NCBI RefSeq assembly: GCF_028735875.1
Contig: NZ_CP117834.1
Span: 1,910,001 to 1,974,000, forward strand
Source: Shouchella hunanensis
GTDB taxonomy: Bacteria > Bacillota > Bacilli > Bacillales > Bacillaceae_D
Direction: 5' to 3'
Length of the DNA stretch: 64,000 nt
Positions 1 through 64,000 of this stretch are shown here, piece after piece. A model generated the notes under the pieces. That model saw only the letters and a program-made list of their open reading frames with translations. It made no database searches and was not told where the DNA came from. A program made the position numbers and the translations under genes. Positions within the stretch are counted from its first letter, which is position 1. Each line of letters begins with the position of its first letter.

Positions 1-1
1 T

Positions 2-1648
2 ATTGTCGCACCTTATTCTGCGATGGTTTCCGTTTTGAGCGAGTGTATTCCGCTTTTTCCATCTGCTGACATTACGTATTCTGTTGGGGATTTACAAAAA
101 GGGCTAGAGATTGCGTTGGAGAAACAAGAAGATGGAATTGATCTCATTATTAGTCGAGGCGGCACAGCAAAGCTAATAAAAAAAGCGGTGTCTATTCCGG
201 TTATTGATATTCAACTTTCTGGATATGATTTAACAAGATCTTTAACGCTGGCGAGTAAATTAAATGAAAAAACAGCTATTGTAGGCTTTCAGAACATTAC
301 AGCTGGAGCGGCGGCAATTATTAAGCTTTTACATTTGCCAATCAATGTCTATACGATTCATTCAGCAAACGAGGTTACATCGCTCTTACTTAAACTGAAG
401 CAGGCAGGTTATAGTCATATACTAGGAGATGTCATTACGATTAATACATCTCATGAGGTTGGATTGAAAGGGATGTTGCTTCAATCAGGGAAAGAGTCTG
501 TAGCTCGGGCGATTGAAGAAGCGATATACTTAATACAAACGTTGTCCAGGCAGACAATTATTAACCACGTAATGAAATCGTTGCTTATTGAGGAACATCG
601 TAACATTATTATGTTTGATGAAGACGAGACCTTGTTGTATAAGCATTTTCAAGATTTTCGTGACCCGCTAGAAGAATCGGAATGGTCGCTATTACACACA
701 AGCCTGGCTATTAATGAATCAATCAAGGAGTTTTATACAAAAGAACAGGGGCGTCTTCAAGTAAGAGGGATGTTAATTGATAAACGCTATAAAGTATACG
801 TATTAAGTCGCTTGCATCCTGTCTTAAACCTTAAAGGTGTGACAGAAAAGACGATTATGAAAAAAGAACCTGTTGCAATGTCATCGGTTCCATCTGCAAA
901 TCGGTTTAGACTATTGCAACATTTATTTAAGAAAAATGAAGCTGTTGTTATTTCAGGTGAACGGGGTACAGGAAAAACGTTTCTGACAAGACAACTTCAT
1001 ATACTGGAAAATAGAGAAGAGCCCTATGTGGAAATCGATGCCGATGTGTTTTTATTGCAGGATTTAGAGCACTTGCTTACAAAAAAACCAAGAACCATTG
1101 TGTTAAATCAATTTTCTATAGATGAACATCAAGAACTTTTGTCTGCATGTTTACAGAAAAGGAAAGCAAACTCCTTTCGACTCATTATGCACACGTCTGC
1201 GAGGTGGGATGAGGACCAGCTTGAAGCATGGGGATTGAAACATGTCCATATGCCGGTTTTAGCAGATCGGAAAGAAGACATGGGTGATTTAGCAACATTT
1301 TTCTTAGCCGATTTCCATCAAATTTATGGAACAAGGCCTGTTGGTATCTCCGAGGAGGCTATTGCTTATTTGGAGAACGTGTCTTATAAGCATCACATTA
1401 GAACATTAAGAGAAGTGATTAAGAATGCAACGATGGATGAAAAAGAGTACCTATTAAGTAAAGAAGTAATTAAATCGGTCGTTGAAACAACCGAGCAAAA
1501 ACAAACGTTTCCAATTAATGGAACGTTAAAAGAAATGGAAAAAGCGATTATTGCTCAAGTGCTACAAGAGGAAAATCAAAATCAAACCCAAGCAGCAAAG
1601 CGGTTAGGTATCAACCGAGCAACGCTGTGGAGAAAGCTTAAAGATTAA
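2..1648 (+). CDS. PrpR-type transcriptional regulator (5'-truncated by window edge)
   Basis: The reading frame is open to the window edge (residues IVAPYSA precede the first ATG at 23), so the true start lies outside. Order of domains: PrpR_N-like effector-sensing domain (first ~190 residues), a linker, a P-loop ATPase-like domain with Walker A GERGTGKT near residue 315, and a Fis-type helix-turn-helix in the last ~40 residues (QTQAAKRLGINRATLWRKLK). The AAA part is short and I see no GAFTGA loop, which Sigma54 activators need, so it may act without Sigma54. It sits upstream of, and reads toward, the acid-sugar operon and is presumably its regulator. Family call is strong; the ligand is inferred from the neighbours. 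Confidence 0.85.
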   Translation: MVAPYSAMVSVLSECIPLFPSADITYSVGDLQKGLEIALEKQEDGIDLIISRGGTAKLIKKAVSIPVIDIQLSGYDLTRSLTLASKLNEKTAIVGFQNITAGAAAIIKLLHLPINVYTIHSANEVTSLLLKLKQAGYSHILGDVITINTSHEVGLKGMLLQSGKESVARAIEEAIYLIQTLSRQTIINHVMKSLLIEEHRNIIMFDEDETLLYKHFQDFRDPLEESEWSLLHTSLAINESIKEFYTKEQGRLQVRGMLIDKRYKVYVLSRLHPVLNLKGVTEKTIMKKEPVAMSSVPSANRFRLLQHLFKKNEAVVISGERGTGKTFLTRQLHILENREEPYVEIDADVFLLQDLEHLLTKKPRTIVLNQFSIDEHQELLSACLQKRKANSFRLIMHTSARWDEDQLEAWGLKHVHMPVLADRKEDMGDLATFFLADFHQIYGTRPVGISEEAIAYLENVSYKHHIRTLREVIKNATMDEKEYLLSKEVIKSVVETTEQKQTFPINGTLKEMEKAIIAQVLQEENQNQTQAAKRLGINRATLWRKLKD

Positions 1649-1678
1649 ATTCTTTAGGCTTTTTTTATTTGTATAACT

Positions 1679-1740
1679 GTTGCATTATTAAACACTTTTT
1701 ATTTTATGGAATTAATTTTACAAAAATGTGTTGCAATATT
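1679..1740 (+). promoter_or_regulatory. Direct repeat GTTGCAWTATT, candidate regulator binding sites
   Basis: GTTGCATTATT (1679-1689) and GTTGCAATATT (1730-1740) differ at one base and lie 51 bp apart, about five helical turns. The second overlaps the -35 element of the permease promoter. This spacing suits an activator or repressor binding in tandem; that the PrpR-like protein binds here is inference. Confidence 0.35.
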
Positions 1741-1759
1741 GTTCGATTTCTTTTATGAT
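1731..1759 (+). promoter_or_regulatory. SigmaA-type promoter of the acid-sugar operon
   Basis: TTGCAA (1731-1736), a 17-bp spacer and TATGAT (1754-1759). It is the only good promoter between the regulator stop and the permease start, and places transcription start near 1766. Confidence 0.7.
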
Positions 1760-1774
1760 GCAAGTAACTTATAA

Positions 1775-1790
1775 GTGAAAGCGTTTTTAA
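1775..1790 (+). promoter_or_regulatory. CcpA cre-like site
   Basis: GTGAAAGCGTTTTTAA matches the cre consensus WTGNNARCGNWWWCAW with two mismatches and lies just downstream of the predicted start, a position that usually means road-block carbon catabolite repression. Confidence 0.5.
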
Positions 1791-1809
1791 ATAGAGGAGG
1801 AGTAACGAT

Positions 1810-2796
1810 ATGAAGATTAAAGCTTTTTTGGACCGAGTCCCAGGAGGCATGATGGTTGTCCCGCTATTACTAGCTGCGACAATTAATACATTCTTTCCAA
1901 ATGCATTAAGAATTGGTGGTTTTACAGAAGCTCTATTCGTTAATAGTTCAGGCGCACTAATTGCTTTGTTTTTATTAATTGCTGGAACACAGATTACATT
2001 TAAAACAGCAGGAACATCGGTGAAAAAAGGATTAACGCTTCTCTCGTTTAAATGGGGAATTGGAGCAGGTGTCGGTTTACTCGCACTAATCTTAGCGGAT
2101 TCAAATGGCTTGTTCTTAGGATTAGCGCCAATTGCGATCATCGCAGCAATGACGAATTCAAATGGTGGTTTATATATTGCTTTAGCTGGACAGTACGGAA
2201 AAGAAGATGATAAAGCGGCTTATCCATTTTTAGCTTTAAGTGACGGTCCATTTTTAACAATGGTAGCGTTAGCAATCTTCGGAACAATGGGCTTTGCTCA
2301 AGGGATGTTTTCTCCACTTGACTTTGTAGCAGTATTGCTCCCGCTTTTAATTGGTATTGCAATCGGTAATATCGATAAAGACATGGGTGAGTTTCTTTAC
2401 AAAGGCAGCGACAAACTCGTTCCATTCTTTGCTTTTTCACTAGGAATGGGGATTAACTTCACAGCGATTATTCAAGGTGGTATTAGTGGAATTTTACTAG
2501 GTGTACTAACCGTATTGCTTACTGGTGGAATTGGTTATTTTATTTTCAAATGGATTGGGTGGAACCCGATTGTTGGAACAGCGGAAGGCTCAACAGCTGG
2601 AAACGCAGTAGGTACACCAATGGCTATCGCCACAGCAAACGCATCATTCATGCCGATGGCTGAAATTGCAACGGTACAAGTAGCGGCAAGTGTTGTGACA
2701 ACCGCGATTTTATTACCTATCTTTATAGGAATACTAGCGCGGCGACTTGAGAAGAAAACCGGTAAGCCTATAAATGAGATAAATGCAACGATGTAG
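1810..2796 (+). CDS. KdgT-family 2-keto-3-deoxygluconate-type permease
   Basis: A 328-residue hydrophobic protein with about ten predicted membrane segments, matching the 2-keto-3-deoxygluconate permease family in length and in the Gly/Ala-rich C-terminal segment (EGSTAGNAVGTPMAIATANA). A GAGGAGGAG ribosome site precedes the ATG. It is the first gene of a three-gene operon with a DUF1537 kinase and a PdxA-like dehydrogenase, so the likely cargo is a four-carbon aldonate (D-threonate or D-erythronate) rather than KDG itself. Family membership is visible in sequence; the substrate is inferred from genome context known for DUF1537 clusters. Confidence 0.85.
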   Translation: MKIKAFLDRVPGGMMVVPLLLAATINTFFPNALRIGGFTEALFVNSSGALIALFLLIAGTQITFKTAGTSVKKGLTLLSFKWGIGAGVGLLALILADSNGLFLGLAPIAIIAAMTNSNGGLYIALAGQYGKEDDKAAYPFLALSDGPFLTMVALAIFGTMGFAQGMFSPLDFVAVLLPLLIGIAIGNIDKDMGEFLYKGSDKLVPFFAFSLGMGINFTAIIQGGISGILLGVLTVLLTGGIGYFIFKWIGWNPIVGTAEGSTAGNAVGTPMAIATANASFMPMAEIATVQVAASVVTTAILLPIFIGILARRLEKKTGKPINEINATM

Positions 2797-2819
2797 TGGA
2801 TGACTAAAGGAGAGGAATT

Positions 2820-4109
2820 ATGAATTTAGCAATTATCGCAGACGACTTAACAGGTGCTAATGATAGTGGTGTTCAATTAGCGAAATATGGATTGAAAACA
2901 TCTGTTTTCTTTAAAGAAGATAAGCGCTATCTTGGTGATAATGATGCCGTTGTTTTTGATACAGATAGTCGTGCTATTCGTGCTGATAAAGCCGAAGACA
3001 TTGTATCAAGTGTGACAAGATTCTTACTAAAACAAGGCGTCACCAATATTTATAAAAAGATAGATTCGACCATGCGCGGAAATATTGGGGCGGAACTGTT
3101 AGGTTTTCAAGGAGAGTATCAACAGGACTTTATCTTTATTGCACCGGGTTATCCGACGAATGGTCGAACGGTCATTGAGGGATATCATTATTTAAATGGG
3201 CGCAAACTAGGGGAAACGGAAATTGCGAATGACCCGGTAACGCCAGTAGTAGAATCTCACTTACCAACATTAATAGGAGATCAACTGGATACAGAAGTAG
3301 GACTTGTGACAGTATCTGAATTAAGAGATACCAGTTTATTTCATGACAAACTTAATCAATTGAAGGAAGATCGAATTGTTTATGTTGTTATTGATTCGGA
3401 AATAGATGAAGACTTAAAGCTTCTATTAAAAGAAATGAAGCGAACACCCTTTAAAATAGGTCTTGTTGGTTCTGCTGGTTTAGCCAACCATCTTCCTGAA
3501 CATTATGGTTTGGAAAAGACGGAAAACGCGTTGGAGATTCCAAATCGCAAGAAATCTGTATTGACGGTTGTTGGAAGTGTAAATGTGCAGTCTCGAAAGC
3601 AGTTAAAGCAACTACTGAATAACAAATCAGTAGAAGCGATTGAAGTGGCTTCCCATAAAGCTGTTTCAGATGATGAGACGAGAAGAGCTGAAGTAGAAAG
3701 AGTCTATTGTACAGCTAAAAAACTTGCTTTTGAGGGACATGATGTTGTTCTATATTCTGCTGGTGAAAAAAATGACATTGAGCACGCACGCCGGGTAGGT
3801 AATTTGAATGGCTATACGTATTCAGAAACAAGCAGCGAAATCGTTCACATGATGGGCGAAATTTCTGCAAGGCTGTTAAGAGCCAAGCTTTTCCAAGGTG
3901 TCGTTATGACTGGTGGAGACACAGCGAAAAAGATCTGTGAACATTGGCGCGTAACAGGGTTCCAATTGTACGATGAACTTGAAGTAGGGGTACCAATTTC
4001 AACTTTCATTGGTGTAAAAGGACTTTTTGCAATAACAAAAGCAGGTGGATTTGGTCAAGAAGATGTCTTGATTCATTCCATCGAAAAGTTAAAGGGTGAG
4101 AAAAAATGA
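2820..4109 (+). CDS. dtnK: Four-carbon acid sugar kinase (DUF1537), D-threonate/D-erythronate kinase
   Basis: 429 residues with the two-domain DUF1537 layout: N-terminal substrate domain with ADDLTGANDSG near residue 7 and KKIDSTMRGNIGAE near residue 80, and C-terminal nucleotide domain with the glycine-rich GGDTAKK near residue 365. Family members phosphorylate D-threonate or D-erythronate at O4 using ATP in the cytoplasm. The next gene, pdxA-like, overlaps by four bases (ATGA), so translation is probably coupled. Pairing with PdxA2 points to D-threonate or D-erythronate; otnK would be an equally valid name if the substrate differs. Confidence 0.85.
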   Translation: MNLAIIADDLTGANDSGVQLAKYGLKTSVFFKEDKRYLGDNDAVVFDTDSRAIRADKAEDIVSSVTRFLLKQGVTNIYKKIDSTMRGNIGAELLGFQGEYQQDFIFIAPGYPTNGRTVIEGYHYLNGRKLGETEIANDPVTPVVESHLPTLIGDQLDTEVGLVTVSELRDTSLFHDKLNQLKEDRIVYVVIDSEIDEDLKLLLKEMKRTPFKIGLVGSAGLANHLPEHYGLEKTENALEIPNRKKSVLTVVGSVNVQSRKQLKQLLNNKSVEAIEVASHKAVSDDETRRAEVERVYCTAKKLAFEGHDVVLYSAGEKNDIEHARRVGNLNGYTYSETSSEIVHMMGEISARLLRAKLFQGVVMTGGDTAKKICEHWRVTGFQLYDELEVGVPISTFIGVKGLFAITKAGGFGQEDVLIHSIEKLKGEKK

Positions 4110-5122
4110 GTAAGACGAAACCAATCGTTGGAATTACAATGGGTGATGCAGCAGGGATCGGGCCGGAAATCATTGTAAAGGCATTAAGCCATTCCACTGT
4201 TTACGAAGAATGCCGTCCGCTCGTTATCGGTGATGCGAAAATCATCGAAAAAGCAGTACGTATTACAGGTGCTTCAGTGAAGGTTAATGTCGTAAGTGAA
4301 CCTGCACAAGCACAATTTAGTCACGGAACGGTTGATATCATTGATTTAGACTTATTGCCAGAGGATACGGCATTTGGTGAAGTGGCAGCCGTTGTGGGAG
4401 ATGCAGCTTATCAATATTTGGCGAAAGCCGTATCATTAGCTCAAGCGCATGAAATCAATTCGATTTGTACAGCACCATTAAATAAAGAGGCTCTTCATAA
4501 AGGAGGTCATCTTTATCCAGGTCACACGGAGATTCTTGCAACATTAACAGATACAGAAGACTATTCTATGATGCTGACAACACCAAATCTACGTGTGATT
4601 CACTTAACGACGCATGTTGGCTTAATTAAAGCAATTGAAAGTATCACGCCAGAACGAACGTATAAAGTTGTGAAACTTGCACATGAAACGTTAAAAAATG
4701 CCGGTATTGAAACTCCAAGAGTAGCGGTATGTGGCATCAATCCTCACGCAGGTGAAAACGGATTGTTTGGTTACGGGGAAGAGGAAGAGAAACTGCTTCC
4801 GGGTATCCAACAAGCACAAAAAGAGGGCATTCACGTGGAAGGTCCTTATCCGGCTGACACACTTTTCTTTAGAGCGGGACGCGGAGACTTTGATATTGTT
4901 GTAGCATGTTATCATGATCAAGGACATGCGCCGATTAAAGTAATGGGAATTGAAGAAGGTGTAAATATCACAGTTGGCTTAAAAGGTGGTATCATTCGTA
5001 CTTCTGTTGATCACGGAACGGCCTTTGACATTGCTGGAAAAAACATTGCTGATGAAAAAAGTATGATTGTTGCCATTCAATCTGCAAGTGAACTAGCTCC
5101 CATTTGGGAAGAAGAGAATTAA
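4106..5122 (+). CDS. pdxA2: 4-phospho-D-threonate 3-dehydrogenase (PdxA2 family)
   Basis: 338 residues of the PdxA family with the metal-binding histidines in PGHTEIL, HLTTHVGL and YHDQGHAPIK. In DUF1537 clusters PdxA2 oxidises 4-phospho-D-threonate (or the erythronate epimer); the 3-keto product decarboxylates to dihydroxyacetone phosphate and CO2. It overlaps the kinase gene by four bases and is followed directly by a terminator, so it closes the operon. It could in principle be the B6-biosynthetic PdxA, but Bacilli usually make PLP through PdxST and the operon context argues against that. Confidence 0.85.
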   Translation: MSKTKPIVGITMGDAAGIGPEIIVKALSHSTVYEECRPLVIGDAKIIEKAVRITGASVKVNVVSEPAQAQFSHGTVDIIDLDLLPEDTAFGEVAAVVGDAAYQYLAKAVSLAQAHEINSICTAPLNKEALHKGGHLYPGHTEILATLTDTEDYSMMLTTPNLRVIHLTTHVGLIKAIESITPERTYKVVKLAHETLKNAGIETPRVAVCGINPHAGENGLFGYGEEEEKLLPGIQQAQKEGIHVEGPYPADTLFFRAGRGDFDIVVACYHDQGHAPIKVMGIEEGVNITVGLKGGIIRTSVDHGTAFDIAGKNIADEKSMIVAIQSASELAPIWEEEN

Positions 5123-5127
5123 TGTTC

Positions 5128-5160
5128 AATAACCTCCATCTCTATGGAGGTTATTTTTTA
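5128..5160 (+). terminator. Intrinsic terminator of the acid-sugar operon
   Basis: A perfect 12-bp stem (AATAACCTCCAT with ATGGAGGTTATT), 4-base loop and a T-rich tail, six bases after the pdxA2 stop. Confidence 0.9.
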
Positions 5161-5192
5161 ATTAGCTGCAGAAAGCAAAAGGGTTACGGCTT

Positions 5193-5936
5193 TTAAGCAA
5201 ACAAAATGATGTTGATAGCAGATAACGTAATCAACACAATCGTGATTCGTTTAACGAGTTTAGCGTTTACCCTTTCAAATAAACGTAAGCCTAAGTTGGT
5301 TCCGAGTATAACGGCTACTAGGCCAATAAGGAAGTATGTAAAGAACGACGGATAAAAATCACCATTTGCCGCATGGATGGAGATCGAAAAAAGGCTTGCT
5401 ACGGTTGTGACAGCTTGAACGCTAACGATGTAGGAAAATTTCTTTGTTGGGTAAAAAAGTAAGAAGTACAGTACGATAAATGGCCCACCTAATCCAAAGA
5501 CCCCACCAATCAACCCAGCTGCAAAGCCAAGTCCTATTTGCGATACTTTTTTTCTCCTTGGTGTAACGTCAACAATTGCATCCATTTTCTTTGCGCTTAA
5601 TAATTGATAAAGGACAATAAGTAATAACACGACACCGAGCCATATTTTTAAAAAATCCATATCGCCATATGCCGACAGAATGAAGAAAGCGACAAAGCGC
5701 CCAAGGAGGACAATTGCGAGAAACCCAAGAATCTCTTTCCATTTCAAATGCTTGTAGTACTTAAACGTAACCGTCAGTCCAGAAATAACAAGAAGCGAAA
5801 TAACAAGTAACGTTGTTTCTTTTACCGTAAGAAAAAAGGGAAGGATTGCGGTAATAACAAGACCTAACCCTAGGCCAGTTGCGCCTTGTATAAATGCGCC
5901 AATAAAAACAGCAAAAAAGATAATCAGAAGTAACAT
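5193..5936 (-). CDS. TauE/SafE (TSUP) family membrane permease
   Basis: 247 residues with about eight predicted membrane segments. Two related halves are visible: FIGAFIQGATGLGLGLVITA near the N-terminus and GLAAGLIGGVFG-type motif near residue 145 (FAAGLIGGVFGLGGPFIV), both typical of the TSUP family. Members export sulfite, sulfoacetate or other organic anions; no substrate can be assigned here. It is convergent with the acid-sugar operon. The start is uncertain because the ribosome site upstream of the ATG at 5936 is weak. Confidence 0.8.
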   Translation of the reverse strand: MLLLIIFFAVFIGAFIQGATGLGLGLVITAILPFFLTVKETTLLVISLLVISGLTVTFKYYKHLKWKEILGFLAIVLLGRFVAFFILSAYGDMDFLKIWLGVVLLLIVLYQLLSAKKMDAIVDVTPRRKKVSQIGLGFAAGLIGGVFGLGGPFIVLYFLLFYPTKKFSYIVSVQAVTTVASLFSISIHAANGDFYPSFFTYFLIGLVAVILGTNLGLRLFERVNAKLVKRITIVLITLSAINIILFA

Positions 5937-6096
5937 TGGTCAATCAACTCATTCCAGCGTAAGGTGTCTTTATAAGGAGCTCTTCTCGCATTATAACAAA
6001 TCTTATTAATGAAAAGGATAAGGACTTCCCACACTTGATCTTTTACTGCTGTTGCTATTAAACCAAATGAATGCCTCATAATAGGAAATAGCATGT

Positions 6097-6136
6097 TAAA
6101 AAAAGAGCGACACCCCATCGTAATGAAGTGACGCTC
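6097..6136 (-). terminator. Terminator downstream of ahpF
   Basis: On the minus strand a GAGCG-CAC / GTG-CGCTC stem is followed by seven T residues, 7 bases beyond the ahpF stop. Confidence 0.8.
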
Positions 6137-6142
6137 CCAGTG

Positions 6143-7672
6143 TTAATTTCTTATCATATAGTCAAAAGCACCGAGTGACGCGGTAGCACCTGAGCCCATA
6201 GAAATAATAATTTGGTTGTACGCACTGTCTGTGCAGTCTCCTGCGGCAAACAATCCAGGTACATTAGTAGAGCCATGCTTATCAACAACAATTTCACCCA
6301 TGCGATTACGTTCAACCGTGTCATCTAACCATTCTGTGTTTGGTACGAGACCAATTTGAACGAAAACCCCTTGCAGGGCAACATGATGAATTTCTTCCGT
6401 TTCACGGTCTTTGTAGGAGATTCCATTTACGTGAGAATCACCTGTAATTTCCGTTGTTTGTGCATTGGTAATAATGGTTACGTTTGGTAGGCTGTTTGCA
6501 CGATCTTGTAGAACATTATCTGCTTTAAGTTCAGATGCAAACTCAAGAACCGTTACGTGATTCACAATTCCTGCAAGATCAATTGCGGCTTCAATCCCGG
6601 AGTTTCCTCCGCCAATAACAGCAACGTCTTTCCCTTCAAATAACGGACCATCGCAGTGAGGGCAATAAGCTACACCTTTGTTTTTGTACTCTTGTTCACC
6701 AGGCACATTCACGTTTCGCCAACGAGCACCTGTTGATAAAATAACAGTCTTGGCTTTAAGAACAGCGTCATTCTCAAGTGTCACTTCAAACAGGTGTTTC
6801 TTTTCTAAGCGTTTTGCAGTTTGAAGATTCATGACGTCCACATTATAGGTTTTGACATGTTCTTCTAAACTAGCAGCAAGCTTAGGACCTTCTGTTGACG
6901 GTACACTAATAAAGTTTTCAATGCTTAGTGTATCAAGAACCTGTCCACCAAAGCGTTCCGCTACGATACCGGTGCGTATTCCTTTACGAGCTGCATAAAT
7001 AGCTGCGCTGGAACCAGCCGGACCGCCACCGACAATAAGAACATCAAATGGATCTTTGCTTGTTAGCTCATCTGCGTCAACGCTAACGCCCATTTTAGCG
7101 ATCATTTCTTCTATAGTCATACGTCCGCTACCAAACGGTTGACCGTTCATGAACACTGTAGGCACAGCCATAATTTCTTTTTCTTCCACTTCTTGTTTAA
7201 ATGCAGCACCATCAATCATTGTGTGTGTGATGTTCGGGTTTACCACACTCATCAGATTCAGCGCTTGAACCACATCTGGGCAGTTGTGACAAGATAAGCT
7301 GATATAGGATTCAAAATGATGCTCGCCATCAATGCCTTTAATTTGATCAATAATAGCTTGGTCGACCTTAGGTGGTCGTCCACTCACCTGAAGCAACGCC
7401 AAAACAAGCGATGTAAACTCATGACCTAAAGGAACACCGGCGAATACAACGCCGGTGTCCTCTCCAACACGATTTACACTAAAGCTTGGCGTTCTTGGCA
7501 GAGCTGCTTTTTCAAGCGTAATTTTCGTAGACATTGCTGACAGTTCGTCAAGAAGCTCGACCATTTCTTTTGAAACGTCATCGTCGCCAGCATGTACTTT
7601 AATAACAATGTCATTTTCCAGTAACGCCATGTACTGGTTTAATTGTGTCTTAATCTCTGCTGCAAGAGCCAT
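6143..7672 (-). CDS. ahpF: Alkyl hydroperoxide reductase subunit F (AhpF)
   Basis: 509 residues, the standard AhpF length. N-terminal tandem thioredoxin-like domain carries the CxxC of SCHNCPD (about residue 130); the C-terminal thioredoxin-reductase-like flavoprotein carries the FAD motif [11 protein letters not shown] (about 214) and the redox CxxC of CPHCDGP (about 340), plus an NAD-binding [11 protein letters not shown]. It transfers electrons from NADH to AhpC to reduce organic peroxides and H2O2. It lies 14 bp after ahpC and is surely cotranscribed. Confidence 0.97.
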
Positions 7673-7686
7673 CTTTATAACACTCC

Positions 7687-8250
7687 TTAGATTTTACCTA
7701 CTAGGTCAAGGCTTGGTGTAAGTGTTTCAGTACCTTCTTCCCATTTAGCAGGGCATACTTCACCTGGGTTGTTACGTACATATTGTGCTGCTTTAATTTT
7801 GTTTACAAGCGTGCTCGCGTCACGACCGATACCATCAGCGTTAATTTCAACTGCTTGAATAACACCTTCTGGATCTAAAATAAATGTTCCACGATCAGCT
7901 AGGCCTGAAGCTTCGTTTAATACTTGGAAATCACGAGAAATCGCTTGTGACGGATCACCGATCATTGTGTACGTGATTTTACCAATTTTTTCAGAGCTAT
8001 CGTGCCAGCCTTTGTGCACGAAGTGCGTGTCTGTAGAAACAGAATAGACTTCTGCACCAAGAGATTTTAGTTCTTCATATTGATTTTGAAGATCCTCTAA
8101 TTCTGTTGGACATACGAAGCTGAAATCAGCAGGGTAGAAGCAAACGACGCTCCACTGACCTTTCATTGATTCGTCTGTAACCTCAACGAATTCACCATTT
8201 CTATATGCTTGTGCTGTGAATGGTTGTACTTGTTTACCGATAAGTGACAT
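7687..8250 (-). CDS. ahpC: Alkyl hydroperoxide reductase subunit C, typical 2-Cys peroxiredoxin
   Basis: 187 residues from the ATG at 8250, which sits 8 bases after AGGAGG; two further upstream codons beginning with TTG are less likely. Peroxidatic Cys47 lies in FSFVCPTE and resolving Cys166 in GEVCPAKW. AhpC reduces peroxides and is recycled by AhpF encoded directly downstream. A strong SigmaA promoter and a PerR-like box lie upstream, so peroxide induction is expected. Confidence 0.97.
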
Positions 8251-8293
8251 GAACAATTCCTCCTAATGTTAAATCTAAGCATATGTGCTTAAA

Positions 8294-8308
8294 TTGTATT
8301 AATTCTAA
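8294..8308 (-). promoter_or_regulatory. PerR-box-like operator upstream of ahpC
   Basis: Minus strand TTAGAATTAATACAA matches the PerR box TTATAATNATTATAA with three mismatches, immediately downstream of the predicted transcription start. Position and gene fit PerR repression; binding is not shown. Confidence 0.55.
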
Positions 8309-8318
8309 TTATGTACTA

Positions 8319-8347
8319 ATTATTGAATAAAGATGTTCGTTTGTCAA
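8319..8347 (-). promoter_or_regulatory. SigmaA promoter of ahpCF
   Basis: Minus strand TTGACA (8347-8342), 17-bp spacer, AATAAT (8324-8319). Near-consensus, consistent with a highly expressed peroxidase. Confidence 0.75.
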
Positions 8348-8460
8348 TGCCTTTCTCGAAAGTTTGACAATCGACACAGAATGTTTCTATTTAGCGATAT
8401 GAAAGGGATAGTTAACTGAATTTTTTATCAATAAAATAAATTCCTTCTATGACAGTTTGG

Positions 8461-8493
8461 TAAGCGTTTTCTTTTCAAATGAGAAAACGCTTA
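8461..8493. repeat. 33-bp perfect inverted repeat with cre-like half sites
   Basis: Arms TAAGCGTTTTCT (8461-8472) and AGAAAACGCTTA (8482-8493) are perfectly complementary around a 9-base centre. Each arm resembles a cre half site (two mismatches to consensus). There is no T-run, so it is more likely an operator than a terminator. It precedes a small ORF that is followed by a terminator. Confidence 0.6.
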
Positions 8494-8523
8494 TGTAAAT
8501 GAGAGGAAGTAATAGCAGAAAAT

Positions 8524-8690
8524 CAATGGTTTTTAAATTTAAAACCGTGTTTGGTTTCCTTCGTGATGAAGTTGCAGCATCTTTTAAAATAGTTGACCGA
8601 CTTAGGAAAAGAGAAATCGGAAGAATGTTTTTTCAAATGTGTATCGTTTTTCTCAATAGGCTTAGAAAAAGAATAACGAATGGAATGTAA
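8524..8690 (+). CDS. Possible small basic protein of 54 residues (unrecognised)
   Basis: A 54-codon frame from ATG 8524, with GAGAGG about 18 bases upstream (a longer frame starts at ATG 8499). The product is basic and partly amphipathic (FRLRKREIGR-like segments, two RLRKR motifs). The frame ends exactly where a strong hairpin-T-run begins and is preceded by a perfect inverted repeat, which makes a small transcription unit plausible. I recognise no family, and the ribosome site spacing is poor, so a non-coding RNA is equally possible. The rest of 8257-8767 holds only the ahpC promoter. Confidence 0.3.
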
Positions 8691-8740
8691 AAAATGTATC
8701 AGATGAACGTCTTCGGGATTGTTGATCTGATACGTTTTTT
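8689..8740. terminator. Bidirectional terminator between small ORF and gerA-like gene
   Basis: Stem AAAAATGTATCAGAT / ATCTGATACGTTTTT with G-U pairing, T-runs on both strands. It lies 28 bases past the stop of the minus-strand GerA-type gene and directly at the end of the small plus-strand ORF. Confidence 0.8.
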
Positions 8741-8767
8741 GTGTAGAGGTTGCTTTAAACTTACCCA

Positions 8768-10219
8768 TTAAATATGTTGCTTTCGATTCGCTTTAGCTTG
8801 ATGACGATTAAAAGGAAGCGGATTTGGATGATTGATGACTCTTTGTAAGCCTCCTCGAAAAAGGGTATCTTTCCATTTATCAGGTTGAAAGGGAAGAAAA
8901 GGATACAAATAAGGTGTACCGATGGAATGAAGTTTAGCCATTAGTAAAAGTAAAACCGTCGTTCCTAAAAACAGTCCTGCAAATCCAAAAAAGTGAGCAA
9001 GAATGATGAACGATAAACGCATAAAGAAAATGGGTGAAAGCAGTCCTCTGTGGAGAACTGGAAAACTAGATATGTAGCAAATCCCGATAATGACGATGGT
9101 GACCGGATGAAATAAATTAACATCAGTTGCCACATCACTAATTAACATCGTTCCGATAAATGTAACGGCAAAGATAACATTCCCCGGCAATCGATAGGAA
9201 CCATCCATGATCACTTGCATGAGTAGGATGACAAAGAGCAATTCAATCGTAAAAGGAGCAAGAGTATCATGGGTCTTAATTAATTGTTCGTGTAAATCTC
9301 TTGGGATGAGATCTAAATGAAACCGTTCAATAGCCACAATAATAGCTGGAGTAAACGTAGCAATAAAAAAGTACGCATAACGCAATGGTCTTGACCCGAA
9401 TTTTCCGAAGTCCGATAAATAGTCATCTTGATTTTGAAAAAAATGATAGAAAATGCTTGGTGCAAGTAAAGCAAGAGGGGAACCTTCTACTAAAATAACA
9501 ACTCGACCGGCAGCTAGAGCCATTGCGCACGCATCAGGTCGGTCTATTGACATCGTTCGCGGAAATAATAACCCATCGCCTTCTAGTGCATCTGTAGCGA
9601 GTTGATTAATAATGGCCTGACTAACATTGATATTGTTTAATCGTGTTTTAACTTCTTCAACGATAGCTGGGTTTGATACACCATGAACTGATAGGATGGC
9701 AATTTCTTTTTTTGCTTCAGAACCAATAGAAAGGGTTTCTATGACAAGATTAGGGCTTCGGTAATAATTTCTTAACAAATTTAGATTAACTGAAATGTCT
9801 TCTGTCAAACCGGAAGCTGGACCTTCGTAAACGCTACTGCTGAGTGGAACTTCTACACTTCTAACACGCCAATTTGAACAGTTAAATAAATAGCCTTCCT
9901 CTTTATTGAACATAAGAAGGGCTCTTCCATTAACGAGACCATCCACACATTCATCGACTGTAGAAGCCATTGACGGTTCTCCATCTTTAAAGATACTCCC
10001 TAATTGATCATATGTAACCGACTGCTTAACGAGCTGTTGAATCGGAGCTAGTAAAAAAGAGTGAATTTTTTGCTCATCCACTGTATTAGGAAGATAGAGG
10101 AGCTCAGCATGAATATCTAATCCGATAGTAACAGACAGTGATCGGATCGCATCCTTAGTGTGGAACCGTTGTTGAATAAGGTGCACATTTTGTTTTAAGT
10201 GAGCCGTTAATGTCCTCAT
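8768..10219 (-). CDS. GerA-family spore germination protein (A-subunit type)
   Basis: About 483 residues from ATG 10219 (AAGGGCG ribosome site 8-10 bases upstream; the earlier ATG at 10249 has none). The N-terminal cytoplasmic GerA domain carries GVSNPAIVEEVKTRLNNI-type and ALEGDGLLFPRTMSIDRPD motifs; the C-terminal half has about five membrane segments (residues 290-430). A subunits form the inner-membrane nutrient receptor channel of dormant spores. Unusually there are no gerB or gerC partners next to it; it stands alone, divergent from a Gly/Pro-rich gene. Confidence 0.9.
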   Translation of the reverse strand: MRTLTAHLKQNVHLIQQRFHTKDAIRSLSVTIGLDIHAELLYLPNTVDEQKIHSFLLAPIQQLVKQSVTYDQLGSIFKDGEPSMASTVDECVDGLVNGRALLMFNKEEGYLFNCSNWRVRSVEVPLSSSVYEGPASGLTEDISVNLNLLRNYYRSPNLVIETLSIGSEAKKEIAILSVHGVSNPAIVEEVKTRLNNINVSQAIINQLATDALEGDGLLFPRTMSIDRPDACAMALAAGRVVILVEGSPLALLAPSIFYHFFQNQDDYLSDFGKFGSRPLRYAYFFIATFTPAIIVAIERFHLDLIPRDLHEQLIKTHDTLAPFTIELLFVILLMQVIMDGSYRLPGNVIFAVTFIGTMLISDVATDVNLFHPVTIVIIGICYISSFPVLHRGLLSPIFFMRLSFIILAHFFGFAGLFLGTTVLLLLMAKLHSIGTPYLYPFLPFQPDKWKDTLFRGGLQRVINHPNPLPFNRHQAKANRKQHI

Positions 10220-10363
10220 GCGAATTCGCCCTTTTTGACTAAGATACATGTAGTTTGCATCAAGCTAGTTGAATTATACAGTTCACTGCTATAAGGCAAA
10301 ATGGATGCACCATTTATAGGCAAATGCGTAGAATGTATCAATGTCAATAGGGAGGTTTTAAGT

Positions 10364-10798
10364 ATGCAAGATCATCGCTTCATGTCGTCGTTCTTCCCGC
10401 CTGGTGGTGGAGGCGGATCGATTGGCCCCTTTCCTGGGCAAGGTGGTCCAGGATATCCCCCGGGACCTCCAGGGAGTGGATCATTCCCTGGGTTTCCAAC
10501 GCCAGGAGGTGGTTCTTCTCAAGGACCCCAACCAGGTCAAGGGGGAGGAGAACCACCAGGTCCGCCTCCAGGAAATCCACCTCAGCTTCAATCGATTGGC
10601 ACATTTGCTGTAGATCCAGGCGCAATTAGAGGGTGTTTATTCCGATACACGTACTTGCGCTTAAATAATGGCGAACAATTTTGGTTTTATCCAACCTTTG
10701 TAGGAAGACAATCAGTCGCTGGTTACCGGTGGTTTATTTTCAGGTGGGTTTACTTTGGAATCGATACACGACGAATTAGTGCTTTTCAATGTGTGTAA
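10364..10798 (+). CDS. Gly/Pro-rich protein with conserved aromatic C-terminus (unrecognised)
   Basis: 144 residues from the ATG at 10364, which follows GGGAGG by 9 bases; the frame stays open upstream to 10301 without a ribosome site. Residues ~8-85 are almost all Gly, Pro, Ser and Gln in irregular PGG/PGP blocks. The C-terminal ~55 residues are aromatic and basic with two cysteines (GCLFRYTYLRLNN, WFYPTFVGRQS, RWFIFRWVYFGID, FQCV). No signal peptide. Low-complexity leader plus compact tail resembles small sporulation or coat-associated proteins of Bacilli, and it lies next to a germination gene, but the function is unknown. Confidence 0.7.
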   Translation: MQDHRFMSSFFPPGGGGGSIGPFPGQGGPGYPPGPPGSGSFPGFPTPGGGSSQGPQPGQGGGEPPGPPPGNPPQLQSIGTFAVDPGAIRGCLFRYTYLRLNNGEQFWFYPTFVGRQSVAGYRWFIFRWVYFGIDTRRISAFQCV

Positions 10799-10808
10799 AA
10801 AGGAAAGA

Positions 10809-10838
10809 AAGAAGAGAAATCATTTTCTCTTCTTTTTA
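10809..10838 (+). terminator. Terminator after the Gly/Pro-rich gene
   Basis: An 11-bp perfect stem (AAGAAGAGAAA with TTTCTCTTCTT) and a T-run, 11 bases past the stop. From here to the ect promoter at 11021 I see no gene. Confidence 0.8.
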
Positions 10839-11020
10839 TTTTGAAAATAAGAGGGATTGAGACAAAGAAGGAGGATATGGAAGAAAATCTCTCTTAGCTT
10901 ACTCTTAACGTCGATCACTCCTCTTATTGATACATAATCTCTACTAATACTGTTTGCGAAAATGTGACCAGCATCCTATCATTAAAAAGGATTGAAAATG
11001 TCGTTCATTTACAATTTGTG

Positions 11021-11045
11021 GTTTTGATTAAAGAGAAGCGGGTAA
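11021..11045 (+). promoter_or_regulatory. SigmaB-like promoter of ectABC
   Basis: GTTTTG (11021-11026), 13-bp spacer, GGGTAA (11040-11045), close to the general-stress consensus GTTTAA-N12-14-GGGTAT. It lies 43 bp before the ectA start. No convincing SigmaA element is visible between 10840 and 11088. Confidence 0.5.
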
Positions 11046-11088
11046 AAGAAAGGCGAACACCGTTGTAAAAAAAATAGGGGAGGCGCAT

Positions 11089-11583
11089 ATGGCACAGACA
11101 CCAGTATTAACCCTCGAAAAACCGACTGTTGAAGATGGAGCTTCGATGTGGCAACTAGCAGAAACATCAACGCTTGATTCCAACTCAGTTTACAAGTATA
11201 TCATGATGTGTGAATATTTTGACGAAACGTGTATTGTTGCGCGAGAAAACGATGAAGTTGTTGGCTTTATTACTGGTTTTATTCCGCCTAAACAAGCAGA
11301 CACCCTCTTTATTTGGCAAGTTGGTGTTGCTGAATCACAACGAGGTAAGGGGCTTGCTTTAGATCTATTAGAACGACTAATTGAACGAGACGCATGTAAG
11401 AATGTAAGATACGTTGAGGCAACTGTAACGCCTTCAAACAAAGCATCTCAATCCCTTTTTAAAAAGCTAGCACGTAGTCAAGGAACGGAATGCAACGTGT
11501 TTGATTGTTTTGGTGAGGAGCTATTTCCAGATGATCAGCATGAAGAAGAAAAAACATTTCGCATTGGACCAATTAAGGGTTAA
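11089..11583 (+). CDS. ectA: L-2,4-diaminobutyrate acetyltransferase (EctA)
   Basis: 164 residues, GNAT fold with the acetyl-CoA loop [20 protein letters not shown] (about residues 82-101) and the EctA-specific [10 protein letters not shown] and [13 protein letters not shown] segments. It acetylates diaminobutyrate, the second step of ectoine synthesis. Ribosome site GGGGAGG. First gene of ectABC; ectB begins 20 bp after its stop. Confidence 0.95.
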
Positions 11584-11602
11584 GAATACAAGGAGGAAAA
11601 CC

Positions 11603-12886
11603 GTGAATAAAACAGACATGAAGATTTTTGAAGAAAAAGAATCTGAAGTAAGAAGCTATTGCAGAAGTTTCCCAGCTGTATTTACAAAAGCCAAAGGATC
11701 AACGATGTGGGATGAAGACGGAAATGAGTATATTGATTTTTTTGCAGGCGCTGGTGCATTAAACTACGGTCATAATGACGAAAAAATGAAACAGGCCCTC
11801 GTTGACTATATCATGAGTGACGGGATTACCCATTCATTAGATATGGCAACATCACCGAAAGCAACCTTTTTAACAGCCTTTAATCAAATCATATTAGAAC
11901 CAAGAGGATTAAACTACAAAGTGATGTTTCCCGGTCCAACAGGGACAAATACAGTTGAAGCTGCTTTAAAGTTAGCTCGTAAAGTGACAGGACGCACAGA
12001 TATTATTAGCTTCACAAACGGATTTCATGGAATGACAATTGGATCACTTTCAGTAACCGGTAATGCTTTTAAGCGAAAAGGTGCTGGAATTCCATTGACT
12101 AATGTTGTAACGATGCCGTATGACAATTTTCTAACAGATGAATTAGATACACTTGATTATCTCGAGCAATTTTTGACTGAAGGTGGATCCGGAGTTGACA
12201 TACCTGCAGCAGTAATTCTTGAAACGGTACAAGGCGAAGGTGGTATTAATGCCGCACGTACGGAATGGTTACAGCGATTAGAGCGTTTATGTAAGGAACA
12301 CGACATCTTAATGATTATTGATGATGTGCAAGCTGGTATTGGTCGAACAGGAACGTTTTTTAGCTTTGAAGAAGCCGGACTCACCCCTGATATTGTGTGT
12401 CTGTCCAAATCAATTGGTGGGTACGGGCTACCTCTTGCATTAACATTGTTTAAACCAGAATTAGATATTTGGGAGCCGGGTGAGCATAACGGTACTTTTA
12501 GAGGCAACAATCATGCCTTTGTTACGGCTACAGTGGCTTTAGAAAATTGGAAAACACCAGATTTTCAAGATTCTATTCAGAGAAAAGCTGAACTCGTGCA
12601 TCATTTCTTAACTGCGATTGTGGAGAAATATCCAGATTTAAAAGGTACTGTTAAAGGTAGAGGACTTATGAAAGGGATTCGCTGCGAAGACTGTTCATTA
12701 GCCGGATCGGTCGCTGCAGAAGCGTTTAAAAGAGGCTTGATTATGGAAACAGCAGGGTTTGACGATGAAGTGTTCAAACTGTTTCCGGCAGTGACAATTC
12801 CTGAAGAAACGTTAAAAGCAGGGTTAGAAATTATTGAAGAAAGTGTGCGAGCAGCTTTAGGGATTAAAGAACCTATTTTAAATTAA
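11603..12886 (+). CDS. ectB: L-2,4-diaminobutyrate aminotransferase (EctB)
   Basis: 427 residues from a GTG at 11603, chosen because AAGGAGG stands 6-7 bases upstream and the product then starts like other EctB proteins ([19 protein letters not shown]). Class-III aminotransferase motifs: [27 protein letters not shown] with the cofactor-contacting Asp, and the PLP lysine in [12 protein letters not shown]. It makes diaminobutyrate from aspartate semialdehyde and glutamate. The frame is open further upstream through ectA, but that extension is not real. Confidence 0.95.
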
Positions 12887-12905
12887 CAGCTAGGAGGTCC
12901 TACAA

Positions 12906-13319
12906 ATGAAAGTAATCAAACTTGAAGATGTTCTAAATACAGAGCGAGATGTAGACGGTGGTAATTGGCGCAGTCAACGGCTTGTAGTAGAGAAAGATGG
13001 CGTGGGTTATTCTGTGCATGATACACAAATCCGTGCAGGTACGGAAACCCACTTATGGTATAAGCATCACCTTGAATCAGTTTATATTATTGAAGGTGAA
13101 GGCGAAGTTGAAACCATTAAGGATGGTAAGGTATGGCCAGTAAAGAAATTCGAATGCTATGTGTTAGACGAGCATGATGAACATTACTTACGAGCGAAAA
13201 CGGATATGAGAATGGTTTGTGTATTTAATCCACCGACTACAGGTGAAGAAATTCACGATGAAGATGGCGCCTATCAATTACCAGAACATCTAAAAAATAA
13301 AGAAGAGGCTGGGACATAA
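12906..13319 (+). CDS. ectC: L-ectoine synthase (EctC)
   Basis: 137 residues, cupin fold with metal-site region around [19 protein letters not shown] and the conserved [15 protein letters not shown] tail. It cyclises N-acetyl-diaminobutyrate to ectoine. AGGAGG lies 8 bases before ATG. The final residues EEAGT and the stop codon are encoded inside the left terminal arm of a dispersed-repeat-like element (13304 onward), so the C-terminus seems to have been reset by that insertion. No EctD hydroxylase follows, so ectoine rather than hydroxyectoine is the expected end product locally. Confidence 0.95.
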
Positions 13320-13580
13320 CTAAAAGTAGTATTTGAAAAGACGAATAGTCTAAAATATGCTGAGTAGCACCGCTACAGGAGAATCCTTCGCTTTCCGGGG
13401 ACACGGCCTCAGCCTCCTCTGTGGAAAATCGCCACTCCAGAGTCTTCAGACACGTGCTGATCCCTCAGGAGTCTTCGGATTCTCCTTCCGTTAATTTTCA
13501 TATAAAATAAACGACGAACGTTCCTATTTTCAGGAATGTTCGTCATTTTGGTCTGTCTATCTACTTTTGTCCCAGCCTCT
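13304..13580. repeat. 277-bp dispersed-repeat-like palindromic element
   Basis: Terminal inverted arms AGAGGCTGGGACA (13304-13316) and TGTCCCAGCCTCT (13568-13580). Inside, GGAGAATCC (from 13378) pairs with GGATTCTCC near 13475, enclosing a GC-rich section, and a third hairpin has arms ACGAACGTTCCT / AGGAATGTTCGT (about 13510-13545). No ORF. The arm sequence and the 'CTTTCCGGGG...CGGCCTCAGCCTCCTC' type core resemble small non-coding repeats that I recall as common in Bacillaceae genomes. It fills the gap between convergent ectC and a lipoprotein gene and probably terminates both. Confidence 0.75.
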
Positions 13581-13585
13581 TTTAT

Positions 13586-14488
13586 TTAAATTTCAATGTC
13601 TAACGCATTAATTGTTATGACCCACGTGTCTGTTTCATCGTGGTAAGTACTGAAGTGAATAACTGGAAAAGAAACTGGGTCCGATTCAGGTTGACGGTTC
13701 TGTTCATTATAATAGAGGAGTGCTTGCTGAATCGCTTCTTTTTCAGAATAGGTGGCACCTTCTGGTTTTGGTGGCGAAACGATTTCAGAAAAAATAGCGT
13801 CAGCAGAAGCTGGATAACTTTCTTTGACGTCCGTATATTCAACAAACACGCGATCGCCAATTTCAGCTGAACGTATGAGGTTAGTAAATGTAATTAAATC
13901 ATTTTCAGTACTGATAAGCCGGTTTTCGGTTACAAAACCAGTAAAACAGGTAGGGGAATAGTCTGTTAATGAAGAATGCTCGCAATCCTCCAAAGAAACT
14001 CCATTGCTATTGATTTCGATTAAATGTTCTTCCTCTCCGTAAATTTGAATGGTTATTTCCCAAACATCTGCTTCTTCTACATAGTGTGTGTATGTAACAA
14101 ACTGATAATCGATCATTGGATCACTCGGTGTGAATTCTCTCGCTAAAACGAGTGCTTGCTGGATCGCTTCTTTTTCAGAGTAAGTGGCACCTTCTGGTTT
14201 TGATGGCGAAACGACCGTGGTCTGTGAGCCATCTGCTTGAGAAGGGAATGAATCTAGAACGTCGCGGTAATGGATACGTACACGATCACCAACCTCATGA
14301 TCGACAGGAATGTTCGAAAACAATGTTAAGCCGCTTTCGTGAGAGACAAGTGAAGCGTGTTCGGTGTTATCGATAACAAATCCAGTAAAAGGTTCATCGT
14401 TAAGAGAGGTAAGCGTATCGCCACCGGTATCGGCTGGAATAGTGCAACCAGTTACGCACAAGCATAAAATAAATAGAAATCCTTTCAC
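13586..14488 (-). CDS. Secreted lipoprotein with two DUF3221-like repeats
   Basis: 300 residues with a type-II signal peptide: hydrophobic FLFILCLCV then lipobox VTGC, Cys at residue 15. The mature protein holds two homologous ~130-residue modules, residues ~33-165 and ~180-300, each with F-TGFV at the start, GDRV--Y-DV--S-P--AD in the middle and a nearly identical KPEGATYSEKEAIQQAL. The modules look like a small OB-like DUF3221 domain followed by a PepSY-like tail. Function unknown. The second module's tail is also closely similar at DNA level, so the duplication seems recent or subject to conversion. Confidence 0.8.
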   Translation of the reverse strand: MKGFLFILCLCVTGCTIPADTGGDTLTSLNDEPFTGFVIDNTEHASLVSHESGLTLFSNIPVDHEVGDRVRIHYRDVLDSFPSQADGSQTTVVSPSKPEGATYSEKEAIQQALVLAREFTPSDPMIDYQFVTYTHYVEEADVWEITIQIYGEEEHLIEINSNGVSLEDCEHSSLTDYSPTCFTGFVTENRLISTENDLITFTNLIRSAEIGDRVFVEYTDVKESYPASADAIFSEIVSPPKPEGATYSEKEAIQQALLYYNEQNRQPESDPVSFPVIHFSTYHDETDTWVITINALDIEI

Positions 14489-14709
14489 CCTTTTTCCTCC
14501 TTTTTCTCTTATGTAAACAAAGGGTTTATCACAACAGAAATGAATAGTCTAAATACTAGTGTAAAGTATAATTCCAATGCGTGAAAGCGATGTTACAGAC
14601 GTTAGTCATTTGTAAAGCTTTACTTAAAAGTGAACACATAGGATGAAAGTGAAAATATCAAACGTTATACTAGGAGTGAGAGGTTTTTGTTAGAAAGGAA
14701 TGATTCCCT

Positions 14710-15468
14710 TTGACAGCTATTTACGGACATAGAGGGGCGATGGGTGTTTTTCCAGAAAATACATTGCCAAGTTTTGAAGAAGCGTTATCAAATGGTGTAG
14801 ATGGTATTGAATTAGATGTCCAGCTAACAAAAGATGGTCAATTCGTCGTCATGCATGACCCGACTGTAGACAGAACTACGAATGGAACTGGTCATGTAAA
14901 GGATAAGACCGTTAAGGAGTTACAGGCGCTTAGTGCAGGTATACCCTTTACCCATTTAGAAAATTATTGTGAAGCAGATTGGAAAGAAATAACCGTCCCT
15001 ACTCTTGCAGAGGCGCTAGAATTAATGGCTCCGTATCAAGTAGAGGTGAACATTGAGTTAAAACCGAATTTATCAGAAACAGAGGGAATTGAGAAATTAT
15101 TGCTTAATTGTGTGAAGCCATTCCAAAAGGCAGTAACGATTAATTTCTCGTCGTTTCATTTGCCCCTTATTCAACGTCTCCGCCAATTGGATAAGGATGT
15201 TGAATTGGCTTGGCTCATAAAGCATGAGATGCCTTATCCAGCTGATTATTTAGCAACCAATAGGATTAACTTGTATCACTTGTCTAAGAAATTGGCGTTA
15301 AAAGATCGTTCTACTTATGAAGAAGAGGGCTTATTGCAACAGTCGCGTATCTGGACGGTAAATGATCCTGAAGAAGTGAAAGGTTTACTCGAAAAAAAGG
15401 TGAAAGCCATTATGACAGATTTCCCGGAGATGGCGTTACGCATTAGAAAGCAGCAGGGCAATATCTAG
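14710..15468 (+). CDS. Glycerophosphodiester phosphodiesterase
   Basis: 252 residues, starting with TTG at 14710 (GAAAGGAAT lies about 10 bases upstream and no ATG suits). GDPD signatures: GHRGAMGVFPENTLPSF at the N-terminus with catalytic His-Arg and Glu-Asn, ELDVQLTKDGQFVVMHD around residues 38-54, and NIELKP near residue 118. It hydrolyses glycerophosphodiesters to glycerol-3-phosphate and an alcohol. No signal peptide, so cytoplasmic (UgpQ/YqiK type). Monocistronic. Confidence 0.92.
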   Translation: MTAIYGHRGAMGVFPENTLPSFEEALSNGVDGIELDVQLTKDGQFVVMHDPTVDRTTNGTGHVKDKTVKELQALSAGIPFTHLENYCEADWKEITVPTLAEALELMAPYQVEVNIELKPNLSETEGIEKLLLNCVKPFQKAVTINFSSFHLPLIQRLRQLDKDVELAWLIKHEMPYPADYLATNRINLYHLSKKLALKDRSTYEEEGLLQQSRIWTVNDPEEVKGLLEKKVKAIMTDFPEMALRIRKQQGNI

Positions 15469-15549
15469 CTGCTTTCTTTCTTATGATGATTAGGAGTTAG
15501 ACTTTTTGACTATGTCTATAAGCTATTGAAACAGGTTTTATAAAACGCT

Positions 15550-15798
15550 ATGCTGTTCTGTGTGAGAAAAAGGGATTGTCGTAAGGGGAGTATAAGTGAA
15601 AGCGATCAGGTGGGTAGTAAGCAAACGGAAGACATACAAAAAACGTCAGCAGTTGAAGAGAAGGACGAGAAATTTAATTAAGAACAATCGAATCAAGAGA
15701 ACCATCTCAACAGCAAGGTCGTCTACGTAGAGCAAACTCGGTTTGCGATTGAGACTGTAGATGGCGATAAGTTTTATAATAGGATTCATGCCTTCTGA
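15550..15798 (+). pseudogene. Decayed small gene, probably a lipoprotein remnant
   Basis: One frame from ATG 15550 runs 43 codons to a TAA at 15679, then continues in the same frame for 38 more codons to TGA at 15796. Both halves have the acidic, Gln/Ser-rich composition of a real protein (SESDQVGSKQTEDIQKTSAV, then VYVEQTRFAIETVDGDKFYN). A Cys near codon 11 before the Ser-rich stretch could be a degenerate lipobox. A competing 44-codon GTG frame (15596-15730) with GGGGAG is Arg/Lys-rich and is probably the shadow. The remainder of 15469-15897 shows nothing else. Reading: an inactivated gene. Confidence 0.5.
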
Positions 15799-15897
15799 CA
15801 TACAGTTCTATGACGTTTGTTTATCATGTAACGTCGATTCAGACACAATCACTGTAAATAATAGAAAAAGATTCGTGCTGATGCACGAATCTTTTTC

Positions 15898-16752
15898 TTA
15901 TTTATAGTGGTCAAACCAATAGGCTAAATACTTATAGTCGCCCCATTTATCATAGACGCTCTCAAGGTCGCTTTTAGAAGGAGCGATCCCGTTAAAATAC
16001 GTTCCGATTACATGCTTTTTGTATTCGGAATCAACAGGCACACCATCATAACGACCGACGATCATAGCGAGCGTATTCATAGCATAAGGACCAATTCCTT
16101 TGATCTCTCGAAAGTGATTGATAGAGGATGGCTGCACGTATCGCGCAGGATTGTCTACTGCTTTATGAGCAGCATCCAAAATATAGTTACTTCGATAGCC
16201 TGTACGTACATGTTCCGTTAAAAAAGCTTCTCCTGCCGAAAGTATCTTTTCTGGTGTTGGGAAAGAGTGAAATTCCCGTCCAAATCCATGTGCCTTCTCT
16301 CCTAAATGATAAGTTAACTTTTCTGCCATTTGGATCGTTTGGTTCCAGCGGGTGTTCGTCGTTAAAAGAACTTTCACGATGTCTTCAAATAGAGAAGGGG
16401 AGCGTAATAGTCGACCTTGTCTTCTCTTAGGTAAATCTGTTAGCTCATTATACGTTTGGCACAATGTATAAAAGGGCTCAAACGGTTCGTTCACTCGGAA
16501 CATCCAAGAAACTTGATGTAGAATTTCGTCTCTATCCGTTTCGGTTAATTTCACTTCAGTGACGACTTGCAAACAAGATGGTTTCATATAGACGCAAACA
16601 ACTATTGTGGCATTATTTCTCAAAGTAAAGGTACGGTAAAACCGCTCTTTTTTTGGATCCCATGCATTCGGAGCGAGCATCCACCACCCATGGGAAGTAA
16701 TGGCATCCTGAAAGTCAAAGGGCTCTGTTAATGGAATGGAGAAAGTAAACAC
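15898..16752 (-). CDS. HhH-GPD DNA glycosylase (3-methyladenine/8-oxoguanine glycosylase-like)
   Basis: 284 residues. A ~100-residue N-terminal domain precedes the HhH-GPD core: LLTTNTRWNQTIQMAEKL (about residues 130-147), helix-hairpin-helix IKGIGPYAMNTLA (about 220) and the catalytic aspartate in GVPVDSEYKKH (about 240). It would excise damaged bases in base excision repair; the exact lesion cannot be read from sequence. Its start is two bases downstream of the stop of the DinB-family gene, so the two form an operon. Confidence 0.85.
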   Translation of the reverse strand: MFTFSIPLTEPFDFQDAITSHGWWMLAPNAWDPKKERFYRTFTLRNNATIVVCVYMKPSCLQVVTEVKLTETDRDEILHQVSWMFRVNEPFEPFYTLCQTYNELTDLPKRRQGRLLRSPSLFEDIVKVLLTTNTRWNQTIQMAEKLTYHLGEKAHGFGREFHSFPTPEKILSAGEAFLTEHVRTGYRSNYILDAAHKAVDNPARYVQPSSINHFREIKGIGPYAMNTLAMIVGRYDGVPVDSEYKKHVIGTYFNGIAPSKSDLESVYDKWGDYKYLAYWFDHYK

Positions 16753-16754
16753 TG

Positions 16755-17219
16755 TTAGTTAACCCCTAATTCAGTGGACCATGTTCCTTGTTGTTTTCGG
16801 ATACTAACAATTTGGCCGATGTGATAGGCATTGTGTAGGGTGAGAAGTGTTAAATAATCGGTAACGGTTTCGCTGAAATCTTCTGGTTCCGAGTCTTGCA
16901 CAGCTTCACGCCATTCTGAAAGCAACTGGTCAATATGTTTCCTTGTTTCACCCCAAGATGTTGTTTCTCCCTCAAATGTATGGGCAATGGAGTCAACAGG
17001 CTCGAAATTGGTTTTACTGTTTTTGAAGCGCTCTAAATAACGATGGTTATAAAAAATAAGATGGTTTACAATTCCCCAAATACTGTTTGAATCATCGTTA
17101 GGCGTCCATTTGGCCTCACTCTCAGATACATTTTTTAACGCGTGAGTCAGCGGGACAAACCAGCTTTTTTGATTATGAATAACACCTAATTGCATGAGAA
17201 TGAACTCTTTTGCGCTCAT
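16755..17219 (-). CDS. DinB/YfiT-family protein
   Basis: 154 residues, four-helix bundle. The putative metal histidines of the DinB fold are visible: IVNHLIFYNHRYL (about residue 50) and LHNAYHIGQIV (about residue 130). Members act as thiol-dependent S-transferases or are of unknown function. It is translated with the DNA glycosylase downstream, which fits a DNA-damage or stress role. RBS GGAGGGTA upstream on the minus strand. Confidence 0.8.
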   Translation of the reverse strand: MSAKEFILMQLGVIHNQKSWFVPLTHALKNVSESEAKWTPNDDSNSIWGIVNHLIFYNHRYLERFKNSKTNFEPVDSIAHTFEGETTSWGETRKHIDQLLSEWREAVQDSEPEDFSETVTDYLTLLTLHNAYHIGQIVSIRKQQGTWSTELGVN

Positions 17220-17363
17220 ACAAATACCCTCCTCTTGAGTGGATGTTCCGATCTATTCCTAAAGTTTTTGCCATTATAGCATGGATAGAAAGGCGTTGAA
17301 CAGAATGAAAGGTTCGATTCTAGATCGAAAAAGATCTAAACTATGGAAAAGGAGGAATGCACA

Positions 17364-18155
17364 ATGGATTTAAATTTAAGAGAAAAAGTGGTCATTGTAC
17401 TTGCTGCAAGTAAAGGGCTAGGAAGAGGGATTGCACAGAAGTTTGCAGAGGAAGGAGCGAAAGTGGTGTTGTCGAGTAGACGACAGAACGAACTAGCTCA
17501 AGTGGCAAGCGACATGAAAAAAGAAACGAATAATCCTCACATTGTATCGCATGTATGTGATGTTACAAAAGCAGAAGACATTATGGGGCTAGTAGATTTC
17601 ACCATTAAAAAGTGGGGGAGAATTGATGTATTAATTAACAATTCAGGTGGACCTCCTCCAGGAGGCATTGATCAATTTACTGATGAAGAGTGGCAACGTG
17701 CATACGAGTTAAATCTATTAAGCTATGTTCGATCGATTCGTGCAGTTGTGCCGCAAATGCGCATTCAAGGAGGGGGACATATAGCCAATGTAGCGTCCTC
17801 TTCTATTAAACAAACCCTTGATGGATTGTTACTCTCGAATACGTTCCGAGCAGGGGTTGCAGGACTGTCAAAAAGCTTGGCACAAGAGTTAGGGAAAGAT
17901 GGCATTCTTATTAATACTATCGGTCCTGGGCGTATAGCAACAGACCGTTTGCTTGAACTAGATGAAACGAAAGCTACCAAAGGAAATCTATCTCTTGATG
18001 AAGTAAAGAAAAAGGAAGAACAAGCCATTCCTCTTGGCCGCTACGGAACGCCGCAAGAATTTGCCAATCATGTTGTATTTCTTTGTTCAGGTGTAAACAC
18101 GTACGTAACCGGTCAATCGTTCGTTATTGATGGAGGGCTAGTAAAAGCATTATAG
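17364..18155 (+). CDS. SDR-family protein lacking the canonical YxxxK motif
   Basis: 263 residues from ATG 17364 (AAAGGAGG nine bases upstream; an in-frame ATG at 17343 has no ribosome site). Rossmann fold with GLGRGIA in the cofactor loop (the usual TGxxxGxG is AASKGLGRG), DVLINNSGG and C-terminal FVIDGG. Where classical SDRs have Tyr-x3-Lys, this has SNTFRAGVAG after the ASSSIKQ serine segment, so catalytic Tyr and Lys are absent. Related FabG-like proteins with SNxxRAG exist in Bacilli. Enzymatic activity is therefore doubtful or unconventional. Confidence 0.8.
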   Translation: MDLNLREKVVIVLAASKGLGRGIAQKFAEEGAKVVLSSRRQNELAQVASDMKKETNNPHIVSHVCDVTKAEDIMGLVDFTIKKWGRIDVLINNSGGPPPGGIDQFTDEEWQRAYELNLLSYVRSIRAVVPQMRIQGGGHIANVASSSIKQTLDGLLLSNTFRAGVAGLSKSLAQELGKDGILINTIGPGRIATDRLLELDETKATKGNLSLDEVKKKEEQAIPLGRYGTPQEFANHVVFLCSGVNTYVTGQSFVIDGGLVKAL

Positions 18156-18236
18156 TCAGCACGCCAATAGGTTATAACGTAACAGTAGATGGTGCTGGTC
18201 AAATGATGATAGGAACTGAATGCTTTTATCTAGAGA

Positions 18237-18270
18237 GACCCTTAAGCATGCTTTGCTTAAGGGTCTTTTT
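18237..18270 (+). terminator. Terminator after the SDR gene
   Basis: Stem GACCCTTAAGC (18237-18247) with GCTTAAGGGTC (18255-18265) and five T residues. It stands between convergent genes. Confidence 0.85.
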
Positions 18271-18277
18271 AAGATCA

Positions 18278-19288
18278 TCAATGATTTTGTTTGAGAAAGT
18301 GATAGACCGATTCAGGTAGAGGGATCCCATTGGCCAACCGTTCTCTTTCATTTATTTTTTCAAGTTCACCAGGAACATAAATACGTTCTTCAGTTGTAAC
18401 GGCGGGAACTTGGCGTAATTCTTGAATCATAGTATCCAAGCGAGCAGTAAAGGTTTCTACTGCAATAAATTTACTGGGATCAATCGCCATAAAAAAGTGC
18501 CCTAGCTCTCTATTTTTGTGGTAGTCATCATACATTTTAGAAACATGAGGTCCAAAAGCAGCACCGGTGAGAAGTGCGGAAAAGATTTCAACAACCATTG
18601 CCAGTCCATACCCTTTTGGTCCACCAAATGGTGTTAAAGATACGACCTCTTCTGGTATTGTAGTGGACTGTCCATTATGGTTAACCCCCCATCCATGTGG
18701 AATAGGCTGTTGTTTTTCCTTTGCGTCTAATATTTTCCCAAGTGCAACCGTACTTGTAGCAAAGTCAAGAATGACAGGGTCTTCTTCGTTCGTAGGAAAC
18801 CCAAATGCAAGTGGATTTGTACCAAAATAAGGTTTAGCTCCTCCGTATGGGACGACAATGGCATCGGTATGGGACATGGCAATGCCAATAAGCTTTTCTG
18901 CGGCTGCTTGTTGAACGAAAAAGGACAGAGCACCACAATGGCTGCTATTCTTTACAGCAATACTGCCAATACCGTGCTGTTTTGCTTGATGGATGGCTCT
19001 GTTCATCCCTTCTTTCGCAATTGAATGACCGAATCCGTGATGGCCATTAACGATTCCTGTCGATGGGGAGGTTTCGTTATAGTCAGGAGTAGCATCAGCT
19101 CGAATGCCCCCTTCGATAAGGCGGTTTATATAATGTTCTACTCGCATAACGCCGTGTGAATCCACACCTCTTAAATTGGCGTGAACGAGAACGGTTGAAA
19201 TGTCATGAGCGACAGGCTCTGGGACGTGATAACGGGTGAATACATCTTTCGTTAAAGATAAAAGTTCATCTGCTGGCACGGTAATCAT
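18278..19288 (-). CDS. Ldh2 (malate/L-lactate dehydrogenase-like) family oxidoreductase
   Basis: 336 residues from ATG 19288, which follows AGGAGG by 7 bases; an open extension to 19402 has no start signals. Family marks: NLRGVDSHGVMRVEHYINRL near residue 35, the active-site region SSHCGALSFFV, and PFGGPKGYGLAMVVEI. The family (AllD, YiaK, ComC, sulfolactate dehydrogenase) reduces 2-keto acids with NAD(P)H. It is divergent from the GntR gene and next to a TRAP transporter, an arrangement also seen for diketogulonate reductase YiaK, so an aldonate or keto-aldonate is a likely substrate. Confidence 0.85.
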   Translation of the reverse strand: MITVPADELLSLTKDVFTRYHVPEPVAHDISTVLVHANLRGVDSHGVMRVEHYINRLIEGGIRADATPDYNETSPSTGIVNGHHGFGHSIAKEGMNRAIHQAKQHGIGSIAVKNSSHCGALSFFVQQAAAEKLIGIAMSHTDAIVVPYGGAKPYFGTNPLAFGFPTNEEDPVILDFATSTVALGKILDAKEKQQPIPHGWGVNHNGQSTTIPEEVVSLTPFGGPKGYGLAMVVEIFSALLTGAAFGPHVSKMYDDYHKNRELGHFFMAIDPSKFIAVETFTARLDTMIQELRQVPAVTTEERIYVPGELEKINERERLANGIPLPESVYHFLKQNH

Positions 19289-19303
19289 ATGGAATCCTCC
19301 TAA

Positions 19304-19319
19304 TTGAAAGCGTTTAAAT
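19304..19319. promoter_or_regulatory. cre site in the divergent Ldh2/GntR intergenic region
   Basis: TTGAAAGCGTTTAAAT matches WTGNNARCGNWWWCAW with one mismatch and lies 15 bases before the Ldh2-family start, able to repress one or both directions in the presence of preferred sugars. Confidence 0.6.
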
Positions 19320-19379
19320 AAATGGTAGCATACTTGTATGGTAGTGTGGTAGTATCTGATTGAGGAGGTGAAGAAAACC

Positions 19380-20057
19380 ATGCTGAATCGTACCGATTTC
19401 AAAATGTCGACAAGAGATTTTGTCTATGAAACGATCCGCGAGTCTATTATGACATTGGATTTACCGCCAGGGTCTGCGATCTCTGAAAAAGAAATTGCGG
19501 AGGAATTAGAGGTAAGTAGAACCCCTGTTAGAGAAGCCTTTTTACGATTAACGGAAGACGAGCTGCTAATGGTGTTGCCACAAAGAGGGTCGTTTGTAAC
19601 CTTAATAGATTTAGACCATGTGGAAGAGGCACGTTTTCTTAGAGAGCAAGCAGAAGTAGGAATTATAAGACTGGCATGTGACAGCTTTAATGATTATTGC
19701 TTACAGCAGTTAGAAATAAATGTTGAGAAACAGAAACAGGCAAAAAAGACCGAAGATGAGAAAACGTTGTTTGTTCTCGATAAAGAGTTTCACCGCTTAT
19801 TAGCGGAAGGAACGAAAAAATTAAGAGTATGGAAAGTTATTCAGAAAATGGATACCCATTCAAATCGTTTAAGAAAGCTCAGTATGGAATTGAAATTAAA
19901 CTGGGATCAACTTGTTGAACATCACGGTGAGATGGTGAGCGCTATTAAAACGAAAGACTGCGAGCGAGCTGAAGTATTAGTTCGAACCCATTTAGGATTG
20001 TTGCAGTATGATCAAAAGGCGCTGAGACTGGAGCATCCAGAGTATTTTAGTAAGTAA
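19380..20057 (+). CDS. GntR-family (FCD domain) transcriptional regulator
   Basis: 225 residues from ATG 19380 (GAGGAGG 11 bases upstream; GTG 19368 is too close). N-terminal winged helix with EKEIAEELEVSRTPVREAFLRL (residues ~35-56), then an all-helical FCD ligand domain with metal-binding residues in DKEFHRLL and EHHGEMVSAIK. FCD regulators commonly sense sugar acids. It is the first gene before the TRAP-uxu-kdg genes and divergent from the Ldh2-family gene, so it likely governs both. Confidence 0.88.
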   Translation: MLNRTDFKMSTRDFVYETIRESIMTLDLPPGSAISEKEIAEELEVSRTPVREAFLRLTEDELLMVLPQRGSFVTLIDLDHVEEARFLREQAEVGIIRLACDSFNDYCLQQLEINVEKQKQAKKTEDEKTLFVLDKEFHRLLAEGTKKLRVWKVIQKMDTHSNRLRKLSMELKLNWDQLVEHHGEMVSAIKTKDCERAEVLVRTHLGLLQYDQKALRLEHPEYFSK

Positions 20058-20085
20058 CAGAGGCTTTGAAAAGGAGAGGGTGAAC

Positions 20086-21102
20086 TTGTTGAAAAAACTT
20101 TTACCAGCAAGCTTAGTGGCGACCCTCCTTTTAAGCGGTTGCTTAAGTGAAGAGGCGACCACAGAAGGAGAAAAGGAACCTACATATTGGAAAATGACGC
20201 ATATATCCGATTCTAGTCATCTATGGCACCGTACCGCTATTGAGTTTTCTCGTCTAGTAGAAGAAAAAACAGATGGTCAGGTGATCATTGATATTTTTCC
20301 TAATAGTCAATTAGGAAGTGAAATTGATAATATCAATTCAATACGCTACGGGGCTACGGATTTAACGATAACAGGAGAAACGTTAGAAGTTTGGACACCG
20401 AACGCAGTAATGCTAGCTGTACCGTACGCTTTTGAGAACGAAACTCATATGCGGAAAGTGATTGAAGGGGATCTTGGAAAAATCATTGAACAGGATATTG
20501 AACGTGATATCGGGTTGACGCCGTTGTTCTATATGGAGCGATCACCGCGAAACGTTACAGCCAATTACCCGATTTCTACACCTGAAGATTTAAAGGGTTT
20601 TAGCATGCGTGTACCGAATGTACCGCTGTTCTTAGATGCATGGTCCGAAGCAGGGGCTGAGCCCCAAGTCATTAGCTTGAATGAAGTGTTTACTGGATTA
20701 CAGCAAGGTGTTATTGATGGACAAGAGAACCCAAACGATTTAATTGAGAGCAATGGTTTCTATGAAGTGCAACAATACCTTAATGTTACGGAACATGTTC
20801 GATCTTGGATTTATGTCGTAGTAGGAACGGAACAAATGAAAGCGTTACCGGATCAGCAACAGGAAGCAGTGAGGGAAGCTGCTGCAGAGGCAGAACAGTA
20901 TGCACAAGAACTGCAAGAAGCAGAGACAGAAGAGGTGCTGAAACGGTTAATAGAGAGTGGTATTCAAGTTAATGAAGAGGTTGATCGTGATGCCTTCCGT
21001 GATGCGATGTTACCAGCATTAGAACAATACTTACAAGAAGAGCAGTATGAATTATACCTTAACATACTTGACGAAGCAGAGGAGGTAGGCGATTCGGAAT
21101 GA
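20086..21102 (+). CDS. TRAP transporter substrate-binding lipoprotein (DctP family)
   Basis: About 338 residues. TTG at 20086 is the best start because AAGGAG ends nine bases before; GTG 20080 and TTG 20089 are alternatives. Signal peptide with lipobox LLSGC (Cys ~residue 18), then the DctP domain with the substrate-arginine segment FYMERSPRNVTANYP and the conserved GFSMRVPNVPL and GLQQGVIDGQENP. It delivers an anionic substrate to the DctQM permease encoded next. Followed by overlap of four bases with dctQ. Confidence 0.92.
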   Translation: MLKKLLPASLVATLLLSGCLSEEATTEGEKEPTYWKMTHISDSSHLWHRTAIEFSRLVEEKTDGQVIIDIFPNSQLGSEIDNINSIRYGATDLTITGETLEVWTPNAVMLAVPYAFENETHMRKVIEGDLGKIIEQDIERDIGLTPLFYMERSPRNVTANYPISTPEDLKGFSMRVPNVPLFLDAWSEAGAEPQVISLNEVFTGLQQGVIDGQENPNDLIESNGFYEVQQYLNVTEHVRSWIYVVVGTEQMKALPDQQQEAVREAAAEAEQYAQELQEAETEEVLKRLIESGIQVNEEVDRDAFRDAMLPALEQYLQEEQYELYLNILDEAEEVGDSE

Positions 21103-21578
21103 AGATGATGAAGAAAGTAGATACTCTTCTAGCGTATGTGTCGATCGCTTTGTTTTTATCTTTATTGTTGATTGTTGTCATTCAAATAGTCAGTCGATAC
21201 TTTCCGTTTGATTTTATCTGGACGGAAGAACTATCTCGCTATTTATTTGTCTATGCAATGGTAACTGCCGCACCGCTGGCATTACGAAAACAGGAATTTA
21301 TTCGAATTGATATGCTTATTCTTGCGTTGCCAGAAAAAGTACAAAAGATCTATGAAGGAATTATTGCACTTGTCATCCTTCTTTTCTCTATTGTTTTGTT
21401 TATATACGGAATTCATCTTACGCAGTTAGGCGCAGATTTTTATGCACCTACTTTAGGAATACCTATGACCTATGCCTATTCAGCGGTTCCGTTACTTGGC
21501 CTTTTGTTCATGATTTATTCGGTTGTATACGTGGTTGATCGTTACCAAGCAACAGTCGATGAGAAAGGAGATGACTAG
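21099..21578 (+). CDS. TRAP transporter small permease (DctQ family)
   Basis: 159 residues with four membrane segments and the DctQ marks RYFPFDFIWTEELSRYLFVY and PLALRKQEFIRID. It is the small membrane subunit that associates with DctM. It overlaps dctP by four bases and is five bases from dctM. Confidence 0.92.
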   Translation: MKMMKKVDTLLAYVSIALFLSLLLIVVIQIVSRYFPFDFIWTEELSRYLFVYAMVTAAPLALRKQEFIRIDMLILALPEKVQKIYEGIIALVILLFSIVLFIYGIHLTQLGADFYAPTLGIPMTYAYSAVPLLGLLFMIYSVVYVVDRYQATVDEKGDD

Positions 21579-21583
21579 CGAGG

Positions 21584-22855
21584 ATGGCCATATTAGTAGT
21601 CGTACTGTTTCTTCTATTTATTGCATTTGGAATACCAATCGCTTTTAGTTTAGGGCTAGCTTCTCTTATTTACTTACTGGTTGCTGGTGTTCCATTAACA
21701 GTAATTCCCCAGACGATGTTTGCTGGCATGAATTCGTTTGTGATGCTCGCCATTCCCGCCTTTATATTAGCTGGAAACTTGATGAACGCAGGAGGAATTA
21801 CGAATCGAATTATTGATTTTGCGAATGCCATTGTTGGTCATATACGAGGCGGCTTGGCACTAACCAATGTTGCATCTTCTTTAGGGTTTGCAGGTATTTC
21901 TGGTACCGCTTTATCGGATACAGCAAGCATTGGTTCTGTTATGATACCTGCTATGAAAAAGCAAGGATATGGAGCAGGTTTCTCTGCGGCGGTAACGTCC
22001 ATTTCATCAACGGTTGGTCCGATGTTACCTCCGTCATTACCAATGATTATTATCGGTACACTAGCGAGTGTGTCGATTGGTGATTTGTTTTTAGCTGGAG
22101 CCATTCCAGGGGTACTACTCGCAATCGGGTTTTTAATTGTTACGTACATCATTTCAGTAAAAAGACAGTATCCAAAAGGGGAAAAGCAGCCACTCTCCTT
22201 TGTGGGAAAGAGTTTTCTAGGTGCGTTCTGGGCATTGTTAATGGTTGTTATCATTATGTGGGGGATTCTAGGCGGTTACTTTACACCAACAGAAGCAGCA
22301 GTTGTTTGTGTACTTTACGCATTTGTGATTGGAAAGTTTGTCTATAAAGAGCTTCAAATGAAAGAGTTACCCCAACTACTTGGGAATACGCTAAGTTCGA
22401 CAGCCTCTATACTGCTATTAGTTGGATTTGCCAATACATTTGGATGGATCTTAGTCAGCGAAGGCGTACCATTATTAATTGCAGATGGCATTTTATCCAT
22501 TACGGAAAATCCAATTCTTGTTATTTTACTTATCATCCTATTGTTACTTATTTTAGGGATGTTCATGGAAACCATTGCTGCACTGGTTATTTTATTCCCG
22601 GTACTATTGCCTGTAGCAACGAGTGTAGGTATGGATCCGGTTCACTTTGGTGTTGTCATGGTACTTGCGCTCATGATTGGGTTATCAACACCGCCGGTAG
22701 GAGTCTGTTTGTTCGTCGCTTCATCCTTTGCTAAAGTGCCAATTACGAAAACAGTAAAAGAACTACTACCGTATTTTGCAGTAGCGGTCATTGTATTAAT
22801 TATCGTTGCATACGTACCGTCGCTTTCGTTGTTTTTACCAAGTCTATTTGAATAA
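21584..22855 (+). CDS. TRAP transporter large permease (DctM family)
   Basis: 423 residues, about 12 membrane segments; DctM marks include AIPAFILAGNLMNAGGIT, GTALSDTASIG, MLPPSLPMIIIG and LGMFMETIAALVI. It is the Na+-driven transport subunit. With the downstream catabolic genes the cargo should be an aldonate or uronate, for example L-gulonate or D-mannonate; this is inferred from context only. Confidence 0.93.
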   Translation: MAILVVVLFLLFIAFGIPIAFSLGLASLIYLLVAGVPLTVIPQTMFAGMNSFVMLAIPAFILAGNLMNAGGITNRIIDFANAIVGHIRGGLALTNVASSLGFAGISGTALSDTASIGSVMIPAMKKQGYGAGFSAAVTSISSTVGPMLPPSLPMIIIGTLASVSIGDLFLAGAIPGVLLAIGFLIVTYIISVKRQYPKGEKQPLSFVGKSFLGAFWALLMVVIIMWGILGGYFTPTEAAVVCVLYAFVIGKFVYKELQMKELPQLLGNTLSSTASILLLVGFANTFGWILVSEGVPLLIADGILSITENPILVILLIILLLLILGMFMETIAALVILFPVLLPVATSVGMDPVHFGVVMVLALMIGLSTPPVGVCLFVASSFAKVPITKTVKELLPYFAVAVIVLIIVAYVPSLSLFLPSLFE

Positions 22856-22873
22856 AAAGGATGTGAGTCATAC

Positions 22874-23896
22874 ATGCAAGCAATACAAGTTCAAGAGCCT
22901 GGGAAGTTGTCTATTGTTGAAATGGAAAAACCACAGATTTCTTCGCCTAATGATGTGTTAGTACAGGTTCAATGTGTAGGGATATGTGGTTCTGATGTTC
23001 ATATTTATCACGGAAGTAACCCATTCACAGTCTATCCTCGTGTCATTGGACATGAGGTGTCAGGTGTAGTCGCTGAAATTGGAGAGGATGTAGCATTTCT
23101 TCAAGTAGGTGATCGAGTCTCGTTAGAACCAATCGAATACTGCGGTACATGCTATGCCTGTCGAAAAGGTCAGCAGAATGTATGTGAATCCCTTCAAGTA
23201 TTCGGTGTCCATAAAGATGGCGGTATGAGTGAATTTGTAAAAGCCCATGAACAAAAATGGCATAAAGTAAACGAATCGATTTCAGCAGAAGCTGCAGCGT
23301 TAATAGAACCATTAACCATTGGTGCTCAGGCCGCGTTTAGGGGGGGCATTCAACCAGGTGATACAGTCTTTATTATGGGGGCTGGTCCAACTGGAATTGC
23401 GTGTCTGTTAATGGCAAAGGAAGCCGGCGCTTATGTGATGATTTCAGATTTCAATACAGTTAGGCTTGATTATGCATCTTCGATAGGAGCAGATGCCGTT
23501 TTTCAGCCAAATAAAGAGGACATTGAAGAAGCCATCTATAAAGAAACAAAAGGTGAGCTTGCCAATATCGTCATTGATGCTGTTGGAACAGCAGGGACGT
23601 TTGAGCAAGCGGTTCGACTGGCGTCAGTCGCTGGAACCGTTGTGACGTTAGGATTTAATGAAACACCATCTCACATTCCATCTTTATTATTAACAAAAAA
23701 AGAGCTGCGGGTTGTGGGTTCGCGACTGCAAACAAACCAATTCAAAGGCGTTGTAGAGAAAGTAAATGAAGGAATTATTTCTCCAGACGAATTAATTTCT
23801 CATCGTTTTCATTTTAGAAAAGTGGATGAGGCGTTTAAAAAGCTAGAAGAGCACCCTGAAGAAGTAAGGAAAATTGTGCTTACATTTAACGAATAA
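22874..23896 (+). CDS. Zinc-dependent dehydrogenase, L-gulonate/L-galactonate 5-dehydrogenase type (RspB/LgoD-like)
   Basis: 340 residues of the medium-chain dehydrogenase family. Catalytic zinc: Cys in VGICGSDVH (about residue 37) and GHE (about 59); structural zinc: four Cys in CGTCYACRKGQQNVC; Rossmann motif GAGPTGIACL (about 170). RspB-like enzymes oxidise C5 of L-gulonate to D-fructuronate or of L-galactonate to D-tagaturonate. Mannonate dehydratase and fructuronate reductase follow, which fits L-gulonate entry best. Substrate is inferred. Confidence 0.8.
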   Translation: MQAIQVQEPGKLSIVEMEKPQISSPNDVLVQVQCVGICGSDVHIYHGSNPFTVYPRVIGHEVSGVVAEIGEDVAFLQVGDRVSLEPIEYCGTCYACRKGQQNVCESLQVFGVHKDGGMSEFVKAHEQKWHKVNESISAEAAALIEPLTIGAQAAFRGGIQPGDTVFIMGAGPTGIACLLMAKEAGAYVMISDFNTVRLDYASSIGADAVFQPNKEDIEEAIYKETKGELANIVIDAVGTAGTFEQAVRLASVAGTVVTLGFNETPSHIPSLLLTKKELRVVGSRLQTNQFKGVVEKVNEGIISPDELISHRFHFRKVDEAFKKLEEHPEEVRKIVLTFNE

Positions 23897-23911
23897 AGGA
23901 GTGGCTAACAT

Positions 23912-25006
23912 ATGAGAATGACGTTTAGATGGTACGGAAAAGAAGATGATTCTGTTACCCTTGATCAAATTAAGCAAATCCCAGGAGTAGAGGGGCTTGT
24001 TTGGGCGCTTCACCATCGCCTAGCTGGAGAGGTGTGGACGGAAGAAGAAGTGCTACAAGTGAAAGAGCAAGCAGATGAATATGGCTTTCACTTAGATGTG
24101 GTCGAAAGCATTAATGTGCATGAAGACATTAAGTTAGGATTGCCGTCAAGAGATCGTTATATCGAAAATTACAAAACGAGCTTGCGTAACGTAGCAAAAG
24201 TAGGGGCAAAAGTAGTGTGCTTTAACTTTATGCCTGTGTTTGACTGGACGCGTACCGATTTATTTAAACCATTAGAAGATGGCTCAACAGCTCTCTTTTA
24301 TGAAAAAGCAAAAGTAGACAATATGGATCCGTATGAATTAATTAAAGAAGTAACGAAATCAGCTTATACGATGCCTGGTTGGGAACCAGAGAGGTTAAAG
24401 ACTATCGAGCAATCGTTTAAAGCCTATGAAGAAGTGGATGAGGAGCAGCTTTGGAAGAATCTTGCTTATTTTCTCGAAGAAGTACTGCCGGTAGCAGAAG
24501 AGGAAGGCATAAAGATGGCCATTCATCCAGATGATCCACCTTGGTCTGTGTTTCATTTGCCACGTATCATTAAGAATGAAGAGGCAATTGAGCGTTACTT
24601 AGCGATTTCGAACAGTCCATCTCATTGTTTGACGCTGTGTAGCGGCTCTTTAGGTGCAAACCCAGCTAACGACGTTCCACGCATCATTAGACGGTTCCAC
24701 GATCGCATTGCGTTTGCACACATTCGTAATGTTCGAATCTATGAAAATGGTGATTTCATTGAAACCTCTCATCGAACGCAAGACGGCTCTGTACCAATAG
24801 ATGATGTCGTGAAAGCTTATCATGAGAGTGGCTTTACTGGCTATGCGCGACCTGACCACGGAAGACATTTATGGGGCGAGGAATGTAGACCTGGTTACGG
24901 TTTATATGATCGCGCTTTAGGCATTATGCATTTATGGGGCTTATGGGATGCCTACGAACTTATTAAACGAAAGGAAGAGAGTGAAAATCATGCTACCACT
25001 ACATGA
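23912..25006 (+). CDS. uxuA: Mannonate dehydratase (UxuA)
   Basis: 364 residues, the UxuA family: [14 protein letters not shown] start, [36 protein letters not shown], ...[14 protein letters not shown], and [11 protein letters not shown] near the C-terminus with metal ligands His/Cys/Asp. It dehydrates D-mannonate to 2-keto-3-deoxygluconate. Strong ribosome site AAAGGAG. Its end overlaps the fructuronate reductase start by 17 bases. Confidence 0.96.
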
Positions 25007-25835
25007 AGGATTAAAAGGGAAAACCGCTGTTATTACAGGTGGAAGCGGGGTTTTATGTCAAGAGATGGCAAAAGAGTTAGCTCGTCAAGGGATGAACGTT
25101 GCCATATTAAATAGAACAATTGAAAACGGTCAAAAAGTCGTTGATGAGATTAAACAGAACGGTGGAACAGCCCTTGCTGTTTCGTGCGATGTATTAAGTG
25201 AGGAAAGTGTATCGCAAGCATATGATCAAGTGAAAAAAGCCTTTGGTGAATGTGATCTATTAATAAATGGAGCAGGAGGAAATCATCCTGACGCCATTAC
25301 CGATAAAGAACACTTTCATGAAGAAGATCTTACCGATTCAACCATAACATCCTTTTTTGACTTAGAAATAGCTGGTTTCGATCACGTTTTTCGTTTAAAT
25401 TTGCTCGGTACATTAATTCCGACACAAGTATTTGCAAAATCGATGACAACAAGAGGTGGAACGGTTATTAATGTGTCTTCTATGGCAGCAGCGACACCAA
25501 TGACAAAGGTGCCAGCTTATAGTGCAGCAAAGTCTGGAATTGACAATTTAACGAAATGGCTATCCGTACACTTTGCCGAAGCAGGCATACGTATAAACGC
25601 CATTGCACCTGGGTTCTTTTTAACTGAGCAAAACCGTCACTTATTACGCACGGAAGAAGGAGAATGGACGAGTCGAGCGGAAAAAATTATTGCCCATACG
25701 CCGCAGAATCGTTTTGGACAGCCAGAAGACTTATTAGGTACTTTACTATGGTTGGCAGATGATGACACATCCCGCTTTGTCACAGGTATTACGGTTCCAG
25801 TTGACGGCGGATTTATGGCATATTCAGGCGTATAA
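24990..25835 (+). CDS. uxuB: D-fructuronate (D-mannonate) oxidoreductase, SDR type
   Basis: 281 residues from ATG 24990 (GGAAGAGAG upstream; the longer frame runs back inside uxuA). Classical [15 protein letters not shown] cofactor loop, [10 protein letters not shown], catalytic Tyr-Lys in YSAAKSG, and C-terminal [11 protein letters not shown], as in the Bacillus UxuB (YjmF) type rather than the long-chain E. coli UxuB. It reduces D-fructuronate to D-mannonate. Position between uxuA and kdgK supports the call. Confidence 0.9.
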
Positions 25836-25850
25836 AAGGAGGCGGTCGTA

Positions 25851-26822
25851 ATGAGCCAATTCGTGACATTTGGAGAAACAATGGTGTTATTTGAAGCTGC
25901 TACACAAGGACGATTACGATATGTACCGTCATTTCTAAAGAAGATTGGTGGCGCCGAATCAAATGTAGCCATTGCATTAACAAAGCTTGGTCATAGTGCT
26001 ACGTGGTTTGGTAAAGTTAGCGATGATGAAATGGGGCACTATGTGGTCCGAGAAGTAAAGGCAGAAGGTGTGGATACAGAGTATGTGACCTATACAGGAG
26101 AAGCGCCAACGGCCCTATACATTAAGGAGCACCGGAGGGAAGAGGAGCTTGCTGTTTATTATTACCGCCATGATTCCGCTGGGAGCACGTTGACAAAGGA
26201 AGACCTTGCGTATGAAAAAATTGCCGATGCATCGATTTTACATGTCACAGGTATTACACCATTATTAAGTAATAGTTGTTATGAAGCAGTTCTCGCAGGT
26301 ATACAGTGTGCAAAAGAACATGGAACGTTCGTTTCATTTGACCCTAATCTTCGTTTTGCTCTTATTCGTAAGCTAGGAGAAGAGGTAGCACGTCAGCGAT
26401 TAGTAACAATTGCTGCACAAGCAGATCTTGTTTTACCTGGCTTAGATGAAGCGAAGTGGTTGTTTGGTGACATGGAAGAGCAGGATTATCTCACAAAGGT
26501 TACTGAATTAGGGGCAAGGAAAGTCGTCATTAAAAATGGTGGTGACTATAGTCTCTTTAAAGATGAACAGAGTTCTGGGAAAGTGGACAGCTTCCGTGTT
26601 AAACAAGTAGTCGATCCAGTTGGAGCAGGAGACGGGTTTGCTGCTGGAGTGCTAGCTGGTTTGCTAGAGAACAAGTCACTTGAGGTGTCCGTTCGAATGG
26701 GTGCCGCTGTTGGGGCTTTAGTCATTGGTGTAAAAGGTGACATTGAAGGGCTACCGACAAGGAAGGAAGTTGACGCTTTCTTATGTGATGATGACAAAGT
26801 GTATGGAGGAGTTTCACGATGA
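25851..26822 (+). CDS. kdgK: 2-keto-3-deoxygluconate kinase
   Basis: 323 residues of the PfkB/ribokinase family: N-terminal FGETMVLFEA and GGAESNVAIALTKLG, C-terminal anion-hole motif DPVGAGDGFAAGVL with the catalytic Asp near residue 262. It phosphorylates KDG to KDPG. Overlaps kdgA by four bases. Confidence 0.93.
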   Translation: MSQFVTFGETMVLFEAATQGRLRYVPSFLKKIGGAESNVAIALTKLGHSATWFGKVSDDEMGHYVVREVKAEGVDTEYVTYTGEAPTALYIKEHRREEELAVYYYRHDSAGSTLTKEDLAYEKIADASILHVTGITPLLSNSCYEAVLAGIQCAKEHGTFVSFDPNLRFALIRKLGEEVARQRLVTIAAQADLVLPGLDEAKWLFGDMEEQDYLTKVTELGARKVVIKNGGDYSLFKDEQSSGKVDSFRVKQVVDPVGAGDGFAAGVLAGLLENKSLEVSVRMGAAVGALVIGVKGDIEGLPTRKEVDAFLCDDDKVYGGVSR

Positions 26823-27454
26823 ATGATGGGTTATCAACGGTACTTGAATCAGGTGTATGTGCGGTGTTGCGTAAATTACCTCCAGAAAAAATGGAATCGA
26901 TTGCGGATGCCCTCGTCGCTGGTGGTGTTAAAGGTCTTGAGGTAACCCTCGATTCCGAGCTAGCACTAGAAACCATTAGCGCGTTAAGCAAGCGCTATGA
27001 CAAAGATGTCGTCGTTGGTGCTGGGACGGTTTTACATGCAGATGATGCGATAGCGGCGATTGATGCTGGAGCGCAATTTATTTTTGCGCCGATTCTCTCA
27101 CAGGAAACCATTGAAGCGGTGAAAAGTAGAGACATTCCAGTCATTCCAGGAATCTTTACGCCAACAGAAGCGTTTCAAGCCGTTCAATTAGGTGCCGACT
27201 TAGTAAAGGTTTTTCCTGCAGAGTGTGTTGGGCCTCAGTTTATTAAGTCTGTAAGTGGACCGCTCCCTCAAGTGAAAATGATGCCGACTGGTGGAGTGAA
27301 CTTAGACACGATTCCTGACTTTATTAAAGCTGGAGCAGTGGCAGTTGGAGCAGGTAGCTCTTTATTATCAAGAGAAATAATTGAAAATAATGATTGGGAG
27401 CAGCTTACCGAGACAGCTCGTGCATATGTGGAGAAAGTAAAAGAAAGTCGATAG
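26819..27454 (+). CDS. kdgA: KDPG/KHG aldolase
   Basis: 211 residues, TIM barrel. GVKGLEVTLDS carries the catalytic Glu and DLVKVFPAE the Schiff-base Lys (about residue 130); GAGTVLHADDA and MPTGGVNLDT bind phosphate. It cleaves KDPG to pyruvate and glyceraldehyde-3-phosphate, the last step of the hexonate route. Last gene before a terminator. Confidence 0.95.
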   Translation: MNDGLSTVLESGVCAVLRKLPPEKMESIADALVAGGVKGLEVTLDSELALETISALSKRYDKDVVVGAGTVLHADDAIAAIDAGAQFIFAPILSQETIEAVKSRDIPVIPGIFTPTEAFQAVQLGADLVKVFPAECVGPQFIKSVSGPLPQVKMMPTGGVNLDTIPDFIKAGAVAVGAGSSLLSREIIENNDWEQLTETARAYVEKVKESR

Positions 27455-27465
27455 GTGGTTAGGGG

Positions 27466-27502
27466 ACTATCAGTAACGGATTTACGTTGCTGGTAGTTTT
27501 TT
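27466..27502 (+). terminator. Terminator of the TRAP-uxu-kdg operon
   Basis: A 13-bp stem with two G-U pairs (ACTATCAGTAACG with CGTTGCTGGTAGT) and a six-T tail, 11 bases after kdgA. Confidence 0.9.
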
Positions 27503-27660
27503 GATCTGGACCAGTTATTAATCCGCATGTGCTTTGTACTTGACTTAGAGTGGACTCCAGGGAATAGGATACGTTTAATCAAAGAAAAAGGGGGAATCAG
27601 GGAACTAGAAAAGGCTTGAAAGTAGAATGGTAAGCGCAAATTGATTGGAGGATAAGTGGA

Positions 27661-28698
27661 ATGAAGGTAAAGGCGAGAGCAGTTAATGGTCCAACAGACG
27701 CATTTAAACATACCGAGATTTCACGCAGAGATCTTGATAAGCATGATGTTTTAATTGATATTAAGTACGCTGGAATCTGTCATTCTGATATTCATACGGC
27801 GCGAGGAGAATGGGGTGAAGTTCAGTATCCTTTAGTACCTGGACACGAAATTGCTGGCGTTGTAGCTGACATCGGCGACGATGTAACTTCATTTAAAGTA
27901 GGAGACCGTGTTGGCGTTGGTTGTATGGTCGATTCATGTGGAAAGTGTACAAGCTGTCAAGAAGGTGAAGAACAGTATTGTGAGGAAGGAAATATTCCGA
28001 CTTATGCGGGAGTGGATAAGTATGGGGACTACACACAAGGTGGGTATTCCACACACATTGTTGTAACGGAAGGATTCGTTGTCCGCATTCCTGACAATAT
28101 TCCTTTCGATGCAGCAGCACCGTTGCTATGTGCAGGAATTACAACGTATTCACCATTAAAGAGATGGCAAGCGGGAGAAGGAAAAAAAGTAGCGGTAATT
28201 GGTCTAGGTGGTCTTGGGCATTTAGGAGTAAAGATTGCACATGCAATGGGTGCCGAAGTAACCGTTCTTTCACAAACGTTAAAAAAGCAAGAAGATGGAC
28301 TAGCATTTGGGGCAAAAGAATATTATGCAACAAATGATGAAGAAACGTTAACGAAGCTAGCAGGTTCGTTTGATTTTATTCTAAATACGGTCAGTGCCAA
28401 GTTGGATATGAGTGCTTATTTAAACTTATTAGCATTAAATGGCACCTTAGTAAATGTCGGTGCACCGAGTGAACCGTTAGATGTCAACGCGTTTTCGCTT
28501 ATCAGCAAAAGACGATCATTTGCCGGTTCAATGATTGGTGGTATTCGCGAAACGCAAGAGATGCTAGATTTCTGTTCGGCGCATTCAATTCTTCCAGAAA
28601 TAGAAGTCATATCAGCAGACAAAATCGATGACGCATACGAACGGGTGCTACATTCAGATGTCCGCTACCGCTTCGTTATCGATACGAGTACAATTTAG
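27661..28698 (+). CDS. NAD(P)-dependent zinc alcohol dehydrogenase (cinnamyl-alcohol dehydrogenase-like)
   Basis: 345 residues. Catalytic zinc ligands in [15 protein letters not shown] (Cys, ~residue 40) and GHEIAG (~63), structural zinc Cys4 in [25 protein letters not shown] Rossmann motif near residue 180. Typical of the YahK/AdhA group that reduces aldehydes with NADPH in detoxification. GGAGG ribosome site. Monocistronic, bounded by terminators on both sides, so not part of the kdg operon. Confidence 0.9.
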
Positions 28699-28710
28699 CA
28701 ACATAACAGA

Positions 28711-28750
28711 AGAGACGAGAGGCGTTCCAACCGCCTTTCGTCTCTTTTTT
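28711..28750 (+). terminator. Terminator between adh and the coiled-coil gene
   Basis: A 14-bp stem (AGAGACGAGAGGCG with CGCCTTTCGTCTCT) followed by six or more T residues. The convergent minus-strand gene ends at its foot. Confidence 0.9.
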
Positions 28751-29673
28751 CACGCATTAAGAATAAACGCCCGTTTTTGTTTACGAATGTCTTCTAAATC
28801 AGAGTGTAGCTCTTTTTCTATAGTAGCTAATTGAGATAAAGTGGTTTCGACTTCTGCTAATAGAGTAACTGCTTGTTCATGAGAATCTTTAATCTTTCCA
28901 TGAACCATCCAATCAACAATGAAGCCATCGAAGAAGTAGTCAGCAAATGTAAGAAATCCTGTTAGTTCAATCTGGAAAGAGGTAAATTGATTGACGTCTT
29001 TTAATTCTTCTTCAAATTGTCTTAAGTGACGTTGAACTTGATGAATAAGTGCTTTCGCATCATCGACATGGCTATGTTTCATGGCGGTCGTTAAAAAGCC
29101 TCCACCAAAAAGATCAAATGTAGACCAGTCGCTTGCTTTATTAAGAGAAAAAATGGTGCTTTTCAATGCCTGTTTTGCTTTTTGGCCTACTTCTGTTGCT
29201 TCTTTTATTTCATTCATATAGATGGTAGTTGTTGAAGCTGCTTCTACTAGAGAGTGTAAGGCGGTATTTTTCTCTCCTAATAGTACGTCTTTCTTTAAAT
29301 CTAGCAGTCGTTGAAAATCTGCCTTAGGGTTCCCTAATGAATGCAGATGTGCGTCAATTTCTTCAAGCTCGTGATGTAAATCAGTCATTGTTTCTTCGGC
29401 TTCCTCGTATTTCAGTTGAGCTTTTAAGACGAGTGCTGTAGCCTCATCGATTTTTTCGGCTTTTCTGCCTGTCACGGCATGAAGAAGACTCGAAAAGGAA
29501 AGGCCGCTTAAGCGATCAACGTCTTGCTGTTTATCTTGCAAGATCGTTTTTAGCTGTTTCGCTTTTTGTTTCTGCTCTTCTAGATTGGGTCTAATTCGGT
29601 CCAGATGTGCGTGCCATTTTTCATACTGACGGATGCGTTCTTTTACATCTGTAAATTCTTTTTCATAATTCAA
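28750..29673 (-). CDS. Predicted coiled-coil cytoplasmic protein (unrecognised)
   Basis: 307 residues, mostly helical, with heptad-rich segments at ~1-60, ~75-115 and ~265-300. A motif SGLSFSSLLHAVTGRKAEK (about 55-73) interrupts the first coil, and a Gly/Phe patch STFDLFGGGFLTTAMKHSHVDDA lies near the middle. No signal peptide or membrane segment. I do not recognise a function; similar anonymous coiled-coil proteins occur in Firmicutes. Divergent from the sugar isomerase gene. Confidence 0.7.
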   Translation of the reverse strand: MNYEKEFTDVKERIRQYEKWHAHLDRIRPNLEEQKQKAKQLKTILQDKQQDVDRLSGLSFSSLLHAVTGRKAEKIDEATALVLKAQLKYEEAEETMTDLHHELEEIDAHLHSLGNPKADFQRLLDLKKDVLLGEKNTALHSLVEAASTTTIYMNEIKEATEVGQKAKQALKSTIFSLNKASDWSTFDLFGGGFLTTAMKHSHVDDAKALIHQVQRHLRQFEEELKDVNQFTSFQIELTGFLTFADYFFDGFIVDWMVHGKIKDSHEQAVTLLAEVETTLSQLATIEKELHSDLEDIRKQKRAFILNA

Positions 29674-29738
29674 TGATGAACACCCCCTTATCTATATAAC
29701 GTTCAAAAGAAAGAAAGGTTTCGCATGTAACATAAATG

Positions 29739-29766
29739 TTGCAGGAATTGAATAACTTGTTATAAT
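29739..29766 (+). promoter_or_regulatory. SigmaA promoter before the isomerase gene
   Basis: TTGCAG (29739-29744), 16-bp spacer, TATAAT (29761-29766); a second TATAAT sits at 29769-29774. It leaves a leader of about 190 nt before the start codon, containing a small GTTCC/GGAAC hairpin near 29813 and the inverted repeat at 29902. Confidence 0.55.
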
Positions 29767-29901
29767 GTTATAATAATATGAAAAATTCGAAGGGGCGATT
29801 GTAGTTCCCTAACGGAACAGCTCAATTTAGCCATGCATAGTCGAGCATGTTGATTGTTGTCAGTATTTTCTCTTTATTAAAGAATGAAATTAAAGGAAAT
29901 G

Positions 29902-29923
29902 TAAACGTTTTAGCGAACGTTTA
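29902..29923. promoter_or_regulatory. Inverted repeat TAAACGTT-N6-AACGTTTA, candidate operator
   Basis: Two perfectly complementary 8-bp arms with a 6-bp spacer, 38 bp before the isomerase start and downstream of the predicted promoter. The AACGTT core is shared with the LacI-type operators at 37888 and 38910, but the spacing differs, so it may belong to another regulator. Confidence 0.45.
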
Positions 29924-29961
29924 TGTAGAAACATACGTGTTAAAGAGGGTGAGGGTATAGC

Positions 29962-30873
29962 ATGAAGGTTGGTTTAAGTTCATACAGTTTAGTCCAAGCA
30001 CTAAGAGACGGTAGAATGACGATTCTAGAGGCAATTGATTGGGTGAGAGAGCAAGGTGGCTCACATATGGAGCTCGTTCCTTACGGCTATACGGTAGTGG
30101 ATAACTACGATTTAGCAAGTCAAATTAAAGAGCGTGCCGCACAGGTTGGAATTGAACTATCTGCTTATTGTATGCCAGCTAATTTTATCCAACCGACAGA
30201 AACGGCATTTAATGAAGAAGTAGAGCGAGTTAAAGCCCATGTTGACGTTGTTCATCATATGGGTATGACACTCATGCGACATGATGTGACGGCTTTTTCA
30301 TTACAGCCAGAAGAAATGTCTATTCATTATTTTGACGATCATTTTGAGGAAATGGTACTAGGTAGTCAAATGATTGCTGATTATGCTAAGACCCTGGGCA
30401 TCACCACAACGATTGAGAATCACGGTTTTAATGTGCAATCAAGTGATCGTGTTCAGCGAGTGTTACGTGCAGTAAATCGGGACAATTTTAAAACGACGCT
30501 AGACATAGGGAATTTCTTATGCGCAGATGAAGATCCGTTAGTTGGAGTACGAAAAAACCTCCCGTACGCGGCTACGGTTCATTTTAAAGATTTTTATATT
30601 CGTCCCTATTATGAGAATCCTGGTGAAGGAGCTTGGTTTAGAACATCGAATGGAAACTATTTACGTGGGGCCATCCTTGGTCATGGAGAACTACCTGTGC
30701 GCGAAATCATTCGACAATTAAAAGTGGCGAAGTACGACGGTTATCTTGTAGTGGAGTTTGAAGGAATGGAAGATTGTTTTCTTGGTTCACGTATTAGTAT
30801 GAATAATTTAAGCCGACTTTGGGATGAAGTAACGGTAGATGGTTGGAAGTCGGTAGAAGGGGCGAGAGCTTAA
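29962..30873 (+). CDS. Sugar phosphate isomerase/epimerase (xylose isomerase-like TIM barrel)
   Basis: 303 residues with the AP-endonuclease-2/xylose-isomerase-like barrel: KVGLSSYSL start, ITTTIENHGF with metal-binding Glu (about residue 150), TTLDIGNFLC with Asp (about 175), VHFKDFY with His-Asp (about 210) and VVEFEGMED with the last Glu (about 258). Four acidic/His metal ligands are thus intact. Coupled (TAATG) to a Gfo/Idh/MocA dehydrogenase, a pairing seen in inositol and keto-glycoside catabolism. Substrate unknown. Confidence 0.88.
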   Translation: MKVGLSSYSLVQALRDGRMTILEAIDWVREQGGSHMELVPYGYTVVDNYDLASQIKERAAQVGIELSAYCMPANFIQPTETAFNEEVERVKAHVDVVHHMGMTLMRHDVTAFSLQPEEMSIHYFDDHFEEMVLGSQMIADYAKTLGITTTIENHGFNVQSSDRVQRVLRAVNRDNFKTTLDIGNFLCADEDPLVGVRKNLPYAATVHFKDFYIRPYYENPGEGAWFRTSNGNYLRGAILGHGELPVREIIRQLKVAKYDGYLVVEFEGMEDCFLGSRISMNNLSRLWDEVTVDGWKSVEGARA

Positions 30874-31925
30874 TGATGAAAGTAGTTGTTATTGGATTAG
30901 GTTCAATATCTGAAATGCATATAAAATCATACATACAAAATGAGCAAGTGGAGTTGTATGGTTTATGTGATCAAAATGAAAGTCGTGCCCAAGAAAAAGC
31001 GACTCATTATCGTGTGAAGCATGTATTTACAGACCCTGAAGAGGTGTTTAACCATCCAGAAGTGGACGGTGTAAGCATTTGTACGTGGAATCGAACTCAT
31101 GCTGATTTAGCGATACGAGCATTGCGAGCAGGCAAACATGTTCTAGTTGAAAAACCGATTTCTATGACTGTACAGGAAGCAGAAAAAGTTCAAGAGGCTG
31201 TGGAGGAAACTGGAAAAACGTTACAAGTCGGATATGTGAGGCGGTTTGGAACGAATGCGCAAGTGCTTAAAACTTTTATTGATGATGGAAAGCTCGGCGA
31301 TATTTATTATGCGAAAGCGTCACTGCTAAGAAGACTTGGCAATCCTGGTGGCTGGTTTGCCGATAAAGAACGTTCTGGAGGTGGACCGATTATTGATCTA
31401 GGTGTCCATATCATCGATAGTTGTTGGTACTTAATGGGTCGCCCAAAAGTGAAATCCATAACAGGACATGTTTATGATCAGCTGGGCAACCGAAGTAATG
31501 TTAAAAACCTATCATTTTATAAAACAGCTGACTATGATGCGTCACTAAATACAGTTGAAGACTTGGCCAATGCATTAATTACGTTTGAAAATGGTAGCTC
31601 TTTAATGGTTGACGTATCGTATTCGTTGCATACAAAAAAGGATCAGCTTGGTATGCAAATTTTTGGAACAAAAGGTGGAGCAGAGCTCGAACCAGAGCTT
31701 TTGCTTGTCATGGAAGAAAACGACACGATTTTAAATGTCGAGCCACAAATCGATCATCGAAGCTTTGATTTTGATAATGCATTTCAAAAGCAAATTGATG
31801 CTTTCGTAGAAGCATGCATAACTGGAGGTCCGTCTCCTGCACCAGTAGAGGACGGTTTAGAAATTATGAAAATACTTGAAGGCATCTATCAAGCCTCCGC
31901 ACAAAAGAAGCCTGTGGAACTATAA
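30873..31925 (+). CDS. Gfo/Idh/MocA-family NAD(P)-dependent oxidoreductase
   Basis: 350 residues from ATG 30873, overlapping the isomerase stop by one base. Rossmann motif VVIGLGSISEMH at the start, GKHVLVEKPISMTVQEAE (catalytic Lys in EKP, ~residue 93), and GGPIIDLGVHIIDSCWYLMG (about 170) in the C-terminal substrate domain. Such enzymes oxidise a sugar or cyclitol hydroxyl, often C3 of a glycoside, to a ketone. It may act with the adjacent isomerase on products of the GH2/ABC system encoded convergently. Confidence 0.88.
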   Translation: MMKVVVIGLGSISEMHIKSYIQNEQVELYGLCDQNESRAQEKATHYRVKHVFTDPEEVFNHPEVDGVSICTWNRTHADLAIRALRAGKHVLVEKPISMTVQEAEKVQEAVEETGKTLQVGYVRRFGTNAQVLKTFIDDGKLGDIYYAKASLLRRLGNPGGWFADKERSGGGPIIDLGVHIIDSCWYLMGRPKVKSITGHVYDQLGNRSNVKNLSFYKTADYDASLNTVEDLANALITFENGSSLMVDVSYSLHTKKDQLGMQIFGTKGGAELEPELLLVMEENDTILNVEPQIDHRSFDFDNAFQKQIDAFVEACITGGPSPAPVEDGLEIMKILEGIYQASAQKKPVEL

Positions 31926-31928
31926 TGT

Positions 31929-31976
31929 AAAAAAAACCTAGTTACTCCTGCTCATACAGTGGAGTACTAGGTTTTT
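31929..31976. terminator. Bidirectional terminator
   Basis: AAAACCTAGT...ACTAGGTTTT stem with an inner ACTCC/GGAGT stem, A-run 5' and T-run 3', between convergent genes. Confidence 0.85.
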
Positions 31977-31994
31977 CTTAAGTTGTTTAACTGC

Positions 31995-34289
31995 TTACAG
32001 AGTTCCAGTATGGCTTCTGTAAACCCCCTCGATTGTTAATGATTGTCCTTTGTTATGACTGATTGAAACGAATTGCACCGCTTTTTGTACGCTATATTCA
32101 AAGCGCCATAATGGAATGACGGTGTATTCTTCGAGATTATACGTTGTAAAACTCGATTCACCCTCATCTGAATGCAAATGGATGACAACGGGGTCAGGCT
32201 GCGAAAAATGACTTACATGAACGATTAAATAGTTGGCACTTGTAAGATCTTCTTTTTTCGACAACCTAATGATTTGCTGCACTTCGTTCACTTGTTCAAT
32301 GGTGACGGTTAATGTTTGTGGCGGAATCACTTCTTTATAGGCAAAGCCATTCGTTTGCTGCAATAAGCGTTGATGGTCATGTACAAAATGATGATAAAGA
32401 GGCTTCTTGGTTTGGCGATCCATATGGAAGATTCCCATCGTTTGGTAAAATTGATTATGGTTCACATACCAGTCAAATGCAGTCCAATAGTCGATTGTAG
32501 ACACGTATCCGTTTGGATTATGCTCACCGTCTGGCGTAACCGTCGCCTTTTCTAATAAAGCGAGCTGAACATCTTGATAGATTTCGACTTGCTTTTCAAT
32601 ATAGCTTCTATCCGCATTGCTCCATATTCCATATTCCGTATTCATAATAGGCTTATCAGGCCACGCATTATGTGCGTGCTCAATAAAATGCTTTGTTCCT
32701 TCATAAGGCGTACTTCCGTGAAAAATACCAAAATACATCGTCCATCCTGCCACATCTAGCGGTTCCATAGAAGGATCATGAAACCCGGGCTGATCCGCTG
32801 CTGAGCTTTGTGTAAGCAGTCGTCCATCAGGGTAGTTCGTTTTCGTTTCATGAACCAGTGTCTCATTATAGTGTTTTCGAAGCGTGACATCTTTTGATTC
32901 ATTTTGAGTACTCCACATGGCGATGGATGGACGGTTATAGCTGGAAAAGATCATTTCTCTCCACATTTGATAAGAAATGCCCCTTCTTTCTTGAGCTTCA
33001 TAATGGGCTGTTTCAAATTGCCATAAAGGAATTTCAGCCATACTCGGTAAACCAAATCGGTCCAAGGCGATAAAGGTTTCAATATGGTTCGGGTAGTGAG
33101 CTGTACGAACTAGATTAATGTGTAAAGAAGAGAGAACAGTTAAATCATCCACAATTCTTTCCCATGAAGCCGTTCGGCCATATTCTGGCCATTCTTCATG
33201 TCGAGCAACACCAGCAAAAAAGACAGATTGGTCATTTAACTTGATGCGAGGCCCATCGGTTGCCAGTATACGGAATCCAAACTGAGTGTAAAACGAATCA
33301 ATGAGAGCATCATCGTTATAAAGCTGAAGACCTAACACATATAAATGGGGTTCACGAATGCTCCAGATCTGTGGTTGCTCAATCGTGACCGTCTCTTTTA
33401 TTTTTTTGCTTTCCCCGGAAGCAAGGGTGACTGTTGTCGCTTGGGCAGTTGGCACAGGTACTTCATCTTTGCATATGCTTTTTGCTTTTGGACTCTTCAA
33501 CCAGTCAGGGGATTGAAAATCCGTTGTAAAAAAACGCGGTTTTATGAGTGCTGTTACCGGTTCACTTGAGCGATTTTCTAGCACATATTCCATTTGCAAT
33601 TTTCCTTGCAAAGTAAGAGGAACAACGTCTACTCTTGAAATGTATAAACTTGGAACAACCTCTAAGTAAAGATCTTGAATGATGCCAGTGTAATTGAAAA
33701 AGTCGTTGTTTACAGCAGGAACCGTATCTAATCTTGTTGTCCATGGTGGATTATCAATGCGCACAGCAATGAGATTTTCTCCTGGTTTTAATAGGGTGGA
33801 TACATCAAATGCAAACGGCGTGAATCCACCCTCATGATAGCCAACGTACGATTCATTGATCCAAAAATCACAAATATACGAAACACCTAAACATTTTAAG
33901 GTAACGACTTGTTCAGCATAAGCCTCTGGCCAGTGAATGGTTTTACGATACCATACGCCATCTTCGTAGGTTTCTGCTGCATGTACCTCCTCTTTGCCGG
34001 TTAGATGATTTTCAGGGGCTGGCAATGTTTTCGCTTCCCAGCCCTCATCATTGTACGAATATGATGCAAATCCCTCTTGTTCGGTTTTCGCAATCCAGTC
34101 TTCGGTACGAGCATGCATGGACCAGTTATGATTCGCACGAAACCGCAGCTTCTTCCATTCTCCAGCAAGTGAAAATGTTACCCGATCTTGAGGATCGAAA
34201 GACGGATAAACCATATTGTATTGATAAGGAATTCGATCTTTAAATGAAAGGGTACTTGGTACAGTACCTTCTGTGTAATGTTCGTTCAT
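31995..34289 (-). CDS. Glycoside hydrolase family 2 protein (beta-glucuronidase/beta-galactosidase-like)
   Basis: 764 residues without signal peptide, hence cytoplasmic. GH2 architecture: sugar-binding jelly roll with GVWYRKTIHWP and DFWINESYVGYHEGGFTPFAFD (about 115-165), Ig-like domain, TIM barrel with NLVRTAHYPNH, acid/base Glu in STQNESKDV (~470) and nucleophile Glu in IMNTEYGIW (~570). It would hydrolyse oligosaccharides or glycosides imported by the ABC system upstream. Substrate (glucuronide, galactoside or other) cannot be fixed. RBS AAGGAG. Confidence 0.88.
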   Translation of the reverse strand: MNEHYTEGTVPSTLSFKDRIPYQYNMVYPSFDPQDRVTFSLAGEWKKLRFRANHNWSMHARTEDWIAKTEQEGFASYSYNDEGWEAKTLPAPENHLTGKEEVHAAETYEDGVWYRKTIHWPEAYAEQVVTLKCLGVSYICDFWINESYVGYHEGGFTPFAFDVSTLLKPGENLIAVRIDNPPWTTRLDTVPAVNNDFFNYTGIIQDLYLEVVPSLYISRVDVVPLTLQGKLQMEYVLENRSSEPVTALIKPRFFTTDFQSPDWLKSPKAKSICKDEVPVPTAQATTVTLASGESKKIKETVTIEQPQIWSIREPHLYVLGLQLYNDDALIDSFYTQFGFRILATDGPRIKLNDQSVFFAGVARHEEWPEYGRTASWERIVDDLTVLSSLHINLVRTAHYPNHIETFIALDRFGLPSMAEIPLWQFETAHYEAQERRGISYQMWREMIFSSYNRPSIAMWSTQNESKDVTLRKHYNETLVHETKTNYPDGRLLTQSSAADQPGFHDPSMEPLDVAGWTMYFGIFHGSTPYEGTKHFIEHAHNAWPDKPIMNTEYGIWSNADRSYIEKQVEIYQDVQLALLEKATVTPDGEHNPNGYVSTIDYWTAFDWYVNHNQFYQTMGIFHMDRQTKKPLYHHFVHDHQRLLQQTNGFAYKEVIPPQTLTVTIEQVNEVQQIIRLSKKEDLTSANYLIVHVSHFSQPDPVVIHLHSDEGESSFTTYNLEEYTVIPLWRFEYSVQKAVQFVSISHNKGQSLTIEGVYRSHTGTL

Positions 34290-34311
34290 CTTAACACGCT
34301 CCTTCGTTGTG

Positions 34312-34339
34312 AAAAAAGCGGACAGGATAGCCCGCTTTT
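34312..34339 (-). terminator. Internal terminator/attenuator between the binding protein and GH2 genes
   Basis: Minus strand AAAAGCGG / CCGCTTTTTT stem-loop in the 54-bp gap of the operon. It would let most transcripts end after the binding-protein gene and lower GH2 expression relative to the importer. Confidence 0.65.
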
Positions 34340-34343
34340 AACG

Positions 34344-35957
34344 TTATAAACCGAGTCGCTCTCGATTCTCATTCATTTTTTCATTACGGATGGCTTCGAC
34401 AGCAGCGAAATTATTTGTTTCGAGAAATGTTTCATACTCGCCAAGGAGGCGGTCAAATTCAGCATCGTCTTTTGCTCGAATCATACTTGCTAAAGTGGTC
34501 GCCCAAGTAGAATTAATATTCACTAACGAGCGTGCCTCAGCAGTCCCTTGATCCGGATTGATGTTTTCAATAAGAAACTGTGGCTTAAGCTTTCCCTTAG
34601 TCCATTTCTGAATTTGATCAACTGCGATAGACGCTTCGTTTTCGCCGTGTTCAAGTGCAAATCCATCATGTCCAAAAAACCAAAATTCACCTAAACGATA
34701 AGACTTTTTGTATTCTTCTGGATTGTCATTTCTCATTTGCAATACTTCTTCGTGCAAGACGGCTTTTCCATTTTCATTGAATTCAAACGTTTCGCCTTCA
34801 ACACCAAATGTTGTTAAGTATTGTCCTTCGTCACTTAGAAGGTAGGTAAATAACTGAATCGCTTTTTGCGGATCAGACACTTTGTTAGTAATATAGGTGA
34901 CTGTCCAACCTGAAAGGCCAGCTTGATTTAAGGTTGGCTCGTTCCCGTTTGGATTCTTTGGACCATCAACCGCTATATACCTTTGATCAGGATCTCTAGC
35001 CACATTGGTTTGCAAGGAGCCGGATAATTGAGCGATGCCGCTTGCGAAAACAGAGCCGTACTGGCCACGCTCCACTTTTTCTTCAAAAACGGTATTATCA
35101 TCAGAGAAATTATCATCGCTAATCAAACCGAGCTGATAGGCTTCGTTAAATGTGCGAATCCAGTCTAAGTAGCTGTCGTCTAAATTTCGGTTATACCAGT
35201 CGCCGTTTTCGTCTGCAATGGGGACACCGAGGTGATTTTGAAACGTGTCACCAATTGAACCGACATCACCATCTGAACCAAACCCTCTGAAAGCAAAAGG
35301 AACAACGTCAGGAAATGCTTCTTTCATTTGCTGTAAGCTGGTTATAAACTGTTCCGGTGTCGACAAATCAGGCTCGCCTAGCGCTTCATAAATATCTTCG
35401 CGAATTATGAACGCATCCGACCCAGGAATAATGTCTGCTTGATAATCGTCAATTGTATTGGAATAACTCGGGTAACCATACGTATACCCGTCTTCAAGTT
35501 GATACCAATCTAAGGTTTGCTCTTGTGCGACTTGATGGAAATAAGGGTCATAGTGATCAGCCAATTCTCTTAGTGGTAACGCCCAAGTCGGTGCACGTAA
35601 TGCTGCTTGTGATTGACCATCAAAGATTGTTATCAAATCAGGCAAGTCACCGCCGGAAAAGAGCGTATTTAAGTTTGAATCGTCACCTGTTATAAAGGTA
35701 ATATCAAGATTTAAATCTTCCTTCAACTTTTTTGTAATGACATCCTCTCCGTAAGCACGGTCAAACCATTCGGCATTCACATACCACGTTAATTCAACAT
35801 TTTCTTCATCATCAACTTGCCAAGCTGGTGTATTCGGATCAATCTCATAACGAGCCTCTTCTAAGTCATCGATTGACACTTCTGCACCAGAACTACTACA
35901 ACCAGAGATCATAACGAAACCAACAATTGACATGAATCCCATTACATTTTTTCTCAA
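34344..35957 (-). CDS. ABC sugar importer, extracellular binding lipoprotein (LplA/YtcQ type)
   Basis: 537 residues with lipobox VMISGCSS (Cys ~20). Mature part is a large family-1 solute-binding protein with LTWYVNAEWFDRAYGED-like N-lobe, SGGDLPDLITIFDG, and YLLSDEGQYLTTFGVEG-type motifs of the LplA group. It captures an oligosaccharide at the membrane surface for the two permeases encoded just upstream. No ATPase gene is in the operon. Confidence 0.9.
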   Translation of the reverse strand: MRKNVMGFMSIVGFVMISGCSSSGAEVSIDDLEEARYEIDPNTPAWQVDDEENVELTWYVNAEWFDRAYGEDVITKKLKEDLNLDITFITGDDSNLNTLFSGGDLPDLITIFDGQSQAALRAPTWALPLRELADHYDPYFHQVAQEQTLDWYQLEDGYTYGYPSYSNTIDDYQADIIPGSDAFIIREDIYEALGEPDLSTPEQFITSLQQMKEAFPDVVPFAFRGFGSDGDVGSIGDTFQNHLGVPIADENGDWYNRNLDDSYLDWIRTFNEAYQLGLISDDNFSDDNTVFEEKVERGQYGSVFASGIAQLSGSLQTNVARDPDQRYIAVDGPKNPNGNEPTLNQAGLSGWTVTYITNKVSDPQKAIQLFTYLLSDEGQYLTTFGVEGETFEFNENGKAVLHEEVLQMRNDNPEEYKKSYRLGEFWFFGHDGFALEHGENEASIAVDQIQKWTKGKLKPQFLIENINPDQGTAEARSLVNINSTWATTLASMIRAKDDAEFDRLLGEYETFLETNNFAAVEAIRNEKMNENRERLGL

Positions 35958-35990
35958 TAGTAACGCCTCCTTTAGTAAATAAAAAACGAG

Positions 35991-36911
35991 CTATTCTTTT
36001 ACTGCTCCAATCATCATTCCAGATATTAAAAACCGTTGTAAAAACGGATAAACCAACACAATTGGGACGGTAGCGACAACAATTGTAGCAAGTTGAATGG
36101 TCTGGGAGGATGTCGGGATAATGACTGATCCGACGACATTTTGCATATTAGCCGCTTGTTGCTGAACAATAATTTCGTACAGTTTCATTTGAATCGGATA
36201 AAGCGCTTCGTTCGTAATATACAAACGAGCGGTCATAAAATCATTCCATTGGTAAACCCCATTAAAAAGAGCAATAACGGCTAGTACAGGTGTTGATAAC
36301 GGTAAGATGATTTGTAAGAAAATGCGCCACACACCAGCGCCATCTATACGTGCCGACTCCTCCAAAGAAGTCGGAATCTCTCTGAAAAAATTCATGAGAA
36401 TAAGCATGTTGTAAAAGCTGAAAAGAGCAGGAATAATGTAAACTAAAAAGTTATCAAGTAACCCTAATGAGCGCATTAGTAAATAGATTGGTATCATACC
36501 GCCACTGAAAAACATCGTCCCGACACCAAGGGCAATAAAGATCTTTCTTCCGATTAGGTCTTGTTTACTCATGGCGTAGGCAACCATCGCTGTAAAAAAG
36601 ACGGAGGTCGTTACACCGATAACGGTTTTTAATACAGAGATAAGAAATGCGTTCCAAATGCTAGGGTCGTTAAAGACAACCCGGTAAGCATCTAGAGAAA
36701 ACTGCTCTGGCCATAATCGAATCCCTGGCGTTGCAACGGAGGCAGAGCTGCTAAAAGAGCCAACAATGACATCCCAAATCGGAAAGATAATAATCGTTGT
36801 AAAGACGATCATGAAAAGAACGTTCAGTGTATTAAACAGACGGTTTTCTTTAATGCCGGCTGGTTTGTTACGTTTAGTAGGTACAGTTGATTTTGGTCGT
36901 AAAACAGCCAT
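35991..36911 (-). CDS. ABC sugar importer permease (LplC/YtcP type)
   Basis: 306 residues, six membrane segments, EAA loop EIPTSLEESARIDGAGVWRIF near residue 185 that docks to the ATPase. N-terminal VFTTIIIFPIWDVIVGSFS typical of the LplC group. Co-operonic with lplB-like and the binding protein. Confidence 0.92.
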   Translation of the reverse strand: MAVLRPKSTVPTKRNKPAGIKENRLFNTLNVLFMIVFTTIIIFPIWDVIVGSFSSSASVATPGIRLWPEQFSLDAYRVVFNDPSIWNAFLISVLKTVIGVTTSVFFTAMVAYAMSKQDLIGRKIFIALGVGTMFFSGGMIPIYLLMRSLGLLDNFLVYIIPALFSFYNMLILMNFFREIPTSLEESARIDGAGVWRIFLQIILPLSTPVLAVIALFNGVYQWNDFMTARLYITNEALYPIQMKLYEIIVQQQAANMQNVVGSVIIPTSSQTIQLATIVVATVPIVLVYPFLQRFLISGMMIGAVKE

Positions 36912-36926
36912 AGCACATGCCTCCTT

Positions 36927-37844
36927 TTAAAAGATAGAACGATTGTTAAGCTTTTTCGTGATTTTATGTGTAATGATAACAAGAATAAGAGAGATAATGG
37001 ATATCGCTAAACCAACCGCTGTGGCATAAGAGAAATCGCCTTGTACAAGACCAATCTTGTAAACGTATGAATCAATCACCTCTGCTCGAGAAGCATTTAA
37101 CGGATTAATTAACACAAGTGTTTGATCTAGATTGGAGCCAAGCAAGCCACCCACAGCTAAAACGAACATAAGCGCGATAATAAAGGACATTAGTGGAAGG
37201 GTGATGTGCCAGATTTGTTGGAGCTTAGTGGCACCATCGATTTTTGCAGCCTCATAATAGGTTGGATCAATGCTTGCCATCGTAGCGAGATAAATGATCG
37301 TTCCCCAGCCAACGCTTTTCCATACATCAGATAAAACCGCAATCATCCAGTAGCTTTGTGCTTCAACAAGAAAGTTCCGCGGTTCATCAAGGATGCCAAT
37401 GGTCATTAAAAAGCTGTTTAACAAGCCCGTTGTAGAAAGCCAGCTCGTTAACATACCGCCAACGACGATCCATGATAAGAAGTGAGGGAGGTACGAGATT
37501 GTCTGAACCGAACGCTTAAATAAGCCAGCCTTTAGTTCAAAGATTAAAATGGCCAAAAGGATGGGTGCTGTAAATCCAATCAGTAGCTTCAGAAAGCTGA
37601 TTGCTAACGTGTTACGAACAGCGCTCCAAAAAAACGGATCACTAAAGGCAATTTTGAAATTGTTTAAGCCTACCCATGGTGCAGAAGAAATCGTGTCTGT
37701 AACGGAAAAGCTTTTAAACGCGACGACAATTCCGTAGATGGGAATATACGTAAAAATAATCATAAAAATGACGCCAGGTATAACCATAAGTTGTAGCGGT
37801 AGTTGCTGTTTATATCGTTTCAGAAAATTAGGTTTCACTTTCAA
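36927..37844 (-). CDS. ABC sugar importer permease (LplB/YtcP-partner type)
   Basis: 305 residues with six membrane segments; LMVIPGVIFMIIFTYIPIYG start and EAA loop DPTYYEAAKIDGATKLQQIWHITLP near residue 190. First structural gene of the operon after the LacI regulator; a cre site and a LacI-type operator lie in its leader. The missing ATPase is presumably a shared MsmX-type protein, as for B. subtilis LplABC-like systems. Confidence 0.92.
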   Translation of the reverse strand: MKVKPNFLKRYKQQLPLQLMVIPGVIFMIIFTYIPIYGIVVAFKSFSVTDTISSAPWVGLNNFKIAFSDPFFWSAVRNTLAISFLKLLIGFTAPILLAILIFELKAGLFKRSVQTISYLPHFLSWIVVGGMLTSWLSTTGLLNSFLMTIGILDEPRNFLVEAQSYWMIAVLSDVWKSVGWGTIIYLATMASIDPTYYEAAKIDGATKLQQIWHITLPLMSFIIALMFVLAVGGLLGSNLDQTLVLINPLNASRAEVIDSYVYKIGLVQGDFSYATAVGLAISIISLILVIITHKITKKLNNRSIF

Positions 37845-37868
37845 TGTAAGTCAGTCCTCCTCCTCTTT

Positions 37869-37884
37869 ATAAAAGCGCTTTCAA
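37869..37884 (-). promoter_or_regulatory. cre site in the lacI-lplB intergenic region
   Basis: Minus strand TTGAAAGCGCTTTTAT matches the cre consensus with one mismatch, 25 bp before the permease start. Predicts glucose repression of the importer and GH2. Confidence 0.65.
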
Positions 37885-37887
37885 CAT

Positions 37888-37910
37888 AATGTTAACGTTA
37901 TCATTTTGAG
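37888..37910 (-). promoter_or_regulatory. LacI-type operator, copy 2 (before the importer genes)
   Basis: 23 bp identical to the site upstream of the regulator gene (38910-38932); core TGATAACGTTAACA is nearly palindromic around AACGTT, as expected for a LacI-family dimer. Confidence 0.8.
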
Positions 37911-37923
37911 CAAGAATCTGCTT

Positions 37924-38892
37924 TCAAGAATGAATGGCTTGAAATACAGAATTATTGACGCGTAAAACAGGGCTAATCATTCGTTGTGTCAGTGCTACAT
38001 CGGGTGACTCAATCCGCTGAACAAGGATAGTAGCAAGTTCTTTCCCAACTTCGTATACAGGCTGATGGATTGTTGTAATTTTTGGGTCTGTTAAGAGTTC
38101 GTAGCCTAATCCATCAAAGCCTGCGATGGACAAATCATGAGGTACGTTTTTCTTTAACAAACGTGCAGCTCGAATGGCTCCTAGCGCTAGCTCATCGCTC
38201 ATGCAAAATAAAGCAGTCATGTGAGTACGCTCAAACAATTCAATGGTCTTTAGATAACCAATATCCTCTTTGTTCTCAGCGAACTCGATTTTATCTGAAG
38301 AAAACGAAATACCATTGTCCAGTAAGGCTTGTTTGTAGCCGTTAATCCGATCAGAAACGAATTGTCTGTTCTCGTTAATAACGATCAAACCAATGTCTTT
38401 ATGGCCAAGTTTAATTAAATAAGTAACCATTTCGTAGGCACCTTGATAGTTATCGACATCCACCCAATCATAAGTAGGTAATGAGTGTCCGAATAAGACA
38501 GTAGGAACATCAAATTTTTCGTCTAGAAGGGCTTCTTGATCTGCGGTAACACTCATTGCAATAATGCCATCACACTTGTATGGATAATCCCATTCTCGAC
38601 GAACTAAAAAAGAATAGTGTTGCTTGCTTAATTCGTCACTAACACCAGCTAGAAAGTTCATCGCAAAAGGGTTGGTCAATTGTATGTCCTGTGAAATAAA
38701 AATATGTATGACTCGCGTTTTCTTGGTAACGAGCGCTTTAGCTGCTTGATTGCCTTGATATTGTAGCTCTCCTATTACTTTTAACACTTTCTCTCTCGTT
38801 TTTTCTTTTACGAGTTCCGGTGTATTAATCACTCTTGACACAGTGATAGTGGAGACACCTGCTGCCTTTGCGACTTCTTTCATATTTGCCAT
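37924..38892 (-). CDS. LacI-family transcriptional regulator
   Basis: 322 residues: N-terminal LacI HTH (MKEVAKAAGVSTITVSRVIN), hinge, then a periplasmic-binding-like effector domain with GIIAMSV, DNYQGAYEMVTYLIKLGHKDIG and FCMSDELALGAIRAA. ATG 38883 has better ribosome-site spacing (GAAGGA) than ATG 38892, three codons upstream. Two identical operator copies, before its own gene and before the importer, indicate autoregulation and control of the importer-GH2 operon. Confidence 0.92.
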   Translation of the reverse strand: MANMKEVAKAAGVSTITVSRVINTPELVKEKTREKVLKVIGELQYQGNQAAKALVTKKTRVIHIFISQDIQLTNPFAMNFLAGVSDELSKQHYSFLVRREWDYPYKCDGIIAMSVTADQEALLDEKFDVPTVLFGHSLPTYDWVDVDNYQGAYEMVTYLIKLGHKDIGLIVINENRQFVSDRINGYKQALLDNGISFSSDKIEFAENKEDIGYLKTIELFERTHMTALFCMSDELALGAIRAARLLKKNVPHDLSIAGFDGLGYELLTDPKITTIHQPVYEVGKELATILVQRIESPDVALTQRMISPVLRVNNSVFQAIHS

Positions 38893-38909
38893 TCCTTCAC
38901 CAATCCTGA

Positions 38910-38932
38910 CTCAAAATGATAACGTTAACATT
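38910..38932 (-). promoter_or_regulatory. LacI-type operator, copy 1 (before the regulator gene)
   Basis: 23 bp identical to 37888-37910, 18-40 bp upstream of the lacI-type start. It lies in the 190-bp region shared with the divergent hutI, so it could also touch that promoter. Confidence 0.8.
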
Positions 38933-39081
38933 TTGAATTATATAGAGAGTGTGAGTAAGCGTCAACTCTTTTTTGAAAATAAAGATAAAAAGGACCGATT
39001 AAAGGAAAACAGCTCTTCATCACGAAAAGTATTTGTATAGAGTACGGTTAGAAATACAGTGTTGTTGTAAAGGAGGGGAAG

Positions 39082-40365
39082 ATGGTGAATTCAAATCGAA
39101 TGGTCATACGACATGCACGTCAGCTCGTAACAAATGAAGCGAGTCGTCCGTTAAAGGGACGTGAAATGGAAACAAATCTTAAAGTAATTGAAGATGGTGG
39201 CGTATGGATTGAGAATGGATTAATTAAAAAAGTGGGAACGGATAAAGAGGTGTGGAAAGCGGTATGTGATCATGGACAAACGAAGCTTGTGACATTGATT
39301 GATGCAAGTCAGCATCTTGTTACGCCTGGTCTTGTTGATCCCCATACACATTTAGTGTTTGCAGGTAGTCGTGAAGATGAATTTGAAATGCGGTTACAAG
39401 GTGCGGCTTATATGGACATTATGAATGCAGGTGGAGGCATTCATCGTACAACGTCAGCAACAGCAGCAGCGACTGAAGAGGAACTAATGGCTGTTGGTAA
39501 AGAAAGGCTTGATCTCTTTTTACGTCATGGAGTGACAACCATTGAAGCAAAGAGTGGGTATGGACTGTCATTAGAAAATGAACGCAAGCAATTGGTAGTA
39601 GCAAAACGCTTGAATGCCATTCACCCTGTCACAATTGTATCAACCTTTATGGGGGCTCACGCTGTTCCGGAAGAATATAAAACAAATCAAGATACGTTCG
39701 TAGATAGGATTGTAGATAACATGATTCCTTCCATAGCGAGGGAAGGCTTGGCTCGATTTAATGATGTTTTTTGTGAAAAAGGCGTATTTACACCTGAACA
39801 ATCTAAGCGCATTTTAGAAGCTGGAAAAGCACACGGACTCATTCCGAAAATACATGCTGATGAAATCGTTTCGTATGGTGGGGCAGAGCTTGCTGCAGAC
39901 GTTGGCGCCATCTCTGCAGATCATCTTTTGAAGGTTTCTGATGAAGGGATAGAAAAAATGGCGGCTAAAGGTGTCATTGGTGTATTACTACCTGCAACTG
40001 CATTTTTCTTAATGGAACAACCAGCAAATGCTCGAAAAATGATTGCTAGCAATGTTGCTGTGGCACTGTCAACAGACCGAAATCCAGGGTCAAGCCCAAC
40101 TGAATCAATGCCGTTTGTCATGAACTTAGCTTGTTTAACAATGGGAATGACACCCAAAGAAGTTCTTACTGCGGCAACAATAAATGCTGCGAGTGCTATT
40201 GGCGAAGAACAAGTAGTTGGAAGTTTGGAACCGGGAAAAAGAGCTGATCTTGTGTTTTGGAATGCACCAAATTATACGTATTTACAATACCATGTTGGCG
40301 TCAATATGGTAGACAAAGTGTTTAAAGACGGCAAGCTTGTTGTTACGAATGGAGTAGTCATTTAA
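39082..40365 (+). CDS. hutI: Imidazolonepropionase (HutI)
   Basis: 427 residues of the amidohydrolase superfamily. Metal and substrate motifs: VDPHTHLVFAG (His-x-His, ~residue 85), TTIEAKSGYGLSLENE, KIHADEI (His ~250) and LSTDRNPGSSPTESMP (Asp ~325). Converts imidazolonepropionate to N-formimino-L-glutamate. Ribosome site AAGGAGGGG. First gene of a four-gene operon with hutU; no hutH in this window. Confidence 0.95.
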   Translation: MVNSNRMVIRHARQLVTNEASRPLKGREMETNLKVIEDGGVWIENGLIKKVGTDKEVWKAVCDHGQTKLVTLIDASQHLVTPGLVDPHTHLVFAGSREDEFEMRLQGAAYMDIMNAGGGIHRTTSATAAATEEELMAVGKERLDLFLRHGVTTIEAKSGYGLSLENERKQLVVAKRLNAIHPVTIVSTFMGAHAVPEEYKTNQDTFVDRIVDNMIPSIAREGLARFNDVFCEKGVFTPEQSKRILEAGKAHGLIPKIHADEIVSYGGAELAADVGAISADHLLKVSDEGIEKMAAKGVIGVLLPATAFFLMEQPANARKMIASNVAVALSTDRNPGSSPTESMPFVMNLACLTMGMTPKEVLTAATINAASAIGEEQVVGSLEPGKRADLVFWNAPNYTYLQYHVGVNMVDKVFKDGKLVVTNGVVI

Positions 40366-40386
40366 CTCGTTAAGGGGGCTAATTTA

Positions 40387-42060
40387 ATGAAGAAACAAAC
40401 TGGACAGCGCACAGTACGTGCACCAAGAGGGAATCAGTTGCAATGCAAGGGATGGGCTCAAGAAGCTGCAATGCGGATGCTGCTTAATAACCTTGATCCA
40501 GAAGTTGCTGAAGACCCTGACCACTTGATTGTCTATGGTGGAATCGGTAAGGCGGCTCGGGATTGGAGAAGTTTTGACCAGCTTATTGCTTCATTAAAAG
40601 AGCTAGATAATGATGAAACGCTCCTCGTACAGTCTGGCAAACCAGTGGGATTGTTCCGCACCCATGAAGCTGCACCAAGAGTGTTGATTGCTAACTCTAA
40701 CTTAGTTCCATCGTGGGCAACCTGGGATCACTTTTATGATCTTGAGGAGAAAGGGTTAATGATGTACGGTCAAATGACAGCTGGAAGTTGGATTTATATT
40801 GGAGCGCAAGGCATATTACAAGGCACGTATTTAAGCTTTATTGAAGCAGGAAAGAAAGCGTTTGGAACGCCAGATTTAACAGGTCGTTTTATTGTAACTG
40901 GCGGGATGGGCGGAATGAGCGGTGCCCAGCCATTAGCAGGAAAAATGGCAAACGCTGTTATTCTTGTGGTCGAGGTCGATCGATCTCGAATTGAAAGGAA
41001 GATGAAAGAAGGTTACTGTGATGTTCTCGTTGAGTCGTTAGACGAAGCACTAAAGCTTGTTGAAAAGTTCACTTCTAGTGGTCAGCCAGCTTCAATTGGT
41101 CTTGTAGGAAATTGTGCTGATGTGCTGCCGGCGCTTGTAGAAAAAGGGGTGACCCCGGACTTTGTTACCGACCAAACAAGCGCCCACGATCCTCTGAACG
41201 GGTATGTTCCAAATGGGTTAACCCTTGCTGAAGCGAATGAATTAAGAGAAAACGATCCGAAAGCATACGAAAAGCGCTCGATTGAAGCGATGGGGAAGCA
41301 TGTGCAAGCTATGCTTGATTTACAAAAAGCAGGAGCAGAAACATTTGATTACGGCAACAATATCCGCGCCTATGCAAAACAAGCAGGTGTCAGCAATGCA
41401 TTCCATATTCCTGGATTTGTACCAGCGTACATTCGACCTTTGTTTTGTGAAGGAAAAGGTCCCTTTAGATGGGCAGCCCTTTCAGGAAACCCAGAGGATA
41501 TATACACATTGGATCGACTTGCTTTAGAAATGTTTCGTGAAGATGAAGGTTTAGTGAACTGGATTAGAATGGCTCAAAAAATGGTGAAGTGGCAAGGCCT
41601 ACCGGCGCGAATTTGTTGGCTTGGCTATGGCGATCGTGATCGTTTTGCTCTAAGGGCTAATGAGATGGTTGCTAGTGGCGAACTGGAAGCACCAATCGTG
41701 TTTGGACGTGACCATCTTGATTGTGGCTCTGTAGCATCGCCAAATCGCGAAACAGAAGGAATGAAAGATGGCAGTGACGCTGTTGCAGATTGGCCCATTT
41801 TAAATGCTTTAATTAATACGGCTGGAGGGGCAAGCTGGGTTAGCGTTCACCATGGTGGCGGTGTCGGTATGGGCTATTCCGTTCATGCAGGACAAGTTCT
41901 AGTGGCTGATGGCAGTCAGTTAGCGAAGGAGCGGATAAAACGAGTGTTGATTTCAGATCCTGGTATGGGAATCGTTCGACACGTAGATGCAGGCTATGAT
42001 CGTGCATTGGATGTAGCAAATGAAAAAGGCGTTCATATTCCGCTTAAGAAGGGTGATTAA
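40387..42060 (+). CDS. hutU: Urocanate hydratase (HutU)
   Basis: 557 residues, the usual urocanase length. NAD-binding [13 protein letters not shown] (~175) and conserved [15 protein letters not shown] around residue 355-370 near the catalytic region, [13 protein letters not shown] and [11 protein letters not shown] at the C-terminus. Adds water to urocanate to give imidazolonepropionate. Lies 21 bp after hutI. Confidence 0.96.
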
Positions 42061-42061
42061 G

Positions 42062-43321
42062 ATGAATGTAAAAACAGTAACCATTAATGGGAAAAGGTTA
42101 AGCAACTCCATTCATGAATTAAGTCAATTTGGACAGAATGATGGAGGTGGATTAGATCGTACAACGTTTACCGATTCAGAGCTGAAGGCACGAGACTGGT
42201 TAAAAGAACAATTGAGCAAACTTAATGTGCACGTGCATACTGATGAAGCAGCAAATATATGGGGAAAACGTGTCGGCCAAAAGAAGAGAAGCATTGTGTG
42301 TGGCTCTCATATTGATACGGTTCCGAATGGAGGGAAATTCGACGGGGCTCTCGGCGTATTAATTGGGTTAGAAATATTGCGCACATTAGAAGAAAACGAA
42401 ATTGAAACCGAACACGATGTTGAGTTAGTATCTTTTAGTGCCGAGGAGCCGAACCCGTTTGGTCTCTCGACTTTTGGGAGTCGTGCAATGGCTGGAAAAC
42501 TAACGGCAGAACAGATAAAAGGGGTTAGAAATGCAGATGGTATGAGGCTTATCGATGCGTTAGAAAGGGCTGGTGGCAACGCTGCACAATTTGATCACTG
42601 TGTGCGAAGAGAAAACGATCTGCTAGCTTATCTTGAAGTTCATATTGAACAAGGTAAGCGTTTAATAGACGCTCAAGTACCTCTTGGAATAGTAACGGGG
42701 ATTACAGGAATTTATCGTGAAGAGCTAACGATAAAAGGGGTTCCGAATCATGCAGGCACAACCGTAATGACAGATCGTACCGATGCCCTTGTAGCTGCAG
42801 CAGAATTGATTCTAGCAGTAAAGAATGTCTGCACGGATTTCCCAAAAGCCGAACTTGTTGGAACAGTTGGACAAATACACGTTTTGCCGAACGCTACCAA
42901 CATTATTCCTGGAGAAGTGGTACTAGCAGTAGAGATTCGAGGAGAGAAAACCGAGGATTTGCAAAAAGTTCAACAGGAGCTTCAAGAGAAAAAAGCTTAT
43001 GTAGAAACAACTTATGGTGTTCAGATCGAGACAAAAGTAAGGCTGAATCAAGCTCCTGTAGCAATGAGTGAAAACGTCATGACTGTCATGGAACGACAAG
43101 CAGAAATTGGAGGGTTTCCTACGATGCGCTTGGGCAGCATGGCGGGTCATGATGCAGCTCATATGGCATCTCTTACGTCTGCTGGAATGATCTTTGTTCC
43201 TAGTGTAGCTGGAAAAAGTCACTGCCCTGAAGAAGAAAGTAAGATGGAGGATATTGAAAAAGCTGCAAATGTTTGTTTGCGTACGCTTTTGGAGATTGAT
43301 CGAGAAGGAGGAAGTATGTGA
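42062..43321 (+). CDS. M20-family amidase (N-carbamoyl amino acid/allantoate amidohydrolase-like) in the hut operon
   Basis: 419 residues from ATG 42062, one base after the hutU stop (AAGAAGGGTGATTAAG upstream). Two-zinc ligands of the family are intact: VCGSHIDTVPNGGKFDG (His, Asp), FSAEEPNPFG (Glu), YLEVHIEQG (His) and GKSHCPEEE (His near the C-terminus). Relatives remove carbamoyl or similar groups from amino acids. Here it probably replaces HutG by removing formyl (or formimino plus amide) from the glutamate derivative; this is inference from operon position. Overlaps the next gene by one base. Confidence 0.85.
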   Translation: MNVKTVTINGKRLSNSIHELSQFGQNDGGGLDRTTFTDSELKARDWLKEQLSKLNVHVHTDEAANIWGKRVGQKKRSIVCGSHIDTVPNGGKFDGALGVLIGLEILRTLEENEIETEHDVELVSFSAEEPNPFGLSTFGSRAMAGKLTAEQIKGVRNADGMRLIDALERAGGNAAQFDHCVRRENDLLAYLEVHIEQGKRLIDAQVPLGIVTGITGIYREELTIKGVPNHAGTTVMTDRTDALVAAAELILAVKNVCTDFPKAELVGTVGQIHVLPNATNIIPGEVVLAVEIRGEKTEDLQKVQQELQEKKAYVETTYGVQIETKVRLNQAPVAMSENVMTVMERQAEIGGFPTMRLGSMAGHDAAHMASLTSAGMIFVPSVAGKSHCPEEESKMEDIEKAANVCLRTLLEIDREGGSM

Positions 43322-44634
43322 TGATACTGTATCATGCAGATTCAGTCTATACGAACGGCGCGTTTCAAAAAAACTACGCAGTGCTCGTAAAGGGTGATGT
43401 CATTCACGATATTGGTCCTTTTGACAAATTAATTGAAACCTATCGCGAGGTCTCAAAGATCGAATGGGCAGGAAAAGCGATTGTTCCAGGGACTGTGAAT
43501 GCCCACAATCATTCGTTTCAAAGCTTGTTAAGGGGGATAGCTGTAGACCGGCCATTTTTAGAATGGCGTGATCAAGCGCTTTACAAGTATACGCCTCTTT
43601 TAGACGAAGAAGCGATTTATACAGGTGCGCTATTCGCATTTGGAGAAATGGTAAAGTACGGTGTAACAACAGTAAGTGATTTCTTTTATGTACATAACAA
43701 TGGAGTGAAAACAGATGAAGCCGTGATTCAAGCGGCTATAGACGTTGGTATTCGCTTAGTATTTGCTAGAACCATGTATGATTGGGATGGGGCACCATCA
43801 AGTTATCAAGAGTCTGTAACAGATGCTACGAAGCGTACGAGGGAACTAGCGATTAAGTATCAGAATCATCCTATGGTTGATGTTCATCCAGCTCCTCACA
43901 GTCCCCATGCTGCTTCTCCAGAAATGATTCAAGCAGGTCATAAACTAGCCAAAGAATTGCAAACCCCTTTTCATATACATGTTTCGGAGGAAATGTTTGA
44001 AGTGGAGGAAACGTTAGAGAAATATAATAAACGACCGGTTCATTATTTAGATTCATTAGGAGTCGTGGATGAAAGCATGCTAGCTATCCATTTGGTTTGG
44101 CTCGATCAATCAGAAATTGATTTGCTTGGAAGCAAAAAGACTGGCCTTGCTTATTGTCCATCAAGCAATATGTTTCTTTCAGATGGCATTACTCGCATAC
44201 CTGAACTTGTACGTTCTGGCGTACGCGTTAGTCTTGGGAGCGATGGAGCATGTAGTAATAATCGAATAAGCGTATTTGAAGAGATGCGTATGTGCTCACT
44301 GTTACAAAAGGTAAAAACTCTTGATGGCACATGCATGACAGCAGATCAAGTTTTTCAGATGGGAACGAAAAATGGTGCTGACTTATTGCAAGTAGATACA
44401 GGCGAGCTTGTGATTGGCAAAAAAGCGGATTTCCTTGCAGTAGACACAAGCGACCTTTCTCTTTTGCCAAAGCATGAGCTCTTCGCAAATCTTGTTTACG
44501 CAATGCAGCCAACAGCCATCACAGATGTCGTTGTAGCAGGTAAATCAGTGGTACAAAACAGAACCGTGCAAACCGTTTCTGAACAGATGATTGTTAAAAA
44601 GGTTGATCATCTATTTGAAAAGTGGGGAACCTAA
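43321..44634 (+). CDS. Amidohydrolase, candidate formimidoylglutamate deiminase (HutF-like)
   Basis: 437 residues from ATG 43321 (GGAGG nine bases upstream), overlapping the previous stop. ATZ/TRZ-like amidohydrolase: VNAHNHSFQSLLRG (His-x-His ~60), TPFHIHVSEE (His-x-His ~215), AIHLVWL (His ~250) and LGSDGACSNN (Asp ~305). The EMVKYGVTTVSDFFYVHN stretch resembles HutF, while the CPSSNMFLSDG section is closer to general deaminases, so substrate is uncertain. In this operon the natural role is deimination of N-formiminoglutamate. Confidence 0.75.
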   Translation: MILYHADSVYTNGAFQKNYAVLVKGDVIHDIGPFDKLIETYREVSKIEWAGKAIVPGTVNAHNHSFQSLLRGIAVDRPFLEWRDQALYKYTPLLDEEAIYTGALFAFGEMVKYGVTTVSDFFYVHNNGVKTDEAVIQAAIDVGIRLVFARTMYDWDGAPSSYQESVTDATKRTRELAIKYQNHPMVDVHPAPHSPHAASPEMIQAGHKLAKELQTPFHIHVSEEMFEVEETLEKYNKRPVHYLDSLGVVDESMLAIHLVWLDQSEIDLLGSKKTGLAYCPSSNMFLSDGITRIPELVRSGVRVSLGSDGACSNNRISVFEEMRMCSLLQKVKTLDGTCMTADQVFQMGTKNGADLLQVDTGELVIGKKADFLAVDTSDLSLLPKHELFANLVYAMQPTAITDVVVAGKSVVQNRTVQTVSEQMIVKKVDHLFEKWGT

Positions 44635-44646
44635 CACTCAAAATCA

Positions 44647-45213
44647 TTATTCTTCTGTAAGTGGACGACTTTCCCGACGAAACCATGTTCTTTTTGCTGC
44701 TTTCTTTTTAATGTAACCACCTTGAAAATTCCGCGTTTCGAATGAGACGACAAAGGCGTCTGGATCACACTCATTCACGATCGTCATAAACTCCTGTTCT
44801 CGATCACGCCGAGCGGTGCAATCCAGTCTTACACGTATCGACTCAATCCCTTCAACCGTTGTAAGCGCAACACTAAAATCGGCATCACGAAGGCGTTCTA
44901 TTAATGGTTTATGGTGGAAAGACGTGTTAACCTGAAGGGATACATAGCCAATTGCCAGTTTCTCCTCAACAATGGAGCCAAGGTACATCCCTAATCCAAA
45001 ACCAAGTGAATATGCGACCATGTTTAAGTGATTTGATAAATCGCTAAAAACAATGGATAAAGAAATGACGTGTACGCCGCCTTCTAGCGTCGCAAATAAA
45101 GCAGAACGTTCTTTTTCTCCTTTGACCATCATAAGCGTTCGCAATACAACAAGAGGCACATAAAGCAATTGTGCGCCTAAAATTAAAATAGGTTGCCAAA
45201 GCATTTGTTTCAC
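44647..45213 (-). CDS. UPF0316/DUF2179 membrane protein (YebE-like)
   Basis: 188 residues: three membrane segments in the first ~85 residues (LYVPLVVLRTLMMV, ISLSIVFSDLSN, VAYSLGFGLGMYLGSIVEEKLAIG) and a C-terminal DUF2179 domain, ALTTVEGIESIRVRLDCTARRDREQEF. Similar Bacillus proteins are linked to nucleotide-like ligand binding by the DUF2179 domain, but the role is unknown. Convergent with the hut operon. Confidence 0.85.
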   Translation of the reverse strand: MKQMLWQPILILGAQLLYVPLVVLRTLMMVKGEKERSALFATLEGGVHVISLSIVFSDLSNHLNMVAYSLGFGLGMYLGSIVEEKLAIGYVSLQVNTSFHHKPLIERLRDADFSVALTTVEGIESIRVRLDCTARRDREQEFMTIVNECDPDAFVVSFETRNFQGGYIKKKAAKRTWFRRESRPLTEE

Positions 45214-45380
45214 CTCTTTTAATCAAACAATTTCACTTTTAAAGTAGTGTGCAACGATACGCTGAAAGTATACATAATAAAGGGGGAAATAGGTTATATC
45301 GACAAGATACGGGTGATTATTTCCAGGGGAATAACTGAAATAGGGAGAAAGATGTCGATAGAAAGAGGGTAGTAAAATAG

Positions 45381-45425
45381 AAAAAAGACGAACCTCAATG
45401 GTCATGAGATTGTTCGTCTTTTTAC
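45381..45425. terminator. Terminator after the AI-2E family gene
   Basis: 12-bp stem AAAAAGACGAAC / GTTCGTCTTTTT with T-runs on both strands. The stretch from here back to 45213 has no other feature. Confidence 0.85.
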
Positions 45426-45450
45426 TATCTTCTTTATTTGTTAGCGTTCC

Positions 45451-46530
45451 TTATGTTACGTCTTTGAAAAGTTCTTTTTGAACGTTTTGGCGCATTTCAT
45501 AAATATTCGTTACAATCACTTTTGCGACGGCATAGGTCGGGATCGCAATAATCATTCCGAGAAAACCAGCTATATTTCCTGCTGCAAGGACGAGGGTAAT
45601 GACTGTAATGGGATGTACGCTGAGCTTTTTACCCATAATGTTTGGTGTAATAAGGTTGCTCTCCGCTTGCTGAACAACCAACGTAATAACAGAAACCCAG
45701 ATCGCCAAGATAGGGTCTTGAATGAGCGCAATAATGAATGCTGGGAAAAATGCTAGCCATGGGCCTAAGAAAGGAATCATATTTAATAGAAAAGCTAGTA
45801 AAGCAAGAAGTAAGGCGTAATCTAAACCAACGAAGGAGTAGGCTGTAAAAAGCAGAATAGCTAAGATTAATGCAGCCAATACTTGTCCCTGTACGTAGCT
45901 TTTTAAAGCGAAATCGATTTCGTGCAGCAGCTTCGCCATCCATTGCTTTGTTTCGCCTTTGAAATACTGAACAATGGCAGGTGCAAAACGGTGATAGTCC
46001 TTCATCATAAAGAAGAAAAAGAACGGCACAAGTATTAAAGCAAGAATAGTTGTAATGGCACCACTCAAAAATGAAATAATATAGCCTGAACTCACGACAA
46101 TAATGTTCTCAAGTGAATCAAGGAGAGACCCAATGGTTTGTTCTAAATCAAACGCAGTTGTCTCGCTATTTGTTATATAAGGCATAACAAATTCTTCGAG
46201 TTGTTGGAAGATCATAGGAACATTGCGGATTAATTTATTCGCTTCGTCAATTAATGGGTCTAAAATAAACATTGCGCCAATCATAACCAATGTGGCGACA
46301 AGGATCAAAATGCTCAATGCTGAAGCCCATTGAGGAATTTTTTTCATTAAAAATCGGTGAAGCGGTTCTGTAATATAGAATAAAAGCCCTGCAAGTAATA
46401 CTGGTATTAGAATCGATGTGATCACAATGAAAATTGGTTCAAACAGCCACTGGATCTCTACAACATTCTTGATGATTAGAATAAGTAAAAGAATACCAAC
46501 ACCTAATTGAAACCACATTTTATTTAGCAT
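45451..46530 (-). CDS. AI-2E transporter family (TqsA/YueF-like) membrane protein
   Basis: 359 residues from ATG 46530 (CAGGAGTG upstream; an open extension to 46572 lacks one). About seven or eight membrane segments and the family hallmarks YVQGQVLAALILAILLF, LDYALLLALLAFLLNMIPFLGPW and ESNLITPNIMGKKLSVHPI. Members export AI-2 or act as Na+/H+ antiporters; the latter role is known in some alkaliphiles, but no choice can be made here. Confidence 0.9.
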   Translation of the reverse strand: MLNKMWFQLGVGILLLILIIKNVVEIQWLFEPIFIVITSILIPVLLAGLLFYITEPLHRFLMKKIPQWASALSILILVATLVMIGAMFILDPLIDEANKLIRNVPMIFQQLEEFVMPYITNSETTAFDLEQTIGSLLDSLENIIVVSSGYIISFLSGAITTILALILVPFFFFFMMKDYHRFAPAIVQYFKGETKQWMAKLLHEIDFALKSYVQGQVLAALILAILLFTAYSFVGLDYALLLALLAFLLNMIPFLGPWLAFFPAFIIALIQDPILAIWVSVITLVVQQAESNLITPNIMGKKLSVHPITVITLVLAAGNIAGFLGMIIAIPTYAVAKVIVTNIYEMRQNVQKELFKDVT

Positions 46531-46692
46531 AAAAACGTACACTCCTGGCATCGTAGTATGGATCTCTATCATTATAGCCTAAGTATACACTGTAACGTTG
46601 CGTCACTTGCAATGATGATTTAAAAAGAAAGAGAGAGGAGGGTGCTGAGAAGCATGCTATCAGAAGGTTTTGTTCTTAGGAATAGAAGGAAG

Positions 46693-46758
46693 AAAAGCGC
46701 GTTAGATGGAGGCCTCTTGAGGCAATGCTCACGAAAGTCATCCATCAGTAGCGCTTTT
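46693..46758 (-). terminator. Long structured hairpin, probable terminator of the aldo/keto reductase
   Basis: Outer stem AAAAGCGC / GCGCTTTT, middle GATGGA / TCCATC, and an inner palindrome GAGGCCTC. It lies 54 bp after the aldo/keto reductase stop with a short T-run. More elaborate than a standard terminator. Confidence 0.6.
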
Positions 46759-46811
46759 ATCTGTTCTTGAAATGATTCCTTTTCTAATGATACAAGGAGC
46801 ATGAGCATCTT

Positions 46812-47660
46812 TTAAAACTCCTCGTACTCGTTCGGGTTTTGTTTATCAATTCGTCCGTTCTCACGGGTAAGACGATTAATGGCATCCATCGTACGATTGT
46901 CCAACTCAAAATCAAAAATCGATAAATTATCCTGCTGTCTAGAAACATTTGAAGAACGTACAAGCGGAAGGTTCTCTAATTGAATTTGCCAGCGCAAAAT
47001 AATTTGTGCTTTTGATTTCCCATATGATTTGGCAATGTCGTCAAACAGCTGATCATGAAAAACACTGTCTGAACGAAGGCGGCCGAGTGGACTCCAGCTC
47101 TGTGTAACGATTCCTAATTTCTTATCATAGGCACGCTGTTCTTCTTGAGAGAAGTATGGGTGCAATTCAATCTGGTTTATGCTAGGTGTAACACCTGTTT
47201 CGTTAATAATTTGGTCGAGATGTTCGGGAAGAAAGTTGCTTACGCCAATGGAGCGAACAAGACCCCAGCGTTTAGCATCTATTAATGCCTGCCACGCTTC
47301 AACAAATAGGCCCTGCTTTGGATTCGGCCAATGAATAAGATATAAGTCAAAATAGTCGAGTCCTGTTCGAAGCAGTGATTCTTGAATGGTTTCAACAGCT
47401 TTGTTATACGCATGATGCCTTCCTGGTAGCTTTGAGGTTATACGTAATTCCTCTCTTGGCGTGGAACTGCGTCGAACAGCTTCACCGACAGCGCCTTCAT
47501 TCTCGTAATTAAATGCTGAGTCAATTAAGCGATAGCCAATCTCAATAGCGCTCTGAATTGAATGAACACAAGCATGACCTTTCAACTGTGCAGTACCGTA
47601 GCCAATAGTAGGTACTTGTAAGCCGTCGTTTAGCGTGCGAATTGGAATTGAATCTACCAT
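46812..47660 (-). CDS. Aldo/keto reductase
   Basis: 282 residues. Catalytic tetrad region: GYRLIDSAFNYENEGAVG (Asp, Tyr), TSKLPG (Lys), and DLYLIHWPNP (His); IGVSNFLPEHLDQI and IILRWQIQ complete the family pattern. NADPH-dependent reduction of aldehydes or ketones such as methylglyoxal is likely; no substrate is shown. Weak RBS GGAGTGATAG. Confidence 0.92.
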   Translation of the reverse strand: MVDSIPIRTLNDGLQVPTIGYGTAQLKGHACVHSIQSAIEIGYRLIDSAFNYENEGAVGEAVRRSSTPREELRITSKLPGRHHAYNKAVETIQESLLRTGLDYFDLYLIHWPNPKQGLFVEAWQALIDAKRWGLVRSIGVSNFLPEHLDQIINETGVTPSINQIELHPYFSQEEQRAYDKKLGIVTQSWSPLGRLRSDSVFHDQLFDDIAKSYGKSKAQIILRWQIQLENLPLVRSSNVSRQQDNLSIFDFELDNRTMDAINRLTRENGRIDKQNPNEYEEF

Positions 47661-47785
47661 TCTATCACTCCTATTTTGTATTAGTATTAGTCTAGCATTT
47701 GAAAGGTCGAGCGTCTAATAAGAAGATTCAGATTTCGCAGAATGAATTTGTAGTGAGAGATAGGTTATTTCTGATGCCACGGTAG

Positions 47786-47911
47786 CTTTTGCTATCAAGG
47801 ATTGAGGTGGAAACCATTCATACAGTTTCGCTGCTTACAATTGAAACCGAGTTTGCTCGAATTATGACAACTGATGAGTTGTTCAAACGGTTAGGGAGTG
47901 AAAAGGTGTAA
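47786..47911 (+). pseudogene. 41-codon protein-like remnant
   Basis: A frame open from just after TAG 47783 to TAA 47909 reads as protein (EVETIHTVSLLTIETEFARI, then TTDELFKRLGSEKV) with no good start codon or ribosome site. It looks like the 3' end of a lost gene, possibly with DNA-binding or helical tail. The rest of 47661-47961 is without a gene apart from the terminator. Confidence 0.35.
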
Positions 47912-47916
47912 TAGAA

Positions 47917-47953
47917 AAAAGAGAGGTGTGCCACTTATGGCAACCTCTCTTTT
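47917..47953. terminator. Terminator of ileS
   Basis: Stem AAAAGAGAGGT.GCC / GGC.ACCTCTCTTTT with flanking A and T runs, directly after the ileS stop on the minus strand. Confidence 0.9.
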
Positions 47954-47961
47954 GCAGCTTA

Positions 47962-50900
47962 TCAATCTTGAATGCCAAGAGAAACCGTTTCGCCCTCGAC
48001 ATCAAAGGACTTCATATCGTCTTCTTGACCGAATGAAAGCTTCTCAATCAGAACATGTTTTTTCATGAAGGTTTCAAAGCGTTGTAAAATGTCTTCCACA
48101 TTTTCTGATGCATGAATCGTTAAATGGACACGCTTTTCAACTGGAAGGTCAAGCTCTTTACGATAAACTTGAACCGCACGAATGACTTCGCGAACAAATC
48201 CTTCTTCCTTAAGCTCTGTTGTAACATTTGTGTCAAGAACGACTAAGTAGTCATCACCTTCAGCGAATTCAAAGCCTGGTAATGGATTTTTTTCCACAAG
48301 AACATCGTCTTTCTCAATTTCTACGACTTGATCATTCTCTAGGGTTAACACCATTTTGCCAGCGTCAAGGAATTGTTGAGTTTGTGTATCACCAAATTGA
48401 GCAATCATTTTCTGTACAAGACCAACTGATTTACCTAACTTTGGTCCAGCAACTGGGAAGTTTAATTTTACTTGCTGGGACACGTATTGTTCTTGATTCG
48501 CATCAAGTAAAATGGTCTTTACATTTGTTTCTTCTGCAATGATGCCTTTATATGCTTCCAAATTTGCTGACTGCTTCACCGGTACAATAGCTAACTGAGC
48601 TAGCGGTTGCTTCGTTTTTAAGCTTGTTTGATTACGAATCGAGCGAGTCAATTCAACTACTTGGCGAACCGCATCCATTTCTTCTTCAAGTGAAGTGTTT
48701 ACCTGAGTGGAGTCGGCTACTGGATAATCGGTTAAATGGACACTTTCGCCAGCTAAGTCACTGTAAACCTCATCTGACAAAAATGGCGCAAATGGAGCCA
48801 TCAATTGCGTTGTTTTCGTGATCACTTCATACAGCGTGTGGTAAGCTGCACGTTTGTCTTCATCCATACCACTCGCCCAGAAACGCGCACGAGAACGACG
48901 GATGTACCAGTTACTAATTTCGTCTAAAAATGATGCGATGGTTCTTGCGCCTTTCGTGACATCGTATGCGTCTAAGCTTTTTGTCACTTCTGCAATAACA
49001 GTGTTTAGGCGTGAGAGAATCCATTCATCAAGCTTCGTGTGCTTGCCAGTCTCGACTGTTTTTGGATCGAAGCGATCAATGTCCGCGTACATTTTATAGA
49101 AAGAATGTACATTCGCTAGCGTATCTAACACTTTTGACTTCGTCTGACTAACGGTCTTCTTAGAGAAGCGCTTGTTATTCCAAGGTGCGCTATCAGCAAG
49201 TAACGCCCAGCGTAAGCTGTCTGCTCCGAATTCTTCAATTAGCTCAACTGGATTTAAGGCATTTCCTTTACTCTTAGACATTTTCTGTCCGTTTTCATCT
49301 AAAATATGTCCGAGAGAAAGTACGCGCTTATAAGGAGCTTTCCCCGTAAATAAAGTTGACACCGCAAGTAAGCTGTAGAACCAACCACGTGTTTGGTCGA
49401 CTCCTTCAATGACAACGTCAGCAGGAAATTGCTTGTTCATCAATGCTTCATTTTCAAATGGATAGTGGTATTGAGCAAACGGCATAGAGCCACTATCAAA
49501 CCATACATCAATGACTTCACTTGTGCGATGCATCGTTCCGCCACATTCACACGTAAACGTAATGCCATCAACATATGGCTTATGAAGCTCAATATCTTCG
49601 CCTAACTCTTGGTCTGCACGCTCACGTAGTTCGGCAATAGAAGCAGGCGCTTCCTGTTTGTCGCATGAGTCACATTCCCACACATTTAATGGTGTACCCC
49701 AGAATCGGTTACGCCCAATGTTCCAATCAACCACATTCTCAAGAAATTTACCAAATCGACCTTCGCGCATATGACTTGGGTGCCAATCCACTTCTTGGTT
49801 ATTAGCAATTAACTGATCTTTCATTTTCGTTGTTTCAATAAACCAACCTTCCATTGCGTAATAGAGAAGGGGGCTATCACATCGCCAGCAATGTGGATAG
49901 CTATGCTCATAACGTTCTTTTGAGAATAAACGTCCGTTATGGGCCAACATCTTAACAATATCTACATCGCAATCTTTTACGAAGCGACCAGCAAGTGGAC
50001 CGATTTCTTCTGTATAACGGCCTTTTGAATCTACGACATTTACGAAATCAAGGCCACTTTCCCGGATAGCTTGATAGTCATCGTCACCGTGGGCAGGTGC
50101 CATATGGACAAGACCAGTACCGCTTGAATCGGTAACGAAAGAGGCACCAATTACTTCATGACCCCTATTTAAAGAAAGGTAATTAAACGGAGGATCGTAT
50201 TTCGTACCAACAAGTTCTGATCCTTTTAATGTACCTACAACGTTCGGCGATTCACCAAGTAGTTTTTCAGCTAATGCTTCTGCAACAACGTAGACTTCGT
50301 CGTCTTTTTCCACTTTTACATAGGTCATATCTGGATTGACTGCAATCGCTACGTTGGAAGGCAACGTCCATGGAGTCGTTGTCCAGCCAAGAAGGTATTC
50401 ATTCTTCGTTCCTTCAATTAAAAACTTCGCTGTAGCTGATAAATCGGTAACATCCTTATATCCTTGAGCAACTTCGTGTGAGCTTAAAGAAGTTTCACAG
50501 TTTGGACAGTAGGGCACAACACGGTGACCTTTGTAAAGCATGTCGTTCCGATGAATGGTTGAAAGAATGTTCCATACTGACTCAATGTAAGGGTTCTGTA
50601 AGGTGACGTATGGGTCGTCCATATCAACCCAATAGCCAAGTGCTTCTGTAAATTGGCGCCATTCTCGTTCATACGTAAAGACACTTTCTTTACATTTTTC
50701 AATGAATGCTTCAACGCCGTACGCTTTAATTTCGTCTTTGCCTTTTAAATCAAGTTGTTTCTGTACTTCTAATTCTACAGGCAAACCATGGGTGTCCCAA
50801 CCAGCTTTACGAAGAACTTGATACCCAGACATTGTTTTATAACGGGCAACAAAGTCTTTCATCGTACGTCCTAACGCATGACCTGCGTGAGGCATTCCGT

Positions 50901-51033
50901 TTGCAGTCGGAGGGCCTTCGTAAAAGACGTACGTTTCTTTTCCTTCACGCTTTTCAATTGACTGTTTAAATGTGTTGTCCTTTTCCCAACGCTCGCGTAC
51001 CCGTTGTTCACGAACATGTGCCGTTTCGCTCAT
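47962..51033 (-). CDS. ileS: Isoleucyl-tRNA synthetase, type 2 length (IleS2-like)
   Basis: 1023 residues from ATG 51033, favoured because AAGGTGAT lies at proper distance; ATG 51042 and GTG 51045 are alternatives. Class-I motifs: HIGH variant [10 protein letters not shown] (~45) and KMSKS in [11 protein letters not shown] (~595). [21 protein letters not shown] and a zinc-like CECGG site follow the editing domain. The length exceeds the ~920 of the common bacterial type and matches the eukaryote-like type 2, which in other bacteria confers mupirocin tolerance; resistance is inference. Controlled by the T-box leader upstream. Confidence 0.93.
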
Positions 51034-51060
51034 TTGCGTCATCACCTTCTTTATAAAATT

Positions 51061-51094
51061 AAAAAAACCTCCATCCAGGTCGCAGGATCGAGGT
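51061..51094 (-). terminator. Second terminator-like hairpin next to the ileS ribosome site
   Basis: Minus strand ACCTCGATCC / GGATGGAGGT stem with a seven-T tail, 28 bases before ATG 51033. It lies downstream of the T-box terminator, so the leader has two terminators in tandem. Confidence 0.7.
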
Positions 51095-51117
51095 GTTATT
51101 CACTCAATAGTAGACAT

Positions 51118-51351
51118 AAAAAAAACCATACAGAAGTAGTGGTTTACATGTTTGTCATCATCACTACGTACCAACATACGCGCCCTTCATATCGGTAGGG
51201 AGCCGGCAAAGCTTAAAAGGTCGGTTCGGCTTTGCTTCTCGGAGAAGATTTTCAGAAAGGTCTTAACGTTGACTTTCAGCATCCATGTCAACTCTCTGTG
51301 GATAAGAATTCAATCTTACTCGGTCTCGTCATCGAATCAATTATTTGAATT
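51118..51351 (-). ncRNA. T-box leader of ileS
   Basis: Minus-strand leader with T-box marks in order: AGTA near 51318-51321, AGAGAG (51297-51292) and GGATGCTGAAAG (51284-51273) flanking a GTTGAC/GTCAAC distal stem, an ATC isoleucine specifier codon (51249-51247) in GAAAATCTTC, a stem GCAAAGC / GCTTTGC (about 51234-51208), a T-box core TTGGTACG (about 51174-51167), and a terminator stem AAACCA.TAC / GTATGGTTT with eight T (51145-51118). The T-box core is diverged from AGGGTGGNACCGCG. Uncharged tRNA-Ile should favour read-through. Confidence 0.75.
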
Positions 51352-51357
51352 ATTCCT

Positions 51358-51386
51358 AGTATAAAGAGCGGAACGAGGAATGTCAA
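51358..51386 (-). promoter_or_regulatory. SigmaA promoter of ileS
   Basis: Minus strand TTGACA (51386-51381), 17-bp spacer, TATACT (51363-51358), placing the start at about 51351 and the T-box directly behind it. The stretch 51387-51612 shows no gene. Confidence 0.85.
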
Positions 51387-51612
51387 ATAGACTTCGTTCC
51401 AGTAAAAAAGGGGGATGTGGTCTCTAGTGTATCCATTGTCAGAAAAAATAATCTTAAAAAGCTGAAGAGACGCTTTTTACCTAATGAGGGAATAGAAAAC
51501 ACGATAAAATGAGAGTAGAGGGTGACCACTAGACAATTTTCTTCTCACTTTTTTTCTCAGCATTGGACTGAGTCAGATTCGAAGAAAAATCGATAGACTA
51601 CCATGATTTTTA

Positions 51613-51640
51613 TTGATAAACGATAAAAAAATGGTATACA
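51613..51640 (+). promoter_or_regulatory. Promoter of the DUF2975 operon
   Basis: TTGATA (51613-51618), 16-bp spacer, TATACA (51635-51640), in an AT-rich segment 27 bp before the start. Confidence 0.5.
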
Positions 51641-51666
51641 ATGATAAAAAAGTACCGAGGTGTTCT

Positions 51667-52143
51667 ATGCAACGTGGGAGAGTTTTATTTTTAAAGGGCA
51701 TTACAATTAGCCTTGGTGTTCTAGTACTAATCAGTTGTATATGGGTGTTACCGCCCTTATCACACTATATTGCTATTGATAATCCGAGTTTTGCCTATCT
51801 TCGAATTCCGGTTTTAGCAGGTGTCTATATGACAGTTGTACCGTTTTTATTTGCGCTCCAGCAGGCGTTTCAATTATTGAGCTTAATAGAAAATGATTAT
51901 GTGTTTACAGATTGGGCCATTAAAACGCTGGGAAATATTAAGTTTTGTGCAGTCGCGATTATTATCTTGTACGGTGTTGGGTTAATTAGTTTATTTTTAC
52001 TGAATGCGATACATATAGGATTTGTCATGATTGTCTTGACGATTATGCTCATTACTGTGGTCATTATCTTTTTTGCGTCTGTATTACAAGAGCTACTACG
52101 CTCAGCGGTACGCCTAAAATCAGAAAACGACTTGACGATTTGA
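51667..52143 (+). CDS. DUF2975 membrane protein (YoaS-like)
   Basis: 158 residues from ATG 51667 (CGAGGTG upstream; the longer frame to 51613 overlaps the promoter). Four membrane segments in the DUF2975 arrangement, with FRLSLIENDYVFTDWAIKTLGNIKF-like central motif (LLSLIENDYVFTDWAIKTL) and a C-terminal ELLRSAVRLKSENDLTI that is typical of the family. Nearly always next to a small XRE regulator, as here, 10 bp downstream. Function unknown. Confidence 0.88.
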   Translation: MQRGRVLFLKGITISLGVLVLISCIWVLPPLSHYIAIDNPSFAYLRIPVLAGVYMTVVPFLFALQQAFQLLSLIENDYVFTDWAIKTLGNIKFCAVAIIILYGVGLISLFLLNAIHIGFVMIVLTIMLITVVIIFFASVLQELLRSAVRLKSENDLTI

Positions 52144-52153
52144 GGTGTAAAAG

Positions 52154-52369
52154 ATGGCAATAATTATTCGGCTAGATGTCATGTTAGCAAAGCGAAAAAT
52201 GAGTATGACCGAACTATCTGAGCGTGTTGGTGTCACAATGGCGAATCTATCAATTTTGAAAAACGGAAAAGCAAAGGCAGTACGGTTTTCGACACTTGAG
52301 GCGATATGTGAAGTGCTAGATTGTCAGCCTGGAGACATACTGGAATATGAAAGGGAGGAAAGCATGTGA
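52154..52369 (+). CDS. Small XRE-family regulator (YozG-like)
   Basis: 71 residues, essentially one helix-turn-helix: IIIRLDVMLAKRKMSMTELSERVGVTMANLSILKNGKAKAVRFSTLEAIC is the Cro/C1-type fold, ending with CQPGDILEYERE. Partner of the DUF2975 protein; probably controls this operon. Overlaps the next gene by four bases. Confidence 0.9.
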   Translation: MAIIIRLDVMLAKRKMSMTELSERVGVTMANLSILKNGKAKAVRFSTLEAICEVLDCQPGDILEYEREESM

Positions 52370-52884
52370 CCATAATCATCCTGATTGGAGGGATTTTTCT
52401 TCTCATATTCCTTCTAGTCTTAAAACCGTTTCTTCGGATGTTGGAAGGCCATGTTCTTGTAGAACGATTAAAAACAAAAAACGGGTTTCAATCTCCTTTA
52501 AAGGCGGGCATATTGACATTTGGACTAAATGTCGTCTTGTTTTCAGTTACACTAGTGTGTTTATATGTACCAGCGTTAATAGGGTTTGATATGAGCCCTT
52601 TGTTTGCAATGGTATTCGGTACGATTATAAGTGTCCTTGCTTGGGGAGTGCTGAATCGTGGATACAAAGGGAATCGCCCGATTATGATGGGGTTTATCGG
52701 GAGTAGCTTTTATCTACTGGCTTTCCTTACAGCCCTTATCATATGGTTCCTTCCTAGTAGCCGAACAGGGGAAGAATTGTTTCACTGGGAAATTGGCCTT
52801 ATCTTGATTGGGGTTATCAGTTTCATAGCGTGGGTTATGAATTTTTATGTCATTAGTTATCGAGGTAAAGAAGAGGGCGGTTAA
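52366..52884 (+). CDS. Membrane protein of unknown function
   Basis: 172 residues from GTG 52366, coupled by ATGTG overlap to the XRE gene. Five predicted membrane segments (starting IIILIGGIFLLIFLLVLKPF). I recognise no family. As third member of the DUF2975/XRE unit it may act in the same membrane process. Its last codons lie inside a hairpin shared with the convergent gene. Confidence 0.7.
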   Translation: MTIIILIGGIFLLIFLLVLKPFLRMLEGHVLVERLKTKNGFQSPLKAGILTFGLNVVLFSVTLVCLYVPALIGFDMSPLFAMVFGTIISVLAWGVLNRGYKGNRPIMMGFIGSSFYLLAFLTALIIWFLPSSRTGEELFHWEIGLILIGVISFIAWVMNFYVISYRGKEEGG

Positions 52885-52902
52885 ACCGTCCTCTTCTTTA
52901 CC
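52864..52902. terminator. Convergent hairpin shared by two gene ends
   Basis: GGTAAAGAAGAGGGCGGT (52864-52881) pairs with 52885-52902 over 18 bp with one G-U. Both flanking genes have their stop codons inside the stem. T-run is weak, so it may act mainly as an RNA-stabilising 3' end. Confidence 0.7.
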
Positions 52903-53446
52903 ATTGTATGGTTAAGTTAGGCCAGATTTCTTGCCAGTTCTTTTTCTTAATACGTTGATGGTAGCGATCTAAATCGTGGACATAGGCAGGTGTTGGACGA
53001 ACAAGAAGTTCAACCGCATCGTTGACACCGAACGGGGCGATGAGTTCTAGTCTGTTTTGATCAAGGCGAACACCTAATGCTGTTGCCGTTTCAGGAAACC
53101 TTGATAACGCCTCTGTAGTAGAGCCATAAGGTGGAAATTGATTGACGATGTGCATACGTGCTTGGTTTTTTACAGACCAAGGTTGACCAGGGAAAAGACG
53201 ATGCAACTCGTATTCATATTCTTTTTCCTTTTCTTTTTTTAAACAAGCAGAATCGTAGTAGACGACATCAATATCTGGAAGTTCTGTCCGCTGGAATCCA
53301 TGCAGAGTATCCCAAATCTTCCCGCGTACAAATCCTGCACAAACACACCAATCCTTTAGTTGAAGTGCTTCAGCTGCCGCTAGTACCGCCATCATCCAAT
53401 CATCTTCTTGTATGAGTGCGAGAACATCTTCTTCTGTGTGAATCAT
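52898..53446 (-). CDS. Nucleotidyltransferase family protein
   Basis: 182 residues from ATG 53446 (AAAGGAG seven bases upstream; the open extension to 53515 is the terminator of the neighbour). Helical N-terminus, then VCAGFVRGKIWDTLHGF and LPDIDVVYYD, which correspond to the GxVRD/DxD-like active site of the COG3575 nucleotidyltransferases, and YGSTTEALSRFPETATALGVRL. Substrate unknown. Confidence 0.85.
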   Translation of the reverse strand: MIHTEEDVLALIQEDDWMMAVLAAAEALQLKDWCVCAGFVRGKIWDTLHGFQRTELPDIDVVYYDSACLKKEKEKEYEYELHRLFPGQPWSVKNQARMHIVNQFPPYGSTTEALSRFPETATALGVRLDQNRLELIAPFGVNDAVELLVRPTPAYVHDLDRYHQRIKKKNWQEIWPNLTIQW

Positions 53447-53470
53447 CGTCCAACTCCTTTTAGAAAATGG

Positions 53471-53512
53471 AGCGAAGAAACGGCTAAATGGGCTATCTAG
53501 TCGTTTCTTCGC
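53471..53512 (-). terminator. Hairpin after the quinone reductase gene
   Basis: GCGAAGAAACGACT / AGCCGTTTCTTCGC stem, five bases after the stop of the minus-strand gene, with a weak T-rich tail. Confidence 0.6.
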
Positions 53513-53516
53513 CAAG

Positions 53517-54494
53517 TTAAAGTTTTACAATCGTACGGCCTTTAACATTCCCTTTTACAACATTCGTTAATACATCATTTAATTGGGTTAATGTAATTTC
53601 ATTTACGGTCTCTTCTAGAAAGGATGGTTTTAAGTCTGTCGCTAATCGATACCAAGCATGTGCTCGTTCTTTCATTGGACAGGTTACAGAATCAATTCCT
53701 AGCCAATTGATACCTCGTCCAATAAAGGGTAAAACCGTCGTTACAACTTCAACGCCACCAGTTAACCCACTGGATGCAATCGAGCCGCCTCGTTTCAATG
53801 TAGTCAGTAGATAAGAAGTTGTTTTCCCTCCTACTGCATCAATAGCGCCTGCCCATTCACCTTGACGAATGGATACCCTCTCGCTTTCTTCCAGTTCTTC
53901 TCGGGTAACCATTTCAGAAGCGCCTAGCTGCTTTAACCAATCGTGAGCTTCCACTTTATTTGTTCCTGCGACAACGTGATAACCAAGCTTTGCTAACATT
54001 TCTACTGAGAGACTACCAACACCTCCAGTCGCACCTGGAACAACAACTTTTCCTCCATCAGGGTGTAAGCCATTTTGTTCTAATTTTGTAATAGAAAGAG
54101 CTGCTGTTAAACCAGCGGTTCCTAAAATCATAGATTCTTTTAATGTTAATCCTTCTGGGAGTGGAATAACCCACTCGGCTGGAATTCGCGCATACTCCGC
54201 ATAGCCTCCGTGATGAGCGGTTCCAATTTTATAACTTGTAGCGATGACTTTTTGACCTTCTGAAAATCGATTGTCTTTCGAACGTACAACTGTTCCTGCT
54301 AAATCAATGCCAGGGATGAGTGGAGAAGTTTCAGCAAGGTTGCCTTGTTTTACAACCATCGCATCTTTATAATTTACACTTGAATAAGCAACTTTAATAA
54401 GCACGTCACCTTCTATTAACTCTTCCAGATCCCATTGTTCTATCTGTCCTTCAAGTAGCGCTTCTTTTCGGAGGACGAATGCGTCAAATGTCAT
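53517..54494 (-). CDS. YhdH/YhfP-family NADPH quinone/acrylyl-CoA reductase
   Basis: 325 residues from ATG 54494 (AGAAAGGGG upstream). Zinc-less MDR fold: VAYSSVNYKDAMVVKQGN near residue 45, VVPGATGGVGSLSVEMLAKLGY cofactor loop near 150, and INWLGIDSVTCPMKERAHAWYRL near 270, all typical of YhdH/YhfP. Reduces activated enoyl or quinone compounds with NADPH. Confidence 0.9.
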   Translation of the reverse strand: MTFDAFVLRKEALLEGQIEQWDLEELIEGDVLIKVAYSSVNYKDAMVVKQGNLAETSPLIPGIDLAGTVVRSKDNRFSEGQKVIATSYKIGTAHHGGYAEYARIPAEWVIPLPEGLTLKESMILGTAGLTAALSITKLEQNGLHPDGGKVVVPGATGGVGSLSVEMLAKLGYHVVAGTNKVEAHDWLKQLGASEMVTREELEESERVSIRQGEWAGAIDAVGGKTTSYLLTTLKRGGSIASSGLTGGVEVVTTVLPFIGRGINWLGIDSVTCPMKERAHAWYRLATDLKPSFLEETVNEITLTQLNDVLTNVVKGNVKGRTIVKL

Positions 54495-54610
54495 AAAAAT
54501 CCCCTTTCTTCTTGACTGTATTCTCATGGTAGAAGTTTAGGGAGGAGGAAGTCAATCATCTTGCTCGCACTAGGTTTACACGATACGATAGAAAGAAATG
54601 GAGGCGGAAC

Positions 54611-55345
54611 ATGAAGCAAAATAAATACGATGAGCCTAATTTCTATGAAGCATACAAACGAATGCCTCGTTCTGTTGAAGGACTTAAAGGGGCAGGGGAA
54701 TGGCACGTATTAAAAACACTCGTGCCAAACCTCGCTAATACGAACGTATTGGATTTAGGTTGTGGATTTGGCTGGCACTCTCGTTATTTTCATGATCTAG
54801 GTGCGAACCAAGTTATAGGAATTGATCTGTCGGAGAAAATGATTCAAACTGCACGTGAGATGACGAATCAAGAGGGCATTGATTTTAGACAGGGAGCTAT
54901 TGAAGACATTGAATTTAAAGCTGGTTCATTTGACGTTATCTTTAGTTCTCTTGCACTCCATTATGTAAAAAGCTATCAAGAAGTGGTACGCAACGTAAAA
55001 CAATTACTAGCGCCAAAAGGGGTCTTTCTTTTCTCTGTTGAGCATCCCATTTTTACTGCACGAGCGGAACAAGATTGGATATATGATTCAAAAGGAAACA
55101 TCGATCACTGGCCGATTGACGATTATCAAGCAGAATCCATTCGCCAAACGTCCTTCTTAACAGATCATGTTGTAAAATACCACCGTACGCTTACGACTTA
55201 CTTGAATACATTACTTGAAGCTGGGTTTTTAATTGAAAGAATAGAAGAGCCGAAACCAGATCCAGCTATACTGGCACAGAACCCTGAGTATAAACAAGAA
55301 TTACGAAGGCCGATGTTTCTCATTATAAAGGCGAAAGTGCGCTGA
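54611..55345 (+). CDS. Class I SAM-dependent methyltransferase
   Basis: 244 residues. SAM motif I NVLDLGCGFGWHSRYF (about 42-57), GIDLSEKMIQTAR (acidic loop), FDVIFSSLALHYV (motif II), GVFLFSVEHPI (post-II). UbiE/COQ5-like general methyltransferase; substrate unknown. Followed by a terminator. Confidence 0.9.
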   Translation: MKQNKYDEPNFYEAYKRMPRSVEGLKGAGEWHVLKTLVPNLANTNVLDLGCGFGWHSRYFHDLGANQVIGIDLSEKMIQTAREMTNQEGIDFRQGAIEDIEFKAGSFDVIFSSLALHYVKSYQEVVRNVKQLLAPKGVFLFSVEHPIFTARAEQDWIYDSKGNIDHWPIDDYQAESIRQTSFLTDHVVKYHRTLTTYLNTLLEAGFLIERIEEPKPDPAILAQNPEYKQELRRPMFLIIKAKVR

Positions 55346-55405
55346 AAAATAATTGTTTGTAATGTTGAAGGGGCAATTATCCGTTTTAAGTTTTACCCAT
55401 AGAAA

Positions 55406-55452
55406 AACACTGTAAACATGGGAATAAATCATGCTTACAGTGTTCCTTTTTT
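55406..55452. terminator. Terminator between methyltransferase and SMR genes
   Basis: AACACTGTAAACATG / CATGCTTACAGTGTT stem (15 bp, one mismatch) with a six-T tail; serves the plus-strand gene and may serve the convergent SMR operon. Confidence 0.85.
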
Positions 55453-55454
55453 AT

Positions 55455-55769
55455 TTAAGATACCGCTTTAAGTCCTGTAACACCAACTACAATAATGACT
55501 AAGCTGACAATACGTATTTTACTTTTAGACTCACCAAAGAAAATCATGTTAATGAGAACAGCAGCAGCAGTTCCGCTACCGATCCACACTGCGTACGCTA
55601 CACTTACTTGTAAAGAAAGAAACGATAAATATAAAAAGACAAACGCAAGTCCAAAGCCGCCAAAGAAAAGAACCGCATGTTTCAATGATTTCCGTTGGCT
55701 AAACGATTTTAAACCGATAACTCCAGTAATTTCAAAACATGCCGCTAAAAAAACGAAAAACCAACCCAT
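55455..55769 (-). CDS. SMR multidrug efflux subunit (YvdR/YkkD-like)
   Basis: 104 residues, four membrane segments. The essential membrane glutamate is in AACFEITGV (about residue 13), and VAYAVWIGSGTAAAVLI is the family motif. Works as a heterodimer with the product of the adjacent gene, which overlaps by one base. Similar TetR-plus-two-SMR operons exist in B. subtilis (yvdTSR). Exports small cations using H+; exact drug unknown. Confidence 0.9.
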   Translation of the reverse strand: MGWFFVFLAACFEITGVIGLKSFSQRKSLKHAVLFFGGFGLAFVFLYLSFLSLQVSVAYAVWIGSGTAAAVLINMIFFGESKSKIRIVSLVIIVVGVTGLKAVS

Positions 55770-56110
55770 TATGACGCAGCCTCCTCTTGTTTTGCACCAT
55801 CATCTGATCGTTTTAATAAAATGACGCCAAAAACGAGCATCCCCATAAAGAACCCTTTGGCTAAACTGAATGAGCCTTCAAAAATATAAATATCCATAAG
55901 GGCTGTTCCAACTGTACCAGCGGCAGCAAAGATGGCATAAACGGTTCCTGTAGGTAAGCTTTCACATGCTTTTGCTAAAAAGTAAAAATCAATCATAATA
56001 ATGGTGATGATAATAGCCCAGTGCCACCAAGTGGAAGCAATGTTAAATCCGAGTACCCAAAATAACTCAAATAAACACGTGAGAATAACGAAAATCCATC
56101 CCTTGTTCAT
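55769..56110 (-). CDS. SMR multidrug efflux subunit (YvdS/YkkC-like)
   Basis: 113 residues, four membrane segments, membrane Glu in LTCLFELFWVLGF (about 14) and GTVYAIFAAAGTVGTAL. Longer C-terminal charged tail than its partner, a common sign of the second subunit of paired SMRs. A TetR operator overlaps its upstream region at 56133. Confidence 0.9.
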   Translation of the reverse strand: MNKGWIFVILTCLFELFWVLGFNIASTWWHWAIIITIIMIDFYFLAKACESLPTGTVYAIFAAAGTVGTALMDIYIFEGSFSLAKGFFMGMLVFGVILLKRSDDGAKQEEAAS

Positions 56111-56132
56111 GTTGATATCTCCTATCTAATAA

Positions 56133-56149
56133 TGAATGACATTCAGTCA
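56133..56149. promoter_or_regulatory. TetR operator upstream of the SMR genes
   Basis: TGAATGACATTCAGTCA, 23 bp before the SMR start. It matches the site before the tetR gene (reverse strand) at 16 of 17 bases. Confidence 0.8.
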
Positions 56150-56177
56150 TTATTGATTTGAAAGAAAAGCAAGTGAA

Positions 56178-56759
56178 CTAATCACTCGCACCTAGAGCGT
56201 TTGTTAGAAATATGATGAGCTCTTGTTTGTGTTCATTTACATAATCAATGTCTTCCTGGTTATAAAGATAAAGCTGTTCGGCTGTTGATTCTATTGTTCC
56301 TACCATAATCCGTGCCGTAGCGTCTGAGCGTAAAGATTTTCTTATTCCACCTGATTGCTTTGCTTGCTCTAAACGATCTGCAAGCCAATCGTATAGTGGG
56401 GTATAAATGGTTTCCCATTGCTGTAAATGCTCCGACTGCGTTAAACCAGAGTAAATGAGAACAGCAAGTTTTTTATGATGCTCTGTTGTATGAAAAACGG
56501 TATCTACGAGTTCATTTAACTGTTGTTTAAATGAGCTTGCCGTTACATTTTTGTTCAGTTCAACCATAAGGTGATCAACAAAAACAGCTGCGATATCAGG
56601 CATAACCGATAGTTTAGAAGGAAAATATAAATAGTACGTACCTTGGGCAATGTTCGCACGTTTCACAATATCGGATATGGTTGTTTTTTCGACCCCTTTT
56701 TCACTAAACGCTTCAATGGCAGCGGTTATAATTCGTTCACGCTTATCCAATGTAAACAC
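56178..56759 (-). CDS. TetR/AcrR-family regulator (YvdT-like)
   Basis: 193 residues: N-terminal HTH ERIITAAIEAFSEKGVEKTTISDIVKRANIAQGTYYLYF, then a helical ligand domain with a C-terminal segment that resembles the YvdT group. Precedes the SMR pair on the same strand; one operator before its own gene and one before the pumps indicate autorepression and drug induction. Confidence 0.9.
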   Translation of the reverse strand: MFTLDKRERIITAAIEAFSEKGVEKTTISDIVKRANIAQGTYYLYFPSKLSVMPDIAAVFVDHLMVELNKNVTASSFKQQLNELVDTVFHTTEHHKKLAVLIYSGLTQSEHLQQWETIYTPLYDWLADRLEQAKQSGGIRKSLRSDATARIMVGTIESTAEQLYLYNQEDIDYVNEHKQELIIFLTNALGASD

Positions 56760-56770
56760 ATCCTTAAAAA

Positions 56771-56787
56771 TGACTGACTGTCATTCA
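56771..56787. promoter_or_regulatory. TetR operator upstream of the tetR gene
   Basis: TGACTGACTGTCATTCA; its reverse complement equals the 56133-56149 site except for one base. It sits 12 bp before the tetR start. From here to 57020 no gene is seen. Confidence 0.8.
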
Positions 56788-57020
56788 TATGATAACGTAA
56801 TGTTTAAAAGAAGTCAATTCTGTTGCGTTTGGGATAGTCCTCTTATTTATTCGTCTCACAAGATTTTTCTTGGCACTTTACCTAGTTACCCCTGTAAACA
56901 GTGAGCATATTCTACTATAATTTCTTGTTGTTCATCGAAAGAGTATAAAGGCGTAGTTCAAAGGTTTTGCTTTTATTTTGAAAAGGTATAAGCTTATAGG
57001 GAAGTAGAGGAGGGAATTGA

Positions 57021-57419
57021 ATGTATAAAGTCTCATTAGAAGATAAAAAACACGCAATCATTGCGGTTAAATCGGAATCTAATCTAACGCCAGAGGGCAT
57101 TCATCAAGCGAATGATGAAATTAATACGATTTTAAGAGCACATCAGCTTAGCCAGTTCCACTTAATCGTGAATATGAAGGACGTAATTGTATTCAAGCCA
57201 GAAACACAAAAGGAAGTAGTTGCTCATCAAGAATGGTTACTACAGAAAGGGATGGATCAAGCAGCAGTCGTTGTACAAAGTAACGTAGCTAAACTTCAAT
57301 TAAGACGAACGGCCAAAGAATCAAGTCATAGATCGGAAACCCACTTTACAGAAATAGATGAAGCGCTCACTTTTTTAAAACAGAAGAATCATAGTGAAAA
57401 CCCAAACAGCCTAGCATAA
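57021..57419 (+). CDS. Small cytoplasmic protein, STAS/SpoIIAA-like fold suspected
   Basis: 132 residues with alternating short strands and amphipathic helices (HAIIAVKSES, then GIHQANDEINTILRAHQ, FHLIVNMKDV, AAVVVQSNVAKLQLRR). The pattern suits a SpoIIAA-like/STAS-like domain, but I cannot match a named family. GGAGGG ribosome site. Its stop lies in a terminator stem, so it is monocistronic. Confidence 0.55.
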   Translation: MYKVSLEDKKHAIIAVKSESNLTPEGIHQANDEINTILRAHQLSQFHLIVNMKDVIVFKPETQKEVVAHQEWLLQKGMDQAAVVVQSNVAKLQLRRTAKESSHRSETHFTEIDEALTFLKQKNHSENPNSLA

Positions 57420-57437
57420 GAGCAAGGCTGTCTTTTT
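57406..57437 (+). terminator. Terminator overlapping the stop of the 57021 gene
   Basis: Stem ACAGCCTAGC / GCAAGGCTGT (one mismatch) with a five-T tail; the stop codon TAA is inside the loop side. Confidence 0.8.
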
Positions 57438-57633
57438 AATTTCAGTCAATTGATTAAATCTCATCATGTCCAATGTAAAAGAGCATATAGTTGTATAAAG
57501 CTTGGCTAACAAATCGGAAATCGCGTGAAATACTATCGAAAATGTTTCGCAATAAAGGCTTTTAACCTATTAAGAGAGAAAATCCATCCTCAGTGTTTAC
57601 GCAGAAACAAATAAGTGATTAGGCAGGGATACT

Positions 57634-58224
57634 ATGGAGCAACTTCTATTCGATTTAATGGAATGGTTTAAAGATCTTTCCTATCTAGGTGTTTTTATCG
57701 CATTGTGTATAGAATTTATTCCAGCTGAGCTTGTGTTACCTCTCGCAGGTTTTTGGGTTTCAGAAGGAGAGATGCTGTTTTGGGGTGTTGTCGTTGCAGG
57801 ATCGTTAGGTGGGGTAGTCGGTCCACTTACACTTTATTCAATTGGTAGATTCGGTGGCAGACCGTTGCTTGAAAAGTATGGAAAATATATCTTCATGAAA
57901 GAGGAAAATTTACAAAAAGCCGATCGCTTCTTTCAATCGCACGGCGCCTTTGTGGCGTTTAGCGCTCGTTTTTTACCTGGTGTACGCACACTCATTTCAG
58001 TACCATGTGGCATGGCAAAGATGAATCCATGGATTTTTTCGCTATACACGTTTTTAGCAATGGCACCGATTACATTCTTCTATGTTTACTTTGGTGTAGA
58101 ATTAGGCGAGAACTGGGCAGAAGTAAAAGGGTTACTACAGCAATATTTAGTACCATTTGGTATTGGTTTAGTGATGGTGTTCTTCATTTACCTTTTAGTG
58201 AAAAGAAGGAAATCAAGTGTATGA
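57634..58224 (+). CDS. DedA-family membrane protein
   Basis: 196 residues. SNARE-associated (VTT) domain: FIPAELVLPLAGFWV, GSLGGVVGPLTLYSIGRFGG, SRFLPGVRTLISVPCG-type (FSARFLPGVRTLISVPCGMAKM) and six membrane segments. DedA proteins are lipid scramblases/flippases, including undecaprenyl phosphate recycling, and matter for pH and envelope homeostasis. RBS GGCAGGG is moderate. Confidence 0.9.
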   Translation: MEQLLFDLMEWFKDLSYLGVFIALCIEFIPAELVLPLAGFWVSEGEMLFWGVVVAGSLGGVVGPLTLYSIGRFGGRPLLEKYGKYIFMKEENLQKADRFFQSHGAFVAFSARFLPGVRTLISVPCGMAKMNPWIFSLYTFLAMAPITFFYVYFGVELGENWAEVKGLLQQYLVPFGIGLVMVFFIYLLVKRRKSSV

Positions 58225-58277
58225 AAATAGCAAACTCCGTAAATACTAGTTGAAAAAGCAGTATCGGAGGTACATCT

Positions 58278-58664
58278 ATGCTTATTGATAGCGGTAGATT
58301 TCATCACATTACAGATACGTACTTACAGGATCAACAGCAACACTTTATACAGGACGATCTCTATTACAGTCACCCGGTAAAACAAGAGAATGGCTGGACA
58401 TTAAACCTTGAAGTTCATTTTGAAAAAGCGAGGGCGGTTTCCGAAAATGAGGGCTCACGTAATTTCTATATATGCGCATTTCCCCTAAATGAAACACAGG
58501 CTGCAAGAGAAGCAAGGAAAGAAGACCTACTGGCTGTTATTAGTATGAGAGAGTCTGTCTTAAAAAGCGGTGGTCTACTGGCATTAATGTGTTCAACCTT
58601 TCCAAAGTGGAAGCGCATTGGTATGGAATCAAAAGAAAAAAGTCGAAAAGAACGTATTGGTTAA
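58278..58664 (+). CDS. Hypothetical protein (unrecognised), 128 residues
   Basis: ATG 58278 follows a GGAGG at good distance. Mixed polar sequence with IHVEVHFEKARAVSENEGSRNFYI-type central region (LEVHFEKARAVSENEG) and a helical AREARKEDLLAVISMRESVLKSGG. No signal peptide or membrane segment. No family recognised. Its last codons overlap a terminator, and it is 54 bp after dedA, so it might be read from the same promoter. Confidence 0.65.
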   Translation: MLIDSGRFHHITDTYLQDQQQHFIQDDLYYSHPVKQENGWTLNLEVHFEKARAVSENEGSRNFYICAFPLNETQAAREARKEDLLAVISMRESVLKSGGLLALMCSTFPKWKRIGMESKEKSRKERIG

Positions 58665-58684
58665 TGAGCCGGTACGTTTTTTTT
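58651..58684 (+). terminator. Terminator overlapping the end of the 128-residue gene
   Basis: AACGTATTGG / CCGGTACGTT stem with two G-U pairs, then eight T residues; the stop TAA is in the loop. Confidence 0.85.
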
Positions 58685-58781
58685 GCTGCTACACAATATG
58701 AAATAAGGCATCTTTTTCAGTGCCAATCCGTTATAATAGAGGGCATGTTTCAATCTATCTATGAAGGGAAAGGGGAAACCG

Positions 58782-59651
58782 ATGCTACCTACTAGAATAA
58801 TGGAAGCGTTTGAATTGGATAGTGCAAGGCTAGAAGAAGTTGAAGACTCAAAAAGCTCAACTGTTGTTCGATGTGAATTGACGAACGGGGAGACTGTATT
58901 TGTGAAAATTCCCTATTCATCGATCAAGTTTGAACGAGAGCGAGAGGCGTATGACATTTTGCAGGGCAATGTACGAACACCAAGCTTGCTTGCAACGTGT
59001 GAAGGGGATGATGCGTATTCAGGTGCATTACTGTTATCTAAATTAGAAGGCATTTCCTTGGCTCAACAGAAGCCATCACCTAATGTAGCGTATGAAGTCG
59101 GCATTTTGCAAGGGAATATGCATAACGTAGCCCCACCAGATAAGACGGTACTCAAAGGAATTGATAATGAGTTTCCTAATTGGACAGGATTTGTTGAACG
59201 GCAGTTTTATAGTTTTGCAGAAGATGTAAAAGAAGTTATTGAAGCATCGCTATACAAAAAAGCCATTTTACACTTTGAAAAGCTTAAAGAGCAATTACCT
59301 GCACCAGACGGTCCAAGCTTCGTCCATATGGATTTTCGTGCGGCGAACATTCTTGTGGACGATAGAGGCATTGCTGGAGTACTTGATTTTGAAAGCGTCC
59401 GCTTTGGATCAACGGAAATTGATTTCACTAAGTTGTATCGAGATTACTTGAGTAAAGATACCGCGCTACTCAATGCATTTCAAGAAGGGTATAAAACGGT
59501 ACGACCAATGATCAATCTGGAGCTCGTTCTCTCCTTCTATCAATTTGTCGATGCATTTAATAGTATTGGTTGGAGCAAGCGGCGTGGTCTAGAAGAACAT
59601 TTCGATTTTTACAAAGAAAATGCAGAAAGATTAAAAGGATTTGTCTTGTAG
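58782..59651 (+). CDS. Aminoglycoside phosphotransferase-fold kinase
   Basis: 289 residues from ATG 58782 (AAAGGGG upstream; an ATG at 58761 overlaps that site). Protein-kinase-like: VFVKIPYSS (~45), catalytic loop FVHMDFRAANILVDD (Asp ~180) and GVLDFESVRFG (Mg Asp ~200). Member of the APH/choline-kinase superfamily; substrate unknown and resistance should not be assumed. Confidence 0.88.
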   Translation: MLPTRIMEAFELDSARLEEVEDSKSSTVVRCELTNGETVFVKIPYSSIKFEREREAYDILQGNVRTPSLLATCEGDDAYSGALLLSKLEGISLAQQKPSPNVAYEVGILQGNMHNVAPPDKTVLKGIDNEFPNWTGFVERQFYSFAEDVKEVIEASLYKKAILHFEKLKEQLPAPDGPSFVHMDFRAANILVDDRGIAGVLDFESVRFGSTEIDFTKLYRDYLSKDTALLNAFQEGYKTVRPMINLELVLSFYQFVDAFNSIGWSKRRGLEEHFDFYKENAERLKGFVL

Positions 59652-59795
59652 AGTAATGTTCTTTTATCAACTGAAAAGGAATGAATCATGGACAACCATA
59701 ATGAAATCAAGTTAAAGTGCGTCGAATTCCTTTTGTGCGGCTCTTTTTCATGTTCATTAAACGTTTGATTAAACGATAGGTAAGCACTGCCTAAT

Positions 59796-59829
59796 AAAAG
59801 ATGACCAGTAGTAGGCTTCTGGTCATCTC
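59796..59829 (-). terminator. Terminator of the RsbR-type gene
   Basis: Minus strand AGATGACCAG / CTGGTCATCT stem and a T-rich tail, 20 bp beyond the stop. Confidence 0.8.
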
Positions 59830-59849
59830 TTCATCCTAATGATTTACGT

Positions 59850-60689
59850 TTAATAGTGCGGAACTGCATGAAGCAATTCATCTAATGCTTGTTCAATAGT
59901 AGAATAAATTTTAGTTGTTGAAAAATCAATACCGAGCTGGACCGATGTTTGAGCGATTTCCGGTCGTACACCAGATAAGGACGCTTTGGTACCAACTAAT
60001 TTTAAACCGTCAATGAGTGAGAAGAGCTGATTGGCAACCATTGTATCAACAACGGGAACACCAGATAAATCAATTAGTAGTGAATGAATATCCGTTGAAA
60101 CACATTCTTCCAATGTTTGTGTGAAGATGACTTGCGCACGATGTGTATCAATTTCACCTACTAAAGGTAACAAAGCAATGGTGCGTCGAAGTTTAATGAC
60201 TGGTGAGCTTAATTCTGTAATCATTTCTTGTTGTGCTCGTAACTGCTGGTCAGCATATTCCATATTGTTACGACTAAATGCAATGACGATCTCTTTAAAC
60301 CCTTTTACGAGAATGTCTATCCACCGCTCATACTGAGCAAAGGATACCGTATCATTTTTCTCCGCAATGTAGTTTTTGATCAGTTGCATGTATTGACCTT
60401 GGACATTTAAAAATTCTTCAATGATCTCGGGAATAGGTGTCGCTAAATGAGCTTGATCCTTGGCAATAGATACAATCCATTGTTCGAACGCTTTATTATG
60501 CTCGGCGTTATAATCTTCACGAAAGAGTTCACAAAACAATTCGTGAAACGCATAATTTTGTTTCTTTAACCGTTCAATTTTAACTGGGTCATTTGAACCG
60601 TAAACCCCATCTTTTGTTTTGTCGAGATCCGCATACCACTGTTCGGTTAAATTCCACGTATTTTCCTTTAAAAATTCATATAATGACAT
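59850..60689 (-). CDS. RsbR-family stressosome protein (STAS co-antagonist paralogue)
   Basis: 279 residues: N-terminal non-heme-globin-like sensor (residues ~1-145) and a C-terminal STAS domain (~160-275) starting SSPVIKLRRTIALLPLVGEID. Phosphorylatable threonines of the family are present in DLSGVPVVDTMVANQ (~215) and SGVRPEIAQTSVQLG (~250). RsbR proteins form the stressosome with RsbS and RsbT and lead to SigmaB activation. It stands alone, so it is a sensor paralogue rather than part of the rsb operon. AAGGAGGAG ribosome site. Confidence 0.9.
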   Translation of the reverse strand: MSLYEFLKENTWNLTEQWYADLDKTKDGVYGSNDPVKIERLKKQNYAFHELFCELFREDYNAEHNKAFEQWIVSIAKDQAHLATPIPEIIEEFLNVQGQYMQLIKNYIAEKNDTVSFAQYERWIDILVKGFKEIVIAFSRNNMEYADQQLRAQQEMITELSSPVIKLRRTIALLPLVGEIDTHRAQVIFTQTLEECVSTDIHSLLIDLSGVPVVDTMVANQLFSLIDGLKLVGTKASLSGVRPEIAQTSVQLGIDFSTTKIYSTIEQALDELLHAVPHY

Positions 60690-60811
60690 GACGCTCCTCC
60701 TTTCTTATTATTATGAGATCAATCTTGTTCACTTGTCCAATTTAACAATATTACTAGTATAAAATAAAGCTTTTTTTGAAACCGCTTTATAAAATTATTT
60801 TCAAAAAACAC

Positions 60812-60841
60812 TTGCAAAAGGAAAATAAAATCTGCTACACT
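60812..60841 (+). promoter_or_regulatory. Promoter of the S-box metNIQ operon
   Basis: TTGCAA (60812-60817), 18-bp spacer, TACACT (60836-60841), starting transcription about 20 bp before the riboswitch. Confidence 0.6.
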
Positions 60842-60868
60842 ACGTTCAACAACAAATTTTATAATTTT

Positions 60869-60979
60869 TCTTATTAAGAGGAGCGGAGGGACTGGCCCGA
60901 TGACGCTTCAGCAACCCCACTTAGGTGGAAGGTGCTAATTCCTGCAGGATAGTAAAATCCTGGATGATAAGAGCGAGCT
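60869..60979 (+). ncRNA. SAM-I (S-box) riboswitch
   Basis: Begins TTCTTATTAAGAG, then GGAGGGACTGGCCCGATGA, CAGCAACC, the AGGTGGAAGGTGCTAATTCC stem, and closes with GATAAGAGCGAG. All S-box helices can be formed. It is followed within 20 bases by an intrinsic terminator, so high SAM should stop transcription of the methionine transporter genes. Confidence 0.96.
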
Positions 60980-60998
60980 TGAATGATAATACTTATTC

Positions 60999-61031
60999 GC
61001 CCCTCTTTCATTAACGAAAGAGGGGCTTTTT
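60999..61031 (+). terminator. S-box-controlled terminator
   Basis: GCCCCTCTTTC / GAAAGAGGGGC 11-bp stem with five T residues, directly after the riboswitch and 84 bp before metN. Confidence 0.95.
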
Positions 61032-61114
61032 CATTTTAAAACGAGATAGAAGACATAGACACAATACGTATTTGCATAAAACTTAGTAATAACATCGAAT
61101 TAGGAGGATTAGGC

Positions 61115-62152
61115 ATGATTGAATTTAAAAACGTGTCCAAAACGTTCTCGTCAAACGGCCAAGACGTTCACGCCTTACAAAATATTCAATTAACGATAGA
61201 AAAAGGAGATATATACGGGGTTATCGGCTTTAGTGGTGCTGGAAAAAGTACGTTGATCCGCACAGTGAATTTAATTGAACGACCAACGGCTGGAGAGATC
61301 ATTGTGAACAATGAGAATCTTGTAAGCCTACAGCCTCGAGCGTTACAGCGTGCTAAGCGAAATATTGGGATGATCTTTCAACATTTTAATTTACTACAGT
61401 CTAAAACGGTATTTGAAAATGTTGCGACGCCACTTCGGTTAGTGAAAACGAAGAAAGCTGAGGTTAAAGAACGTGTCAATGAATTGTTACAGTATGTTGG
61501 ATTAGGAGACTTCGCTTCTCGTTATCCGGACCAACTATCTGGAGGACAGAAGCAGCGTGTTGGCATTGCTCGTGCTCTTGCCACCAATCCTGCTGTTCTT
61601 TTATGTGATGAAGCAACGTCTGCTCTTGATCCAGAGACAACAAGCTCGATTTTGCAATTGTTAAAACGCATTAATCGAGAGTACAACATTACAATTCTAA
61701 TGATCACCCATGAATTAGGCGTTGTACGAGAGATATGTAACAAAGTAGCGGTTATGGAAAGTGGACACATCGTTGAACAGGGAAACGTGGAGGATGTGTT
61801 GGCGCGACCTGTACATGAAACAACGAAGAAGTTCGTGCGCTCCATTATTCCTGATGATTTACCAGAGAAAGTGAAACAATACCTTGGGCAGAAAGGAAGC
61901 GATGAACGCATTTACAAAATAGATGTAACAGATGAAACGGAGCAATTATCTGTATTTAATGATTTAGTTCATCAAGGGTTACATGTATCACTACTGTACG
62001 CATCCATGCATGAAGTGAGAGAAACATCCTTTGGCGCTCTTTATTTAAGTTTAAAAGGAAATGCAGCTGCCCAAGAGACAGCGCGAAGCTACCTTGAGAA
62101 ACATGATGCTCAGGTGAAGGAGGTAACGAAAGATGCTGGATTGGTTGCCTGA
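61115..62152 (+). CDS. metN: Methionine ABC importer ATPase (MetN)
   Basis: 345 residues. ABC motifs: Walker A GFSGAGKST (~38), LSGGQKQRVGIARAL signature (~140), Walker B VLLCDEATSALD, H-loop MITHE. A C-terminal NIL domain (residues ~260-340) binds methionine and gives trans-inhibition. Drives import of methionine through MetI with MetQ. Under the S-box. Confidence 0.96.
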   Translation: MIEFKNVSKTFSSNGQDVHALQNIQLTIEKGDIYGVIGFSGAGKSTLIRTVNLIERPTAGEIIVNNENLVSLQPRALQRAKRNIGMIFQHFNLLQSKTVFENVATPLRLVKTKKAEVKERVNELLQYVGLGDFASRYPDQLSGGQKQRVGIARALATNPAVLLCDEATSALDPETTSSILQLLKRINREYNITILMITHELGVVREICNKVAVMESGHIVEQGNVEDVLARPVHETTKKFVRSIIPDDLPEKVKQYLGQKGSDERIYKIDVTDETEQLSVFNDLVHQGLHVSLLYASMHEVRETSFGALYLSLKGNAAAQETARSYLEKHDAQVKEVTKDAGLVA

Positions 62153-62813
62153 AGCAATACGCCCAGAAATTACAAGTGATATTTTGACACAAGCTCTATT
62201 TGAAACGATTTATATGGTGGCTTGGTCTTTACTCTTTTCCGCTTTGCTAGGTGTTGTATTAGGCGTCATTCTTGTTGTAACAAGACCTCGACATATTATG
62301 GAAAACCGATTTATTTACAATTTAATTAACCCTGTCATCAATGTTCTACGGTCTATACCGTTTATTATTTTACTTGTTGCCATTATCCCGATTACTCGTT
62401 TTTTCGTTGGTACAGCGTATGGAACGACGGCGGCAATTGTTCCGCTTGTCTTTTATGCAGGGCCATACATTGCTCGTTTAATTGAGAACTCTCTATTAGA
62501 AATCGAACCGGGCATTATAGAAGCGGCAGACTCCATGGGTGCTTCTAAATGGCAAATCATCTTTAAGTTTCTCGTACCTGAAGCCATGGGTTCACTTATT
62601 CTTAGTATGACCACAGCAACAATTGGTCTTCTAGGTGCGACGGCTATGGCAGGAGCAATTGGTGCAGGAGGCATTGGTGAAGTAGCGATTTCTTACGGAT
62701 ACAATCGATTTGATGATGGAACGATGTTTATTACGGTGCTTTTATTAATTATTATGGTGCAAGGCTTACAAACAATTGGAAATATCGCTTCAAAGAAAGT
62801 TAGACGACGATAG
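62133..62813 (+). CDS. metI: Methionine ABC importer permease (MetI)
   Basis: 226 residues, about five or six membrane segments, EAA loop EPGIIEAADSMGASKWQIIFKF near residue 130. ATG 62133 follows AAGGAGG and overlaps metN by 20 bases. In Bacillus this subunit is also called metP. Confidence 0.95.
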   Translation: MLDWLPEAIRPEITSDILTQALFETIYMVAWSLLFSALLGVVLGVILVVTRPRHIMENRFIYNLINPVINVLRSIPFIILLVAIIPITRFFVGTAYGTTAAIVPLVFYAGPYIARLIENSLLEIEPGIIEAADSMGASKWQIIFKFLVPEAMGSLILSMTTATIGLLGATAMAGAIGAGGIGEVAISYGYNRFDDGTMFITVLLLIIMVQGLQTIGNIASKKVRRR

Positions 62814-62838
62814 ATAGAAAAAAGGGAGAGAACATACA

Positions 62839-63708
62839 ATGAAAAAATTTCACCAAGCACTACTATTCGCTGGAGCTGTAACGTTTACGTTAACAGCATG
62901 TGGGAACGATACAAATTCTTTAGCTGATGCAGGAGAATCATACAGCCCAGAAAATCCTGTTCATGTCAAAGTGGGCATTACAGGCACTGATTCACCTGAG
63001 TGGGATGAAATTTCTGAAATAGCAGCAGAGGAAGGCATTGAATTAGAAATTGTTCGTTTTAGTGACTATACGCAACCGAACCAAGCATTGGCAGACGGGT
63101 CAATTGATATTAATGCCTTTCAAACCGTTTCATTCTTCGATAATTTCAAAGAAGAACATAACTTAGACCTTACGGCAATTGGATCGACTGTTCTTGCACC
63201 AATGGGATTGTATTCCGATAAATACGAAAGTGTCGAGGATATTCCAGATGGAGCAGATATTACCATTGATAAAGAAGTAACCAATCAAGCGCGTAACTTA
63301 ATGTTGTTAGCAGAGGCGGGTTTGATTGAGCTAGAGGACGATTTTGGTGTGACAAGCGGACTAAACCAAATTAAAGCGAACCCGAAAAACTTAAATTTAA
63401 CGGAAATTGCCCCGGCTACAGCACCTCGTATTATGCAGGATGTGGACGCAGCGGTTATTAACAATGGCTTTGCAGTTGATGCAGGTTTAAGTCCTACCGA
63501 TGATGCTATTTATAGAGAAGATGAAACGGCAACACCGTATATTAATATCATAGCAGCGCAAACCGAAGAGCAAGATAACCCTGTATTATTACGCCTCGTT
63601 GAATTGTATCAATCTGAAGAAATTGAACAGTTGATTATTGAAGAGCATAAAGGAGCACGAATCCCAACGTTTATTTCATTAGAAGAATTGAACAGCTATC
63701 CAAAATAA
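62839..63708 (+). CDS. metQ: Methionine-binding lipoprotein (MetQ)
   Basis: 289 residues with lipobox TLTACGND (Cys 21), then the NlpA/MetQ fold: VKVGITGTDSPEW, DINAFQTVSFFDNF, IGSTVLAPMGLYSDKY, VINNGFAVDAG. Captures methionine (or related sulfur compounds) outside the cell. GGGAGAG ribosome site. Confidence 0.95.
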   Translation: MKKFHQALLFAGAVTFTLTACGNDTNSLADAGESYSPENPVHVKVGITGTDSPEWDEISEIAAEEGIELEIVRFSDYTQPNQALADGSIDINAFQTVSFFDNFKEEHNLDLTAIGSTVLAPMGLYSDKYESVEDIPDGADITIDKEVTNQARNLMLLAEAGLIELEDDFGVTSGLNQIKANPKNLNLTEIAPATAPRIMQDVDAAVINNGFAVDAGLSPTDDAIYREDETATPYINIIAAQTEEQDNPVLLRLVELYQSEEIEQLIIEEHKGARIPTFISLEELNSYPK

Positions 63709-63720
63709 CACTGAGGAGAG

Positions 63721-64000
63721 ATGATGATGACAACCATTGAATCTGTTCAACAATCCATACAAGAGCATTTTGTAGAGAATCGTTTACGCTATATTAAAAC
63801 GAGCCATGCCATTCATGAAAATCCAGAAATCGGGAATGAAGAAGTATTTGCTTCATTAACATTAACAACGCTATTAAAAGAAGCTGGCTTTACGGTAAAA
63901 GAGGATATTGCTGGCCACCCTACAGGATTCGTAGCAGAAAAGCGAATAGGAGAAGGACCAACCATTGCTTTTCTTGCTGAATACGATGCTCTACCAGGCT
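63721..64000 (+). CDS. M20-family amidohydrolase, 5' part (cut by window end)
   Basis: The frame from ATG 63721 (three ATG in tandem; GAGGAGAG best suits the third, 63727) runs to the window end. It reads SIQEHFVENRLRYIKTSHAIHENPEIGNEE and FLAEYDALPG, which are the M20D peptidase/AbgB-like hallmarks, with the first metal-binding residues in place. As the fourth gene after an S-box, it likely hydrolyses an N-acyl sulfur amino acid brought in by MetNIQ, like YxeP/YtnL-type enzymes. Inference only. Confidence 0.8.
   Translation, partial: MMMTTIESVQQSIQEHFVENRLRYIKTSHAIHENPEIGNEEVFASLTLTTLLKEAGFTVKEDIAGHPTGFVAEKRIGEGPTIAFLAEYDALPG

What the first reader, a model, noticed from the sequence alone, without database searches (positions are those of the whole stretch)
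39082..44634. Histidine operon with M20 amidase and HutF-like amidohydrolase in place of HutG
Order hutI, hutU, M20 amidase, amidohydrolase with one-base overlaps indicates one pathway. The usual ends are HutG formiminoglutamase or HutF plus N-formylglutamate deformylase. Here the deiminase role would fall to the ATZ/TRZ-like enzyme, and the deformylase role to an M20 amidase, a family known for N-carbamoyl, not N-formyl, amino acids. If true this is an unlisted way to finish histidine breakdown. No hutH or hutP is nearby.
Basis: partly seen in the sequence, partly recalled or inferred. Interest (0 to 1): 0.7.

Follow-up and report, generated by a model that had tools for sequence, protein, structure and literature searches.

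The report
Two-gene ending for histidine breakdown
In Shouchella and many related Bacillota, the last step of histidine breakdown seems to be done not by the usual single enzyme but by a pair of unrelated hydrolases encoded side by side in the same operon; part of the idea was raised in 2011 but not confirmed, and it is now easy to test.

Summary
The four genes are real and tightly packed: hutI, hutU, an M20 carbamoylase-family amidase and an ATZ/TRZ amidohydrolase. The window's complete genome has hutH elsewhere, but no HutG over cut-off, no PF05013 deformylase and no formiminotransferase. Best reading: a two-step ending, in which the ATZ enzyme deiminates formiminoglutamate (HutF-like) and the M20 enzyme deformylates N-formylglutamate. 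Support is comparative. (1) In 42 GTDB loci holding the pair, 39 carry hutU, 39 hutI, 30 hutH, and none a HutG-type or PF05013 gene in the fetched stretch. (2) Of 398 Bacilli genomes, 15 have this ATZ clade and hutU but no HutG hit; 135 of the other 208 hutU genomes have one, and 26 of 26 sampled from the remaining 73 have another HutG-like gene, 24 beside hutU or hutI. (3) All 51 distinct ATZ sequences keep four HutF substrate residues that 0 of 19 paralogues keep together; a fifth, Arg209, is His. A Geobacillus L-carbamoylase reportedly prefers N-formyl substrates, which weakens the chemical objection. No enzyme activity is shown here.

The parts
39070..39078 (+). likely ribosome-binding site AAGGAGGGG of hutI
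   Evidence: read from sequence
39082..40365 (+). hutI, imidazolonepropionase, 427 aa
   Evidence: TIGR01224 483.2 bits over cut-off 298.15
40387..42060 (+). hutU, urocanate hydratase, 557 aa
   Evidence: TIGR01228 923.6 bits over cut-off 375; thiourocanate hydratase models under their cut-offs
42062..43321 (+). M20 hydantoinase/carbamoylase-family amidase; proposed N-formyl-L-glutamate deformylase. The longest ORF starts at 42020, but the junction with hutU favours the ATG at 42062 (residues numbered in this report from the codon after it)
   Evidence: TIGR01879 360.5 over 204 and NF006771 438.7 over 399; AlphaFold model pLDDT 87, first Foldseek match by E-value L-N-carbamoylase 3n5f; clade of 46 ATZ-linked and 7 other rows, SH-aLRT 99
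43321..44634 (+). ATZ/TRZ-type amidohydrolase; proposed N-formimino-L-glutamate deiminase. Alternative GTG start at 43318 (residues numbered in this report from that GTG)
   Evidence: PF01979 216.9 bits; HutF model TIGR02022 203.3, under its cut-off 413; HutF substrate residues Q68, R84, Y124, H194 in 51 of 51 distinct sequences

Best explanation
This is the lower half of a complete histidine pathway whose last enzyme, HutG, has been replaced by two hydrolases. HutH (encoded elsewhere on the chromosome) makes urocanate, HutU makes imidazolonepropionate, and HutI opens it to N-formimino-L-glutamate. The ATZ/TRZ enzyme then removes the imino nitrogen as ammonia, giving N-formyl-L-glutamate; its metal site and four of the five HutF substrate-binding residues support this. 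The M20 enzyme then hydrolyses the formamide to L-glutamate and formate, with a carbamoylase-type metal centre and the family arginine that holds the alpha-carboxylate. The overall chemistry equals the Pseudomonas HutF + PF05013 route. The deformylase is unrelated in sequence family to that of Pseudomonas, and the deiminase is at most a distant relative of HutF. Shown here: gene content, linkage, exclusivity with HutG-type genes, position in the operon, and conserved residues. Inferred: both substrates, both activities, and growth on histidine by this route.
For: Linkage: of 49 GTDB loci with M20 at 45% identity or more, 42 carry the ATZ gene (41 within 200 bases downstream); of the 42, hutU is in 39, hutI in 39, hutH in 30, and HutG-type arginase-family (two references), PF05013 or classical HutF genes in 0 at E<=1e-15 in the fetched stretch. 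Exclusivity: in 398 Bacilli genomes the ATZ clade is in 15, all with hutU, and 0 of 15 have a TIGR01227 hit at E<=1e-65, against 135 of 208 other hutU genomes (Fisher p = 4e-7). Of the 73 remaining, 26 were sampled: 26 of 26 have a HutG-like gene of the Priestia type at E<=3e-70, against 0 of the 15 ATZ genomes (best 3e-28; 12 have none at 1e-20). Slot: in 24 of the 26 that gene lies beside hutU or hutI; L163 reads regulator-hutU-hutI-arginase family-transporter where L045 reads regulator-hutU-hutI-M20-ATZ-transporter. Genome: no PF05013, no PF02971, no HutG over cut-off; hutH present. Residues: HutF-type Q, R, Y, H and metal ligands in 51 of 51 distinct ATZ sequences and 5 of 5 HutF, the quartet in 0 of 19 paralogues. 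Chemistry: the best sequence match among solved M20 proteins, 3n5f, is a G. stearothermophilus L-carbamoylase; a 2020 review reports that an L-carbamoylase of that species favours N-formyl over N-carbamoyl amino acids.
Against: No activity is measured. A related prediction was tested once and failed: no deformylase activity in a Streptomyces avermitilis COG0624 protein. The ATZ protein is under the HutF cut-off (203 of 413 bits); its model matches isocytosine and adenosine deaminases better (TM 0.87-0.88) than HutF (0.83); and HutF Arg209 is His in all 51. The genome holds two arginase-family proteins without equivalog assignment (L035, L037), either of which could in principle act on formiminoglutamate; L035 is 31% identical to the Priestia HutG-like protein. 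Two more of the 15 ATZ genomes, G276 and G061, have such a distant hit (28% and 26%); that of G276 is the SpeB-like gene directly beyond ATZ in L152. L079, with the pair but without hutU or hutI, has a SpeB-like gene nearby. Seven M20 relatives of this clade lie outside hut and lack ATZ.
Confidence: 0.75

Rival explanations
1. The M20 enzyme alone is a new formiminoglutamase: it hydrolyses N-formimino-L-glutamate directly to glutamate and formamide (or ammonia and formate), and the ATZ enzyme acts on a side product.
For: The M20 clade has its own invariant set near the catalytic motifs (EEPN, R199, M359, H366, C387; 46 of 46); the S. avermitilis protein showed no deformylase activity; 7 of 49 scan loci have the M20 without ATZ.
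Against: All 7 scan loci with M20 but no ATZ also lack hutU and hutI in the fetched stretch, and 14 of the 15 ATZ genomes of the census have M20 next to ATZ, the 15th being cut by a contig end. The ATZ enzyme carries the HutF substrate residues, so a deiminase is at hand.
Confidence: 0.08
2. The pair handles hydantoin-5-propionate and N-carbamoyl-L-glutamate, as in the lower ergothioneine pathway, rather than formiminoglutamate.
For: The M20 scores 430 bits against the ErtE N-carbamyl-L-glutamate amidohydrolase model (cut-off 520). A Rhizobium plasmid cluster that looks like ergothioneine breakdown carries an M20 at 38%.
Against: The ErtE cut-off is not met; HutI and true HutU are present, so formiminoglutamate is expected to be made; the amidohydrolase of the Rhizobium cluster gives no significant alignment with the window's ATZ (best E 0.59); the Rhizobium M20 lacks most of the clade signature.
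Confidence: 0.08
3. The operon degrades a modified urocanate or another imidazole, with hut enzymes recruited; histidine itself goes another way.
For: hutH is not in this operon; three relatives carry a second urocanase-like gene at about 50% identity (L042, L043, in pieces in L049), and L089/L090 have a urocanase at only 37-38%.
Against: hutH is in the fetched stretch of 30 of 42 related loci, upstream on the same strand in 28; the window's HutU is far over the urocanase cut-off and under the thiourocanate ones; HutG-type genes are missing where the pair is present.
Confidence: 0.05
4. An arginase-family protein elsewhere (L035) is the real formiminoglutamase, and the pair is accessory or relates to purines or allantoate.
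For: L035 scores 139 bits on the HutG model without reaching its cut-off of 229.
Against: L035 is only 30-31% identical to the hut-linked arginase-family protein of Priestia megaterium, is closest to chains named 'probable agmatinase 2', and its 10 kb stretch shows no hit to the four operon proteins; 12 of the 15 ATZ genomes have no such hit at E<=1e-20. The M20 is under the AllC cut-off (250.8 of 597.75).
Confidence: 0.04

Closest known systems
Pseudomonas/Rhizobium two-step hut route, HutF + N-formylglutamate deformylase (PF05013)
   Same: Same predicted intermediates and products; deiminase and deformylase encoded with the hut genes (L135; route described in PMC5343134, passages).
   Different: The deformylase is an M20 metallo-amidase and not PF05013; the deiminase is 27% identical to a Rhizobium HutF, is under the HutF cut-off and has His for Arg209.
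SEED prediction 'alternative form of N-formylglutamate deformylase' (COG0624; Gerdes et al. 2011)
   Same: Same predicted role for the same broad family, drawn from the histidine-degradation subsystem.
   Different: That work tested a Streptomyces avermitilis protein and found no deformylase activity. Whether that protein belongs to the clade described here was not tested, because I obtained no actinobacterial locus with hutU, M20 and a deiminase.
Bacillota one-step route, HutG (COG0010 arginase family)
   Same: Same operon framework: regulator, hutU, hutI, transporter (L163, L164).
   Different: One gene there, two unrelated genes here; no genome of the census had both the ATZ clade and a HutG hit at the thresholds used.
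ErtE, N-carbamyl-L-glutamate amidohydrolase
   Same: Second-best NCBIfam model for the M20 (430 bits) and an N-substituted L-glutamate as substrate.
   Different: Under its cut-off of 520; different neighbours.
Geobacillus stearothermophilus L-N-carbamoylase (3n5f)
   Same: Best match among solved proteins by sequence and first by Foldseek E-value (8c46 has the higher TM-score, 0.88); an L-carbamoylase of this species is reported to act on N-formyl amino acids.
   Different: No hut link known to me; lacks the clade motif EEPN, as read from the alignment.

Membership tests
HutI / HutU (upper pathway) | score over the NCBIfam equivalog cut-off | tested here: met
   TIGR01224 483.2 over 298.15; TIGR01228 923.6 over 375
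HutF, formimidoylglutamate deiminase | TIGR02022 or NF006681 cut-off | tested here: not met
   203.3 of 413.05 and 260.5 of 362 bits
HutF, formimidoylglutamate deiminase | metal site: two His of the HxH motif, third His, Asp, and the His beside the water | tested here: met
   H63, H65, H221, H258, D309 in 51 of 51 distinct sequences; roles recalled from the P. aeruginosa structure, paper not held
HutF, formimidoylglutamate deiminase | Gln61, Arg82, Tyr121, His206 (carboxylate binding; numbering and roles recalled) | tested here: met
   Q68, R84, Y124, H194 in 51 of 51; 5 of 5 HutF; together in 0 of 19 paralogues, where R84 is Leu in 19 of 19
HutF, formimidoylglutamate deiminase | Arg209 (side-chain carboxylate; recalled) | tested here: not met
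   His in 51 of 51; Arg in 5 of 5 HutF
HutF, formimidoylglutamate deiminase | activity on N-formimino-L-glutamate | not testable with these tools
   needs enzyme assay
N-formylglutamate deformylase, PF05013 | PF05013 domain | tested here: not met
   absent from the M20 protein and from the whole genome
M20 hydantoinase/carbamoylase family | TIGR01879 cut-off and conserved catalytic residues | tested here: met
   360.5 over 204; E127, E128, Q196, N279, R292, H386 conserved in at least 95% of 101 rows
Allantoate amidohydrolase AllC | TIGR03176 cut-off | tested here: not met
   250.8 of 597.75
ErtE N-carbamyl-L-glutamate amidohydrolase | NF058540 cut-off | tested here: not met
   430.1 of 520
HutG formiminoglutamase (arginase family) | TIGR01227 cut-off anywhere in the genome | tested here: not met
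   three arginase-family hits, 139.1, 131.3 and 82.2 bits, cut-off 229.15; one is agmatinase over its own cut-off; best hit to the Priestia HutG-like protein 31%, 3e-28
Gerdes 2011 COG0624 'alternative deformylase' | orthology to the tested S. avermitilis protein | not tested
   that protein was not at hand, and no actinobacterial locus with hutU, M20 and a deiminase was obtained

The most novel reading that the evidence does not exclude
The M20-ATZ pair is an independently assembled two-enzyme ending of histidine breakdown in Bacillota: a HutF-like active site re-tuned (Arg209 to His) within the ATZ/TRZ deaminases, plus a true M20 N-formyl-L-glutamate deformylase. The latter is shared with N-methylglutamate-type gene clusters, so the M20 clade would be a general N-C1-glutamate hydrolase that overturns the 2011 negative verdict on the family.
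Probability: 0.5. Interest if true: 0.62.

Novelty: new variant of a known kind. Interest (0 to 1): 0.55.

Why it matters
It would fill a hole in histidine catabolism of Shouchella, Paenibacillus, Cohnella and other Bacillota that have hutU and hutI, often hutH, but no HutG, and would replace the general 'allantoate amidohydrolase' and 'TRZ/ATZ hydrolase' models that score best on these proteins with a defined role. It would also reopen a prediction listed as experimentally invalidated in 2011, with culturable non-pathogenic hosts (Shouchella, Paenibacillus) in which both genes can be deleted and both enzymes assayed.

Tried and rejected
Considered and set aside: chance adjacency (the pair recurs and excludes HutG-type genes); classical HutG elsewhere; PF05013 deformylase elsewhere; formiminotransferase route; thiourocanate or ergothioneine reading; allantoate or purine reading (AllC cut-off missed). 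The fold comparison did not single out HutF for the ATZ enzyme and is told as evidence against. The ATZ tree grouped hut-ATZ with HutF apart from 19 paralogues (88/92), but the HutF branch is very long (6.1), so kinship is left open. Promoter and terminator counts were not above shuffles. Literature searches for a published M20 deformylase in hut operons (also 13, 55, 98 for side questions) showed only Gerdes 2011 among the titles and abstract beginnings listed and the papers opened (PMC4447125, PMC3223725, PMC5343134, PMC7431475, PMC5466576, PMC10952681); two searches listed 20 of 64 and 20 of 73 papers, the library holds open-licence papers only, and Bender 2012 was not held.

Rows dropped: in the M20 tree, 17 loci were left out (L039-L048, L050, L055, L094-L098), most being repeats or near-repeats of loci kept or broken or partly aligned genes, but L041, L043 and L045 are distinct Shouchella-group loci that could have stayed; two more had in-frame stops (L021, L110). 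In one search, four loci with an ATZ match of 400 residues or fewer were left out (L077, L095, L098, L102). In one search, locus L191 (fragment). The 57 ATZ rows hold six repeats, hence 51 distinct. Of the 73 hutU genomes lacking both HutG and ATZ hits, 26 were looked at, chosen from those whose hutU position was printed. The GTDB scan returned 80 of 222 confirmed relatives, best first, and its query was built from hut-linked M20 proteins, so that set leans to hut loci; the census does not depend on it. The HutG threshold of E 1e-65 and the ATZ threshold of 1e-110 were my choice.


Full report
WHAT IS THERE. The window lies in a complete 4.06 Mb genome, one contig, at G000:C1:1910001-1974000. 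The nearest named genome met is Shouchella miscanthi AK13: its M20 shows 100% identity, and its hutI, hutU and ATZ show 99-100%. Four genes run on the + strand: hutI 39082-40365, hutU 40387-42060, an M20 amidase (ATG 42062) to 43321, and an ATZ/TRZ amidohydrolase (ATG 43321) to 44634. Junctions are 21 bases, one base, and a one-base TGATG overlap, as expected of one transcript. HutI and HutU pass their curated cut-offs. The M20 passes the broad hydantoinase/carbamoylase model and one 'allantoate amidohydrolase' subfamily model, but neither AllC nor ErtE. The fourth protein passes none of the NCBIfam cut-offs shown.

THE REST OF THE GENOME. hutH is present 0.68 Mb away (713.7 bits, cut-off 539.15). 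There is no PF05013 N-formylglutamate deformylase, no PF02971 formiminotransferase and no HutP; the same searches rang in Caulobacter, Thermotoga and Bacillus subtilis controls respectively. Three arginase-family genes match the HutG model below cut-off. One is agmatinase over its own cut-off; L035 (316 aa) and L037 (400 aa) reach no NCBIfam cut-off. L035 is 30-31% identical to a hut-linked arginase-family protein of Priestia megaterium and is nearest to solved chains named probable agmatinase 2. So the three known endings of the pathway are missing over cut-off, with L035 and L037 as the residual doubt.

LINKAGE IN RELATIVES. A GTDB scan with the M20 alignment kept the best 80 of 222 confirmed relatives. 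There is a gap between loci at 46% identity or more (49, all Bacillota) and those at 40% or less (31). Of the 49, 42 carry the ATZ gene, 41 within 200 bases downstream on the same strand. Of the 42, hutU is found in 39, hutI in 39 and hutH in 30, while HutG-type arginase-family proteins (two references), the PF05013 deformylase and classical HutF are found in 0 at E<=1e-15 in the stretch fetched. hutH lies upstream on the same strand in 28, and in those 28 the reference matches on the + strand run hutH-hutU-hutI-M20-ATZ, sometimes with other genes between. Of the 7 without ATZ, none has hutU or hutI; of the 31 distant loci, none has ATZ, hutU or hutI. The scan query was built from hut-linked proteins, so this set leans towards hut loci.

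CENSUS INDEPENDENT OF THE M20. In 398 genomes drawn from the class, hutU matched in 223, the ATZ clade at E<=1e-110 in 15 and HutG (TIGR01227) at E<=1e-65 in 146. All 15 ATZ genomes have hutU. HutG is in 0 of these 15 and in 135 of the other 208 hutU genomes (Fisher p = 4e-7); relatedness among genomes makes this p optimistic. Of the 73 hutU genomes with neither, I looked at 26. A whole-genome search with the Priestia HutG-like protein found a match at E<=3e-70 (41 to 69% identity) in 26 of 26, and none better than 3e-28 in the 15 ATZ genomes: G000 3e-28 (L035), G276 1e-24, G061 1.5e-21, and nothing at 1e-20 in the other 12. In 24 of the 26 the gene lies next to hutU or hutI; in G430 and G189 (L169, L219) it lies elsewhere. 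So each of the 176 hutU genomes examined in this way (15 + 135 + 26) has either the ATZ clade or a HutG or HutG-like gene, never both at these thresholds; 47 of the 73 were not looked at. Regions were fetched for all 15 ATZ genomes; 14 have M20 directly upstream of ATZ, and in the 15th (L207) ATZ begins about 200 bases from a contig end. One-step and two-gene endings share a slot: L163 and L164 read regulator-hutU-hutI-arginase family-transporter, and L045 reads regulator-hutU-hutI-M20-ATZ-transporter.

THE ATZ ENZYME. Aligned with HutF, the metal ligands and the residues that bind the substrate carboxylates in P. aeruginosa HutF (Gln61, Arg82, Tyr121, His206; roles and numbering recalled from the published structure, paper not held) are Q68, R84, Y124 and H194. 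They are present in 51 of 51 distinct hut-ATZ sequences and 5 of 5 HutF. Of 19 ATZ-type paralogues from related genomes, none has the four together, and R84 is Leu in all 19. The fifth HutF residue, Arg209, is His in all 51. R316, invariant here and Arg in 2 of 5 HutF, is a possible substitute (inference). The protein is 27% identical to a Rhizobium HutF and under the HutF cut-offs. Its model (pLDDT 85) is closer to isocytosine and adenosine deaminases (TM 0.87-0.88) than to HutF (0.83). A tree groups it with HutF at 88/92, with a very long HutF branch. It works like HutF, as far as residues tell, but is not a member by the curated test.

THE M20 ENZYME. ATZ-linked M20 proteins form part of one clade of 53 rows (46 ATZ-linked, 7 not; SH-aLRT 99). 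Catalytic residues of the family are kept, and the ATZ-linked rows share a fixed set: W66, A126, P129, N130, S135, R199, Y217, Q329, M359, H366, C387 (46 of 46). Residues named in the R. radiobacter enzyme as holding the carbamoyl group and the carboxylate (Glu131, Gln196, His385, Arg291; passages of PMC10952681) have likely counterparts in conserved positions of similar number (E127 or E128, Q196, H386, R292; the two proteins were not aligned here). The best match among solved proteins is 3n5f, a G. stearothermophilus L-carbamoylase, by sequence and by Foldseek E-value; the R. radiobacter enzyme 8c46 has the higher TM-score of 0.88. A 2020 review states that with the G. [quoted passage not shown] that this is the 3n5f protein is my inference from the species. 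Deformylation therefore needs no new chemistry. Five of the seven clade members of the tree without ATZ (L059, L060, L062, L067, L070) lie in a cluster with a glutamine-synthetase-like protein, a three-part glutamate-synthase-like set and an FAD oxidoreductase, which resembles N-methylglutamate gene sets (recalled). This is a second hint that the clade acts on N-substituted glutamate.

PRIOR ART. Gerdes et al. 2011 (PMC3223725, section 15 and passages read) list, under 'Experimental - Histidine Degradation', COG0624 as 'Alternative form of N-formylglutamate deformylase' with no deformylase activity detected in a Streptomyces avermitilis protein, among families invalidated by them. The idea is therefore not new. 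New here, as far as the searches went, are the Bacillota pair, its exclusivity with HutG-type genes, the shared slot, the HutF-like but non-HutF deiminase, and a clade signature. The 2011 negative could reflect a different clade or a metal effect (the R. radiobacter relative purified with zinc but was most active with manganese); both are inference.

VERDICT. It is a new variant of the known two-step route, not a new kind of pathway.

Noticed in passing
L059, L060, L062, L067, L070: M20 proteins of the same clade lie in a conserved cluster M20-GATase-GXGXG-glutamate synthase-glutamine synthetase-like-FAD oxidoreductase (IclR regulator in four of the five), resembling N-methylglutamate gene sets; what M20 does there is unexplained.
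   Followed up: partly
L042:3789-5444, L043:4474-6192, L049: A second urocanase-like protein, about 50% identical to HutU, and an AraC-type regulator sit between hutU and M20 in three Shouchella-group genomes; the L042 copy passes TIGR01228 and is under the thiourocanate models.
   Followed up: partly
L151:8683-18001: The M20-ATZ pair lies in a longer cluster with proteins that look by eye like aconitase X, histidinol dehydrogenase, a hydroxyacid dehydrogenase and an ABC transporter, near a divergent urocanase piece; perhaps another imidazole substrate.
   Followed up: no
L089:4597-6615, L090:4648-6702: In Terrilactibacillus the urocanase of the operon is only 37-38% identical to HutU, although hutH, hutI, M20 and ATZ are 53-68% identical to the references.
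   Followed up: no
L037:4491-5693 (G000:C1, about 973 kb): A 400-aa arginase-family protein with an N-terminal extension sits between two decarboxylase-like genes, next to a further gene and an ABC exporter (by eye): possibly a peptide-modifying cluster.
   Followed up: no
L035:4601-5551 (G000:C1, about 1177 kb): Arginase-family protein reaching no NCBIfam cut-off, closest to solved 'probable agmatinase 2' chains; function open, a residual doubt for the hut reading.
   Followed up: partly
L052:1657-10066 (Rhizobium sp. SL42 plasmid): Cluster of an aromatic-lyase-like protein, amidohydrolase, M20, S-Me-THD (DUF917) protein and urocanase-like protein that looks like ergothioneine breakdown.
   Followed up: no
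L049 / L095 (Bacillus sp. JCM 19041): ATZ, the second urocanase, the AraC regulator and, less clearly, M20 appear in pieces in this draft assembly; draft errors or a decaying copy.
   Followed up: no
L152:4777-5718: A SpeB-like arginase-family gene (36-37%) lies directly beyond ATZ in one hut operon; its role beside the pair is unknown.
   Followed up: no
L159-L169, L208-L222: Many Bacilli hutU genomes carry a HutG-like arginase-family protein that did not reach the TIGR01227 threshold used (26 of 26 sampled, 24 beside hutU or hutI), so the HutG model seems to miss a large HutG-like group.
   Followed up: partly
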